Origin: Desertimonas flava
GTDB lineage: Bacteria; Actinomycetota; Acidimicrobiia; Acidimicrobiales; Ilumatobacteraceae
DNA: 54,126 bases
NCBI RefSeq assembly: GCF_003426815.1
Contig: NZ_QKYK01000037.1
Coordinates: 1 to 54,126, forward strand
Direction: 5' to 3'
The position numbers were made by a program, and so were the translations under genes. Positions 1 through 54,126 of the stretch are shown one piece after another. The stretch's first letter is position 1; each line of letters begins with the position of its first letter. The notes beneath the pieces are model-generated. The model had not been told where the DNA came from. It saw nothing but the letters and a program-made list of their open reading frames with translations, and did no database searches.

Positions 1-119
1 CGCGACACCAAGCTCCAGAGCCATGGCAACGCCAGTGACGATGGCCTACCCGACCGATCAGGCCGACCGGCCGGCAACCACCATTATGAACACCCAGCAA
101 GCTCCGCTGGTCGCCGCAT

Positions 120-152
120 CGGAGGGGAATCCCCTCCGAAGCTCCCCTTCGG
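120..152. terminator. Two overlapping hairpins
   Basis: GGAGGGG-AAT-CCCCTCC (121-137, extended by C120/G138) is a perfect hairpin. CCGAAG-CTCCC-CTTCGG (136-152) is a second one that shares three bases with it, so the two cannot form together. No U-tract follows. They could end transcription from a gene beyond the left edge or act as an attenuator. The rest of 1-209 shows no convincing gene. Confidence 0.35.
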
Positions 153-209
153 CGCGCTCGCGTAGAACGAGCGCTGACCGGATCTGGCTGCCGCGCGAGG
201 TCAGCCGAA

Positions 210-215
210 TAGGGT
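210..215 (+). promoter_or_regulatory. -10 box of the aldehyde dehydrogenase gene
   Basis: TAGGGT lies 7 nt before the GTG at 223. This is the same distance as at many other starts in this window, and it implies a leaderless transcript. No Shine-Dalgarno sequence precedes the GTG. Confidence 0.5.
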
Positions 216-222
216 CGGACCG

Positions 223-1674
223 GTGAGGGAGACGGTGCAGGCATTCATCGGTGGGGCGTTCGTCGACGCGGCGAGCGGCGAGACGTTCGACACGATCGAC
301 CCGGCGACCGGCGAGGTGCTCGCCACCGTGCCGGCATGTGCGGCCGCCGACGTCGGCGCGGCGGTCGCCGCGGCGCGCGTGGCCTTCGACTCCGATCGCT
401 GGAGCGGGGCGGTCGCCGAACGCGAGCGGGCCACGGTGCTGCATCGCATCGCCGACGGGATCCGGGCCGCCGCCGAGGAGCTGGCCGAGCTCGAGGTGCG
501 TGACTGCGGCAAGCCCATCGCCGATGCCCGCGCCGACATCGACGAGGCGGCGTTCATGTTCGAGTACTACGCCGGCTGGGCCACCAAGGCGGCGGGCGAC
601 ATCCCGCCGGTCGGGCCGGACGCCCTCAACCTCGTGGTCAAGGAGCCGGTCGGGGTGTGTGGCCTCATCGTGCCGTGGAACTACCCGCTGCTGATGGCGG
701 TGCAGAAGGTGGCGCCGGCGCTGGCCGCCGGCTGCACCACGGTGCTCAAGCCGGCGGAGCAGACGCCGCTCACGGCCCTGCGTCTGGCCACCATCGCGGC
801 CGCGGCCGGGCTCCCCGACGGCGCTCTCAACGTGGTGACCGGCTTCGGGCCGGCGGCCGGCGGCCCGCTGCTCACCGATCCTCGCGTCGACAAGGTGAGC
901 TTCACCGGCAGCCGCGACGTGGGGATCCACATCATGCGCGAGTGTGCCGCGCAGCTGAAGCGGGTCACGCTCGAGCTGGGTGGCAAGAGCCCCAACATCG
1001 TGTTCGCCGACGCCGACATGGCCGGAGCGATCCCCGGGACGTGCGACGGAGTGTTCGGCAACCAGGGCCAGGTCTGCTCGGCCGGCTCACGGGTATTCGT
1101 CGATCGCGCCGTCTACGACGACGTCCTGTCGGCGATGGCCACCCACGCGTCGGCGATCCGCCTGGGAAGCGGACTCGATCCAGAGACCACGATGGGGCCG
1201 GTCGTGTCGGCGGCCCAGTACGACCGCGTCCGCAGCTATGTCGATGTCGGACGGGCGGAGGGAGCCAGCGTCGCCTTCACCGGAACGACCCCCGACGACC
1301 CGGCGCTGGCCGGCGGCTACTTCGTCGCCCCGACCATCTTCGAGGCGACGTCGAACGATCTGCGCATCGCTCGCGAGGAGATCTTCGGTCCCGTCATGAC
1401 CGTCATCCCGTTCGGCGACGTCGACGAGGTCGTGCGGCTCGCCAACGACACCGAGTACGGCCTGGCCGCGGCGATCTGGACGTCCGACATCACCAAGGCC
1501 CTGCGGACGGCGAAGGCCGTGCGGGCCGGCGTGGTGTGGATCAACGACAGCCAGCCGGCCCCGACCGAAGGCTTGTGGGGCGGGTTCAAGCACAGCGGCA
1601 TCGGCCGCGAGCTCGGTCCGTACGCGCTCGATGCCTACCAGGAGCGCAAGCAGATCTACATCAAGCTCTCGTGA
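223..1674 (+). CDS. NAD(P)-dependent aldehyde dehydrogenase
   Basis: This is a 483-residue member of the aldehyde dehydrogenase superfamily, the usual length for the soluble enzymes that oxidise aldehydes to acids with NAD(P)+. The general-base glutamate lies in LELGGKSP (about residue 251) and the nucleophilic cysteine in GQVCSAG (about residue 285), with the usual spacing of 34. The cofactor-binding PWNYP and FTGS motifs are also visible. The sequence most resembles betaine-aldehyde and aminobutyraldehyde dehydrogenases, but the substrate cannot be fixed from sequence. GTG at 223 is chosen because a -10 box sits 7 nt upstream and the protein begins as family members do. The methyltransferase gene follows 47 bp later and may be co-transcribed. 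Confidence 0.93.
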   Translation: MRETVQAFIGGAFVDAASGETFDTIDPATGEVLATVPACAAADVGAAVAAARVAFDSDRWSGAVAERERATVLHRIADGIRAAAEELAELEVRDCGKPIADARADIDEAAFMFEYYAGWATKAAGDIPPVGPDALNLVVKEPVGVCGLIVPWNYPLLMAVQKVAPALAAGCTTVLKPAEQTPLTALRLATIAAAAGLPDGALNVVTGFGPAAGGPLLTDPRVDKVSFTGSRDVGIHIMRECAAQLKRVTLELGGKSPNIVFADADMAGAIPGTCDGVFGNQGQVCSAGSRVFVDRAVYDDVLSAMATHASAIRLGSGLDPETTMGPVVSAAQYDRVRSYVDVGRAEGASVAFTGTTPDDPALAGGYFVAPTIFEATSNDLRIAREEIFGPVMTVIPFGDVDEVVRLANDTEYGLAAAIWTSDITKALRTAKAVRAGVVWINDSQPAPTEGLWGGFKHSGIGRELGPYALDAYQERKQIYIKLS

Positions 1675-1721
1675 CCGGCCGCGTCACCAGCGACGTGGCC
1701 GACGTGACATCGTGAGCGGGT

Positions 1722-2810
1722 ATGACGACACCGACCGACAAGGACGCCCTGGCGCTCTACCAGTTCAGGGTGTTCTCCACGCTGCAGGGCGCGGTCACCG
1801 CGGGGATGGTGCACCTCGGCGATCGCCTCGGCCTGTACCGAGCGCTCGCCGACAGAGAAGGTCCGTCGTCCTCGGCCGAACTGGCTGCGGCAACCGGATT
1901 GCACGAGCGCTGGGTCCGGGAGTGGGCCTACAACCAGGGGGCGGCCGGGCTGCTGACCGTCGAGAGCGGAGCCGACGGCGGCGCGCTGATCTCCCTGCCG
2001 CCTGAAGGTGCGGCCGTCCTGGCCGACAGCGACCACGAAGCGTTCGGCGCCGGCTCGTTCCACCACCTTCCCGACACGATGCGGGCACTCGACCTCGTGC
2101 GCGACAGCTTCCGCACCGGCGTCGGTTTCGACTACGACGCCCAGGGTGCCGAGGCCGCCGTCGGCATGGAGCGTTCGTTCGAGCCGTGGCACCGCGCTCA
2201 TCTCGTCGACGACGTCCTGCCTTTGCTCGACGGCGTGGTCGAACGGCTCTCCGCCGGCGCCGCCGCCGCCGACGTCGGATGCGGCGCCGGGGGAGCGGTG
2301 CTGCTGCTCGCCCAGGCCTTTTCGTCGAGCACGTTCACCGGCTACGACATCTCGCAGTTCGCCATCACCCGGGCCGAGGAGCGGCGCGCCGACCTCGGCG
2401 TCGCCAACGCCCGGTTCGCCGACCCCCGGCACGATCCGCTGCCGACCGACGGCCGCCTCGCCTTCGTCTCGACGATCGAGTGCCTGCACGACATGACCGA
2501 TCCGCAGGGCGTCGCCGCCGCCATCCGGGCTGCGCTCCACGACGACGGCACGTGGCTCCTCGTCGACATGAAGGCGCTCGACGGCTACGAGGCCAACGTC
2601 GCCAAGAACCCGATGGCGGCGCTGATGTACGGCATGAGCGTGCTCGGTTGCTTGTCCAGCGCCCTCTCCGAGCCGGACGGCGCCGGGCTCGGCACGCTCG
2701 GGCTCCACGAGACGCGGGCGCGCGAGATCGCCGCCACGGCCGGCTTCACCCGGTTCCGCCGGCTTCCCGTCGATCACTCCTTCCTGGCGTTCTACGAGGT
2801 GCGACCCTGA
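1722..2810 (+). CDS. Class I SAM-dependent methyltransferase with winged-helix N-terminus
   Basis: This 362-residue protein has two parts. Residues 1 to about 90 form a winged-helix-like region of the kind found in Rv2258c-type and O-methyltransferase families (LYRALADREGPSSSAELAA). A Rossmann methyltransferase domain follows, with the SAM motif DVGCGAGG at about 184-191 and an acidic ECLHDM stretch after beta-4. It should transfer a methyl group from S-adenosylmethionine to a small molecule, which is unknown. The ATG at 1722 has no strong ribosome binding site, and the gene probably reads on from the aldehyde dehydrogenase gene upstream. A 66-bp gap with its own -10 box separates it from the heme A synthase gene. 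Confidence 0.85.
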   Translation: MTTPTDKDALALYQFRVFSTLQGAVTAGMVHLGDRLGLYRALADREGPSSSAELAAATGLHERWVREWAYNQGAAGLLTVESGADGGALISLPPEGAAVLADSDHEAFGAGSFHHLPDTMRALDLVRDSFRTGVGFDYDAQGAEAAVGMERSFEPWHRAHLVDDVLPLLDGVVERLSAGAAAADVGCGAGGAVLLLAQAFSSSTFTGYDISQFAITRAEERRADLGVANARFADPRHDPLPTDGRLAFVSTIECLHDMTDPQGVAAAIRAALHDDGTWLLVDMKALDGYEANVAKNPMAALMYGMSVLGCLSSALSEPDGAGLGTLGLHETRAREIAATAGFTRFRRLPVDHSFLAFYEVRP

Positions 2811-2863
2811 GGGCGTGACGAGCGGCTCGCCGGGGCGCTTGGAGTTGGCACGACGGCGGGCCC

Positions 2864-2869
2864 TAGTCT
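2864..2869 (+). promoter_or_regulatory. -10 box of ctaA
   Basis: TAGTCT lies 7 nt before the GTG at 2877, giving a probable leaderless start. A -35-like TTGGAG at 2839-2844 is 19 nt upstream, which is slightly long. Confidence 0.45.
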
Positions 2870-2876
2870 TGGACGG

Positions 2877-3821
2877 GTGATCACGGCGGCGCGCTATCGC
2901 CTGATTGCGCTCGCTGCTCTGGGAGCGCTGGTAGCCATCGTGGTCACTGGCGCGGCCGTGCGCCTCACGGGATCGGGACTGGGCTGCGACGACTGGCCGG
3001 CGTGCAACAACCAGAGGCTGATCGACGTGTCGAGCAAGCACGCCGCCATCGAGCAGGTGAATCGCTTGTTCACCGGCATCGTCAGCATCGCCGTCATCGC
3101 CGCCGTGCTCGGGTCGGTCATCCGCCGGCCGCGCCGCAGCGATCTGATCTGGCTCTCGGCCGGGCTCGTCGCCGGCGTCGTCGGTCAAGCGGTGCTGGGC
3201 GGCATCACCGTGCTCGTCGATCTCCACCCGGTCGCCGTGCAGGGCCACATGTTGCTGTCGCTGGTGCTCGTGGCCACTGCGGTGGTGCTCGTGCACCGCG
3301 CGTCCGAGCCCGATGACGGTGATCTCGTCCGGCCCGTGTCCCCGGAGATCAATCGCCACGTCGTGGCGATCGGCGTGCTCACTGCCGTCGCCCTCGTCAC
3401 CGGCACGGTGGTCACCGGGGCCGGACCGCATGCGGGCGACGAGGACGTCCAACGTTTCGGTGTCGACATCGGCAGTGCGGCCCGGGTGCACAGCGTCACG
3501 GTCTGGCTGGCCGTGGCCGGCATGCTCGCGCTGGCCTGGCGTCTGCGCCGTCGGCCGAGCGAGCGGGCGCACCTCTCCGAATGGATCTCCAGCTGGGTGT
3601 TCATCGCCCTGCTGCAGGGCGCGATCGGCTACGTGCAGTACTTCAACGAGATCCCGGCGCTGCTGGTCGGCATCCACGTGTTCGGCGCCACCAGCCTCTG
3701 GGCGGTCACCGTTGCGGTCGTCCTGCGCACGGTTCCCGTCCGGCGCGGCGCCGAGGTGGCGGTCGCCGGTGACGGCGCCAACTCGTTGTCCCGGCCGGTC
3801 TCGGCGATCACGGCCGATTGA
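2877..3821 (+). CDS. ctaA: Heme A synthase (COX15/CtaA family)
   Basis: This 314-residue polytopic membrane protein converts heme O to heme A for aa3-type cytochrome oxidase. It has about eight hydrophobic helices. The extracytoplasmic cysteine pair is at C37 and C43 (GCDDWPAC), the first-loop glutamate at E59, and putative heme-ligand histidines lie in LHPVAVQGH, RVHSV and GIHVFG. In the EXXH motif known from Bacillus CtaA, the position of the histidine is Asn62 here (EQVNR); actinobacterial homologues often have this. No other cytochrome oxidase gene lies next to it. GTG 2877 is supported by the -10 box 7 nt upstream. Confidence 0.9.
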   Translation: MITAARYRLIALAALGALVAIVVTGAAVRLTGSGLGCDDWPACNNQRLIDVSSKHAAIEQVNRLFTGIVSIAVIAAVLGSVIRRPRRSDLIWLSAGLVAGVVGQAVLGGITVLVDLHPVAVQGHMLLSLVLVATAVVLVHRASEPDDGDLVRPVSPEINRHVVAIGVLTAVALVTGTVVTGAGPHAGDEDVQRFGVDIGSAARVHSVTVWLAVAGMLALAWRLRRRPSERAHLSEWISSWVFIALLQGAIGYVQYFNEIPALLVGIHVFGATSLWAVTVAVVLRTVPVRRGAEVAVAGDGANSLSRPVSAITAD

Positions 3822-3850
3822 GCCGGAGTCGCCTCCAGCCCGTCGGGCCG

Positions 3851-3867
3851 CCGGCGCCCGGCGCCGG
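3851..3867. terminator. GC-rich palindrome after ctaA
   Basis: CCGGCGCC-C-GGCGCCGG is a perfect inverted repeat 29 bp past the ctaA stop, with no U-tract. It is a possible intrinsic terminator of ctaA. Confidence 0.35.
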
Positions 3868-3890
3868 ACGCACGGTGTTCGGCGACGCGT

Positions 3891-3896
3891 TACCAT
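3891..3896 (+). promoter_or_regulatory. -10 box candidate for the substrate-binding protein gene
   Basis: TACCAT would give a leader of about 55 nt ending in a strong Shine-Dalgarno sequence, AGGGGGAG (3941-3948), 9 nt before the ATG at 3958. Unlike most genes here, this highly expressed type of gene has a conventional leader. No clear -35 box was seen. Confidence 0.35.
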
Positions 3897-3957
3897 CGGG
3901 CCACCCAAGAAGTCCGGGGTAATCCGGCCCCGTTCGGAGCAGGGGGAGTACCAACAT

Positions 3958-5388
3958 ATGCAACGATCACGCATCAGCCGAGTGGCTGTGCCGATGATCC
4001 TGGGGGTGTCGCTGGTGGCGGCGACGGGCGCAGTCAGCGCCTCGGCACCGCCCGACAGCGAACCCGCCGGGACCGAGGCCGCCGGTTCGGCGGCGCCAGG
4101 AACCGAGACGGCGGCCAGCGCGGCTCCGGGCGACTCCGGCCCCGGTGGAGCGAGTGCCATCGCTCGGTGTGGTTACGCCCCGAGCGACGTGACCGACGGC
4201 GACATCTCGGGCTTTGCCGGCACCACACCTGCCGGTGAGCTGACGCCCGAGTTCTTCGACCGGCTGTGCAGCGTCGACCCCAACCTCGAGGATCTCAACT
4301 ACGCGCCGGAGACGTACGACGCAGTCGTCATCGTCGCTCTCGCCGTCGAGATCGCCCAGACCGACGGCATCGCCCATGCCAGCGAGATCAACGGGGTCAC
4401 CAAGGACGGCACGAAGTGCTACACCTTCGCCGAGTGCAAGGAGCTCATCGCAGCCGGTGAGGACATCGACTACGACGGTGCCTCCGGTCCGCTCGAGTTC
4501 GACGGCAACGGTGAGCCGCTCATCGCCAGCTACGGCCTCTACAAGATGGGCGACAACAACCGCATCGACCCGGCTCTGACGCAGTACATCTCCGTCGAGG
4601 GCGAACCGGCATTCCCCGAGGAGGTCCCCGTCGAGGGCACCCGCGAGGGTGACGGCGTGCTCACCATCGGCACGATCCTGCCGCAGACGGGGTCGCTGGC
4701 CTTCCTCGGACCACCCGAGTTCGCCGGGTTCAACCTGGCGATCCAGGAGATCAACGAGAACGGAGGCGTGCTCGGTCAGCCGGTCGTGGGCATCGAGGGT
4801 GACTCGGGCGACACGACGACGGACCAGGCGAACCAGACGGTCGACCGTCTGCTCGCCGAGAACGCCGACGCCATCATCGGTGCGGCCTCGTCGAGCGTCA
4901 CGATGACGGTCATCGACAAGGTCGTCAACGCCGGCGTCACGCTGTTCTCGCCGGCCAACACGTCGACCGAGCTGTCGACCTACCCGGACAAGGGCCTGTA
5001 CTTCCGTACCGCCCCGCCGGACATCTACCAGGGCGATGTGCTCGGTCAGTTCGTCATCAACGACGGCAACCTGACCGTGGCCATCCTCGCCCTGAACGAC
5101 GTCTACGGGACGAGCCTCGCCGAGCAGGCGACGAACACGATCGTCGAGTCCGGTGGCGAAGTCGTGCTCTCGTCGATCTACGACCCGGCCGCGACGTCGT
5201 TCGACAGTGAGGTCGACGAGATCGTGGCGGCCGACCCGGACGCCATCATCGTCATCGGCTTCAACGAGTCGAGCCGCATCCTGCGGACGATGGTCGAAAA
5301 GGGCGTCGGCCCTCGCGACAAGATGGTGTACGGCGTGGACGGCAACATCGGCAACGCCCTCGGCGTTGACTTCGACGCCGGCAACTGA
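3958..5388 (+). CDS. Branched-chain-type ABC substrate-binding protein, circularly permuted
   Basis: This 476-residue exported protein should capture a substrate for the LivFGMH transporter downstream. Residues 1-30 are a Sec signal peptide ending in VSASA; there is no lipobox cysteine. Residues 31-66 are Ala/Pro/Gly-rich. Residues 82-213 (from DISGFAGT, through TYDAVV, CYTFAEC and GPLEF, to QYI) correspond to what is normally the C-terminal part of this family. A linker of about 18 residues follows. Residues 232-476 (from DGVLTIGTILPQTG to VDFDAGN) are the normal N-terminal part, and the protein stops where the family usually continues into the segment now at the front. The order is therefore swapped with nothing obviously lost. 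The start is set by AGGGGGAG 9 nt upstream. Ligand unknown: branched-chain amino acids, amides or urea are possible. The permutation is read from remembered family order, not from an alignment. Confidence 0.9.
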   Translation: MQRSRISRVAVPMILGVSLVAATGAVSASAPPDSEPAGTEAAGSAAPGTETAASAAPGDSGPGGASAIARCGYAPSDVTDGDISGFAGTTPAGELTPEFFDRLCSVDPNLEDLNYAPETYDAVVIVALAVEIAQTDGIAHASEINGVTKDGTKCYTFAECKELIAAGEDIDYDGASGPLEFDGNGEPLIASYGLYKMGDNNRIDPALTQYISVEGEPAFPEEVPVEGTREGDGVLTIGTILPQTGSLAFLGPPEFAGFNLAIQEINENGGVLGQPVVGIEGDSGDTTTDQANQTVDRLLAENADAIIGAASSSVTMTVIDKVVNAGVTLFSPANTSTELSTYPDKGLYFRTAPPDIYQGDVLGQFVINDGNLTVAILALNDVYGTSLAEQATNTIVESGGEVVLSSIYDPAATSFDSEVDEIVAADPDAIIVIGFNESSRILRTMVEKGVGPRDKMVYGVDGNIGNALGVDFDAGN

Positions 5389-5409
5389 CGTCACCCACGA
5401 CTGACAGTC

Positions 5410-5443
5410 GGAAGGCCCGGATCCGCGAGGGTCCGGGCCTTCC
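5410..5443. terminator. Bidirectional terminator between the binding protein gene and livF
   Basis: GGAAGGCCCGGA (5410-5421) and TCCGGGCCTTCC (5432-5443) form a perfect 12-bp stem with a 10-nt loop. It lies 21 bp past the binding-protein stop and 60 bp from the convergent livF stop, so it can serve both. Confidence 0.75.
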
Positions 5444-5503
5444 CGCGTGATCCGGCGAGGTGTGATCGGGCGCGCAAGGGCGGCCGAGCGATGCGGCGGG
5501 CGA

Positions 5504-6228
5504 TCAGGAGCGGGCGAGGGTGCCGAGGTAGAGCTCGATGACGCGCGGGTCACCGAGGAGGTCGCGGCCGGTGCCGCTGTAGGCGTTCTGACCCTGGTCG
5601 AGCACGTAGGCCCGGTGGCAGACCTGGAGGCAGCGGCGGGCGTTCTGCTCGACCATGAGGATCGCCACACCGGTCTCGTTGATCATCTTGCAGCGGAGGA
5701 ACACCTCGTCCTGCAACATCGGCGAGAGGCCGGCCGACGGCTCGTCGAGGAGTAGGAGCGTCGGGTCGAGCATCAGGGCACGGCCCATCGCCACCATCTG
5801 CCGCTCGCCGCCGGACAACGACCCGGCCCGCTGGTCGGCGCGCTCGGCGAGGCGGGGGAACAGGCTGCTGACCACGTCGTAGCGCTCGGCGAACCGCTTC
5901 GGGGCGAGGAAGCAGCCCATCTCGAGGTTCTCGCGCACCGTGAGCGCCTGGAAGACGTTCTTGGTCTGGGGCACGAAGCCGACGCCCTTCTGGACGAGTT
6001 TGTGGGCCGGCTGCCCGGTGATGTCCTCGCCGCGCAGCAGGACCGTGCCCGAACGCACGGTGACCATGCCGAGCACGGCCTTGAGGAACGTCGACTTGCC
6101 GGCCCCGTTCGGTCCGATGATGCCGACGAACTCGCCCGGGCCGACGTTGAGGTTGCAGCCGTTGAGGATGTTCACCTCGGGCACGTAGCCGGCGACCAGG
6201 TCGGTGGCGTCGATGATGTCGCCGGTGC

Positions 6229-6232
<4 letters not shown>
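5504..6232 (-). CDS. livF: Branched-chain amino acid ABC transporter ATPase LivF
   Basis: This 242-residue ABC ATPase is one of two that power the importer at the cytoplasmic membrane face. It has Walker A GPNGAGKST (residues 40-48), a Q-loop at FVPQTKN, signature LSGGERQ near residue 138 and Walker B LLLLDEPSAGLSP. The length is normal for LivF. It is the last gene of livH-livM-livG-livF on the minus strand; its ATG overlaps the livG stop (ATGA, 6229-6232), so translation is probably coupled. It converges on the gene for the binding protein. Confidence 0.95.
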
Positions 6233-7207
<975 letters not shown>

Positions 7208-7218
<11 letters not shown>

Positions 7219-8203
7219 CGAAGACCTGCTCTCGTCGATCGCCGAAGATTCCCTGAGGGCGGAAGACCACGAGGCCGGCCAGCGCCAGGCCGACGACGAT
7301 GAGTTTGACGACGCTGAAGTTGGTGGAGTCGACCAGCCAGTCGGGCAGCTTGTCGTTGCGCACCGACTGGTCGAGCAGGTTGTCGACCAGCTGGATCACG
7401 AAGAAGAAGATCAGTGTGCCGACGATCGGACCCTTCACGCGGCCGATGCCGCCGAGCACGATGATGGTGAAGGCGAAGAACGTGAGCGTCGTGGCGTACT
7501 GGCCGGGCTGGGCCGACTGGGTCTGAGCGCTCAACATGAGGCCACCGATCGAGCCGATCACACCGCCCAGCACGAGGCTCTGCATCTTGAACGCCAGGAC
7601 GTTCTTGCCCAGCGAGCGAGCGGCGTCCTCGTCCTCTCGAATGCTCTTGAGCACGCGGCCCCACGGGCTGCGCATGAGGGCCCAGACCAACAGCGCGATG
7701 AGGAGCACGAGCGACCAGCCGAGCACCATCATGAACAGGCGGTAGCCGTCGATGACCTGGACGCCGAGCTTGTAGCGGCCGTCGTTGGGCCACGGGTTGA
7801 GGTCCTGGAACCAGCCCGTCCACCCGTTCTTGCCGTTGCTCCCGCCGGTGAGCCACGTGAAGCGGCTGCTGTTGAGGAAGTAGCGGATGATCTCCGACGC
7901 GGCGATCGTGACGATGGCGAGGTAGTCGGCGCGCAGCCGCAGGGTCGGCACGCCGAGGGCGAGGGCGAGGGCGACCGATGCGCCGAGGACGAGGCACAGG
8001 GCGAAGGGCACCCGCCACTGGTATTCCGAGATGGTGATCGCAAAGGCGTAGGCGCCGACCGCGGCGAACCCGGCCTGTCCGAAGTTGAGGAGGCCGGTGT
8101 AGCCGACGTGGACGTTGAGCCCGGTGGCGACGAGGCAGTACGCAGCGGCGTTGGCGTTGATCGCGGTGTACAGCGCGTTCCAGAAGATGAGCTCCCAGTT
8201 CAT
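7208..8203 (-). CDS. livM: Branched-chain amino acid ABC transporter permease LivM
   Basis: This 331-residue permease forms the membrane channel together with LivH. It has multiple hydrophobic helices, the GYTGLLNFGQAGF motif typical of LivM near the N-terminus, and the cytoplasmic coupling loop around RIKEDEDAARSLG-like sequence (SIREDEDAARSLG). The reading frame is open further upstream, but ATG 8203 is chosen: it overlaps the livH stop (ATGA, 8200-8203), it has AAAGGAG about 9 nt upstream, and the residues before it are charged and unlike the family. Confidence 0.94.
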
Positions 8204-9540
8204 CCGATCCGCTCCTTTCTGCCGAGGATTCCTTGGGGCCGGATGAGCAGGATCACGATCAGGGCGATCAGCGCGCCGACATTCTTCAGGTCGTTGGCGT
8301 TGCTCACGACGAACGTCCACAGCTCGACCATCACGCCGACGACGAGCGAGCCGATGAGTGCGCCGAACGGGTTGCCGAGGCCGCCCAGCGTGATCGCCGC
8401 GAACATCAGCAGGAGCAGCGTGAAGCCCATGTCCCAGCGGATGCCGTACTCGAGGCCGTAGAAGACGCCGCCGAGGCCGGCGAGGGCGCCGCCGAGGATC
8501 CAGACGACCCCGATGACCCGGTCAGAGTCGATGCCGCTCGACGACGCGAGGTCGGGGTTGTCCGAGACGGCCCGGATCGCCTTGCCGAACCGGGTGCGGA
8601 GCAGGAAGAACGACACTCCGAGGATCATGGCCAGCGAGATGCCCATGATCCACAGCGACCGCGGCGGGAGGTCGACGGGACCGATCGCGATGGGATCGCG
8701 CTGCAGCGTGAACTGACCGTACTGCTTGAGGTCGCCGCCGACGAGGAAGAGGTAGAGGTTGCGCAGGCCGAGGGCGAGGCCGATCGACACGATCATCATC
8801 GACGTCAGGCTGGTGCCTCGTCGTCGCAGGGGTCGCCAGAGTCCCAGCTCGAGGCCGGCACCGGCGGCGGCGGTGGCCACGATGGCGACCAGGGCGGCGA
8901 CGATCAGGGGCCAGGTCGTCCAGCTGCGATTGAGCCCCCAGGCGAACAAGGCACCGAACGTGACCATCTCGCCGTGGGCGAAGTTGGAGAGACCCGTCGT
9001 TCCGAAGATGAGCGAGAGTCCGATCGAGGTGATGGCGATGATGGTGGCCAGCTTGAGCCCGTTGGCCAGGGTCTGGGGCAGCTGGCTCCACTTGCCCTGG
9101 ACGGTGCGGAGGTCTTCGCCGAGGTTGAAGACCTGCGTGGTACTGCTGCGGGCCCGGATGTCGCGGGTGGAGGACGCCTGCTCGTCGGGCAGCGTCAGGC
9201 CCTCGGGCAGCGTGTCCGTGTCGAGGCGGATGACGTAGGTTCCGGGCTCGGGCAGCGAGATCCGGTAGGTGCCCTGGTCGTCGGTGACGGCCTCGGCGAC
9301 GAGCTCGCCCTCCTCGGTCTCGACGACGATGCGCACCCCGGGGACACCTTCGCGAACGCGTTCGCCGTCCTCTTCGTACTGGTTGTTGACGCGGCCCTGC
9401 AGCGTCTGATCCCCGTCTGCGGTACCGGCCGACGCATGACCGCCGCCGCCCAGCCCGAACAACGTGAGCAGGAGGAAGACCAGCGCCGCGAAGACCCCCG
9501 CTCTGGGTAGGCGTGAGGTCCATGGTTGCTCGCCGTTCAT
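8200..9540 (-). CDS. livH: LivH permease with an added extracytoplasmic Ig-like domain
   Basis: This 446-residue protein is a permease fused to an extra N-terminal module. A first hydrophobic segment (about residues 14-32) is followed by about 120 residues resembling carboxypeptidase-regulatory/SdrD B-type domains (EGVPGVRIVV, DDQGTYRISLPEPGTYVIRL), predicted outside the membrane. The LivH core begins near residue 150 (SIGLSLIFGTTGLSNFAHGEM) and runs to the end with the usual helices and the RFGKAIRAVSDN coupling loop. LivH normally has about 290-310 residues and no such module. ATG 9540 is preferred; ATG 9594 would add 18 residues. A -10-like TAAGGT (plus-strand 9552-9557) sits 11 nt before ATG 9540. 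Confidence 0.9.
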   Translation of the reverse strand: MNGEQPWTSRLPRAGVFAALVFLLLTLFGLGGGGHASAGTADGDQTLQGRVNNQYEEDGERVREGVPGVRIVVETEEGELVAEAVTDDQGTYRISLPEPGTYVIRLDTDTLPEGLTLPDEQASSTRDIRARSSTTQVFNLGEDLRTVQGKWSQLPQTLANGLKLATIIAITSIGLSLIFGTTGLSNFAHGEMVTFGALFAWGLNRSWTTWPLIVAALVAIVATAAAGAGLELGLWRPLRRRGTSLTSMMIVSIGLALGLRNLYLFLVGGDLKQYGQFTLQRDPIAIGPVDLPPRSLWIMGISLAMILGVSFFLLRTRFGKAIRAVSDNPDLASSSGIDSDRVIGVVWILGGALAGLGGVFYGLEYGIRWDMGFTLLLLMFAAITLGGLGNPFGALIGSLVVGVMVELWTFVVSNANDLKNVGALIALIVILLIRPQGILGRKERIG

Positions 9541-9551
9541 GGTGGCGCGGG

Positions 9552-9557
9552 ACCTTA
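9552..9557 (-). promoter_or_regulatory. -10 box candidate for livHMGF
   Basis: TAAGGT on the minus strand lies 11 nt before the livH ATG at 9540. It would give a leader of only a few nucleotides. The J-domain gene diverges 82 bp away, so this gap must hold both promoters. Confidence 0.35.
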
Positions 9558-9621
9558 CAAGACTTCGCGGAGGGTGGTGCGCAATCGCGTGCAAGCGTTA
9601 CGGGGCCGCAACAATGATGTC

Positions 9622-10215
9622 GTGGAGCCCATCGATGCCGCTCGTCGCCTGCTCGGTGTCACCGCCGACGCCGGAGTGGAGGACGTTCGCGCCGCTCGCC
9701 GGCGGCTGGCCAAGGACCTGCATCCGGACGCCGGCGGCGACGAGTCGGCGATGCGTGCTGTGAACGAAGCGGTCGAGCTCGTGCTCGACGATCTGGCCCG
9801 TCCCGCAGCCGGGCGGGCGGGCCCCGGATCGGCCACCGCGGGAGCTGCGGCCTCGCCGCGGCCCGGTTCTGGCTTCCGTCCGGGCCGGGTCGACCACGAC
9901 GTCGCCTCGTTCACGATCGAGGCTCTCCCGGTGGTCGCCTTCGAGGCGCTGCTCGTGGTGACCTCGTGGATCGGCGAGGTGGTCGTCGACGAACCGCCAT
10001 ATCAGCTCGAGGTCGTGCTGACCGATCCGCTCCGCTGTTGGTGCCGGCTCGACATCGTGCCCGATGCCGGGGCGAGCACCGTGGCACTCACCATCGCCTC
10101 GCTCGCCGACGAACCACTCCCGGCGATCGACTCCGTGCGCGACCTGTGGGTCGCCTGCCTCAACCAGGTGGGTGCCGACCCCGATGGGCTCGACGGGAGC
10201 GGGCATCGTGGCTGA
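9622..10215 (+). CDS. Short J-domain (DnaJ-like) protein
   Basis: This 197-residue protein begins with about 50 residues that fit a J-domain: ARRLLGV, a helix ending RRRLAKDLHPDAGGDE, and a following helix EAVELVLDDL. The HPD tripeptide that stimulates Hsp70 ATPase is present. After a Gly/Ala/Pro linker (about 55-80) comes a conserved-looking domain of about 110 residues without a motif I recognise. No zinc-finger or substrate domain of true DnaJ is seen, so it is a specialised co-chaperone or a degenerate J-domain protein. GTG 9622 is chosen because it begins at the J-domain; an upstream GTG/ATG would run into the divergent livH promoter. It overlaps sua5 by 8 nt. Confidence 0.7.
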   Translation: MEPIDAARRLLGVTADAGVEDVRAARRRLAKDLHPDAGGDESAMRAVNEAVELVLDDLARPAAGRAGPGSATAGAAASPRPGSGFRPGRVDHDVASFTIEALPVVAFEALLVVTSWIGEVVVDEPPYQLEVVLTDPLRCWCRLDIVPDAGASTVALTIASLADEPLPAIDSVRDLWVACLNQVGADPDGLDGSGHRG

Positions 10216-11170
10216 CCCCCGGCAGGGCACCGTTCCCGACGGCCTGGTGACCGTCGATGTCGCCAGGGCGGTGGCATCGATCGTCGCCGGCGGCCTGGTC
10301 GCCATGCCCACCGAGACCGTGTACGGCCTCGGTGGCGATGCCACCAACGACGGCGCCGTGGCGAGGATCTTCGCCGTGAAGGGTCGCCCGACCGGCCATC
10401 CGTTGATCGTGCACATCGCCGCCGCCGAGGCGCTCGACGACTGGGCGGCGGAGGTGCCGCGGTTCGTACGCGACCTCGCCGAGAACTGCTGGCCGGGTCC
10501 GTTGACGATGCTGCTGCGCCGGTCGGCGCGGGTTCCCGACTCGGTCACGGGTGGCCGCGACACGGTCGGGCTGCGGGTTCCGGCCCACCCGATGGCGCTC
10601 GACCTGCTCGCCCGGTCCGGGCGGGGGATCGCCGCCCCGTCGGCCAACCGGTTCGGGAGGGTGAGCCCCACGACGGCGCAGCACGTGCTCGACGACCTCG
10701 GCTCGCTGCTCGACCCGGCGCGCGACGTCATCCTCGACGGCGGGGCGAGCCCGGTGGGCGTGGAGAGCACGATCGTCGACTGCTCGGTGTCGCCGCCGCA
10801 GGTGTTGCGGCCGGGTGGGATTCCCATCGCCGACATCGAGGCCGTGCTGGGCTCCAGCCTGGCGGCGGCGGCTGGACCGTCCCGCGCGGCCGGAATGCTC
10901 GCCTCGCACTACGCGCCCCGCGCCACCGTCGAGCTCGCCGAGTCGTCCGACGCCGCCCGGCGCCGTGCGGCTGTGCGGACGGCGGCGGGCGAGCAGGTGC
11001 GGATCCTCGACTACGGCGACGACCTGGTGCTGGCGGCCCGGTCGCTCTATGCCGACCTCCGCGACGCCGATGGCGCCGGCACGACACGGGTGATCGCCGT
11101 GATGCCACCCGCCGTCGGCCTCGGCCACGCGATCCGCGACCGCCTCACGAAGGCCGCGGCCGCTCGCTGA
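10208..11170 (+). CDS. Threonylcarbamoyl-AMP synthase (Sua5/YrdC family)
   Basis: This 320-residue enzyme makes threonylcarbamoyl-AMP from threonine, bicarbonate and ATP for the t6A37 modification of tRNAs. The YrdC fold covers residues 1 to about 210 (PTETVYGLGGDATN, KGRPTGHPLIVH, CWPGPLTMLL, SANRFGRVSPTTAQHV). The C-terminal Sua5 domain is present (ASHYAPRATVEL), so it is the long Sua5 form. GTG 10208 gives the right start and an 8-nt overlap with the J-domain gene, suggesting one operon. The stop is followed within 3 nt by a long palindrome (11173-11211). Confidence 0.93.
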   Translation: MADPRQGTVPDGLVTVDVARAVASIVAGGLVAMPTETVYGLGGDATNDGAVARIFAVKGRPTGHPLIVHIAAAEALDDWAAEVPRFVRDLAENCWPGPLTMLLRRSARVPDSVTGGRDTVGLRVPAHPMALDLLARSGRGIAAPSANRFGRVSPTTAQHVLDDLGSLLDPARDVILDGGASPVGVESTIVDCSVSPPQVLRPGGIPIADIEAVLGSSLAAAAGPSRAAGMLASHYAPRATVELAESSDAARRRAAVRTAAGEQVRILDYGDDLVLAARSLYADLRDADGAGTTRVIAVMPPAVGLGHAIRDRLTKAAAAR

Positions 11171-11172
11171 CG

Positions 11173-11211
11173 GCGCCTGACGGAATGTGCCTGGCCCATC
11201 CCGTCAGGCGC
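11173..11211. repeat. Palindromic repeat, family F (degenerate)
   Basis: The arms GCGCCTGACGG and CCGTCAGGCGC surround a core, GTGCC-T-GGCCC, close to the GTGCC-W-GGCAC core of two perfect palindromes at 34846 and 50364. Three pairs are mismatched. Placed 3 nt past the sua5 stop, it may also terminate transcription. Confidence 0.6.
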
Positions 11212-11274
11212 ACCGGTCGCCGCTGCGGCGGCCGCCTCGGTCGAACATGTGTCGGCGCTCGTCGGGCGCCCTAA

Positions 11275-12789
<1,515 letters not shown>

Positions 12790-12795
12790 CTCTCG

Positions 12796-13488
12796 ATGAC
12801 GTCCAACGATGTCGAACCCGATGGCGGCTCGACGGCGATGCGGGTCATCGCGATCGACGGCCCAGCGGGCGCCGGCAAGAGCACCGTGGGGCGCGAGGTC
12901 GCCCGTCGACTCGGTCTCGAGTACCTCGACACAGGTGCGATGTACCGAGCCGTCGCCTTTGCTGCGTTGCGTCGCGGGGTGTCGGTGAGCGACGAGCAGT
13001 CGGTGGCCGAGCTGGCCCGGGAGATGCGCTTGTCGGTCTCGGAGCACGAGGTGATCGTCGACGATGTCGACGCCACCACCGAGATCCGCGGCCGCGCGGT
13101 CACCGAAGCGGTCAGCGCGGTCGCCGCCAACCCGGCCGTGCGGGACGAACTGCGGGGGCGGCAGCGGGCGTGGGCGCGCGAGCACGGCGGTGGGGTGATC
13201 GAGGGGCGCGACATCGGCACCGTCGTCTTCCCCGACGCCGATCTCAAGCTGTACATCACGGCGTCGCCCCGCGAGCGCGCCGAACGCCGCGTCCGCGAGA
13301 TCGGCGGCGACGTCGCCGACGTCGAGTGGTCGATCACCGAGCGGGACCGGCGTGACATGAATCGGCTCGACGGCCCGTTGCGCGCCGACGCCGGCGCGGT
13401 CGTCGTCGACACCACCGGGCTGACGATCGGTGAGGTCGTCGACCACATCGTCGCCATGCTCCCGGCCCACACCTCTGACGCCTTATGA
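12796..13488 (+). CDS. cmk: Cytidylate kinase
   Basis: This 230-residue P-loop kinase phosphorylates CMP and dCMP with ATP. Walker A is GPAGAGKST (residues 22-30), followed by LDTGAMYRAVA, the EGRDIGTVVFPDADLK motif and RERAERR of the lid. The length is normal. ATG 12796 is used; ATG 12838 is also possible, since the conserved part begins at residue 15. It follows guaB1 by 6 nt and leads into the acyltransferase gene through two tiny overlapping reading frames, so guaB1-cmk-plsC looks like one transcript. Confidence 0.95.
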   Translation: MTSNDVEPDGGSTAMRVIAIDGPAGAGKSTVGREVARRLGLEYLDTGAMYRAVAFAALRRGVSVSDEQSVAELAREMRLSVSEHEVIVDDVDATTEIRGRAVTEAVSAVAANPAVRDELRGRQRAWAREHGGGVIEGRDIGTVVFPDADLKLYITASPRERAERRVREIGGDVADVEWSITERDRRDMNRLDGPLRADAGAVVVDTTGLTIGEVVDHIVAMLPAHTSDAL

Positions 13489-13522
13489 CCAGGGACGCCT
13501 CATGACCAGGGACGCCTCATGA
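13485..13522 (+). repeat. 17-bp tandem duplication carrying start codons
   Basis: ATGACCAGGGACGCCTC occurs twice head to tail (13485-13501, 13502-13518), directly before the acyltransferase ATG at 13519. The end of cmk (GACGCCTTATGA) resembles a third, diverged unit. Each unit supplies an SD-like AGGGA about 6 nt before the next ATG. Two six-codon frames arise (13485-13505 and 13502-13522), and cmk, the two mini-ORFs and the acyltransferase gene are chained by three ATGA overlaps. Confidence 0.85.
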
Positions 13523-14214
13523 GCAAGTACGCCTCGACGTTCGCCGGGACCGGACGGGTGAGCCGGGCGGCCTACTACGTCGTGCGGGCGATCGTCGCCA
13601 CCGCGACGCGGCTCTACACCCGCATGCACATCGACGGACGCGAGCGTCTGCCCCGCACCGGCGCCTACGTCCTCGCTCCCGTCCACCGGTCGTACATCGA
13701 CACGCCGATCTCGTCGTGCCTCACGCGCCGCCGCCTGCGCTTCATGGGCAAGGACTCGCTGTGGAAGTACCGCGCCTCGGCCTGGCTGCTCTCGTCGCTC
13801 GGTGGCTTTCCCGTCACTCGTGGCACCGCCGACCGGGAGGCGTTGAAGCGCTGCGTGGCCGTGCTGGAGGCGGGCGAGCCGCTGGTGCTGTACCCCGAGG
13901 GGGAGCGCAAGTCGGGGCCGGTGGTGCAGCCGTTGTTCGACGGCGCCGTGTACGTGGCCCTGCGGGCCGGGGTGCCGATCGTGCCGGTGGGGATCGGTGG
14001 CTCCGAGCGCGTGATGCCGAAGGACGCCAAGTTCATCTTCCCGCGCAAGGTGCACGTGGTGATCGGCGAGCCGATCCTGCCCGTCGCCACGGTCGGTGAT
14101 TCGGGTCGCGTCGCCCGGTCGGCGATCCGCCGCCACAGCGACCAGCTGCACGCCACGTTGCAGGAGCTGTTCGACGAGGCGATGCGCCGAGTCGGCACCC
14201 CGAACGAGTACTGA
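13519..14214 (+). CDS. 1-acylglycerol-3-phosphate O-acyltransferase family protein (PlsC-like)
   Basis: This 231-residue membrane-associated acyltransferase has the HX4D catalytic motif at H56-D61 (HRSYID), the glycerol-phosphate binding GFPVTRG, the PEGERKSG motif and a later PIVPVGIGG. It should acylate lysophosphatidate in phospholipid synthesis or a related acceptor. A cmk-plsC pairing is common in actinobacteria. ATG 13519 is the third in a series of ATGs spaced 17 nt apart; only this one opens the full frame. Confidence 0.9.
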   Translation: MSKYASTFAGTGRVSRAAYYVVRAIVATATRLYTRMHIDGRERLPRTGAYVLAPVHRSYIDTPISSCLTRRRLRFMGKDSLWKYRASAWLLSSLGGFPVTRGTADREALKRCVAVLEAGEPLVLYPEGERKSGPVVQPLFDGAVYVALRAGVPIVPVGIGGSERVMPKDAKFIFPRKVHVVIGEPILPVATVGDSGRVARSAIRRHSDQLHATLQELFDEAMRRVGTPNEY

Positions 14215-14249
14215 CGCCGCCCGCCCCCGATTCGAGACGGAACCGCCGC

Positions 14250-14323
14250 GACGGGAGGGTATCTACCCACCGCCGCAACCGGAGGTATGTACCGGACGCT
14301 TCGGTGGGGTACGTACCCTCCGG
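14250..14323 (+). repeat. Palindromic repeat family R, copy A
   Basis: This copy of about 74 bp starts GACGGGAGGGTATCTACCC, contains CCGGACGCTTCGG and ends TACCCTCCGG. It consists of several half-palindromic GGAGGGTAnnTACC units. It matches copy B inside dnaE2 (35592-35666) and, in reverse orientation, copy C between carA and carB (46902-46977). It lies between two convergent genes. Compared with B and C it lacks one G in the second GGAGGG, which breaks the open frame those copies keep. Confidence 0.85.
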
Positions 14324-14358
14324 ACTCGGTCGGGCCGGGCGGTCGAGTCGAACGACGC

Positions 14359-15612
14359 TCAGCCGAGGTAGGCCTCGAGCGCCTTGGCGAGGTGCCCGGG
14401 GTCATCGGCGCCGCAGAGCTCGCGGGCCGAGTGCATCGACAGCTGTGGCACACCGACGTCGACGGTGGCGATACCGAGCCGCGTGGCGGTGATCGGACCG
14501 ATCGTCGAGCCGCACGGCACGTTGTTGCGACTGACGAACGTCTGCACCGGTACGCCCACATCGGCGCAGGCCCGCTGGAACAGCGCGGCCGTTCCGGCGT
14601 CGGTGGCGTAGCGCTGGTTGGCGTTGATCTTGATCGCCGGCCCGTGGTTCACCAGCGGCGCATGGCCGGCGTCGTGACGCTCGGGGTAGTTGGGATGGAT
14701 GGCGTGGGCGTTGTCGGCCGAGACACAGCTCGACGCGGCGAAGACGCGCTGCGTGCCGTCCGCGTCGGCGACGCCGACCGACGCGAGCACGCGGGTCAGC
14801 ACGCTGTCGAGGACGGGTCCGGCGGCGCCCGATCGTGACGCGGAGCCGACCTCTTCGTGGTCGAACAGGGCGACGACGGCGATGTGGTCGGTCGGCAAGA
14901 CGGCGGTGAGTGCAGTGACGCCGGCCCAGCACGAGACCTGGTTGTCGAGCCGGCCGCTGGCGAGGAGCGACCGGTCGACGCCGAGGACCGCCGCCGGCTG
15001 CGTGTCGTAGAGGCACAGATCCCAGAACGCCGGGTCCCGGGCATCCAGGTCGGCTCCGGTCTGCTCGGCGAGCCAGGCTGCGAACGAGGTGCCCTCGCTG
15101 GACGCCCAGACCGGCCGGAGGTGCTGGTGCTTGTCGAGGACGAGCCCACGGTCGTTGACGTCCCGATCGAGATGGATGGCCAGTTGCGGGACGCGTGCCA
15201 CGGGATCGGACACGTTGACCAGGGTGCTCGTGCCGTCGGGGGCCACGACCCTCCCGGCGATGCCGAGGTCGCGGTCGAGCCAACTGTTGAGCAGCACGCC
15301 GCCGTAGATCTCGACGCCCAGCGAGCGCCAGTTGGCCAACGCCTGATCGGGGCGGGCGTGGATGCGCAGCCCGGGGGAATCGGTGTGGGCGCCGACGATG
15401 CGCAACGCCGACGCCGACCCCGACGGCAACCGCCACGCGACGAGCGCGGCGCCGCGCCGCACGTAGCCGGCGGGCGGCACCTCGTCCCACCGCTCGGTCT
15501 CGTCGACCTCGACGAATCCCGCCGCGCCGAGGAGCGCCGCTGCGGACGCCGCGGCATGCCAGGGGGAGGGGGACGCGTCGAGGAAGGTCATCAGATCCTG
15601 CACGCCCGCCAT
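14359..15612 (-). CDS. M18 family aminopeptidase
   Basis: This 417-residue metallopeptidase of the M18 (aspartyl aminopeptidase, PepC/ApeB) family removes N-terminal residues from peptides in the cytoplasm. Two-metal-site motifs are visible: GAHTDSPGLRIHA, SWLDRDL (bridging Asp), DHEEVGS (catalytic Glu pair) and, near the end, GVPQLSMHSARE with a ligand His. The length is close to the usual 420-430. ATG 15612 opens at VQDLMTFLDASPSPWHA, the conserved beginning of the family. It is convergent with the acyltransferase gene, with repeat copy A in the 144-bp gap. Confidence 0.93.
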   Translation of the reverse strand: MAGVQDLMTFLDASPSPWHAAASAAALLGAAGFVEVDETERWDEVPPAGYVRRGAALVAWRLPSGSASALRIVGAHTDSPGLRIHARPDQALANWRSLGVEIYGGVLLNSWLDRDLGIAGRVVAPDGTSTLVNVSDPVARVPQLAIHLDRDVNDRGLVLDKHQHLRPVWASSEGTSFAAWLAEQTGADLDARDPAFWDLCLYDTQPAAVLGVDRSLLASGRLDNQVSCWAGVTALTAVLPTDHIAVVALFDHEEVGSASRSGAAGPVLDSVLTRVLASVGVADADGTQRVFAASSCVSADNAHAIHPNYPERHDAGHAPLVNHGPAIKINANQRYATDAGTAALFQRACADVGVPVQTFVSRNNVPCGSTIGPITATRLGIATVDVGVPQLSMHSARELCGADDPGHLAKALEAYLG

Positions 15613-15673
15613 TCAATCGCGTCCGTCCCGCTCGCAGGGCCGAGGCCCCTGCGCGGGGACCGAGGCGGTCTGG

Positions 15674-15680
15674 TAGAGAT
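15674..15680 (+). promoter_or_regulatory. -10 box of pyk
   Basis: TAGAGAT ends 6 nt before the GTG at 15687, consistent with a leaderless transcript. The M18 gene is divergent, 75 bp away. Confidence 0.45.
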
Positions 15681-15686
15681 GCGGGG

Positions 15687-17147
15687 GTGAGTCGCCGCAC
15701 GAAGATCGTCGCCACCATCGGACCGGCGTCCGAGTCACCCGAGTCGCTGAAGGCGCTGATCGCCGCGGGCGCCGACGTGTGCCGGCTCAACCTCAGTCAT
15801 GGGACCGTCGAGGAGCATCTCGCACGCCTGCGCGCGGTACGGGACGCCGCGGCGTCGAGTGGCAGGCACGTCGCTGTTCTGGCCGACCTTCCGGGGCCGA
15901 AGATCCGGGCCGGGTCGTTCCCCGAGGGTGGCGTCGACCTCGCCCCAGGGAGCGTCGTGCGATTCGTCCCCGGCGACGCGCCGAGCAGCGCCCATCAGAT
16001 CAGCGTCGACTACGACGACCTGCTCACCGACGTGGTCATGGGTGACCGCATCATCCTCGGCGACGGCGGGATCTCGCTGCGCGTGGTGTCCGTGACCGGC
16101 GACGCCGTGCTCGCCGAGGTGGAGTCGGGCGGAAAGACGCAGGGCCGGCCGGGCGTGCACCTGCAGTGCGAAGGGTTCACCCTGCGTGCTCCGACGGCCG
16201 AGGATCTCGAGCTGGCCGAGCAGATGGCGGTGGCGGGCGTCGACTACATCGCCCTGTCGTTCGCCCGATCCGCGGCCGACATCGATGCCCTGAGAGCCGT
16301 CGTCGGCGACCGCGCCCGCATCCTCGCCAAGGTCGAGACCGGCTCGGCCATCGCCGCCATCGCCGAGATCGCCGATGCCGCCGACGCCGTGATGGTGGCC
16401 CGGGGCGACCTCGGCATCGACGTCGCCCTCGAAGACGTGCCCCATCTCCAGAAGCGCATCATCCGCCACTGCGTCGAGGTCGGCACTCCGGTCGTCACGG
16501 CGACCCAGATGCTCGAATCGATGATCGACGCCCCGACGCCGACCCGTGCTGAGGTGAGCGACGTCGCCAACGCGGTGTTCGATGGCACCGATGCCGTCAT
16601 GCTCTCGGGCGAGACGGCGATCGGTCGTGACCCGGCGCTCGTGGTGCGCACGATGGCCACGATCGCCGAGCGAGCCGAGCGAGAGGCCGACTACCGGCAG
16701 TGGGGCACCCGCCTCGTGCGGGCCCAGCGAGGCCGCGCCGACGGCACCGCTGAACTGGACGACTCCGAGTTCGTCGCCGACCGCATCAGCGAGTCGATCG
16801 CCCACGCCGCCTGGCAGGCCGCCGACGACGTCGGCGCGTCGACGATCATCTGCTGCACCCGGAGCGGGCGATGCGCCCGCAACATGGCGCGGTTCCGCCC
16901 GGCGGCCCGGTTGCTCGGCATCTCACCCCACGAGTCGACGCGGCGAGCCCTGGCGCTCTCGTGGGGCGTCGAGCCGCTGGCCGTGGACGAGGCGGCGTCG
17001 ACCGACGAGATGGTCTGGTTCGCCGTCGAGCGAGCCGTCGCCGGCGGCTGGGTCGCGGCCGGCGACACGGTGGTCGTCATCGCCGGCGCCCCCGACCGGG
17101 CGAGCGGTGCCGCCGCCGACGTGATGCGGATCGTCCGCGTGGGCTGA
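15687..17147 (+). CDS. pyk: Pyruvate kinase
   Basis: This 486-residue enzyme transfers phosphate from phosphoenolpyruvate to ADP in the last step of glycolysis. Visible signatures are the N-terminal KIVATIGPAS, LNLSHGT, LADLPGPKIR (substrate and K+ binding), the PK signature AKVETGSAIAAIAEI, metal-binding ARGDLGID and the TQMLESM helix. The C-terminal allosteric domain is complete (CTRSGRCARN to DVMRIVRVG). GTG 15687 fits both the family start and the -10 box. Confidence 0.97.
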   Translation: MSRRTKIVATIGPASESPESLKALIAAGADVCRLNLSHGTVEEHLARLRAVRDAAASSGRHVAVLADLPGPKIRAGSFPEGGVDLAPGSVVRFVPGDAPSSAHQISVDYDDLLTDVVMGDRIILGDGGISLRVVSVTGDAVLAEVESGGKTQGRPGVHLQCEGFTLRAPTAEDLELAEQMAVAGVDYIALSFARSAADIDALRAVVGDRARILAKVETGSAIAAIAEIADAADAVMVARGDLGIDVALEDVPHLQKRIIRHCVEVGTPVVTATQMLESMIDAPTPTRAEVSDVANAVFDGTDAVMLSGETAIGRDPALVVRTMATIAERAEREADYRQWGTRLVRAQRGRADGTAELDDSEFVADRISESIAHAAWQAADDVGASTIICCTRSGRCARNMARFRPAARLLGISPHESTRRALALSWGVEPLAVDEAASTDEMVWFAVERAVAGGWVAAGDTVVVIAGAPDRASGAAADVMRIVRVG

Positions 17148-17163
17148 TGACCGGCACGACGCC

Positions 17164-17169
17164 TAACGT
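17164..17169 (+). promoter_or_regulatory. -10 box of the hydrolase gene
   Basis: TAACGT lies 6 nt before the GTG at 17176 and 9 nt before the adjacent ATG at 17179. It is only 16 bp past the pyk stop. Confidence 0.4.
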
Positions 17170-17175
17170 CCGCAG

Positions 17176-17943
17176 GTGATGACCGGGATCTGGAGCCACG
17201 AATCGGGCGCCGAGGACGCTCCGCTGCTGGTGGCGATCCACGGCGCGATGGACCGCTCGGCGTCGATGGTGAAGCTGTCGCGCCTGCTCGACCACGAGTT
17301 CCGCGTGCTGCGCTACGACCGGCGCGGCTACGGGCGGTCGAAGCCGCACGACGGGCCGTTCACGATGCACGACCAGGTCGACGACCTGGTGGAACTGGTC
17401 GGCGAGCGCCCGGCGATCCTCTTCGGCCACAGCTTCGGCGGCGACGTCGCCCTCGCCGCCGCCGACCGGTACCCGGGCCTGGTGCGCGCCGTGGCGGTCT
17501 ACGAAACGCCATTGTCCTGGCTCGACTGGTGGCCCGGCTCCACCAAGTCGTGGCCCGCGGGCCAGGACCCGGCCGTGGCGGCCGAGCGCTTCATGCGCCG
17601 CATGATCGGCGACGACCGATGGGAGGCACTCCCTGCCCGGTCGCGCGCTGAGCGGTTGGAAGAGGGTCCGGCGCTGACCGCGGAGCTCGCCGATCTCGCG
17701 GCCAACGCGCCCTGGTCGTTCGAGCGGATCACGATGCCGTTCGTGGCGATGTACGGCGGCGCCACCGTCAATCATCACCGCACGGCGGCGATCTACCTCG
17801 CCGAGCACATCCCGGGCACCGTCCGTGACGGCGCCTTCGACGGTGCGGCCATCCCCGTCGCCGGCGCATCCCACAACGGTCCCTACACCGACCCGCAACC
17901 GGTCGCCGACGTCCTGCGCGCCCTCGCCAAGATCGCCACCTGA
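17176..17943 (+). CDS. Alpha/beta-fold hydrolase
   Basis: This 255-residue single-domain alpha/beta hydrolase has the nucleophile elbow GHSFGG (about residue 85), the oxyanion-side AIHGAMDRS near the N-terminus and a candidate catalytic His in ASHNGPY near the C-terminus. The acid is probably the Asp in DGAAIPVAG or nearby. The substrate is unknown; esterase, lactonase or epoxide-type roles are all possible. The start is GTG 17176 or ATG 17179 (GTGATG). Two palindromic repeats of family E begin 9 bp after the stop. Confidence 0.85.
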   Translation: MMTGIWSHESGAEDAPLLVAIHGAMDRSASMVKLSRLLDHEFRVLRYDRRGYGRSKPHDGPFTMHDQVDDLVELVGERPAILFGHSFGGDVALAAADRYPGLVRAVAVYETPLSWLDWWPGSTKSWPAGQDPAVAAERFMRRMIGDDRWEALPARSRAERLEEGPALTAELADLAANAPWSFERITMPFVAMYGGATVNHHRTAAIYLAEHIPGTVRDGAFDGAAIPVAGASHNGPYTDPQPVADVLRALAKIAT

Positions 17944-17951
17944 CGCCCCGC

Positions 17952-17999
17952 GAACTGTGAGCCCAGATGGCAGGTCTCTGCGTCCGTGGCTCACACTTC
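17952..17999. repeat. Palindromic repeat family E, copy 1
   Basis: An element of about 48 bp begins GAACTGTGAGCC and ends GGCTCACACTTC, an imperfect inverted repeat. It resembles copies at 18025, 19094 and 19164. Confidence 0.75.
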
Positions 18000-18024
18000 C
18001 CGGGCGGCTCGACGGGCCCGCCGC

Positions 18025-18072
18025 GAACTGTGAGCTCAGGGCGCAGATGTCCGCGCTCTGCGCTCACCGTTC
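18025..18072. repeat. Palindromic repeat family E, copy 2
   Basis: It begins GAACTGTGAGCTCAGGGCG and ends GCGCTCACCGTTC, with the internal CGCAGATGTCCGCG shared with copy 3. Its right half supplies the stop codon of the AbiEi/DUF559-like gene (18064-18066). Confidence 0.75.
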
Positions 18073-19032
18073 GCCGGCGCGGAGCGCTCGCTGGCGAACG
18101 CTCACGAGCTCACGGACCACCTTGCACACCTCGGCGGGCCGGCGGGTGGCGTACCAGCCGAGGTAGATGAGCTCCCACCCGGCGAGCGCCGCTCGCAGGT
18201 CGCGGTCCTCGTCGAGATGCTCGGCGTCGGGCCCGAAGTGGAACCGCCGGCTGTGCGCCTCGAGGCCGAGCCGAACGGACGGGAAGGCGATGTCGGGACG
18301 GGCGACGAACTCGCCCGCCTCGTTGACGATGCTGTGCTGCAGCTCGATCGGCGGCAACGCCGGATCGTCGAGACACAGGGCGAGCAACTCCTCGAACCAG
18401 GTGGCCGGCAGCTGACCTTCCCACGGGATCGAAGCGAGCAGACGCAAGAGGACCCCCGTGCCACGCTGGCCCGGTCGATGCAGCCGTTCGACCACGTCAC
18501 GCGTCAGCGCCAGGTCGAGCCGGTTGCGCCGCGCCGACGTCAAGGCCTGGCGGACGCTCTGAGGCGGCACCACCGAGCCGAGGTCGGCCAGCGTCCGTGG
18601 CACGGTGGTGCAGCGGAACCCGTCGACGAGGGCCACGTCACAGGGCTCCATGGGCGTCACGTGGTGGACCACCGCGCGAACGGCCGGGGCGAGACGGAAC
18701 GATCGCGACACGCTGACCTCGATCATCGCGTTCCGAGGTTCATCGAAGCCGTCGAAGCCGAGGAGGCGGGCCGCGGAGCGGTGCGAGACGACCGCGTGGT
18801 CGCCGGCGGCGAGCATGACCACCATCAACCGCTGCGTCCAGGACGCCTCGACGCCCTGGAGCGTCAGCACGCCAGGCAGCGGCTCGGCCAGCCATCCCGC
18901 GCGCTTGGCCGTGGCGACGCGGCGGGAGTCGAAGCCGACGGCGGTGGCCTGGCGGCGCGTGAGCGCACGGTGCTGGCCGGCCGCCAGGGCGATGACGGCG
19001 TGGCGGGCGACATCTCGATCGACGGTGGTCAT
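18064..19032 (-). CDS. AbiEi-antitoxin-like/DUF559-like endonuclease-fold protein
   Basis: This 322-residue protein has an N-terminal helix-turn-helix-like region resembling the type IV AbiEi antitoxin N-domain (HRALTRRQATAVGFDSRRV, followed by PGVLTLQG). The C-terminal part (about 215-310) looks like a DUF559/Vsr PD-(D/E)XK nuclease fold: RPDIAFPSVRLGLEAHSRRFH supplies the D and ExH-type residues, then a strand WELIYLGW. Such orphan genes are common, often in many paralogues, in actinobacteria. No toxin gene sits beside it. ATG 19032 is preferred; ATG 19104 would lie inside a repeat. Palindromic repeats of one family flank it on both sides, two on each. Function unknown. Confidence 0.75.
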   Translation of the reverse strand: MTTVDRDVARHAVIALAAGQHRALTRRQATAVGFDSRRVATAKRAGWLAEPLPGVLTLQGVEASWTQRLMVVMLAAGDHAVVSHRSAARLLGFDGFDEPRNAMIEVSVSRSFRLAPAVRAVVHHVTPMEPCDVALVDGFRCTTVPRTLADLGSVVPPQSVRQALTSARRNRLDLALTRDVVERLHRPGQRGTGVLLRLLASIPWEGQLPATWFEELLALCLDDPALPPIELQHSIVNEAGEFVARPDIAFPSVRLGLEAHSRRFHFGPDAEHLDEDRDLRAALAGWELIYLGWYATRRPAEVCKVVRELVSVRQRALRAGER

Positions 19033-19093
19033 CACCGGATCGTCCGCCCCCGCACTCACTGCGAGCCTCACCGCGGGCGCCGGTGACGAGATC

Positions 19094-19139
19094 GGTGAGC
19101 TCACAGCGCAGATGTCCGCGCCGTGAGCTCACAGATCGT
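19094..19139. repeat. Palindromic repeat family E, copy 3
   Basis: GGTGAGCTCACAGCGCAGA and CCGTGAGCTCACAGATCG surround the TGTCCGCG centre. The sequence GAGCTCACAG occurs twice. It is just upstream of the AbiEi/DUF559-like gene. Confidence 0.75.
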
Positions 19140-19163
19140 CGGCGCCGACCGGCGAATCGGAGA

Positions 19164-19210
19164 AGTGTGAGCTGACAGCGCGGAAACCCGCGCTCGTGGC
19201 TCACAGATCG
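19164..19210. repeat. Palindromic repeat family E, copy 4
   Basis: AGTGTGAGCTGACAGCGCGG and CCGCGCTCGTGGCTCACA form a hairpin-like inverted repeat that ends at the stop of the giant carboxylase gene. Confidence 0.75.
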
Positions 19211-22200
19211 TCAGCGGCGGGCGTCGATCTTGGCGAGGCCGCGCTCGACGGCCTCGATCAGCTCGGGGCGCAGGCGGGTGGGGTCGATGATCCGATGCAC
19301 CGAACCCACCGCCTGGGCCCGCTCGACGCTGTGGATGCGGTCGAACTCGGCGGCGACCTCGCCGAGCTTCTCGGCCCGCACCAGATCGCGGGTCTCGGCG
19401 AGCTCGGCTCGCCGCACGTTGGCCTCGTCCTCGGCGGCGCCGGCCACCTTCGCCTCCAGCGCCTTCACCCGCGGATCGGCACCAGTGCGCTCGTCGACCT
19501 CGCGGGTGAACACCACGGCGGCGGCCGGGGCGCCGCCGATGACCGAGGCGAACGACCCCTCGACGGCCAGGACCTCCATGTCATCGTTGAGCCGGGCCGA
19601 GAACACGACGAACGCTCCGCCGTGGTAGCGCGAGATCACGCAGAGCACGAACGGCCCCTCGAAGTTGACGATGGCCCGGCCGATCTCGGCGCCGTACTCC
19701 AGCTGCAGTCTCCGCAGGGACTCCGGCGAGCCGTCGAATCCCGACAGGTTGGCCAGGACGACGACCGGTCGCCGGCCCGACGCGGCGTTGATGGCGCGGG
19801 CGACCTTCTTCGACGACAGCGGGAACAACGTCCCGGCCGACCACTGGGCGGGGCCGTCCGCCGGTGTCGAGCCGTGACGGGGGAGTGGACGTGACTCGAT
19901 GCCGATCATCGACACCGCATGGCCGCCGAGACGACCGTCGTACACCACGGCCATCTCCGCCTCGGCCATCTCGGCCCATCGCTCCAGCGGCCGGCGATCG
20001 GCGTCGAGGACGGCGCCCATCACCGTCCGCACGTCGAACGGCTTCTTGCGGTCCCGGTTGGTGCTGTCGGAGAAGATCGCCCCGACCGTGGTGAACTCGC
20101 TGCCCTCGACGGTGTGAACGGCCTCGCCGGCGTCGCGGTCGCGGGGATCGTCCGTGGCTGCCGGCCGCGGCCAGCGCTCGCCTGGCGCCCGGTACGTGAG
20201 CTCGTAGTGGTCGAAGAGCACGTCGCACGCCGCCGCGATGGTGGGCGCGAAGTACTGCGCCTCGCCGTTGGGGCCCATCACGCGGGCATAGCCGCCGATG
20301 CCCAGGTTGTCCTCGGCCGACACGCCGCCGGAGTAGTCGATCGCCTGCTTGCCGGTGAGCACCATGGCGCTGTCGGGCGTCATCACGAGGATGCCGGATG
20401 TGTGCATCAGCATCGTCGCCTCGGCGTTCCAATACGGCTGGGCCCCGACGTTGATGCCGGCGACGACGACGTTGACCTCACCGCCGACCCGCCCGCCGAC
20501 CCGCCCGCCGTCCCGCCCGCCGACCCGCCCGCCGTCCCGCCCGCCCGGCTGCGTGTGCTCGACGAGCCGGCGCAGGACGGTGGCGACCCAGTCGAGGTTC
20601 TCGCTCCCCGAGTCCATGGCGATCTTGGCACCGGCCGACAGGGCGAACCACTCGATGGGGATGTCGCGCTCCTCGGCGAGGTCGATCGCCCCGAGGATGC
20701 GCCGGCACTCGGCCTCGGTGATCGCCCCCATCGCCTTGGTGGGGTCGCCGCAGATCGCGACGCGCGTCACCCCTTCGGGATAGCGCGCTGTCGGTGTCGA
20801 GACGATGCCCACCACCACGCCGGCCTTGTTCAGCCCGCGGTCACGATCGACGGGAACGAGTCGATCGGTGTCGTCGAGGTCGTACTCGACGAACGACCCG
20901 CCGCGGCCGGCCAGCAGCGGGATCAACTCGTACGGGTAGACGAGACCCCGGCGCCGGGCCTGGATGTTCTTGCGGGTGTACTCGTCGAGCGGCTGCATTG
21001 GCGCGGCGGGCGGCTCGGTGACGCGGACGGTCAGACCGCGGCCGGGCTCGTAGCCGAGACGAAGGACCGTCTCGATCGGCTCGGCCACGTCAGGCGACGC
21101 GAAGCGGGCGCTGACCACCACCTGCTCGATCCCGAGGCCCTCGGTCAGCGGTGTCAGGCGGCGGGCGATGGCCCGGACCTCGTCGAAGCCGAAGTCGACC
21201 GGCGGCCACACGTAGAGCATGACGCGGTTCCACTCGAGACGCCTCCCATCGGATCTCCGGGCGAGGGCCTGGCGGATCGCGTCGAGGCAGCCGACGAGCA
21301 CGTGCTCGACGCCGGGCAACGCCACCACTCGCCCGGCATCGTCGCGGACCGGCGTGAGATCGCGTACCTCGGCGACCGCCACGAGCCGCTCGTCGCTAGC
21401 GGTGTCGCGCGCCACGCAGTTGAAGGCGTACACGTCGTCGGCAGACGGGAGCCGGGAGATCTCGAAGTTGGCCAGGCGCCACATCTGCAGACGCCGGGCG
21501 ATCATCGGATGGAGCCCTCGGAACTTGACATCTTCGCGGAATCGATCGCGGCGGGCGTTCTCATCGTCGGCGACGTCGGCCAGCATCCAGTAGGGCCGCA
21601 CGCCGTCGTCCCCAGCACGGCGGAAGGTGAGTGGCAGGCTCGCCGAGCCGTCTGGCCGGGCGGCGATCACGGCGACGCGGCGCACGAGGCCGGGCAGCGC
21701 TGAGGCCGCGACCGCATCCTCGATCGGGCCGGCGATGACGTCGATGGACCGGTCGTCGGCGGGTGGAAGACAAGCGTACACGTCGACGACAGCGGTGTCC
21801 GGGAGGGACACGTCGCCGGCGGCGGCGGACGCGGCGTCGAGCGCGTCGGCCAGCTCGCCCGGCCGCGCCCGGAGAGCGATCACGTGGACGATGCGACCGT
21901 TGTGGCGGTACATCGCCCGGACCACGGCGAACCCGTCCACGGTCTCGACGCGCAGGTCCTCCAGGGTGCGGATCTTGTAGTAGCGGCGCGTCAGGATGGC
22001 GAGCAGCGGGCCGGGATCGTCGGTGGTGCCGAACCGGTCGCCCTCGGTGAACAGCGCCATGAGCGGCAGGGGGCAGGCGACGAGCGTGTCGGCCCGGGCG
22101 GCGGCGGTGGCGGCATCGACGCCCGGTGCGGTGAGCTCGCTGAGGACCGTGCGCATCTCGCTGCGCACGCTCGACTGGTGGGCCTCGATGACAGGCCGGT

Positions 22201-24889
22201 CGAAGTAGCGGTAGCGGACCCCTCTCGCCAGGCTGGCGATCGAAGGGTGGCGGCGCTGCGTGGACTCGATGAGACGGTCGAGGGCGTCGCGGAGCCGGGA
22301 CGGGTCCTCGGTGGCCGGGGCGCCGCTGAGTCGATCCTCGAGCAGGGCGGTGACGACGCCCAGCTGTTCGTCGCGGCGGTGATGGGCGATGGCGATGCGG
22401 ACGAGCGCGGCCTGCAGTTCGGCGGTGACGTCGAGCGTGCCGACGCCGTAGTGAGCGACGGCACGGGAAATGCGGTCGACGAACCACGAGGGGAGGCCCT
22501 CGCGCTCTGCGTCGAGCGAGCGCAGGTAGGCGCTGAACAGCTCGCGTGGGGTGCTCGTCACGACGGCTTCGGGATCGCGCCGCTCGGGCGACAGCGAGCA
22601 GAGGTCGGCGAACAGCCCGAGCGCCTCCACGTCGGCGTCGTCGTGCGGGGACCGGCAGCTGATCGCGGCGGCCGCCGATCGAGCTGCCGCAGGACCGACG
22701 TCGAAACCGAGCATGAACCCCCGCAACGTCGCGGCGGTGTCGCCGGCACCGCCCTCGGCGGCGGTCGGGCCGACGAGTTGGGCGAGGGTGAGTGCGGGCG
22801 TGGCCGGGGTCTGGTCGTCAGAGGTGGTGGTGGACGGTTCCACCCGGACGAGCGGCGCGCCGGCGTCGACCTGGGTGTTGCGCGTGACGAACACCTCGCC
22901 GACGCGGCCGTCGACGGGGGCGTTGATCGCCAGTTCCATCTTCATCGCCTCGACGACGGCGAGTCGCTGGCCGGCGACCACCTCGTCGCCGGGGGCGACG
23001 TCGACGCCGACGACGAGCGCGGCGGCCGGCGCCCGGACCACGCCCGCTTCGTCGCGCGAGAAGCGATGGGTCACGCCGTCCACCTCGACGAGGAAGTCGC
23101 CGGTGTCGTCACAGTCGGGGGGCGTGGCGATGACGACGAACGAACGCCCGTCGACGACGAGACGCGACCGCGTCCTCGTGAGGCGGTCGACCCGGACGTC
23201 GACCTCGTCCCGGCCGAGCCGGACGGCGAAACGGTCGGTGCCGAGCGTGCGCACGGGGATCCGGTACGAATGCGCGCCGTGGCGCAGCTCGACCTCGTGG
23301 CCGATGGAGCTGTCGGCATGGGCCCGTCCCCGCGCCGCCGTGCCGAAGAACCGTTGCTGTTCGAGGAGGGCGATGTCGAGCGCCGCGTCGACCGCCGCGG
23401 CGACGAGCGCCACATCGGCGTGGCGAGTGACGAGGTGCTCGTCGGTGGCCGTGAGCCGGTCGAGCCACGCCGTGTCGATCGTGCTGTCGAGCACCTCGGG
23501 TCGCTCGAGGAGGCCGAGAAGGAACGACTTGTTCGTGGTGCCGCCACGGACGAGCGCGACGGTCTGTTCCAGAGCGCGCCGCAGCCGAGCCATCGCCTCG
23601 TCCCGGTCGCGGCCCGACGCGATGATCTTGGCGATCATCGAGTCGTACTCGGGCGGGATCACATCGCCCTCGGCAACGCCGGTGTCGACCCGCACGCCGG
23701 ACCCGACGGGGAACGTGAGCGTTTCGATCGTGCCCGGGGACGGAGCGAATCCGCGCTGGGGATCCTCGGCGTTGAGGCGGGCCTCGATGGCGTATCCCGA
23801 CGGGGCCGGCGGCTCGGGGTGGGGGAGGGCACCGCCCGACGCGACGTGCAGCTGCAGCTTGACGAGGTCGACGCCCGTGGTGAGCTCGGTGACCGGATGC
23901 TCGACCTGCAGCCGGGTGTTGACCTCGAGGAAGGCGAAGCCCGACAGCACGTCACCGGCGGTGGGGGAGGTCGGGGGGTCCACGGGGGGCGGAGCCCCCC
24001 TTGAGTACAGGAACTCGACGGTGCCGGCGTTCGTGTACCCGGCCAGCTTGGCGAGGCGGACGGCAGCGGCACGCAGCTCGCGGTCCTGGTCGGGAGTGAT
24101 CGCCACGCAGTGGGACTCCTCGATGACCTTCTGGTTGCGGCGCTGGAGGCTGCAGTCGCGCACGCCGAGCGCCCACACCGTGCCGTGCTCGTCGCCGATC
24201 AGCTGCACTTCGACGTGACGAGCGCCGGTGACGACGCGCTCCATGAACACGGTCGGGTCGCCGAACGCCTTGGCCCCTTCGTTGCGGGCGCTGTCGAAGG
24301 CCTCGGCCAGTCCCTCGGGCCCGTCGACGCGGCGGATGCCTCGCCCGCCGCCGCCGGCGGTGGCCTTGATCATCAGCGGGTAGCCGATGCGCTCGCCGGC
24401 GGCGATGGCCGCGGCGAGCGAGTCGACCGGGCCGCCGCTCCATTCGGCCACCGGCACGCCCGCTTCCTCGGCCAGCAGCTTGGCGCCGATCTTGTCGCCG
24501 AGGCGCCGCATCACGTCGGGCCGGGGACCGATGAACGTGACGCCCAGCCGATCGCAGAGCTCGGCGAACTCCGGGCGCTCGGCGACGAAGCCCCAGCCGA
24601 CCCACGCGGCGTCGGCCCGCGCAGCAACGAGGGCGGCCTCGAGGACGGAAAGGTCGAGATAGGGAGATCCGGTCGCCGCCGAGTCACGCCCGGCGTCGAT
24701 GCACACCGCCTCGTCGGCCTCGCGGACGAACATCGCCCGCCGCTCGGCGTCGGTGTGGAGGGCGATGGAGCGGATGTCCTGACCCGTCTCGTGGCGCAGC
24801 TCGCGCACGGCGTTGACGAGGCGCATCGCCGCCTCGCCGCGATTGACGACGGCGATTCGCCGCACGCCGGTGGAGCCCGTGATCGTCAC
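19211..24889 (-). CDS. Single-chain biotin-dependent acyl-CoA carboxylase (BC-BCCP-CT fusion)
   Basis: This 1892-residue multienzyme should carboxylate an acyl-CoA (acetyl-, propionyl- or longer) using ATP and bicarbonate. Order: biotin carboxylase (about 10-460; IKATAGGGGRGIR, EVNTRLQVEHPVTE), a linker, the biotinyl domain with EAMKMEL (biotin-Lys near 649), a central region (about 700-1250), then a carboxyltransferase with both halves (about 1280-1890). The stretch MIARRLQMWRLANFEISRLP and following VRDLTPVRD recall eukaryotic ACC and the single-chain carboxylases described in Deinococcus; most actinobacteria have separate subunits. Two in-frame oddities: a proline-rich insert at about 293-313 and a GGR(D/V) repeat at about 1450-1470. 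GTG 24889 is fixed by a -10 box 7 nt upstream. The acyl-CoA substrate is not determinable here. Confidence 0.92.
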   Translation of the reverse strand: MTITGSTGVRRIAVVNRGEAAMRLVNAVRELRHETGQDIRSIALHTDAERRAMFVREADEAVCIDAGRDSAATGSPYLDLSVLEAALVAARADAAWVGWGFVAERPEFAELCDRLGVTFIGPRPDVMRRLGDKIGAKLLAEEAGVPVAEWSGGPVDSLAAAIAAGERIGYPLMIKATAGGGGRGIRRVDGPEGLAEAFDSARNEGAKAFGDPTVFMERVVTGARHVEVQLIGDEHGTVWALGVRDCSLQRRNQKVIEESHCVAITPDQDRELRAAAVRLAKLAGYTNAGTVEFLYSRGAPPPVDPPTSPTAGDVLSGFAFLEVNTRLQVEHPVTELTTGVDLVKLQLHVASGGALPHPEPPAPSGYAIEARLNAEDPQRGFAPSPGTIETLTFPVGSGVRVDTGVAEGDVIPPEYDSMIAKIIASGRDRDEAMARLRRALEQTVALVRGGTTNKSFLLGLLERPEVLDSTIDTAWLDRLTATDEHLVTRHADVALVAAAVDAALDIALLEQQRFFGTAARGRAHADSSIGHEVELRHGAHSYRIPVRTLGTDRFAVRLGRDEVDVRVDRLTRTRSRLVVDGRSFVVIATPPDCDDTGDFLVEVDGVTHRFSRDEAGVVRAPAAALVVGVDVAPGDEVVAGQRLAVVEAMKMELAINAPVDGRVGEVFVTRNTQVDAGAPLVRVEPSTTTSDDQTPATPALTLAQLVGPTAAEGGAGDTAATLRGFMLGFDVGPAAARSAAAAISCRSPHDDADVEALGLFADLCSLSPERRDPEAVVTSTPRELFSAYLRSLDAEREGLPSWFVDRISRAVAHYGVGTLDVTAELQAALVRIAIAHHRRDEQLGVVTALLEDRLSGAPATEDPSRLRDALDRLIESTQRRHPSIASLARGVRYRYFDRPVIEAHQSSVRSEMRTVLSELTAPGVDAATAAARADTLVACPLPLMALFTEGDRFGTTDDPGPLLAILTRRYYKIRTLEDLRVETVDGFAVVRAMYRHNGRIVHVIALRARPGELADALDAASAAAGDVSLPDTAVVDVYACLPPADDRSIDVIAGPIEDAVAASALPGLVRRVAVIAARPDGSASLPLTFRRAGDDGVRPYWMLADVADDENARRDRFREDVKFRGLHPMIARRLQMWRLANFEISRLPSADDVYAFNCVARDTASDERLVAVAEVRDLTPVRDDAGRVVALPGVEHVLVGCLDAIRQALARRSDGRRLEWNRVMLYVWPPVDFGFDEVRAIARRLTPLTEGLGIEQVVVSARFASPDVAEPIETVLRLGYEPGRGLTVRVTEPPAAPMQPLDEYTRKNIQARRRGLVYPYELIPLLAGRGGSFVEYDLDDTDRLVPVDRDRGLNKAGVVVGIVSTPTARYPEGVTRVAICGDPTKAMGAITEAECRRILGAIDLAEERDIPIEWFALSAGAKIAMDSGSENLDWVATVLRRLVEHTQPGGRDGGRVGGRDGGRVGGRVGGEVNVVVAGINVGAQPYWNAEATMLMHTSGILVMTPDSAMVLTGKQAIDYSGGVSAEDNLGIGGYARVMGPNGEAQYFAPTIAAACDVLFDHYELTYRAPGERWPRPAATDDPRDRDAGEAVHTVEGSEFTTVGAIFSDSTNRDRKKPFDVRTVMGAVLDADRRPLERWAEMAEAEMAVVYDGRLGGHAVSMIGIESRPLPRHGSTPADGPAQWSAGTLFPLSSKKVARAINAASGRRPVVVLANLSGFDGSPESLRRLQLEYGAEIGRAIVNFEGPFVLCVISRYHGGAFVVFSARLNDDMEVLAVEGSFASVIGGAPAAAVVFTREVDERTGADPRVKALEAKVAGAAEDEANVRRAELAETRDLVRAEKLGEVAAEFDRIHSVERAQAVGSVHRIIDPTRLRPELIEAVERGLAKIDARR
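20481..20540. repeat. 12-bp minisatellite inside the carboxylase gene
   Basis: Five consecutive units of CCGCCGWCCCGC encode GGRD/GGRV repeats on the minus strand. Since the unit is a multiple of 3, copy-number change would not shift the frame. It lies in the carboxyltransferase half. Confidence 0.85.
23984..24000. repeat. GC hairpin inserted in frame in the biotin carboxylase domain
   Basis: GGGGGGC-GGA-GCCCCCC is a perfect 7-bp hairpin within a segment coding extra residues (RGAPPPVDPPTSP) between TVEFL and FLEVNTR, two motifs normally only a few residues apart. Similar GGGGGC...GCCCCC hairpins followed by CACCCCC appear intergenically after metK (54020-54047). Confidence 0.65.
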
Positions 24890-24896
24890 TCGGGGG

Positions 24897-24902
24897 ATCG
24901 TA
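24897..24902 (-). promoter_or_regulatory. -10 box of the acyl-CoA carboxylase gene
   Basis: TACGAT on the minus strand lies 7 nt before the GTG at 24889, implying a leaderless transcript. Confidence 0.5.
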
Positions 24903-24977
24903 GATCTCGGCGATGGGCCGACCGTGATCCCCTCCCGCCGTCGGACACGGGGCGGCCCGGCGCCGGTTGGCGAGGCG

Positions 24978-25880
24978 TCAGGCGAAGAGGCTGCGGTCCT
25001 GCCGGGCGGGCTCGGCCTTGCGCAGCATCTCGATGCGGTGGGCGGCGGCCACGGCAGCGATCGCTCCCGCCGGCTTCACCCCCGACGTCGTCTGGCCCGT
25101 GGTGATGCTCAACCACTCCTCGTAGTCGATCTCGTAGTCGGCCACCCGCACCATGATCTCGTAGGGCGTGCCGTAGATCTCGCCGTCGACGATCACCTCG
25201 GCTCGCGGGTGAATCGTGGCGTCGGGATCACGAAGGGGCCAGTCCGTCTCCCAGAGGAAGGCGAGCACGTTGGTGACGTCGAACGCCGTGAAGTCGCGCA
25301 CGCCCTGATCGGTGACGTCGGTGGTGACCGATACCGACACGGTGGCCGTCAACTCGTCGAACGTGATCGGATCGACCGCCGTGATCGCGTCGTTGTTGTC
25401 CATCAGCTGGTCGCCGATCGGCCCGCTGTCGCCGACGAGGACGGCGACGGCGTCGAGGACCGCTTGGTCGGCGGCCGAGTGGTTCGCCGGATCTGGAGCC
25501 GGCGTGGGGTCCGGCGTGGGGGTGGGATCGGGCGTCGGGTTGGGCCCAGCCGGCAGTTCCGATCCGGGGACGGTGTCCGACTTGGTGATCGCCGTGAACG
25601 TGTAGACACCGGGGGAGACGAGGGTGGCGACCGCCGCGATGCTGTCGCGTCCGACGAGGGCGAAGCACAGCATCTCACCGTCGCTGTTCTGCGTGGGCGG
25701 GAGCGTGCACGTGATGTCGCTCGGGCGCAGACTGGTGTTGGCGAGGAGATAGACGCGGAACTGGGCCTCGGCGAGCTCCGAGTTCTTGTCGCCGTCGCCC
25801 GCCGCGGTGGCCACGCCGGCACCGGTGGTCGCGGCCAAAACGGCGGCCACAGCTGTCCCCACGATTGCACGACGTCGCAT
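24978..25880 (-). CDS. Secreted protein of unknown function with proline-rich linker
   Basis: This 300-residue protein has a signal peptide (RRRAIVGTAVAAVLAATTGAGVATAA, cleavage likely after ATA or TAA). An N-terminal domain (about 28-110) contains two cysteines (ITC and LCF) that may pair. A PTPDPTPTPDPTPAPDP linker follows at about 115-131, then a C-terminal domain (about 135-285) with no motif I recognise. It is probably exported and either free or cell-wall associated; there is no lipobox or LPXTG. The ATG is 7 nt after a TAGTGT -10 box. It is the gene after the carboxylase on the same strand direction, but each has its own promoter. Confidence 0.8.
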   Translation of the reverse strand: MRRRAIVGTAVAAVLAATTGAGVATAAGDGDKNSELAEAQFRVYLLANTSLRPSDITCTLPPTQNSDGEMLCFALVGRDSIAAVATLVSPGVYTFTAITKSDTVPGSELPAGPNPTPDPTPTPDPTPAPDPANHSAADQAVLDAVAVLVGDSGPIGDQLMDNNDAITAVDPITFDELTATVSVSVTTDVTDQGVRDFTAFDVTNVLAFLWETDWPLRDPDATIHPRAEVIVDGEIYGTPYEIMVRVADYEIDYEEWLSITTGQTTSGVKPAGAIAAVAAAHRIEMLRKAEPARQDRSLFA

Positions 25881-25887
25881 CCGCAGG

Positions 25888-25893
25888 ACACTA
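25888..25893 (-). promoter_or_regulatory. -10 box of the secreted protein gene
   Basis: TAGTGT on the minus strand lies 7 nt before the ATG at 25880, so the transcript is probably leaderless. Confidence 0.5.
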
Positions 25894-25974
25894 GACCCTG
25901 CACCCGACGATCACGACGCGAGCTACCACACCCGCGCCGGGCAAGCGTTCCGGGGCATCAGCCCGCCGATTGGG

Positions 25975-25980
25975 TAAGAC
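25975..25980 (+). promoter_or_regulatory. -10 box of glgA
   Basis: TAAGAC (or AAGACT one base later) lies 7 nt before the ATG at 25988; probable leaderless start. Confidence 0.4.
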
Positions 25981-25987
25981 TCACGTG

Positions 25988-27439
25988 ATGAGGATCGTGT
26001 TCGCCACTGCCGAGCTGGCGCCCGTCGCCGCCGTGGGCGGGCTGGCCCAGGCCGCCGCCGGACTCACGGCGGAGCTGCGGAGGCAGGGCGTCGAGGTCGA
26101 CGTCGTGCTGCCCGACTACAGCGGACTGGAACTGGCGGACGAGCAGGTCGAGCCGCTCGTCGTGCCGGGATGGGCGGGGCCGGTCACCATGCGCACCGGG
26201 GTCCACGCCGTCGCCGGTCCCCTGCGGCTCGTGTCGGCCCCCAACCTGCGCCGGGCGCATCCCTATCTGCAACCCGACGGCACCGGGTGGCCCGACAACG
26301 CCGAACGGTTCATGGTGTTCTCGGCGGCGATCGCCGCGTTCGTCGCAGCTCGCCGGCCCGACGTACTCCACGTAAACGACTGGCACACGGGCGCCGCCCT
26401 GGCCGCGGTCGACCCCTCCCTGCCCACCGTGCTGTCGCTCCACAACCTGGCCTATCAGGGAACGACCGACGGATCGTGGCTGACGCGCATCGGTCCGCGC
26501 GCCGTTCACTACGAGTGGTACGGCGGGACCAATCCGCTGTCCGGGGCGATCGCCCTGGCCGATGCCGTCGTCGCCGTCTCGCCGACGTACGCGTCCGAGA
26601 TCCTCACCCCGGAGGGTGGTTTCGGCCTCGACGGCGCGCTCCGCGATCGCTGGGCCGCGGTGTCGGGCATCCTCAACGGCATCGACGACATGGCGTGGGA
26701 TCCGGCCACCGACCCCGCCCTCGCCGCCGCCTACTCGGCGGCCGACTCCACCGACGACCGAGCCGCCGCCAAAGCCGGCAACCGGGCCGTCGTCGCCGGA
26801 CGCGTCGGTTGGGAGGGCGACGACGGCCGGCCGCTCGCCGTGATGGTGACGCGGCTCACCGACCAGAAGGGGGTCGACCTCGTCGCCCCGTTGGTGCCGG
26901 TGCTCGACGACGTCCCGTTGCGGCTCGTGGTGCTCGGAACGGGCGACGCGAGGCTCGCCGACCACCTGCGGGCGGCAGCTACCGCCCATCCCGGCTCGTT
27001 CGCCTTCGTCGAGGCCTACGACGACGCGTTCGCCCACCTGCTGTTCGGCGCCGCCGACATCTACCTGATGCCGAGCCGGTTCGAACCGTGCGGCCTCGCC
27101 CAGATGCAGGCCATGCGGTACGGCGCCCTTCCGGTGGTCACCGACGTCGGCGGTCTGCACGACACCGTGGTCGACGCCGACCGGCAGCGCAACGGCACCG
27201 GCTTCGTCGCGCCCGCGGTCACCGAGGCGGCCGTGACGGCCGCGCTCTTCCGGGCGGTCCGGCGATTGTCGAACCGTCGCCAGCGAGAGGCGATGACGAA
27301 GCGGGCGATGCGGATCGACTGGTCGTGGCGGGACCCGGTGCGGCGCTACATCGCGCTCTACCAACGGCTCATCGCGTCGCGGGCGGCGGATCCGGCCACC
27401 TTTGCGGTGCGAGGAACCGCGCACCCGCCGTCGCACTGA
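25988..27439 (+). CDS. glgA: Glycogen synthase, GT5 type
   Basis: This 483-residue GT-B glycosyltransferase should extend alpha-1,4-glucan from ADP-glucose. N-terminal domain: MRIVFATAELAPVAAVGGLAQ, DVLHVNDWHTG, SLHNLAYQG. C-terminal domain: MVTRLTDQKGVDL, and SRFEPCGLAQMQAMRYGALPVV with the catalytic Glu region. The lysine of the KXGGL nucleotide-binding motif of GT5 synthases is Ala here (AVGGL), which may affect ADP-glucose use. ATG 25988 is preferred over the upstream in-frame start because the family begins there and a -10 box lies 7 nt before. glgC follows 14 bp later. Confidence 0.88.
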   Translation: MRIVFATAELAPVAAVGGLAQAAAGLTAELRRQGVEVDVVLPDYSGLELADEQVEPLVVPGWAGPVTMRTGVHAVAGPLRLVSAPNLRRAHPYLQPDGTGWPDNAERFMVFSAAIAAFVAARRPDVLHVNDWHTGAALAAVDPSLPTVLSLHNLAYQGTTDGSWLTRIGPRAVHYEWYGGTNPLSGAIALADAVVAVSPTYASEILTPEGGFGLDGALRDRWAAVSGILNGIDDMAWDPATDPALAAAYSAADSTDDRAAAKAGNRAVVAGRVGWEGDDGRPLAVMVTRLTDQKGVDLVAPLVPVLDDVPLRLVVLGTGDARLADHLRAAATAHPGSFAFVEAYDDAFAHLLFGAADIYLMPSRFEPCGLAQMQAMRYGALPVVTDVGGLHDTVVDADRQRNGTGFVAPAVTEAAVTAALFRAVRRLSNRRQREAMTKRAMRIDWSWRDPVRRYIALYQRLIASRAADPATFAVRGTAHPPSH

Positions 27440-27440
27440 C

Positions 27441-27446
27441 TACCTT
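27441..27446 (+). promoter_or_regulatory. -10 box of glgC
   Basis: TACCTT lies 7 nt before the GTG at 27454 and directly after the glgA stop. glgC may therefore be transcribed on its own as well as with glgA. Confidence 0.45.
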
Positions 27447-27453
27447 GGGCCAG

Positions 27454-28671
27454 GTGGCTGACCCCAAGGTCCTCGTGATCGTGCTCGCCGGCGGAGAGGG
27501 CAAGCGCCTGCTCCCGCTCACCAACGACCGGGCCAAACCGGCGGTGCCCTTCGGGGGCTCGTACCGGCTGATCGACTTCGCGCTGTCCAACTTCGCCAAT
27601 GCCGGACTGCTCAAGATGGTGGTCCTCACGCAGTACAAGAGCCACAGCCTCGACCGCCACATCAGCCAGACGTGGCGCTTCTCGACGATGCTCGGCGACT
27701 ACGTCACGCCGGTACCCGCACAGATGCGGCGGGGCCCGTTCTGGTTCTCCGGCTCGGCCGACGCGATCTACCAGAACCTCAACCTGATCCACGACGAGAG
27801 CCCCGATCTGGTCGCCGTGTTCGGCGCCGACCACATCTACCGCATGGATCCCCGCCAGATGATCGACCACCACGTCGAGGTCGGCGCCGGCGTGTCGGTG
27901 GCGGCGATCCCCGTGCCGGTCCACGAGGCCCGGTCGTTCGGCGTGATCGAGGTCGACGAGTCGGGCAAGATCCTCGAGTTCCACGAGAAGGTGGACAACC
28001 CGCCGACGATGCCGGGCGACGACACGCGGTGCCTGGCCTCGATGGGCAACTACGTGTTCGACACGCAGACGCTCGTCGACGTCGTGACGCCCCGGGACGA
28101 CACGTACACCGACATCGGCGGCCACGTGCTGCCGGCGCTCACCCGCCAGGGGGTGGCCCACGTGTACGACTTCTCGACCAACGTCGTGCCCGGCCAGGAC
28201 GATCGCGAGCGGGGCTACTGGCGCGACGTCGGGACGATCGACTCGTACTTCGCCGCCAACATGGACCTGATCGCCCCGCTGCCGGCGTTCAACCTGTACA
28301 ACGACGCCTGGCCGGTGTACACGTACCGGGGCGCCGAGCCACCGGCCAAGGTGTCACGCGGGCCCGGCTACGAGCCGTCCTACGTCGACGGGTCCCTGCT
28401 GTGTCAAGGGTCGATCGTGTCGGGCGCCCACGTGGAGCGGTCGATCATCTCCAATGGTTGCTACGTGTCCCACGACGCCCACGTCACCGACTCGATCCTC
28501 TTCCCGGGTGTCCGGGTCGGTCCCGGCGCCCGGTTGAACCGCTGCATCGTCGACAAGAACGTGGTGATCCCCGACTGGCACCGCATCGGGTTCGACGCCG
28601 TCCACGACGCCGAGCAGTTCACCGTCAGCGAGTCCGGCATCACGGTGATCGAAAAGGATCGCGCCTTGTAG
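27454..28671 (+). CDS. glgC: Glucose-1-phosphate adenylyltransferase
   Basis: This 405-residue enzyme makes ADP-glucose from glucose-1-phosphate and ATP, the committed step of glycogen synthesis. The nucleotidyltransferase part has VLAGGEGKRLLPLTNDRAKPAVPFGG split across its signature, GSADAIYQN, GADHIYRMD and the substrate loop. The C-terminal left-handed beta-helix is complete (GSIVSGAHVERSIISNGCYVSHDAHV). GTG 27454 matches the family start and the -10 box 7 nt upstream. With glgA it forms a glycogen synthesis pair. Confidence 0.95.
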   Translation: MADPKVLVIVLAGGEGKRLLPLTNDRAKPAVPFGGSYRLIDFALSNFANAGLLKMVVLTQYKSHSLDRHISQTWRFSTMLGDYVTPVPAQMRRGPFWFSGSADAIYQNLNLIHDESPDLVAVFGADHIYRMDPRQMIDHHVEVGAGVSVAAIPVPVHEARSFGVIEVDESGKILEFHEKVDNPPTMPGDDTRCLASMGNYVFDTQTLVDVVTPRDDTYTDIGGHVLPALTRQGVAHVYDFSTNVVPGQDDRERGYWRDVGTIDSYFAANMDLIAPLPAFNLYNDAWPVYTYRGAEPPAKVSRGPGYEPSYVDGSLLCQGSIVSGAHVERSIISNGCYVSHDAHVTDSILFPGVRVGPGARLNRCIVDKNVVIPDWHRIGFDAVHDAEQFTVSESGITVIEKDRAL

Positions 28672-29158
28672 ACAAGTGATTCTCAGCCGTCTGGCGTCGC
28701 GTTTTCGGGCGCTCCTGTCGCTTCGTGGGTCCTGAACGGTGGAAGTGCCTACGGGGTGGGCCTCGGGGAGCGCGCTGGGTCGGCACTTCGGCGGGGCCGT
28801 CGCGCCTCTCTCGTCGTCTGCTGGCCGCAGGTTGGGCTGTGTCGCCGGTGACGGCTGCTGCTCCGAAGGTGAGGCGATCGACATAGTGGCCGGGTGGACG
28901 CTGGACACGTCGAGAATCTGGGGCTCGATCGTGCCATTCGGTGATCTAGGGCTGGATCGTGACGACAACCGTCACGATCCAACCCCCGAAACATCCCACG
29001 AGCCGCGCTGGCGTCGAGACCCCGAGGTTGGTGACGGAGAGTGCGGCAAGCGAGCGTCCTGGAGTTCGAGCGGGTAGGCGACCGGAGCGCCAGCGGAGGG
29101 AGCCGGCGCGCGCGGCCTGCGTGGCCAATGAGCTTCAGCGAATCGTTTGTAGGGAACG
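28672..29158. other. 487-bp region without a gene
   Basis: Between the convergent ends of glgC and imuB no reading frame looks like a gene in codon use or similarity. It contains a copy of repeat family D at 28914-28988. The rest has lower coding character and may be gene remnant. No tRNA or known RNA fold was recognised. Confidence 0.6.
28914..28988 (+). repeat. Palindromic repeat family D, copy 1
   Basis: It contains GATCGTGCCATTC (28927-28939) and a perfect 11-bp hairpin, GGATCGTGACG-ACAAC-CGTCACGATCC (28954-28980). The same arrangement with different outer arms is found between pyrB and pyrC (44244-44320). Confidence 0.8.
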
Positions 29159-30877
29159 CTAGAGATACGTGGCGAGGACCCACCAGCGGCCGCGGCGGGC
29201 GGCGAGGAGGCGAGCGGTGCCGTCGTCGGTGACCACCTGCAGACGGGCGAGGCGGCGATGACGGCGCGTGTCCCACCACCGTTCGTCGAGCGGCCACGGG
29301 CCGGCCCACGCGACGACCGTCTGTGGACGATGTGAGCCGACCGTGATCGCCGCCGGCGCCGCGCTGATCATCCCGCGGCCGTTGACGGTGACCGGACATC
29401 CGTCGGCGTCGACGAGTTCGGCGGCCGGCGGACGCTCACCGGTCGAACGGTCGAGCACCATCGCCGGTGACGGCGCCGGGATCGCCCCCGGCCACGGGTG
29501 GGTCTGGGCGACCGGAGGGCGCAGCCGTTCGGCGGTGTCGTCGGGATCGGTGACATCGACGGTGGTCGCCGGGATCCAGCGGTAGCGATCGCCGGGCAAC
29601 CGGCCGCCCTGCCACGCCGGCACCTTCACCGCCTCTTCGCCGACGATGCCGGCGAGATGGGCGATGGCGCGCGCCGCCCGCTCGTCGGCCGCCGACGTGC
29701 CGCCCCACAACGCCTGCTGATCACCGCCGGACGGCCGCAGCTCGACGGGATCGAGCCGCAGCAGGACCACACCGGCGGTGATGGCGCTGGGCGCCGACGA
29801 GGCGGACCCGGTGCCCACCGACATCGACGTGCCGTTGACCCAGCCGTCGAGCTGCCACCTCACCCGTTCGACCATGGCGAGCGGCGACAGTCCGCCGGCC
29901 CGGTACCAGGAGCGCTCGCTGCGCTCGCCGTGCTCGGTCTCGGCCGTCACCGCCAGCCGCACGCACGACAGGCCGGCGGCCTCGAGATCGTCGACCAGCT
30001 CGTCGGCCAGCTGCTTGCCGACGAACACCAGAGGTTCGAGTTGCAGCACCGGTTCGTCGAACGCTCGCTCCACCGCCCGCAGCGGCGTCGGCACACGTGT
30101 CTGCAGAGCGGTCTCGTCGGTGCCGGACGCGAGCGCATGGGCTCGGCCGCCGTCGGGGCCGAACCGGGCGGTCACGTCGGTGGCCGCCAGATCGGCGAGG
30201 TCACCGAGCGTGAGCAGGCCGAGGCGGGCGAAGAGCCCGACGAGGCCGGGATCGACGCCGCCCGTGTCGGCAAGCCAGTCGATCGCCAGCGGGGCGAGGA
30301 ACGCTGCCGTGGCGCCGGGTTCGACGATCTCGATGCGATCGCCCTGCCGGCGCGACGACGTCCCGCCCCGGCCTGGACGCGCCGGCGGAACGGTGGCGTC
30401 GGCAGCCCGGCGGGCGGCGGTGGCACTGGCGAAGCGGCCGTCGGCGACCCCCACGCCGTAGCCGTCGATCTCGCCGACGAGCTCGGCCACGTCGGCGACG
30501 ATCTGCTCGGTGAGTCGCTGGTCGCCGCCGAAGTAGCGCGACGGGCCTCGCGTGGCGATCGCCAGCCAGCCCGGCTCGACCACGTCGAGGCGGGGCGTGA
30601 ACCGCTCGATGGCCTGCACCACCGGTTCGAACAGGCGGGCGTCACGATCGGGATCGTCGTCGAGCAGCACCGCTTCGGGACAACGTTGCTGGGCGACACG
30701 GCGGCGCTGCCCGCGCTGCACTCCGGCCGCTGCCGCGGCGGGGGAGCAGGCGATCACCCGGTTGGCCCGCACCACCATCGCCGCCTGCGCGGGATCGATG
30801 GCTCCCGGTCCGGCCGCCGCCCTGGCGGCCACCACCGGCCAGCCCGACCACCACAGCGTCAGCGTCCGTTCGTTCAT
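29159..30877 (-). CDS. imuB: ImuB-like inactive Y-family polymerase (mutasome adaptor)
   Basis: This 572-residue Y-family polymerase relative has the palm/fingers and little-finger regions (TLTLWWSGWPVVAA at the start; ERFTPRLDVVEPGWLAI; GLLTLGDLADL helix-hairpin-helix). The acidic catalytic residues of true Y polymerases are not seen at the expected N-terminal position (LWWSGWP in place of a DxD-type start), as in ImuB, which links ImuA' and DnaE2 to the beta clamp. The C-terminal 150 residues form the ImuB-specific extension. ATG 30877 is 2 nt past the imuA' stop, so the two are co-translated. The longer open frame upstream overlaps imuA' and is rejected. Confidence 0.9.
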   Translation of the reverse strand: MNERTLTLWWSGWPVVAARAAAGPGAIDPAQAAMVVRANRVIACSPAAAAAGVQRGQRRRVAQQRCPEAVLLDDDPDRDARLFEPVVQAIERFTPRLDVVEPGWLAIATRGPSRYFGGDQRLTEQIVADVAELVGEIDGYGVGVADGRFASATAARRAADATVPPARPGRGGTSSRRQGDRIEIVEPGATAAFLAPLAIDWLADTGGVDPGLVGLFARLGLLTLGDLADLAATDVTARFGPDGGRAHALASGTDETALQTRVPTPLRAVERAFDEPVLQLEPLVFVGKQLADELVDDLEAAGLSCVRLAVTAETEHGERSERSWYRAGGLSPLAMVERVRWQLDGWVNGTSMSVGTGSASSAPSAITAGVVLLRLDPVELRPSGGDQQALWGGTSAADERAARAIAHLAGIVGEEAVKVPAWQGGRLPGDRYRWIPATTVDVTDPDDTAERLRPPVAQTHPWPGAIPAPSPAMVLDRSTGERPPAAELVDADGCPVTVNGRGMISAAPAAITVGSHRPQTVVAWAGPWPLDERWWDTRRHRRLARLQVVTDDGTARLLAARRGRWWVLATYL

Positions 30878-30879
30878 CG

Positions 30880-31656
30880 TCACCCAGCCGCCGAGTGCGA
30901 TGAGATGTCGGGTCGGTAGGCGGCCCCGACGCTCATCGCGTCGTCCACCGCGTTGACGGTCCCGCCACCCACCCGGCTGATCACGCCGCCCGGACCGGGG
31001 AGCCACAGCTCGGCGCGCCGCGGTCGGGGCGTGCGCCGACCGCTCGCCTCGACGACCACCCGTCGGGACCGGAGGTGGCCGGCGCCCGGCTCGATGCCTT
31101 CCCAACGGGCGCGGGCCGACCCCAGCTCGATGGCCGCCGACACCGGTCCCGGCCGGCCGACCACCACGACGACCGCACCGCGGGCCTTCCAACGAGCTTG
31201 CACCCGGGTCGCCATCGCCCGGCTGAGCATGTCGGGCACACGCGTGATGACGATCTCGAAGCCGTCGACGGTCGCCGTGATCAGCTCGGCCCACATGGTG
31301 CCGCGGTCACGGCCGCCGGTCGACCCTGCTCGCCCACGACCGGGATCGATCCGCACGATCCGCTCGAGGGGGATGCCGAACTCTGCGGCGGTCTCGAGCC
31401 CGAGCATCGGCACGTCGACGACGGCCAGCCATGAGCCGGCGGCGACGGCGCCCGAGACGGCGGCCAAGGCCAGCGACAGGGCCGCCGGCCCGCTGCTGAC
31501 GATCGCCTGACCGCGGACGAGGCCGCCCTCGGGAAGGAGCGTGGCCAGCGGCTCGACCACCGGCAACAGGCGGTCCTTGGCCAGCGCCGCGCCGGACAAC
31601 ACGGGCGCCGCCCAGTTGTCGGGGACCGCTGGTCGAGCCGTCGCCGTCCTGTCCAC
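30880..31656 (-). CDS. imuA': ImuA'-like mutasome protein
   Basis: This 258-residue RecA-fold-like protein matches actinobacterial ImuA', required with ImuB and DnaE2 for SOS mutagenesis. Visible are PEGGLVRGQAIVSSGPAALSLALAAVSGA (a degenerate Walker-A region, with SSGPAAL in place of a canonical P-loop) and WLAVVDVPMLGLETAAEFGI. It likely contributes protein contacts rather than ATP hydrolysis. GTG 31656 is 6 nt after a TATGGT -10 box, with a LexA box just beyond, so SOS induction is expected. Confidence 0.87.
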   Translation of the reverse strand: MDRTATARPAVPDNWAAPVLSGAALAKDRLLPVVEPLATLLPEGGLVRGQAIVSSGPAALSLALAAVSGAVAAGSWLAVVDVPMLGLETAAEFGIPLERIVRIDPGRGRAGSTGGRDRGTMWAELITATVDGFEIVITRVPDMLSRAMATRVQARWKARGAVVVVVGRPGPVSAAIELGSARARWEGIEPGAGHLRSRRVVVEASGRRTPRPRRAELWLPGPGGVISRVGGGTVNAVDDAMSVGAAYRPDISSHSAAG

Positions 31657-31662
31657 CCGTCC

Positions 31663-31668
31663 ACCATA
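31663..31668 (-). promoter_or_regulatory. -10 box of imuA'-imuB
   Basis: TATGGT on the minus strand lies 6 nt before the GTG at 31656. The LexA box starts 2 bp further upstream, so bound LexA would cover the promoter. Confidence 0.5.
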
Positions 31669-31669
31669 T

Positions 31670-31683
31670 CGAACTTTTGTTCG
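31670..31683. promoter_or_regulatory. LexA (SOS) box of imuA'-imuB
   Basis: CGAAC-TTTT-GTTCG is an exact match to the actinobacterial LexA operator CGAAC-N4-GTTCG. It lies immediately upstream of the imuA' -10 box. Confidence 0.85.
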
Positions 31684-31701
31684 TGGGCGATCAGGTGTTC
31701 G

Positions 31702-32343
31702 TCACGGCCCGGTCGCCAACTCGGCCGCCACCTGGGCGGCGACGGCGTCGCCGGCGATCGACAGGGCCTCGGTCGAACGCGACGCCCGGCCGAGCAGGAA
31801 CGCCCCTTCGAGGGCGATCAGGAAGTGCACCGCCGAGGTCCGCGCGGCGGCAGCCTGCATGCCGGCGTCGGTGAAGTACGACTCGAGCCAGGCCAGCCAG
31901 ATCTCGAACACGTCGTGGGTGGCCTGGCGCAGGCGATCGTTGGTGCTGGCCACCTCCAGGGCCACCGTGGCGACCGGGCAGGCGTCGGCGTAGTCGCTCT
32001 CACGGAGGTGATCGGCGGCTCCGGCGAACATCGCCCGGATCATCGCCGGCGGGTCGAGATCGGGGTCGAACGATTCCAGGGCGAGGTCGAGGTAGTAGTC
32101 GGCTGCGCCGCGGATGACCGCCTCGGCGAGCTCGTCTTTGCCGCCGGGGAAGTGGTGGTAGAGCGACCCGAACGGCGCGCCGGCCTGGACGGTCAGCTGC
32201 TTCAGCCCGGTCGAGGCGTAGCCCTGCCGGCGGAACAGTTCGGCTGCCGTGTCCAGCAAGCGCGCCTTGGTCGTCGATCTGGTCGTCGATCTGGTCGTCG
32301 ATCTGGTCGTCGATCTGGTCGTCGATCCGGTCCTCGATGGCAT
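31702..32343 (-). CDS. TetR/AcrR-family transcriptional regulator
   Basis: This 213-residue repressor has a helix-turn-helix at about 28-75 (LLDTAAELFRRQGYASTGLKQLTVQAGAP, FGSLYHHFPGGKDELAEA). The C-terminal ligand domain resembles the LmrA/YxaF group (ACPVATVALEVAS). A repeated RSTT segment of about 20 residues precedes the DNA-binding domain and comes from a 12-bp tandem repeat. It probably controls the divergent membrane-protein gene, whose promoter contains an 18-bp palindrome. The ligand is unknown. Confidence 0.88.
   Translation of the reverse strand: MPSRTGSTTRSTTRSTTRSTTRSTTKARLLDTAAELFRRQGYASTGLKQLTVQAGAPFGSLYHHFPGGKDELAEAVIRGAADYYLDLALESFDPDLDPPAMIRAMFAGAADHLRESDYADACPVATVALEVASTNDRLRQATHDVFEIWLAWLESYFTDAGMQAAAARTSAVHFLIALEGAFLLGRASRSTEALSIAGDAVAAQVAAELATGP
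32269..32340. repeat. 12-bp minisatellite at the TetR N-terminus
   Basis: GGTCGTCGATCT is repeated four times exactly (32269-32316), then two diverged units to 32340, directly before the start codon (32341-32343). It encodes RSTT repeats. Copy-number change keeps the frame and alters only the N-terminal tail. Confidence 0.9.
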
Positions 32344-32360
32344 GGCGTCAGCGTAGACCG

Positions 32361-32389
32361 TTGACTCGCTAGAGCGATCGTCCTAGTTT
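32361..32389 (+). promoter_or_regulatory. Promoter with embedded operator for the membrane protein gene
   Basis: TTGACT (32361-32366) and TAGTTT (32384-32389) are 17 bp apart, and the ATG follows the -10 box by 7 nt. Between them lies CTAG-AG-CGATCG-TC-CTAG (32369-32386), a palindrome with 14 of 18 positions symmetric. It overlaps the -10 box by 3 bp and suits a TetR-family operator. Confidence 0.55.
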
Positions 32390-32396
32390 GGTCGTC

Positions 32397-32825
32397 ATGG
32401 AACGGTTCACCAAGATCCTGACGGTCGTGCTCGTGGCCGCCGTCGTCGTCTCGGTCGTCCACTACGTCGACAACACGATCCGCTACGACCAGTTCGTCAG
32501 CGACGACCCCAACGTGGTGACCCGCCTGATCAAGCGTCCTGTCGTGCCGTTGGCGTGGGTCGCCTACACCGCCGCCCTGATCTGGGCCGTGCGGCAGTAC
32601 CGCGCCCGGCGGTACGACCGGGCCGCGCTCGGGTTCGCCGCCTATTCGGGGAGCGGCATCGTCGGTCTGCTGCACTTCACCGACGTGTCACCCTCCGAGT
32701 TCGACGCCTTCCAGCTCACGCACGTCATCGCCGACATCGTGCTGGGCATCGCCGTCCTGGCGTGCGCCGCGTGGTTGGCGTTCCATTCGCAGCCGAGCCG
32801 GACACCGGCGATCGACCCGTCGTGA
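32397..32825 (+). CDS. Small four-helix membrane protein
   Basis: This 142-residue protein has four predicted membrane segments (ILTVVLVAAVVVSVVHYV; VVPLAWVAYTAALIWAV; LGFAAYSGSGIVGLLHF; VIADIVLGIAVLACAAWLAF). Short polar loops include DNTIRYDQF. No family was recognised. It is divergent from the TetR gene and is its likely target, so a stress- or compound-responsive membrane role is plausible but unproven. ATG 32397 fits the leaderless promoter; the in-frame upstream GTG lies in the -10 box. Confidence 0.8.
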   Translation: MERFTKILTVVLVAAVVVSVVHYVDNTIRYDQFVSDDPNVVTRLIKRPVVPLAWVAYTAALIWAVRQYRARRYDRAALGFAAYSGSGIVGLLHFTDVSPSEFDAFQLTHVIADIVLGIAVLACAAWLAFHSQPSRTPAIDPS

Positions 32826-32832
32826 CGATCGG

Positions 32833-34008
32833 TCAGGCGAAGCGGTCGAGCGCGAACGGGCGGAGATCGTGCCGCGGCTCGGCACCGGTCGCCAGGTCGC
32901 CGAGCAGCGCGCCGATCGCCGGCGTGTACTTGAACCCGTGGCCCGAGCAGGGCGACGCGACCACGACGTTGTCGTGGTCGGGATGCCGGTCGATCACGAA
33001 GTGCTCGTCCGGAGTCTTGGTGTAGAGGCACGTCAGCGTCGACGCCACCGGGCCCGAGGCGGCGGGCAGGAAGCGATCGACCCAGCTGCGCAACGCGGCG
33101 ACCTCGTCGGCGGTGACGACGCGATCGACGTGATCAGGGTCGGTCGGAGTACCCGACACGCCGACCTTGAGGCCGTCGCCCGGCACCACCGGGATGCCGT
33201 ACATGGTGCCGCTGCGGAGGGCCGGGGTGCCCTCGCCGCTCGTCCCACCGCCGCCATCGAGGTCGCCGCCGTCGACGATGAACGGCGGCAGGCGATCGGG
33301 GGAGAACAGCTCTCGGTCGTGCGGTTCGAAGTAGGCGTTGACGACGCGGTTGGCCACGAGGGGGACGTCCAGTCGAGACACCCGTCCCGTCCATGCGCCG
33401 GCCGTGATCACCAGGCGATCGGCGGCGAACGTCTCGGTCGCTGTGGACACACCAACGCCGTCCGGCCCGGCCGTCCACGTGCTCACCGGCTGGCCGAAGC
33501 GGAGGTCGGCGCCGCGCCGGCGAGCCCGATCCTGCAGCGTGGCGACGGCGCGGGCGGCGTGCACGAAGCCCGCACCGGGCTCGAAGTAGCCGCAGTAGTC
33601 GTCGGGCACGGCGAAACCCGGGAACCGCGCGCTCACGTCCGGTCCGCTGAGCGACTCGTAGGGCAGCGACCAGGCGTCGGCGCTGGCCCGGAACGCGGCC
33701 AGCAGCTCGCAGCCCGGCGGGCCGAGGCGGATCGCTCCACACCGGACCAGCAGTTCGGTCGCTGTGTCCTCCTCGAGCTGGGCCCAGCGCTCGAAGGCGT
33801 CGAGGGCGAGCGGCACGTAGAACGGGCCTTCCTCGATCACCTGTCGGACGATGCGGTGGGTGCCGTGCGAGGAGCCGTTCGCGTGGCCGGGGCCGAACGC
33901 CTCGAGGCCGATCACGCTGACGCCGCGCCCGGCGAGCGCGTCGGCCGTGGCGCTCCCCATCGCTCCCAGCCCGACCACGATCACGTCCGCGTGTCCCTCG
34001 GCAGTCAC
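32833..34008 (-). CDS. FAD-dependent oxidase, sarcosine/N-methyltryptophan oxidase family
   Basis: This 391-residue flavoprotein should oxidise an N-methyl amino acid or related secondary amine, releasing formaldehyde and hydrogen peroxide. The dinucleotide motif VVGLGAMGSATADALAGRG is at the N-terminus. HGTHRIVR contributes to the flavin site. TCLYTKTPDEHFVIDRHP contains the cysteine expected to bind FAD covalently in monomeric sarcosine oxidase and MTOX. GHGFKYTPAIG is the C-terminal FAD/substrate motif. The length is normal. GTG 34008 is used. It is convergent with the membrane-protein gene, 7 bp apart. Confidence 0.9.
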   Translation of the reverse strand: MTAEGHADVIVVGLGAMGSATADALAGRGVSVIGLEAFGPGHANGSSHGTHRIVRQVIEEGPFYVPLALDAFERWAQLEEDTATELLVRCGAIRLGPPGCELLAAFRASADAWSLPYESLSGPDVSARFPGFAVPDDYCGYFEPGAGFVHAARAVATLQDRARRRGADLRFGQPVSTWTAGPDGVGVSTATETFAADRLVITAGAWTGRVSRLDVPLVANRVVNAYFEPHDRELFSPDRLPPFIVDGGDLDGGGGTSGEGTPALRSGTMYGIPVVPGDGLKVGVSGTPTDPDHVDRVVTADEVAALRSWVDRFLPAASGPVASTLTCLYTKTPDEHFVIDRHPDHDNVVVASPCSGHGFKYTPAIGALLGDLATGAEPRHDLRPFALDRFA

Positions 34009-34129
34009 CGGACCAGTCTCGCCGCCGGGAGTCCCGTGGTTCAGGACAACCGGGAGGATTCCCGGTGACCGTGGCAGGCGTGGGGCGTACCGTCGCCCTC
34101 GCGGTGGTCGCGAAAGGAACGGTGACGTG

Positions 34130-34840
34130 ATGGCCGGGTCGAACTACCAACACCCCGAACGGCGTCTCGGCGAAGGACCCGATCGGGACGGCGACGGCCT
34201 GTCGGACTCGTTCGAGCAGCGCTGGGGGTCGAATCCGGACAAGGCCGACCCCGATGGCGACGGGCTCAACGACTGGGCCGAGTGGTGGCTCGACACGAAG
34301 CCGAACGTCGCCGACACCGACGGGGACGGGTACGAGGACGGCGAGGATCTGGCATTCGGCGACCCGTTGCGACCCAACGCCGGCGGTGCCGCGCGGGCGA
34401 AGTTCATCGCCGACGTGCGCAAGCAGTTCGCCGCCGAGGGTTCCGACCGCGACCGTGACCTCGTGCGCGACTACTTGGAGGACCAGGCCGGCACCAAGCA
34501 GGACAATCCCGACAGCGACGGCGACGGGATCAGCGACGGCGTCGAGATGATGATGAAGACCCCGCAGCACAGCACGCCCGACGACACGACGGATCTCGAC
34601 GGCGCCATCGAGCGGCTGGGCAACCTCCGGGCATCCACCGACGCCCTGGGCCCATCCGGTGCGTCGAGCGGCATGGACGATCTGGCCGCCGACGTCGAGC
34701 CCCCGTCCTACGACGAGGCCGTGTCCTACGACGAGGCGGTGTCCTACGAAGAGGCGGTGTCCTACGACGAGGCGGACGTCGACGCCGAATTGGCGGGCGA
34801 CGACAGCGGCCTTGCGTCCGACGGCGACGCCTTCGCCTGA
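34130..34840 (+). CDS. Thrombospondin type 3-like calcium-repeat protein
   Basis: This 236-residue acidic protein has four to five calcium-binding TSP3-type repeats: DRDGDGLSDSFEQ, DPDGDGLNDWAEW, DTDGDGYEDGEDL and, after a charged helix, DSDGDGISDGVEM. The C-terminus holds four SYDEAV-type repeats (34706-34777) and an acidic tail. No signal peptide or membrane helix is visible, unusual for these repeats, which normally work outside the cell; a non-Sec export route or a cytoplasmic role is possible. ATG 34130 follows AAAGGA by 11 nt; GTG 34127 is an alternative. A perfect palindrome follows the stop by 5 nt. Confidence 0.8.
   Translation: MAGSNYQHPERRLGEGPDRDGDGLSDSFEQRWGSNPDKADPDGDGLNDWAEWWLDTKPNVADTDGDGYEDGEDLAFGDPLRPNAGGAARAKFIADVRKQFAAEGSDRDRDLVRDYLEDQAGTKQDNPDSDGDGISDGVEMMMKTPQHSTPDDTTDLDGAIERLGNLRASTDALGPSGASSGMDDLAADVEPPSYDEAVSYDEAVSYEEAVSYDEADVDAELAGDDSGLASDGDAFA
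34706..34777. repeat. 18-bp tandem repeat in the calcium-repeat gene
   Basis: Four units of TCCTACGACGAGGCSGTG encode SYDEAV (third unit SYEEAV; the last ends ADV). The frame is kept at any copy number. Confidence 0.9.
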
Positions 34841-34845
34841 CCGCG

Positions 34846-34876
34846 CTCCGAGATAGTGCCAGGCACTATCTCGGAG
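34846..34876. repeat. Perfect 31-bp palindrome, family F
   Basis: CTCCGAGATAGTGCC, then A, then GGCACTATCTCGGAG: 15-bp arms, 1-bp centre. The inner GTGCC-A-GGCAC matches the core of the palindrome at 50364 while the outer ten bases are wholly different. It fills the gap between two convergent genes, abutting the dnaE2 stop, and may terminate both. Confidence 0.85.
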
Positions 34877-37800
34877 TCAATGAAAGTCGCGGCTGGTGTG
34901 GAAGCCGGCGCCGGGGACCTGGAGGCGTTCGAGGTGGTCGGCGACGATGTTGATCACGCCTTCGGCTCGCTCGAGCCGGCCGCGGACCAGCATCGCCGGG
35001 GCCTCCTGGGCGACACGGCGGTACTGCGCCCACTTCTGCTTCCACACGACGACGTTGATGAGGCCGGTCTCGTCCTCGAGGTTGAGGAACGTGATGCCCT
35101 GCGCCGTCATCGGCCGCTGGCGGTGGGTGACGACGCCGGCCACCGTGACGTGCGATCCCGGGCGGATGCGCCGGAGATCCGTGGCGGTGACGACGCCCTG
35201 GGCCGCCAGTCGTTCGCGCACGAACACCGTGGGATGACCGTCGGGGGAGATGCCCGTCGACCAGAGATCGGCGATCGCCTCGGTCGCCGGCGTCATACCT
35301 GGGAGCTGCGGCGGTGCCGATCCGGTGACCACCCCGGCGAGGCGGCCGGGCCGTGACTGGGCCACGGCGCCGACGGCCCACAGTGCCTGGCGCCGCTCCA
35401 GCCCGAAGCTGCCGAACACCCCGGCGGTCGCCATCGCCTCCAGTTGCGGCAGCGTGAGCGCCGGCACGCGCCGCACCAGATCCTCGGGATCGCGGAACGG
35501 GCCGTCCTCGTTGCGCACCCGTTCGATCTCCTCGGCGATCTCGTCACCCACGCCCCGCACCGACGACAACCCCAGGCGCACGGCCAGAACATCGGGAGGG
35601 TGTGTCCCCACCGCCGCATCCGGAGGGTGAAGACCTGACGCTTCGGTGGGGCAAATACCCTCCGGTCGCCCGCACGGCTCCAGCGAGGCGCCGGCGCGGG
35701 AGAGGTTGAGGTCGGGCGTGCGGACCTCGACGCCGTGGCGGCGGGCGTCGCGCACCAGGCTGTGTGGGCTCCAGAACCCCATCGGTTGGGCGTTGAGCAG
35801 CGCCGCGCAGAAGGCGGCCGGTTCGTGGTACTTGATCCACGACGAGGCGTACACGAGGTAGGCGAACGACACCGAGTGTGACTCGGGGAAGCCGTAGTTG
35901 GCGAACGCCTTCATCTTCACGTACAGCTCGTCGGCGATGTCGCCGGTGATGCCGCGCTCGGCCATGCCGGCGTAGAGGCGCTCGCGCAGCTGCTCCATGC
36001 GCGCCGCCGAGCGCTTCGACCCCATCGCCTGGCGCAGCTCGTCGGACTCGGCCGGCGTGAACCCGGCGACGTCGATCGCCATCTGCATCAACTGCTCCTG
36101 GAACAGCGGCACGCCGAGCGTCTTCTTCAGGCTCTTCTCCAGCAGCGGGTGGGCGTAGGTGGTCGGTTCCTCGCCGTTGCGACGCCGGATGTAGGGATGC
36201 ACCGATCCGCCCTGGATCGGCCCGGGTCGGATGAGGGCGATCTCGACCACGAGGTCGTAGAACTCGCGGGGCTTGAGCCGGGGCAGCGTGGCCATCTGGG
36301 CCCGCGACTCGATCTGGAACACGCCCACCGTGTCGGCGCGGCACAACATGTCGTACACCTCGTCCTCCTGGGGGAGGTGGGCGATGTCGATCGTGTAGCC
36401 ACGGTGTTCGCGCACGAGGTCGATGGCGCCGTGGATCGCCGTCAGCATCCCGAGCCCGAGCAGGTCGAACTTCACCAGCCCGGCCGCCGCGCAGTCGTCC
36501 TTGTCCCACTGCAGCACCGAGCGGTCCTTCATCCGCCCCCACTCGACCGGGCAGACCTCGATGACCGGACGGTCGCACATCACCATCCCGCCCGAGTGGA
36601 TGCCGAGGTGCCGTGGCGCGTCCTCCAGCTGGGCGGCGAGGTCGAGCACCTCGGTCGGGATCTGGTTGCTCTCCTGCTGGGCCCGGGTGACGGCCACGGT
36701 GCCCCAGCCGTCGATGCGCTTGGCCCAGGCGTCCTGCTGGCCGGGGGAGTAGCCGAGGGCCTTGGCCATGTCGCGGATCGCCGAACGGGCCCGGTAGGTG
36801 ATGACGTTGGCCACCTGGGCCGTGTGGTGGCGGCCGTGCTTGGCGTAGACGTACTGGATCACCTCTTCTCTTCTGGAACTCTCGATGTCGATGTCGATGT
36901 CGGGCGGACCATCACGTTCCGGGGAGAGGAAGCGCTCGAACAGCAGTCCGAGCTTCACCGCGTCGGCGGCGGTGACCTGGAGGGCGTAACAGACCGCCGA
37001 GTTGGCCGCCGAGCCGCGTCCCTGACACAAGATGTCGTGCTCGCGACAGAAGCGGGCGATGTCCCAGACGACGAGGAAGTAGCCGGCGAATCCCAGGTGC
37101 TCGATGATCGCCAGCTCGCGGTCGAGCGTGTGCCAAGCCCTGGCGAGGAAGGAGTTCGGATCGGCACCGGGAGCCGGACGCGGTCCGTAGCGCAGGCGGC
37201 CGCCCTCCTCGACGAGCCGTCGCAGGTACTCCATCTCGCTGAGCCGACCACCGGCGTGATCGGGGTCGGGCGGGCAGTCGAACGGCGGGAGCGACGGGGC
37301 GACGAGACGCAAGTCGAACGCCGCCGCCCGGCCGATCTCGGCGGCGAGGGCGACGACGCCCGGGTAGCGGGCGAAGCGGCGTTCCTGCTCACGACCCGAA
37401 CGCAGATGGGCACCGGCCGATGCCGGCAGCCACGGATCGATCTCGGCGAGGCTGCGCCGTGACCGCACCGCCGCCAGCGCCGTGGCGAGGCGTCGCTGGT
37501 CGGGGGTGGCGTAGTGGGCGTTGGTGGTGGCGACGCAGTCGACGCCGTGGCGATGGGCGAGCTCGGCCAGGGCGTCGTTGCGGGCCGAGTCGAGCGGGTC
37601 GCCGTGGTCCCACAACTCGACGAGGACGCGGTCGCGGCCGAAGGCGTCGATCAGCTGCTCGAGGCGCCGGCCGGCGGCGGCCGGGCCGTCGGCGACGAGC
37701 GCGGCGGGGACGGCGCCCTTGCGGCATCCGGTGAGGACCCAGGCGTGGCCGGCCACGGTGTCGGCGACATCGGCCATCGTGAACTGCGGCGCCCCCTTCT

Positions 37801-38431
37801 CGCCGGCGAGGTGACCGAGGCTGATGGCGCGGGAGATGCGGGCGTAGCCATCGGGACCGTCGGCGATCAGCAGCAGGTGCTCGCCGTGCGGGTCGGGCGC
37901 GGTGGCGTCGGGAACCCGGCCGGTCTTGGTCTGGGTGGTGGTCTCGGCCTCCGGGCGGAACAGGCGCAGCTGTCCGTCGCCGCCCCGGGCACCTCCGGTG
38001 CCACTGCCGGGCTCCAGCGTGAGCTCGGTGCCGAAGATCGTCGGCAGGCCGACGGCGCGGGCGGCCTCGGCGAAGCGGACGATGCCGTAGAAGCCGTTGT
38101 GGTCGGTGAGGGCGAGTGCCTCGAGACCCAGTCGCGCCGCCTCGGTGGCCAGCTCTTCGGGATGGGAGGCGCCGTCGAGGAACGAGTAGCTGGAGTGGCA
38201 GTGCAGCTCGGCGTACGGAACGGCATCGTGGGTCGAGCGGGCGCCGGACAGACCCGGCGGTGGTTCGAACGGCTGGCGGCGCCGGCTCCACGCTGGTCCG
38301 TCACCACCGGCGTTCCACGACGGCGATCCCGGGCCGCGACCATCCCGTCCGCGAGCTCCTGGAGCGTTGTCGCGGCCGGAGAGCGCCGCCTCGAGCTCCT
38401 GCCACGTCCAGTCCGGGTTGTTGAACCCCAC
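34877..38431 (-). CDS. dnaE2: Error-prone DNA polymerase III alpha subunit DnaE2
   Basis: This 1184-residue C-family polymerase performs translesion synthesis with ImuA' and ImuB. It has an N-terminal PHP domain (YAELHCHSSYSFLDGAS), the palm with PDIDIDIESSRREEVIQYVY (catalytic aspartates), fingers, tandem HhH (LGLSSVRGVGDEIAEEI) and a C-terminal OB fold (GSHVTVAGVVTHRQRP). DnaE2 is usually about 1050-1100 residues. Part of the excess is a segment of about 25 residues at 921-946 (PEGICPTEASGLHPP...), encoded by repeat copy B and unlike any DnaE2 sequence I know. GTG 38431 has a GATACT -10 box 6 nt upstream, overlapped by a LexA box. Confidence 0.94.
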   Translation of the reverse strand: MGFNNPDWTWQELEAALSGRDNAPGARGRDGRGPGSPSWNAGGDGPAWSRRRQPFEPPPGLSGARSTHDAVPYAELHCHSSYSFLDGASHPEELATEAARLGLEALALTDHNGFYGIVRFAEAARAVGLPTIFGTELTLEPGSGTGGARGGDGQLRLFRPEAETTTQTKTGRVPDATAPDPHGEHLLLIADGPDGYARISRAISLGHLAGEKGAPQFTMADVADTVAGHAWVLTGCRKGAVPAALVADGPAAAGRRLEQLIDAFGRDRVLVELWDHGDPLDSARNDALAELAHRHGVDCVATTNAHYATPDQRRLATALAAVRSRRSLAEIDPWLPASAGAHLRSGREQERRFARYPGVVALAAEIGRAAAFDLRLVAPSLPPFDCPPDPDHAGGRLSEMEYLRRLVEEGGRLRYGPRPAPGADPNSFLARAWHTLDRELAIIEHLGFAGYFLVVWDIARFCREHDILCQGRGSAANSAVCYALQVTAADAVKLGLLFERFLSPERDGPPDIDIDIESSRREEVIQYVYAKHGRHHTAQVANVITYRARSAIRDMAKALGYSPGQQDAWAKRIDGWGTVAVTRAQQESNQIPTEVLDLAAQLEDAPRHLGIHSGGMVMCDRPVIEVCPVEWGRMKDRSVLQWDKDDCAAAGLVKFDLLGLGMLTAIHGAIDLVREHRGYTIDIAHLPQEDEVYDMLCRADTVGVFQIESRAQMATLPRLKPREFYDLVVEIALIRPGPIQGGSVHPYIRRRNGEEPTTYAHPLLEKSLKKTLGVPLFQEQLMQMAIDVAGFTPAESDELRQAMGSKRSAARMEQLRERLYAGMAERGITGDIADELYVKMKAFANYGFPESHSVSFAYLVYASSWIKYHEPAAFCAALLNAQPMGFWSPHSLVRDARRHGVEVRTPDLNLSRAGASLEPCGRPEGICPTEASGLHPPDAAVGTHPPDVLAVRLGLSSVRGVGDEIAEEIERVRNEDGPFRDPEDLVRRVPALTLPQLEAMATAGVFGSFGLERRQALWAVGAVAQSRPGRLAGVVTGSAPPQLPGMTPATEAIADLWSTGISPDGHPTVFVRERLAAQGVVTATDLRRIRPGSHVTVAGVVTHRQRPMTAQGITFLNLEDETGLINVVVWKQKWAQYRRVAQEAPAMLVRGRLERAEGVINIVADHLERLQVPGAGFHTSRDFH
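35592..35666 (+). repeat. Palindromic repeat family R, copy B, inside dnaE2
   Basis: This copy of about 75 bp matches copy A (CGGGAGGGT...CCACCGCCGC...GACGCTTCGGTGGGG...TACCCTCCGG). Read on the dnaE2 strand it is open and encodes PEGICPTEASGLHPP followed by DAAVGTHPP. Copy C, read along carB, would encode [15 protein letters not shown] in the same register. Confidence 0.88.
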
Positions 38432-38437
38432 CTCCCC

Positions 38438-38456
38438 AGTATCGAACGCACGTTTG
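38438..38456 (-). promoter_or_regulatory. LexA box and -10 box of dnaE2
   Basis: CGAAC-GCAC-GTTTG (38443-38456) differs from the LexA operator CGAAC-N4-GTTCG at one base. On the minus strand a GATACT -10 box (38438-38443) adjoins it and lies 6 nt before the GTG at 38431. SOS control shared with imuA'-imuB is likely. Confidence 0.7.
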
Positions 38457-38569
38457 CTTCGCGCAACCCGTCGGGCCGCGCTTCAAACTCTTGTACCGCC
38501 CTCGTCGCGAAATCGCGACCGCAGACGCCTGAGAATCGGGATTTCGGCGCGGTGCGCGAGGATGGCGGG

Positions 38570-39718
38570 GTGAACGTGCTCGAGGGCCTGGTGCCGTGTG
38601 ACTTCCTGCGGCGGCCGGCCCTGGTGCGCGAGGCGCTCGACGGGCGCACGGCCATCGTGTCCGACCCCGCCAACATCCGCTGGCTCGTCGGCTTCGCCGG
38701 GTCGCTCGGCTGGGTGGTCATCGGCCCCGACCGCATCGTCCTGGTCACCGACTACCGCTACGCCGACCGGGCCGCGTCCGACCTCGCCGCCGCCGGCCTC
38801 GACGGCCTCGTCGACATCGACGCCCGCCGTGTGCGCGCCGAGATCGCCGACGCCGTCGTCGGCGCCGCCACGGCATCGGCGGGCCCCGGTGCCGTCGTGC
38901 TGGCCGAGGACGGTCACCTCACGCACGCGGCGTGGACGGCCTTTGCCGACCAGCTCCCACTCGAGCCGGCCGGCAACACGATCGCCGCCTGCCGCCGCGT
39001 GAAGGACGCCGGAGAGGTGGCCCGCATCGCCACCGCGGCGGCGATCGCCGACCGCGCCCTCACGGTCGTCCACCCGATGCTCGCCGACCACCCCACCGAG
39101 GCCGACGTGCGCGACGAGCTCGAGTACCGCATGCGCCGCTACGGGGCCGACGGGCCGAGCTACGACACCATCGTCGCCAGCGGCCCGACGCACGCCGCCC
39201 GCCCCCATCACCACACCGGTCGCCGCACGATCGTCGAGGGCGACACGGTCGTCATCGACGTGGGAGCGCTGGTCGACGACTACCACTCCGACATGACCAG
39301 GTCGTTCGTCGTCGGGGCGCCGACCGCTCGCCAGCAGGAGATCTTCGACATCGTCCGCGAGGCGCAGGCCGCCGGGCTGGCTGCGGTCGCCGCCGGCGTG
39401 AAGGCGGTCGACGTCGACACGGTGTGCCGCGACGTGTTCCGGGCCGCCGACGTCGAGGATTGGTACCTGCACGGGACCGGGCACGGCGTCGGCCTGCTGA
39501 TCCATGAGGACCCGTTCGAGTCGGCGACCTCCACCGACGTGCTGATGGAGGGCGACGTGGTGACGGTCGAGCCCGGCCTCTATCGTGACGGATTCGGCGG
39601 GTTCCGCATCGAGGACCTCGTCTCCGTCACCGCGACGGGCTGCGAACCCCTGACCCATCTGTCCCGTGACCTCAGCTTGAAGGACGCCCCATGCCTGCCA
39701 TCACCACCAACGACCTGA
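38570..39718 (+). CDS. M24 Xaa-Pro aminopeptidase family protein
   Basis: This 382-residue metallopeptidase has a creatinase N-domain (about 1-140) and a pita-bread M24 domain. Metal ligands are visible: VVIDVGALVDDYHSDMTR (two Asp), HGTGHGVGLLIHEDP (His), TVEPGLYRDGFGGFRIEDLV (two Glu). It should remove N-terminal residues before proline. GTG 38570 is chosen because residues upstream overlap the dnaE2 promoter and are unlike the family. The 3' end overlaps efp by 28 nt, so it heads the peptidase-efp-nusB operon, a common bacterial order. Confidence 0.92.
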   Translation: MNVLEGLVPCDFLRRPALVREALDGRTAIVSDPANIRWLVGFAGSLGWVVIGPDRIVLVTDYRYADRAASDLAAAGLDGLVDIDARRVRAEIADAVVGAATASAGPGAVVLAEDGHLTHAAWTAFADQLPLEPAGNTIAACRRVKDAGEVARIATAAAIADRALTVVHPMLADHPTEADVRDELEYRMRRYGADGPSYDTIVASGPTHAARPHHHTGRRTIVEGDTVVIDVGALVDDYHSDMTRSFVVGAPTARQQEIFDIVREAQAAGLAAVAAGVKAVDVDTVCRDVFRAADVEDWYLHGTGHGVGLLIHEDPFESATSTDVLMEGDVVTVEPGLYRDGFGGFRIEDLVSVTATGCEPLTHLSRDLSLKDAPCLPSPPTT

Positions 39719-40254
39719 AGAACGGGATCACGCTCGAGCTCGACAACGGCCTGTTCCAGGTCGTCGAGTTCCAGCACGTGAAGCCGGGCAAGGGCGGCGC
39801 CTTCGTGCGCACCAAGCTGCGCAACGTGCGCACCGGTGCCGTGCTCGAGCGCACGTTCAACGCCGGCATCCGCGTCGAGCAGGCCATCGTCGAGCGCCAG
39901 GACATGCAGTTCCTCTACCGCGACGGCGACGACTACATCTTCATGAACACGTCGACCTACGACCAGCTGGCGATCCCGCCGGCCCAGCTCGGCACGGCGG
40001 CCGACTACCTCGTCGAGCAGGCCGTTGCCCAGATCGCCCAGTTCCAGGGCGAGATCGTCGACGTCGAGATCCCCGCGTCGGTCGAGCTCACCGTGGCCAA
40101 CACCGAGCCCGGCGTGCAGGGCGACCGCGTGTCGGGCGCCCGCAAGCCGGCCGAGCTGGAGACGGGCAAGACCATCCAGGTCCCGCTGTTCGTGAACGTC
40201 GGCGACAAGGTCCGCGTCGACACCCGGTCCGGCGACTACATCACCCGCGTCTGA
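39691..40254 (+). CDS. efp: Elongation factor P
   Basis: This 187-residue factor binds ribosomes stalled at polyproline and promotes peptide bond formation. Three beta-barrel domains fit: KOW-like N-domain (GLFQVVEFQHVKPGKGGAF, with Lys34 at the tip that other species modify), the central domain (ERQDMQFLYRDGDDYIFMN) and the C-terminal OB signature (ARKPAELETGKTIQVPLFVNVGDKVRVDTRSGDY). The gene starts inside the end of the peptidase gene and precedes nusB by 3 nt. Confidence 0.97.
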   Translation: MPAITTNDLKNGITLELDNGLFQVVEFQHVKPGKGGAFVRTKLRNVRTGAVLERTFNAGIRVEQAIVERQDMQFLYRDGDDYIFMNTSTYDQLAIPPAQLGTAADYLVEQAVAQIAQFQGEIVDVEIPASVELTVANTEPGVQGDRVSGARKPAELETGKTIQVPLFVNVGDKVRVDTRSGDYITRV

Positions 40255-40257
40255 GTC

Positions 40258-40680
40258 GTGCCGAGCGACCGCAGGTCAGATGCTCGGGAGCGGGCGCTGT
40301 ACCTCCTGTACGAGGCTGCCCAGAAGGACGTGGCCCCGGCCGACGTGCTCGCCGCCCAGCTCGTCGCCCCCGAGCCGCTGACCGTGCAGCTGGTCGAGGG
40401 CGTCGTCGCCCATCGCCAGCGCATCGACGCGGCGATCGCCGCCAAGACGCAGAACGCCGAGGGGGGCGGTTGGACGCTGCAGCGCATGCCCGTGCTCGAC
40501 GTCAACGTGCTGCGCATCGCCGCGTACGAGCTGATCGATCGGCCCGACGTGCCGATCGCCGTGGTGATCGACGAGGCGGTCGAGCTGGCCAAGCGGTTCT
40601 CCACCGACAACAGCGGGCGGTTCGTGAACGGCGTCCTGTCGTCACTCGCCCCCGAGTTGCGGAGTGATGGCGCCGGCTGA
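40258..40680 (+). CDS. nusB: Transcription antitermination factor NusB
   Basis: This 140-residue all-helical RNA-binding protein joins NusE (S10) at boxA of rRNA operons. The N-terminal ARERALYLLYEAAQKD and C-terminal VNVLRIAAYELIDRPDVPIAVVIDEAVELAKRFSTDNSGRFVNGVLSS are typical. The GTG start is 3 nt after the efp stop. Its end overlaps the DUF2079 gene. Confidence 0.96.
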   Translation: MPSDRRSDARERALYLLYEAAQKDVAPADVLAAQLVAPEPLTVQLVEGVVAHRQRIDAAIAAKTQNAEGGGWTLQRMPVLDVNVLRIAAYELIDRPDVPIAVVIDEAVELAKRFSTDNSGRFVNGVLSSLAPELRSDGAG

Positions 40681-42574
40681 CACGGCTCCGGCGGCCGGAG
40701 ACGCCGCCGCGTCGCCGGTGGCTGTCGGCGCCTCCGGGTCGGCCCGCGGGCGGACGGATCGGTGGGCGGCGAGCCTGACGTCGGGCACCCGACGGACCGT
40801 CGCCATCCTGCGCGAGACCTCGTCGCCCCTCTGCCTCGGTCTCACCCTGGCCGGGATCGTGCTGTACACGGGCATCTTCGCCACGCTCAGCATCCGCAAC
40901 TACCACAACTACGGCAACTGGGCGTTCGACCTGGCGATCTACGACCAGGCGTTCTGGCTCGTCTCCCGCTTCGGCGACACGTTCATGTCGGTGCGCGGCA
41001 TGGACGTGTGGGGCCACCACGTCACACTCGTCGCCCTCGTCTTCGCGCCGTTCTACCGCCTCGGCGCCGGACCCGAGTTCCTGTTCGTCGTGCAGTCGTT
41101 CGGGATCGCCCTCGGGGCCTTGCCGGTGTATCTCATCGCCAAGGCCAGGCTGGGCAAGCCGTCGATCGGCCTGCTGTTCGCCGCCGTGTACCTGATGTAC
41201 GCGCCGCTGCAGAACATCAACCAGCGCGACTTCCACCCCGAGGCGTTGGTGATCGCGCCGTTCCTGTTCGCCTGGTACTGCGCCATGCAGCGTCGTTGGC
41301 GCTGGTTCTTCGTCTGCCTCGTCATCGCCATGGGCATGCGCGAGGACACGGCGCTGGCGGTGATCATGCTCGGCATCGTGCTCGGGGTGGCCAACTGGCG
41401 CAAGGACGACGGTCAGCGCGTCGCCAAGATGGCGCTGGCCACCGTCGTGCTGGGCATCGCCTGGTACGCCGTGTCGACGCAGCTGATCATCCCGCACTTC
41501 AACGATGGTGACTCGGCCTTCTACCTCAAGATGTTCTACGGCCGCTGGGGTGGCAGCTTCTCGGGCATCGTCGAGAACATCGTGCGGCACCCCAACCGCG
41601 TGATCAGCGACGCCGTCCAGCACGATCGCCTCACCTTCTACAAACAGCTCGCCTGGCCCGTCGGCTGGCTGCCGCTCCTCGCCCCGTTGCACCTGCTCAT
41701 GGCGGCGCCGCAGTTGCTGGCGAGCGTGATCGGGGACTCGCCGTACGCCCGCCAGATCTGGTTCCAGTACACGTCGGTCATGATCGCCCCGATCTTCATC
41801 GCCAGCATCGAAGGCGCGGCGAACCTGCGGTCGATCGCCCGCCGCGTCGCCGCCGCGCTCGGGGCCGGCCCGTCGACCGCGGTGGTGCTCAAGGTCCTCG
41901 CCGTGTGCGGGTTGCTCGGCTCCTCCTACGCCACCAACGTGGCGTGGTCGTCGTCGCCGATCAGCGACCGCTATAGCGGCATCTGGTTCCAGGACAACCC
42001 GCGCCGGGACGCGTTCGACGCGGCGCTGGCGATGATCCCCTCCGACGCCGTGGTCTCGTCGTCGTACAACTTCGGCCCGCACCTCGCCCACCGCCGCGGG
42101 AGCTACGACTTCCCCAACCCCTTCTGGCCGGCGTACTGGGGCAACGAGCTGCCGACGCAGGCCGACTGCACCAACTTCCCGAGCGCGTCCGAGGTGGACT
42201 ACATCGTGCTCGACTACGCCTACTACGAGAACGACGCAGCCACGACGGCGTTCCTCGCCGCGATCATCGCCCCCGAGGGCGACTTCGAGCTGCTCGACGA
42301 GGACCTGCTCACCGAGTCGAAGATCTTCGTCGCCCGTCGGGTGGAGCCGGGACCCGACGGCGTCGCCCTCGAGCCCAACTGCACCACCGAGGTGCCGCGG
42401 CCGGCCGCCGGGCTGGGCACCGCGGCGGGGATGCTGGCCAACTACCCCCACGCCGCCATCGGCGCCACGCTGCCGGGAATGGCCCCGACGGCGACCGTGC
42501 CGCCGGCGACACCCTCGAGCAGCGCCACGTCGCCCGGCGCCCAGACGGTGGCCACCACGACTCCGGTCGGATAG
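40664..42574 (+). CDS. DUF2079-family polytopic membrane protein
   Basis: This 636-residue membrane protein resembles DUF2079, which has a GT-C glycosyltransferase-like layout. After a polar N-terminus of about 45 residues, hydrophobic helices run to about residue 430, with a loop YGNWAFDLAIYDQAFWLVSRFGDTF and INQRDFHPEALVIAPFLF carrying acidic residues typical of the family. A soluble C-terminal domain of about 170 residues (ASSVVSSSYNFGPHLAHR-like) follows. The donor and acceptor are unknown. GTG 40664 or ATG 40667 is the start, overlapping nusB. Confidence 0.82.
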   Translation: MMAPADTAPAAGDAAASPVAVGASGSARGRTDRWAASLTSGTRRTVAILRETSSPLCLGLTLAGIVLYTGIFATLSIRNYHNYGNWAFDLAIYDQAFWLVSRFGDTFMSVRGMDVWGHHVTLVALVFAPFYRLGAGPEFLFVVQSFGIALGALPVYLIAKARLGKPSIGLLFAAVYLMYAPLQNINQRDFHPEALVIAPFLFAWYCAMQRRWRWFFVCLVIAMGMREDTALAVIMLGIVLGVANWRKDDGQRVAKMALATVVLGIAWYAVSTQLIIPHFNDGDSAFYLKMFYGRWGGSFSGIVENIVRHPNRVISDAVQHDRLTFYKQLAWPVGWLPLLAPLHLLMAAPQLLASVIGDSPYARQIWFQYTSVMIAPIFIASIEGAANLRSIARRVAAALGAGPSTAVVLKVLAVCGLLGSSYATNVAWSSSPISDRYSGIWFQDNPRRDAFDAALAMIPSDAVVSSSYNFGPHLAHRRGSYDFPNPFWPAYWGNELPTQADCTNFPSASEVDYIVLDYAYYENDAATTAFLAAIIAPEGDFELLDEDLLTESKIFVARRVEPGPDGVALEPNCTTEVPRPAAGLGTAAGMLANYPHAAIGATLPGMAPTATVPPATPSSSATSPGAQTVATTTPVG

Positions 42575-42637
42575 GAGCGCCTGCGGGAGGTGCCGATGTG
42601 CACAGCTGCCGGCCGGGTGGGTCGGCGGCCGCAGTGC

Positions 42638-42643
42638 TACGCT
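42638..42643 (+). promoter_or_regulatory. -10 box candidate of the pyr operon
   Basis: TACGCT would start a leader of about 50 nt that includes the PyrR-binding hairpin. No clear -35 box was seen. Confidence 0.35.
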
Positions 42644-42668
42644 CCACACCCGACCAACCGCACCGTGA

Positions 42669-44238
<1,570 letters not shown>

Positions 44239-44242
<4 letters not shown>

Positions 44243-44340
44243 GCATCTGGGCGCGAATCGTGCCATTCCCCGATCTGGGCGAGGATCGTGACGCTCACCG
44301 TCACGACTCGCGCCCAGATCGTCGAGGAGGCCGCCGATGA
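44239..44340 (+). other. Bridging mini-ORF between pyrB and pyrC
   Basis: A 33-codon frame starts with ATG overlapping the pyrB stop (ATGA) and ends with TGA overlapping the pyrC ATG (ATGA, 44337-44340). It is made of repeat family D. CGAGGAGGC plus ATGA occurs before both starts (44224-44242, 44323-44340). The peptide itself is probably unimportant; the open frame keeps pyrB and pyrC translationally linked. Confidence 0.7.
44244..44320 (+). repeat. Palindromic repeat family D, copy 2
   Basis: It has ATCGTGCCATTC, then two nearly complementary 22-bp arms, from GATCTGGGCG (44272) to TCGTGACG and from CGTCACGA to GCGCCCAGATC (ending 44320), about a CTCAC loop. A third partial arm begins CATCTGGGCGCG (44244). 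Copy 1 is at 28914. Confidence 0.8.
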
Positions 44341-45629
44341 CGGCCATCGTGATCGCCGGCGGCCGGGTCGTCGACCAGAACGGCGACCGCCCGGCCGACG
44401 TGCTCGTCGACGACGGCGTGGTGAAGGCCGTGGGCGACAAGCTCCGCATGCCCGGCGCCGACACCATCGACGCGTCCGGGTGCGTCGTCGCGCCGGGCTT
44501 CGTCGACCTCCACACGCACCTCCGCGAGCCGGGTCACGAGGAGGCCGAGACGATCGAGACCGGCAGCCGCGCCGCGGCGCTCGGTGGGTACACCGCGGTG
44601 GTGGCGATGCCCAACACCGATCCGGCCGCCGACTCCCGCGCCGTGGTCGACTTTGTGCGGGCGGCGGGGGAGCGCGCCGGTCTATGCGACGTGCGGCCGA
44701 GCGGTTGCATCACCGTCGGGCGCGCAGGCGAGCGGCTGGCGCCCTTCGGCGAGCTGGTCGAGGCGGGGGTTCGGATCTTCACCGATGACGGCGCAGGTGT
44801 GCAGGACCCCCAGCTCATGCGCCGGGCGATGGAGTACTCCACCGGCCTCGACATGGTGCTCGCCCAGCACTGCGAGGTGTCGGCGCTGACGAGGGGCGCG
44901 GTGATGCACGAGGGTCGCTGCTGCAGCGAGCTCGGCGTTCCCGGTTGGCCGGCGCTGGCCGAGGAGCTGATGGTGCACCGCGACATCGAGCTGGCCCGGC
45001 TCACCGGCGCCCGGATCCACGTCCTCCACCTGTCCACCGCCGGCAGCGTCGAGCTGGTGCGCCGGGCCAAGGCGGACGGGCTACCGGTGACCGCCGAGGC
45101 CACGCCGCACCACCTGAGCCTCACCGACGAGCAGCTACGCAGCTTCGATGCCACCTACAAGGTGAACCCGCCGTTGCGGACGATGGCCGACATCGAGGCG
45201 CTCGTCGCCGGCCTCGCCGACGGCACGATCGATGCCATCGCCACCGACCACGCCCCTCACCCTGCCGACCACAAGGAACGCCCGCTCGACGAGGCACCGC
45301 CGGGGATGGTGGGCCTCGAGACGGCGCTCGGCGTGTGCCTGCCGATCCTGTCCGACGCCGGGATGTCGCTGGTCGACATCGTGGCGGCCCTGTCCTGGAA
45401 GCCGGCGGCGATCGCCCGGCTCGACGAGGAGCACGGCCGGGCGCTGGAGCCGGGCGCGCCGGCCAACCTCGTGGTGTTCGACCCGGCCGCCGAGTGGGAG
45501 GTGGTGCCGGCGCGGCTGGCCAGCCGCAGCCACAACACACCGTTCGCCGGTCGTCCGCTGCGCGGTCGCGTCCGGCACACCCTGCTGCACGGTGTGGCAA
45601 CCGTCGACACGGGGACAGCAACCCGATGA
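44337..45629 (+). CDS. pyrC: Dihydroorotase
   Basis: This 430-residue amidohydrolase cyclises carbamoyl-aspartate to dihydroorotate. It is the class I type: DLHTHLREPGHEEAETIETG gives the HxH metal ligands and substrate Arg; EATPHHLSLTDE and DAIATDHAPH contain the later His and Asp ligands. ATG 44337 is fixed by the family start. Its stop overlaps the carA ATG (ATGA, 45626-45629). Confidence 0.96.
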   Translation: MTAIVIAGGRVVDQNGDRPADVLVDDGVVKAVGDKLRMPGADTIDASGCVVAPGFVDLHTHLREPGHEEAETIETGSRAAALGGYTAVVAMPNTDPAADSRAVVDFVRAAGERAGLCDVRPSGCITVGRAGERLAPFGELVEAGVRIFTDDGAGVQDPQLMRRAMEYSTGLDMVLAQHCEVSALTRGAVMHEGRCCSELGVPGWPALAEELMVHRDIELARLTGARIHVLHLSTAGSVELVRRAKADGLPVTAEATPHHLSLTDEQLRSFDATYKVNPPLRTMADIEALVAGLADGTIDAIATDHAPHPADHKERPLDEAPPGMVGLETALGVCLPILSDAGMSLVDIVAALSWKPAAIARLDEEHGRALEPGAPANLVVFDPAAEWEVVPARLASRSHNTPFAGRPLRGRVRHTLLHGVATVDTGTATR

Positions 45630-46849
45630 GTCAGAAGCGAATGAATGAACATACAATGGAACGCATGAACATGCGGGAACGTCGTCCGGAGGGGGTCTTG
45701 GTCCTGGCCGACGGCTCGGTCTTCGAGGGAGAGCTGTTCGGCGCCCTGCCCGCCGGCGCGGCGTCGGGCGAAGTGGTCTTCAACACGGCGCTGTCGGGCT
45801 ACCAGGAGATCGTCACCGACCCCAGCTACGCCGGCCAGATCATCACGTTCACCAACCCGCACATCGGCAACTACGGCGTGAACCTCACCGACTTCGAGTC
45901 ACGAGGGCTGTTCTGCCGCGGCGTGGTCGTGCGCGACCTCTCCCGCCGGCCCAACAACCGGAGGTCGCAAGCGTCACTCGACGCCATGCTCACCACCTAC
46001 GGCGTTCCCGGCATCGCCGGAATCGACACCCGCCGCCTCACCCGCCTGATCCGCGACACGGGTGCGATACCCGGCGCCATCGGTCGGGCCGAGGACGTCG
46101 ACACCGTGGCTGCGGCCGCCGCGGCCGAACCCGGCACCGACGGCATCGATCTCGTCGCCGAGGTCACCACGCCCGAGCCCTACGTCGTGGAAGCCGGATC
46201 CGGCGGTTTCTCCATCGTCGCCTACGACTTCGGTATCAAGCGGACGATCTTGCGGCATCTCGCCCGGTACGGCCGGGTCGAGGTGGTGCCGGCCTCGACG
46301 AGCGCCGCCGATGTGCTGGCCCGCGATCCCGACGGCATCTTCCTGTCGAACGGTCCCGGCGATCCTGCCTGCGTCGCCGGCGCCACCGAGGCGATCACCG
46401 GCCTGCTCGGCTCGGGCGTTCCGATCTTCGGGATCTGCCTCGGCCACCAGTTGCTCGGCCGGGCGCTCGGCGCCGAGACGGTGAAGCTGCCGTTCGGTCA
46501 CCACGGCGCCAACCATCCGGTGAAGGACCTGACCACGGGCAAGATCGAGATCACCAGCCAGAACCACAACTTCGCGGTGGCGATCGACGACCTCGACGGC
46601 ATCGCCTCGCTGACCCACGTGAACCTCAACGACAGGGTGTGCGAGGGCCTGCAGGCCGACGAGGCCGACGCCTTCAGCGTGCAGCACCATCCCGAAGCCG
46701 GTCCCGGCCCGCACGAGAGCGCCTACCTGTTCGAGCGCTTCGTCCACCGTATGACGATGCGGCGCAGCGGCGGTGAGCCGTCGTGGTTCATGTACCGGGG
46801 CGGGATCGACGACTCCGCCCTGCCCCAGCCCGAGAAGGGCGTCGCCTGA
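45626..46849 (+). CDS. carA: Carbamoyl-phosphate synthase small subunit
   Basis: This 407-residue glutaminase subunit supplies ammonia to CarB. The N-domain has [10 protein letters not shown] and [20 protein letters not shown]; the class I amidotransferase domain has [10 protein letters not shown] (nucleophilic Cys) and HHPEAGPGP (His and Glu). ATG 45626 overlaps the pyrC stop. The first 20 or so residues (five methionines) are encoded by unusually A-rich DNA for this genome, and starts at 45641, 45656, 45665 or 45671 are possible. Its stop shares TGATG with the ATG of a 51-codon mini-ORF before carB. Confidence 0.95.
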
Positions 46850-47004
46850 TGCCTGTCACGACCACCACCAGGGGAGGGTATTTGCCCACGATCTCGCCGG
46901 ACCGGAGGGTACATACCCCACCGAAGCGTCCGGTATCTACCCTCCGGTCGTCGCGGTGGGTAAATACCCTCCCGTCGGCCGGCTCGTGTGGGGGGAGCGT
47001 CTGA
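46849..47004 (+). other. Bridging mini-ORF between carA and carB
   Basis: A 51-codon frame starts at the ATG sharing TGATG with the carA stop and ends at TGA (47002-47004), again as TGATG with carB. It contains repeat copy C. The 8-bp sequence CTGATGCC is present at both borders (46846-46853, 47001-47008); removing one copy with the insert would restore a direct carA-TGATG-carB overlap. Confidence 0.72.
46902..46977 (-). repeat. Palindromic repeat family R, copy C
   Basis: In reverse orientation this matches copy A (14250) closely, including CCGGACGCTTCGGTGGGGTA. An extra arm-like unit, GGGGAGGGTATTTGCCCACG, precedes it at 46871-46890. Read in the carB direction it encodes [15 protein letters not shown], like copy B in dnaE2. 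Confidence 0.88.
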
Positions 47005-50000
47005 TGCCGAGGCGCGACGATCTGCACACGATCCTCGTGATCGGCTCGGGGCCGATCGTGATCGGTCAGGCCTGCGAGTTCGACTACTCGGGCACGCAGG
47101 CCTGCCGCGTGCTCCGCGAGGAGGGCTACCGCGTGGTCCTCGCCAACTCGAACCCGGCGACGATCATGACCGACCCGGACTTCGCCGACCGGACCTACAT
47201 CGAGCCGCTCACGCCCGACGTCCTCGCCCTCATCATCGAGCGCGAGCAGCCCGATGCCGTGCTGCCCACGCTCGGCGGTCAGACCGGCCTCAACATCGCC
47301 ATGGAGCTCCACCGACGCGGCCTGATCGGCGTGGCCGGCACGCCCGAGATGATCGGCGCCAACGCCACGGCCATCGAGACCGCCGAGAACCGTGAGCGCT
47401 TCAAGCAGGCGATGATCGAGATCGGTCTCGACGTGCCCCGGTCGGGAACCGCCCACACGCTCGACGAAGCGATGCGAGTTGTCGAAGAGATTCGTCTGCC
47501 CGTCATCATCCGGCCCGCCTACATCCTCGGGGGCCGCGGCACCGGGATCGCATCGACTCCCGACGAGTTCCGCCGCCTCGCCACCGCCGGCCTCGCCGCC
47601 AGCCCGATCAGCGAGATCCTCATCGAGGAGTCGATCGCCGGCTGGAAGGAGTTCGAGCTCGAGGTGATGCGCGACCGCGCCGACAACTGCGTCATCATCT
47701 GCTCGATCGAGAACTTCGACCCGATGGGCGTACACACCGGCGACTCGATCACGGTGGCGCCGGCCCAGACGCTCAGCGACGTCGAGTACCAGCGCATGCG
47801 CGACGACGCCTTCGCCTGCATCAGGCGGGTCGGCGTCGAGACGGGGGGGTCGAACGTGCAGTTCGCCCTCGACCCGGCCACGGGGCGCCAGGTGGTCATC
47901 GAGATGAATCCGCGCGTCTCTCGCTCGTCCGCGCTGGCGTCGAAGGCGACCGGCTTCCCGATCGCCAAGATGGCGGCCAAACTCGCCGTCGGCTACACGC
48001 TCGACGAGATCCAGAACGACATCACCAAGGTCACGCCGGCCTCGTTCGAGCCGGTCATCGACTACGTGGTCACGAAGGTCCCGCGCTGGGCCTTCGAGAA
48101 GCTGCCCGGCACCTCGGGCGTGCTCGGCACGCAGATGCAGTCGGTCGGAGAGGTGATGGCGATCGGCCGCACGTTCCCCGAGAGCCTGCAGAAGGCCCTT
48201 CGCTCGCTCGAGCACGGGCGCTTCGGCCTCGGCGCCGACCCGGCCGAGGCCGGGCTCGACGGCGTCACCACCGATGAACTACTGGCGCGCATCGGTGTCC
48301 CGACACCAGACCGCATCTTCCAGATCGGCGAGCTGTTGCGGCGAGGCGTCGACGTCGACGATCTCCACGACGTCTGCCGGATCGACGAGTGGTTCCTCGA
48401 CCAGATGCTGGCCATCGTCGAGCAGCGCCACGAGATCGAGGCTGCCGGAACGGGCGACGACGCCCTGGCCTCGTTCGGCAAGAGCGACTGGCGACGCATC
48501 AAGCAGCTCGGCTTCTCCGACACGCAGGTGGCCCACCTCCTCGGCGTCGGCGCTCACGATGTGGCCGCCGCACGGAGCGGCCACGGCATCGTCCCGACGT
48601 ACAAGACGGTCGACACCTGCGCCGCCGAGTTCGCCGCCGAGACGCCGTACCACTACTCCACGTGGGAAGACGAGAGCGAAGTCCGCGACAGCGACCGGCC
48701 ACGCGTCGTCATCCTCGGTTCGGGTCCCAACCGCATCGGGCAGGGCATCGAGTTCGACTACTGCTGTGTGCACGCGAGTTTCGCCCTGCGCGACGCCGGC
48801 TACGAGACCGTCATGGTCAACTGCAACCCCGAGACCGTGTCCACCGACTACGACACGTCGGACCGCCTGTACTTCGAGCCGTTGACGGCCGAGGACGTGC
48901 ACAACGTGATCGCCGCCGAGACGGCGGCGGCTGGGGGAGTGGCACCGAAGGTGATCGTCGCCCTCGGCGGTCAGACGCCCCTCAAGCTGGCGTCCGAGCT
49001 CGACCCCACCCTGGTGGCGGGGACCTCGGCGGCGTCGATCGACGCCGCCGAGGACCGCGAGAAGTGGAACGCGATCTGCGACGAGCTGAACATCCCGCAG
49101 CCGCCCGGCGGCACGGCTGTCGATCTCGAGGGCGCGCTGGCCGTCGTCGACGAGGTCGGGTTCCCGGTGCTCGTGCGCCCGAGCTACGTGCTCGGCGGCC
49201 GGGCGATGCGCATCGTCCACGACGCGACACAGCTCGCCGAGGCGCTGCAGGCCATCTGGGGCGATCTCGGCTCGCTGAACCGGGAAGGCGGCCTGTCGGC
49301 GCAGCGGCCTGTACTGATCGACCGCTTCCTGGGCAACGCCGTCGAGGTGGACGTCGACGCCGTTCGTGACCACACCGGCGAGGTGCTCATCGGCGGAGTG
49401 ATGGAGCACGTCGAGGAGGCCGGCGTGCACTCGGGCGACTCCGCCTGCGCCATCCCGCCGCCCACGCTGGCGCCGTGGGTCGTGGAGGTCATCGAGGCCT
49501 ACACGGCGGCGATCGCCAATCGTCTCGACGTCCGCGGGCTGCTCAACGTGCAGTACGCCGTGGCCGGCACCACGGTCTACGTGATCGAGGCCAACCCGCG
49601 CGCCAGCCGGACGGTCCCGTTCGTCGCCAAGGCCACCGGTGTGCCGCTCGCCAAGGTGGCCACCCGGGTGATGCTGGGAGCCACGCTGGCGGAGCTGCGC
49701 GACGAGGGCCTGCTGCGGTCGTCGGTGCTCAGCGGGGCGACGGTGGCTGTGAAGGAGGCGGTGCTCCCGTTCTCGCGCTTTCCCGAGGTCGACCCCGCGC
49801 TCGGGCCCGAGATGCGTTCCACGGGTGAGGTGATGGGCATCGACGTGACCTTCGGGCGGGCGTTCCACAAGGCCGAGCTGGCGTCGGGGACCGACCTCGA
49901 GCCCGAGGGCACGGTGTTCCTGTCGCTTGCCGACGGGGACAAGCCGGCGGGCCTCGTGGTGGCCAAGCGCCTGCGCGAGCTGGGAATGGGCATCGTGGCC

Positions 50001-50345
50001 ACCGAGGGCACCGCCCGTTACCTGGCCAACTTCGACCTCCCCGTCGACTCCGTCGTCGCCAAGGTTCACGAACTGCGCGACGATGCCGACGCGGCCCCGG
50101 CTGCCGACGACACGCCCGAAACGGCGGTCGATCTGATCTCGTCGGGCAAGGTGACGCTCGTCGTCAACACGCCCCAGGGCCGGGGCGGCCGCACCGACGG
50201 CGAGCAGATCCGCAAGGCGTCGGTGTTGCACGGGGTGGCGTGCGTGACCACGATCAGCGCCGCCCTCGTCGTCGTCCAAGGCCTCACCGAGCAGCGCGGC
50301 CACCCGCTCAACGTCCGTTCGCTGCAGGAGCTGCACGCCGGGTGA
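47004..50345 (+). CDS. carB: Carbamoyl-phosphate synthase large subunit
   Basis: This 1113-residue enzyme makes carbamoyl phosphate from bicarbonate, ammonia and two ATP, for pyrimidine and arginine synthesis. The two homologous ATP-grasp halves each open with a GSGP motif ([38 protein letters not shown]). The C-terminal MGS-like allosteric domain ([19 protein letters not shown] onward) is present. ATG 47004 is preferred: [17 protein letters not shown] is the family start and GGGGGAG lies 6 nt upstream. The frame stays open upstream through repeat copy C but has no better start. Its stop overlaps the GTG of a 21-codon mini-ORF. Confidence 0.97.
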
Positions 50346-50407
50346 ACGCCGATCCGCCGTCGCGTTACGGTTGGTGCCTGGCACCAACCGTAACGGCCAC
50401 AAGATGA
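50342..50407 (+). other. Bridging mini-ORF between carB and pyrD
   Basis: A 21-codon frame starts at GTG overlapping the carB stop (GTGA) and ends at TGA overlapping the pyrD ATG (ATGA, 50404-50407). It spans the family F palindrome. The 9-bp TGAACGCCG occurs at both borders (50343-50351, 50405-50413), so removal of insert plus one copy would give carB-GTGA-pyrD directly. Confidence 0.72.
50364..50394. repeat. Perfect 31-bp palindrome, family F
   Basis: GTTACGGTTGGTGCC, then T, then GGCACCAACCGTAAC: 15-bp arms with a 1-bp centre, the same geometry and GTGCC-W-GGCAC core as at 34846, with unrelated outer arms. Confidence 0.85.
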
Positions 50408-51303
50408 ACGCCGGGCCGGTGACGATCGGGTCGGTGGCCCTGGCCAACCCGGTGATGACCGCATCGGGCACTGCGGGCTACAGCACCGAACTGGCCGGGG
50501 CGTTCGACCTCGCCGAGCTCGGCGCCGTGGTCGTCAAGTCGTTGGCCGCGTTCGAGTGGGCCGGCAATCCCGCGCCGCGCCTGCGTCCCACCCCCAAGGG
50601 GATGCTCAACGCCGTCGGGCTGCAGGGCCCGGGCGTCGCCGCCTGGCTCGAGCACGGACTGCCGGAGCTGCTGGCCGCCGGCGCCACGGTCGTCGCCAGC
50701 ATCTGGGGGCGCACGGTCGACGAGTACCGCGACGCCGCTCGCCAACTGTCTGCCGCCCCCGAAGGTGTGGTCGCCGTCGAGGTCAACCTCTCCTGCCCGA
50801 ACCTCCACTCGGACGGTCACGGCCACGGCGGCGACGTGCGCACCAGCATGTTCGCCCACCACGCCGACCGGGCCGCCGAGGTGATCGCCGCCGTCGTGGA
50901 CGTGGCCGGGCGTCCGTGCTGGGCGAAGCTCAGCCCCAACACCGACAGGATCGTCGCCGTCGCTGGCGCCGTTCGCGACGCCGGGGCCGAGGCCGTGACG
51001 TGTGTGAACACGCTCCTCGGACTCGCGTACGACGAGTGCACGGGAGCGCCGGCGTTGGGCGCCGGGGGCGGCGGGCTGTCGGGTCCGGCCATCCACCCGA
51101 TCGCCGTGCGGGCGGTCAATGACGTCGCCACGGCTCACCCTGGGCTCCCGGTCGTCGGTGTCGGTGGCGTCGCCACGGCGTGGGATGCCACCGAGTTCCT
51201 CCTCGCTGGAGCCGTCGCCGTACAGGTCGGCACGGCCACGTTCGCCGACCCCAAGGCGCCCCTGAAGGTGCTCCGCGGCCTGCGCGCGCGGCCGTTGGCC
51301 TGA
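50404..51303 (+). CDS. pyrD: Dihydroorotate dehydrogenase, class 1 (1B-like)
   Basis: This 299-residue FMN enzyme oxidises dihydroorotate to orotate. It has NPVMTASGTAGY, VKSLA near the substrate, VNLSCPN with the catalytic cysteine (class 1, not the serine of membrane class 2), AKLSPN and VGVGGVATAWDA phosphate binding. Class 1B enzymes normally pair with the electron-transfer subunit PyrK, which is not in this window. pyrF is also missing from the cluster. ATG 50404 is chosen because NAGPVTIGSVALANPV begins the conserved part. Confidence 0.93.
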   Translation: MNAGPVTIGSVALANPVMTASGTAGYSTELAGAFDLAELGAVVVKSLAAFEWAGNPAPRLRPTPKGMLNAVGLQGPGVAAWLEHGLPELLAAGATVVASIWGRTVDEYRDAARQLSAAPEGVVAVEVNLSCPNLHSDGHGHGGDVRTSMFAHHADRAAEVIAAVVDVAGRPCWAKLSPNTDRIVAVAGAVRDAGAEAVTCVNTLLGLAYDECTGAPALGAGGGGLSGPAIHPIAVRAVNDVATAHPGLPVVGVGGVATAWDATEFLLAGAVAVQVGTATFADPKAPLKVLRGLRARPLA

Positions 51304-51368
51304 CTTGTCCCGGCGGGCCCGACCGACTGACCAGGCCCGATATCCCCGGAGTGGCCCAAGTGCCGCGC

Positions 51369-51374
51369 TAGCGT
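51369..51374 (+). promoter_or_regulatory. -10 box of mihF
   Basis: TAGCGT lies 8 nt before the mihF ATG at 51383; leaderless start likely. mihF-gmk can thus be expressed apart from the pyr operon. Confidence 0.45.
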
Positions 51375-51382
51375 TGACCGCC

Positions 51383-51691
51383 ATGGCTACACCTCCGTCA
51401 CTCAGCCCAGAGCAGCGGGCTGCCGCCCTCGAAAAGGCGAAGGAGGCACGCGCTGCGCGTGCTGAAGTCAAGGCCCGTCTCAAGATGGGTTCCCTGTCGC
51501 TGGCCGACGCCCTCGGTTCCGACGACACCAACATCGGCAAGCTCAAGGTCGTGTCGCTGCTCGAGTCACTGCCCGGAGTCGGCAAGGTCAAGGCCCGCAA
51601 GGTGATGGAAGACATCGGCATCGCCGACAACCGTCGCGTTCAGGGTCTCGGCGCTCAGCAGCGGTCGGCGCTGCTGTCGGCTCTCGGGTGA
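51383..51691 (+). CDS. mihF: Integration host factor, actinobacterial type (mIHF)
   Basis: This 102-residue nucleoid protein binds and bends DNA; it is unrelated to the alpha/beta IHF of proteobacteria. A basic N-terminal helix (EKAKEARAARAEVKARLKMG) precedes an S13-like H2TH domain (SLLESLPGVGKVKARKVMEDIGI). ATG 51383 matches the family start and its -10 box. Its stop overlaps the gmk GTG (GTGA). Confidence 0.95.
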   Translation: MATPPSLSPEQRAAALEKAKEARAARAEVKARLKMGSLSLADALGSDDTNIGKLKVVSLLESLPGVGKVKARKVMEDIGIADNRRVQGLGAQQRSALLSALG

Positions 51692-52254
51692 CAGACGGTT
51701 CTCACTCCCGACCGATCACCGTCGTCATCTCCGGACCTGGAGGTGTCGGGAAGAGCACCATCGCTGACCGCCTCGTCAGCCGCGATCAGCGGCTCTGGCT
51801 GTCGCGCTCATGGACCACTCGGGAACGCCGCGACGGCGAGCCCGAGGGTGCCTACGTGTTCGTCGATCGCGACGCGTTCCAGCAGCGCATCGACGCGGGC
51901 GGCTTTCTCGAGTGGACCGAGTTCCTCGGCAACCTCTACGGCACACCGACGCCCGAACCGGTCGCGGGGAGCGACGTCGTCGTGCTCGAGATCGAGGTCG
52001 ACGGCGCCCAGCAGGTGAAGGCGCAGCACCCGGAGGCGATCCTCGTGTTCGTGCTGCCACCCACCCGGACCGAGCAGGAACGCCGCCTGCGCGAGCGCGG
52101 CGACCACGAGTCGAAGGTGATCCAGCGGCTGCGCAAGGCGGAGTCGGAAGAGCCGGTGGGACTCAAGCTCGCCGACCACGTGCTCGTCAACGACGACCTC
52201 GACGAGACGGTGAACGACCTGCTGCGCATCATCGACCGCGCCCGTGCCCGGTAG
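51688..52254 (+). CDS. gmk: Guanylate kinase
   Basis: This 188-residue kinase converts GMP and dGMP to the diphosphates. It has P-loop GPGGVGKST, SRSWTTRERRDGEPEGAYVFVDRDAF (GMP-binding region) and EWTEFLGNLYGTP, as in the family. GTG 51688 overlaps the mihF stop. The mihF-gmk-rpoZ order is conserved in actinobacteria. Confidence 0.96.
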   Translation: MTDGSHSRPITVVISGPGGVGKSTIADRLVSRDQRLWLSRSWTTRERRDGEPEGAYVFVDRDAFQQRIDAGGFLEWTEFLGNLYGTPTPEPVAGSDVVVLEIEVDGAQQVKAQHPEAILVFVLPPTRTEQERRLRERGDHESKVIQRLRKAESEEPVGLKLADHVLVNDDLDETVNDLLRIIDRARAR

Positions 52255-52279
52255 CAGCAATTCGGTACGACGGCACAGG

Positions 52280-52285
52280 TAAACT
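52280..52285 (+). promoter_or_regulatory. -10 box of rpoZ
   Basis: TAAACT would start transcription near 52292. AGGAG (52304-52308) then lies 12 nt before the ATG at 52321. Confidence 0.4.
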
Positions 52286-52320
52286 CTCGCGTCCGTCTTT
52301 TGCAGGAGAACCCCACACGC

Positions 52321-52638
52321 ATGGAACGCTCGCACGACACGATGATCAACCCGCCCATCGAGGAACTCCTCGACCGGGTGGGTTCGAAGTTCGGGCTCGT
52401 CACACTCGCGGCCCGGCGGGCGCGCAACATCAACGCCTACTTCAACCAGCTCGGCGAGGGACTCGGACACATGGTCCCCCCGCAGGTGTCGTCGGTGTCG
52501 CGCAAGCCGCTCAGCATCGGGTTCGAGGAGATCGCCGCGGACAAGATCGTCTGGACGGAGCCGGCCGAGGTGCCTGAAGTCGCCGAGGACGCCGCCGACG
52601 GCGAGGCTGATGCCTCCGCCGGCGACGAGACCGCCTGA
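52321..52638 (+). CDS. rpoZ: RNA polymerase omega subunit
   Basis: This 105-residue subunit helps assemble RNA polymerase by binding beta-prime. The conserved part is [33 protein letters not shown]. The C-terminus is acidic and Ala-rich. ATG 52321 is used, with AGGAG 12 nt upstream; ATG 52342 at MINPP is an alternative. Confidence 0.92.
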
Positions 52639-52703
52639 TCCATCCCCGTAGTTCCCGAGGGCGTCAGCGCTCACTCGGCCCCGCAGCGAAAGCGAGCACT
52701 TCC

Positions 52704-53897
52704 ATGTCCCGTTGGACGTTCACATCTGAAAGCGTCACCGAGGGTCACCCCGACAAGATGGCCGACCAGGTCAGCGACTCCGTCCTCGACGCCATCCTGG
52801 CCGAGGACCCCAACGGTCGAGTGGCCTGTGAGACGCTGCTGACGACCGGCCTCTGCGTCGTCGCCGGTGAGATCACCACGTCGGCCTACGTCGACATCCC
52901 CAAGCTCGCCCGCGAGACCATCAAGTCGATCGGCTACGACGACGCGATGTACGGCTTCGACGGCAACACCTGCGGTGTGATCGTGTCCATCGACGAGCAG
53001 TCGCCGAACATCGGCCAGGGCGTCGACACGTCTGAAGAGCTCCGTGGCGGCACCGCCGGCGAGGACCAGATCAACGCCCAGGGCGCCGGCGACCAGGGCA
53101 TGATGTTCGGGTACGCCTGCAACGAGACTGACGACCTGATGCCGTTGCCGATCTGGACGGCCCATCGGCTCGCCGAGCGCCTGTCCGCCGTGCGCAAGTC
53201 CGGCCAGGTGCCCTATCTGCGTCCCGACGGCAAGACCCAGGTGACGTTCGAGTACGAGGACGGCGTCCCGGTGGCGCTCAAGACCGTGCTGATCTCCACC
53301 CAGCACCAAGAGGGCATCGACCGCGACACCGTCATCCGGCCCGACCTCATCGAGCAGGTCATCCGCCCGATCATCCCCGAGCGGTACGCCGACGACGACT
53401 ACGACGTCTACGTCAACCCGACCGGCACGTTCGTGCTCGGCGGCCCGCACGCCGACTGCGGCCTCACCGGCCGCAAGATCATCGTCGACACGTACGGCGG
53501 CATGGGCCGTCACGGCGGCGGTGCGTTCAGCGGCAAGGACCCGAGCAAGGTGGACCGCTCGGCCGCCTACGCCGCGCGCTGGGTGGCCAAGCACGTGGTG
53601 GCCTCCGGCGTCGCCTCCCGCTGCGAGGTGCAGGTGGCCTACGCCATCGGCGTCGCCCACCCCATGAGCATCCTCGTCGAGACGTTCGGCACCCACACGG
53701 TGCCCGAGGACCAGATCGTCCAGGCCGTTCGCGACGTGTTCGACCTGCGCCCCGGCGCGATCGTCCGCGACCTCGACCTCAAGCGGCCCATCTACCGCGA
53801 CACCGCCGCCTACGGTCACTTCGGGCGCTCGCTGCCGAACTTCACCTGGGAGCAGACGAGCAAGCTCGACGAGTTCAAGAAGGCCGTCGGCGCGTAG
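52704..53897 (+). CDS. metK: S-adenosylmethionine synthetase
   Basis: This 397-residue enzyme makes S-adenosylmethionine from methionine and ATP. The [18 protein letters not shown] start, [12 protein letters not shown] signature, [21 protein letters not shown] and [19 protein letters not shown] phosphate loop are all present. The 65-bp gap after rpoZ is too short for a SAM riboswitch and none was seen. The coaBC gene often found between rpoZ and metK in actinobacteria is absent. Confidence 0.97.
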
Positions 53898-53958
53898 TCG
53901 TCCTCGGCTCGCTTCGGTCGCTGCGCTCCCTCGCTCGCCTGCGGCGAGTTTGTTTGGA

Positions 53959-54039
53959 GCGGCTTCGCCGCACCCAATTGCAGCGGCGGGGCGAGCAAGC
54001 TCGCCTGATCCGCCGAGGCGAGGGGGCTACCGCCCCCTC
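53959..54039. terminator. Cluster of hairpins after metK
   Basis: Three inverted repeats follow metK: GCGGC-TTC-GCCGC (53959-53971), GGCGAG-CAAG-CTCGCC (53990-54005) and GAGGGGGC-TACC-GCCCCCTC (54020-54039). The last resembles the hairpin inserted in the carboxylase gene. TCCGCCGAGGCGA occurs at 54010-54022 and at the right edge (54114-54126). No gene is seen from 53898 to the end. Confidence 0.5.
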
Positions 54040-54126
54040 CCGCACCCCCGACGGAGTCGGATCGTTGATCGGGGGGCGACCGGATCTCAGTCCGCGTGGG
54101 TCTGCTTGCCAGGTCCGCCGAGGCGA

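Follow-up and report, generated by a model that had tools for sequence, protein, structure and literature searches.

Can the closing part of a two-lobe substrate-binding protein come to stand ahead of its opening part in nature, and, if so, is such a protein a lone oddity? The question is raised by an open reading frame at positions 3958-5388 (plus strand) of a stretch of 54,126 nucleotides from Desertimonas flava (contig NZ_QKYK01000037.1), which at its full length is called the window throughout. The frame encodes a secreted binding protein of 476 amino acids. A preliminary description, made without database searches, had proposed that it is a natural circular permutation of a Peripla_BP_6/LivJ-type protein, and this claim held, on the grounds of a crossed match to the solved structure 4gnr, of rotation in silico, of canonical homologs and of permuted relatives. 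It has to be added that the permutation is no single curiosity, as the rearrangement is widespread and most likely recurrent. In our reading the protein very likely (probability of about 0.9) serves a LivFGMH-type amino-acid/amide ABC importer as its substrate-binding component and has a circularly permuted two-lobe Peripla_BP_6 fold; the fold, the binding of ligand and its delivery are inferred. The features of the locus are given below.

3958-4044, plus strand: signal peptide, about residues 1-29 (read from the sequence; signal type and cleavage site are inferences)
4045-4194, plus strand: low-complexity tether rich in Pro, Ala, Thr and Glu, with the new N-terminal segment; Cys71 is codon 4168-4170
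4195-4596, plus strand: closing part, residues 80-213, normally C-terminal (ANF_receptor 267-351 of 353; alignment with canonical closing parts)
4597-4650, plus strand: linker, residues 214-231, from the old C-terminus to the old N-terminus (comparison with the ends of canonical homologs)
4651-5385, plus strand: opening part, or core, residues 232-476 (Peripla_BP_6 2-224 of 343 on residues 235-459; 4gnr 7-236)
5338-5340, plus strand: codon of Asp461, aligned with the acidic residue that LivJ has in lobe 2
5504-6232, minus strand: livF ATPase, convergent with the binding protein (ABC_tran; a neighbour in permuted and canonical loci)
6229-7218, minus strand: livG ATPase (ABC_tran, BCA_ABC_TP_C)
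7208-8320, minus strand: livM permease (BPD_transp_2)
8200-9594, minus strand: livH permease with an SdrD_B/CarboxypepD_reg-like N-terminal domain; start codon uncertain

Order of the two blocks

The closing and opening parts of the protein are swapped, and the old ends are joined by about 18 residues. Peripla_BP_6 matches the core with 118.1 bits against a cut-off of 31.7, after which the protein ends. The N-terminal piece (4180-4620) is matched by ANF_receptor with 28.7 bits against a cut-off of 25.4; this is a profile of the same fold as Peripla_BP_6, the matched positions being its last part. When the protein was rotated in silico, each profile gave a single match, over positions 2-337 of 343 for Peripla_BP_6 and 5-351 of 353 for ANF_receptor. 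Peripla_BP_4 reached only 20 bits, below its cut-off of 35, as against the 118 bits of Peripla_BP_6, and no NCBIfam model matched the window protein at its cut-off. The closing part holds a YDAV stretch and a pair of cysteines, Cys154 and Cys160.

A profile of our own, built from 20 permuted relatives, was run against the solved structure 4gnr and was found to match it in crossed order. Profile positions 219-453 fell on 4gnr 7-236 and positions 56-133 on 4gnr 243-321, the latter stretch being weak (11 bits alone); a further 4gnr fragment at 313-339 had no score of its own. Taken together, the crossed matches and the rotation lead to the conclusion that the fold is present once and that the cut lies between 4gnr 236 and 243. 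The permuted rows that were tabulated span both of our block profiles nearly end to end, with the exception of one L126 row that is cut by the end of its contig.

The position of the cut can also be read from canonical homologs, in which the blocks stand in the usual order. The closest examples are G053, with 67% identity in the core and 53% in the closing part, and G041, with 62% and 58%. In both, core and closing block lie 3-4 residues apart, e.g. ...VYGVDGNMGNALGEQFTEPGALEGMKGTTPL..., whereas the end of permuted proteins resembles ...VYGCDGNMGNALGENFDAGK, and the part that follows their signal and tether starts much like ...GELEGMKGTTPL...; the core of the window protein terminates at the new C-terminus ...VDGNIGNALGVDFDAGN. 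The permuted linker starts at canonical ends (...LTEFRTAQL) and stops at canonical beginnings (...GDGVLKIGTL). The boundaries first proposed, namely a closing part at residues 82-213, an opening part from residue 232 and an end at DFDAGN, thus held within 2-3 residues. So did the claim that nothing was lost or doubled, as the canonical homologs carry both blocks and the linker ends match theirs.

It might be objected that an extra domain with no relation to the fold makes up the N-terminal segment, and that the core is truncated or closed in some other way. In favor of this explanation, the N-terminal part is not recognised by Peripla_BP_6 alone. Nevertheless, the alignments refute it and leave it all but excluded, since the segment is matched by the last part of ANF_receptor, a block of 53-58% identity to it is found at the C-terminal end of the canonical homologs, and the crossed 4gnr matches also speak against it.

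No solved chain in the permuted order was found among the structure matches examined (60 of 68 in one list). An AF2 model built from two sequences, the window protein and L061 (L062, with a match of just 54 residues, was omitted), had a pLDDT of 35 and a pTM of 0.28 and was unusable. In the absence of a usable structure model, a single continuous fold is a homology inference only. Of the checks that the preliminary description had named, alignment to Peripla_BP_6 and inspection of the order in relatives were both carried out and both support the permutation; for the third, a structural comparison, the only model at hand was that of pLDDT 35.

Distribution of the permuted form

A colinear match to the permuted protein, at 42-76% identity when the window's own match is set aside, was present in at least 83 of the 221 genomes of the window's family, a few of the matches being cut by contig ends; chance can thus be excluded. 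Canonical homologs of at least 50% identity were found in at least 38 of the 221 genomes, and the two sets do not overlap. These 38 are genomes with a core-only match of at least 50%; the order was read directly in 20 and judged from the match in the other 18. Left out of the number were G123, a permuted genome whose second, core-only piece (59%) is cut off by a contig end, G165 (42%), G097 (fragments), and fragments in G110 and G115. An even sample of the order, comprising 397 genomes and sharing genomes with the family-level set, held at least 19 permuted cases with the window included, the others at 50-62% identity. Of the genomes sampled from the remaining orders of the class, 87 had a match at 1e-30, and no permuted case was seen in the 84 of these that were inspected. 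In the phylum sample of 396 genomes three permuted cases lay outside the class (G943, G1174 and G1040), and the survey outside the phylum was limited to plasmid records. A Rhizobium match that looked colinear (query 153-457, 23%) was rejected, as it starts upstream of the annotated gene and the frame has its core in the usual place.

A second objection is that the swapped order is an artefact of assembly or annotation, in which two partial tandem genes were merged, and tandem copies do exist at the locus. Independent genomes refute this explanation and it, too, can be all but dismissed. The same order occurs in the 83 of 221 family genomes, and a second family has a form with another cut in 85 of its 121 genomes; several of these genomes are single contigs, and the listed full matches have no internal stop. 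It is also opposed by the signs of selection on both parts. Four pairs gave dN/dS values of 0.21-0.35 in the core and of 0.26-0.56 in the closing part; the estimates are rough, dS being high in some pairs, and on this basis purifying selection on both parts is likely.

Number of origins

In a tree of 92 rotated rows (L119 was dropped, being identical to L061) the 42 permuted rows that include the window form one clade (100/99), which is nested among canonical rows beside G053 and G041. A set of 89 rows omits L021, the core-only L126 row and L125. As a separate observation on the last, L125:7295-8755 (G444), its linker is out of frame, with compensating frameshifts that may be genuine or assembly-derived. 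AU tests were run on hand-picked subsets of 31 and 41 rows, and their p-values are formally weakened because the groups were named after the first tree had been seen.

Rows L171 and L172 (G1174 and G943), of a distant family, have the same cut as the window protein, yet they group with canonical L162 and L187 (99/98). Forcing them together with ten main-clade rows gave a lnL that was 89 lower (AU p 9e-42). The joint clade was likewise rejected on the core alone (p 3e-9); the closing part alone did not reject it (p 0.23) and still placed the pair with L162 (80/93). In that family the permuted form was found in only these 2 of 35 genomes at 1e-40. Other distant permuted rows, L129, L168 and L169 (family f19, 32-39% identity), stand elsewhere on long branches, and are not counted as a separate origin because one clade with the rest was not rejected (p 0.40).

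A permuted form with an earlier cut, here called type C, is represented by the protein of G1040, in which a lipoprotein-like signal is followed by VRLYGTDGNMQNSFAAELKDRADLVDGMKGTTPL and the C-terminal end is ...SAGLIKALADAGVPIRH. Since the VDGN stretch has moved with the closing part, the cut must lie about 28 residues earlier. The 85 of 121 genomes mentioned above are those of its family (f138) with a match colinear to this protein, and the termini, read in 16 type C loci with G1040 included, agree within a few residues. Nine type C rows form one clade (100/100) beside canonical L181 (98/87), and a single clade of type C with the main permuted group was not rejected (AU p 0.14). Even so, the different cut requires either a different event or a shared fused ancestor. 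A TGA inside the G1040 match was considered as an internal stop and rejected, as it is the protein's own C-terminal stop codon. In one type C locus (L222) a gene at 5485-6759, just upstream of the type C protein, is matched in 4 of the 8 loci compared and resembles no Pfam family.

We conclude that the permutation has likely recurred: the cut of the window protein arose on at least two occasions, and the one some 28 residues earlier probably stands for a third. The rival explanation is that the permutation happened once, long ago, and that the canonical order was then regained repeatedly. It can point to the one cut that is common to all but type C, to the joint clades that were not rejected with type C (p 0.14) and with L129, L168 and L169 (p 0.40), and to the closing part of L171 and L172, which taken alone did not reject a joint clade either (p 0.23). 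Against it, L171 and L172 sit with canonical L162 and L187, a clade of the pair with the main group is rejected whether the whole protein or the core alone is used, and the canonical order prevails in the family at large. Moreover, reversal alone cannot connect type C, whose cut differs. We therefore regard this rival as very unlikely and keep to recurrence.

A bolder version of the recurrence reading, which we hold to be more likely than not, is that the actinobacterial LivJ-type protein is a hot spot of permutation, with at least three independent events: two in the same loop, one about 28 residues earlier and perhaps a fourth in L129, L168 and L169. It rests on the view that tandem copies and a tether at the front ease the step, and that a shift of the tether to lobe 2 is tolerated or even favoured. 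Under this reading the window's clade was permuted in place beside the transporter.

A possible route to the permuted gene

Permutation by duplication predicts fused duplicates (PMC3320104). In genus g61 the frames L166:9966-12452 (828 aa) and L167:5443-7899 (818 aa) have the order core-closing-core-closing, and each locus has two further tandem single copies and is convergent with livF. As these proteins are distant (core 39%) and off the direct line of descent to the window's clade, they show that the fused state exists and not that it was ancestral. Tandem copies are also present in G236 and G393 (permuted) and in G277 (canonical), and Nonomuraea gerenzanensis has three tandem canonical copies convergent with livF. 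We propose that the gene would have been duplicated in tandem in place and fused in frame to give core-closing-core-closing, that the first core would then have been lost in frame behind the signal and tether, and that the second copy would have gained a stop past the cut, which leaves the permuted gene with its signal and tether kept.

Fission and fusion, by which two half genes are joined in the other order, is the alternative route, and both models yield the same product (PMC3320104). Fused duplicates and tandem copies are what was observed, and split halves were outside the scope of the search; fission and fusion is thus unlikely, though it remains possible.

Gene neighbourhood

The window binding protein adjoins livF-G-M-H (5504-9594). 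A convergent livF lies within 1.6 kb in 34 of the 42 main-clade permuted rows and in 44 of 58 canonical rows. Three of the 8 permuted exceptions are near a contig edge and five are not; an adjacent convergent livF is missing despite flanking DNA at L101, both L115 copies, L116 and one L126 copy. L171 and L172 have liv genes nearby, but in a divergent arrangement. Ten permuted loci and eight canonical ones have a longer set of neighbours, in which IMPDH, Sua5, livF and ctaA accompany the binding protein. The window has ctaA on one flank of the binding protein and liv block, and Sua5 with IMPDH on the other, an arrangement reversed with respect to most such loci. The common position on the livF side indicates that permuted and canonical loci hold one and the same gene at one and the same site, serving the same transporter, the last step being inference. 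An in-place replacement of the canonical by the permuted version is thus likely, with use of the same transporter inferred.

It could be that the permuted protein has left transport and acts as a sensor or scavenger. This would fit type C loci without liv genes: in 12 of them with flanks (L173, L215-L224 and L228) liv genes were absent, save for a 30% ATPase match in L223. It would also fit the G236 and G022 copies, which have no adjacent livF. Against it, livF is convergent next to the window protein and 33 other main-clade rows, just as it is beside canonical ones. A departure from transport is for that reason very unlikely, and service to the Liv importer remains the preferred reading. As an observation in its own right, L115:6683-10291 (G236) holds two tandem permuted proteins with no livF close by and G022 (L116) holds one; all are on long main-clade branches.

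The SdrD_B/CarboxypepD_reg-like (Ig-like) extension of LivH was present in 84 of 88 LivH frames examined, the window's included (the sequence shared by L061 and L119 was counted twice). The domain was considered as a partner specific to permuted proteins and this was rejected, as it also occurs beside canonical binding proteins. Liv importers of this kind may possibly use it for docking or tethering.

Predicted fold and function

The permuted protein is predicted to fold as one two-lobe body with a small amino-acid-like ligand in its cleft, and the bound ligand would be handed to the same LivHM/FG. We take the cut to lie in lobe 2, shortly before the second crossing of the chain between the lobes, by reference to the LivJ structure. 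The tether, which joins the body at lobe 1 in canonical proteins, would then do so at lobe 2, and one extra lobe crossing would be added by the linker. In a 20-row alignment of permuted relatives S247, S248, T271 and D397 (numbering of the first row) are invariant; these align with what we take to be the ligand-binding Ser and Thr that LivJ has in lobe 1 and its acidic residue in lobe 2. In the full window protein Asp461 stands 15 residues before the new C-terminus. As had also been suggested, the new termini might alter hinge motion or docking, which is conjecture only.

The first cysteine of the window protein is residue 71, and there is no lipobox cysteine at the end of the signal. Lipobox-like forms such as LVAAACGG are visible in many relatives, and a crude test, which misses some visible ones, was passed by 38 of the 48 permuted rows and by 54 of the 58 canonical ones. 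Since the lipobox cysteine is absent, the window copy may possibly be released rather than lipid-anchored. An extra cysteine pair, Cys71 and Cys104 (4168-4170 and 4267-4269), was present in only the window protein, L090 and L091 among the permuted rows scanned, the latter two being its nearest relatives. Cys71 precedes the closing part and Cys104 is in its first part, so that a later disulfide pinning the new N-terminus is plausible, an inference from the residues alone.

Relation to known systems

With LivJ/LivK-type proteins (type I, cluster B; Peripla_BP_6, HAAT family; 4gnr, 1usg, 1z15, 3ipc) the window protein shares both fold blocks, the VDGN-type motif and the livFGMH partners. It differs from them in the swapped order of the blocks, the new ends and the linker of about 18 residues that joins the old ends. 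As its parts do not follow one another in the canonical order, it is a permuted relative and not a canonical member.

The preliminary description had stated that no natural permutation was known in this family, and this has to be amended. A naturally permuted type I binding protein, Tp0684/TpMglB-2 of Treponema pallidum (type Ic/cluster Bc; PMC4990184), has been described, though it belongs to another family and has another cut; natural permutation in amino-acid binding proteins was not found in the literature searched, which did not cover most subscription papers. TpMglB-2 has an added lobe crossing and, though permuted, binds ligand and changes shape, and tethering was discussed by its authors (PMC4990184). 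The window protein, too, is a type I binding protein in permuted form, and for it an added lobe crossing is inferred. In contrast, TpMglB-2 belongs to the glucose-binding MglB family and has the first three strands of its N-lobe moved to the C-terminus (PMC4990184), whereas the window protein has no MglB-type sequence and is cut late (4gnr 236/243), with about the last third moved to the front. The actinobacterial case also differs in having close canonical homologs and, most likely, more than one origin.

Engineered permuted halves of the Thermotoga ribose-binding protein have shown that type I lobes tolerate new termini (PMC9815098); unlike the window protein, these are designed single lobes and not natural. 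Saposin/swaposin and DNA methyltransferases are cases of permutation by duplication with duplicated intermediates (PMC3320104). They are other proteins, and in the LivJ-type case the signal and tether must stay in front.

Natural circular permutations are mostly known as isolated events that separate remote proteins. In the present case homologs of either order, with up to 67% core identity, are found in the same gene context, with two cuts, what are likely several origins, and fused duplicates in related genomes, and this combination makes questions testable that are usually argued from one case. Among them are which loops of a two-lobe protein accept new ends, how permutation affects closing motion and docking, how signal and tether are retained, and whether the position of the tether is under selection. 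There is also a warning in these proteins, as a family profile covers just part of them (224 of 343 positions in the window protein), and they may provide natural scaffolds for permuted binding-protein sensors. The apparently repeated rearrangement of this binding protein in actinobacteria could thus be used as a recurring natural experiment.
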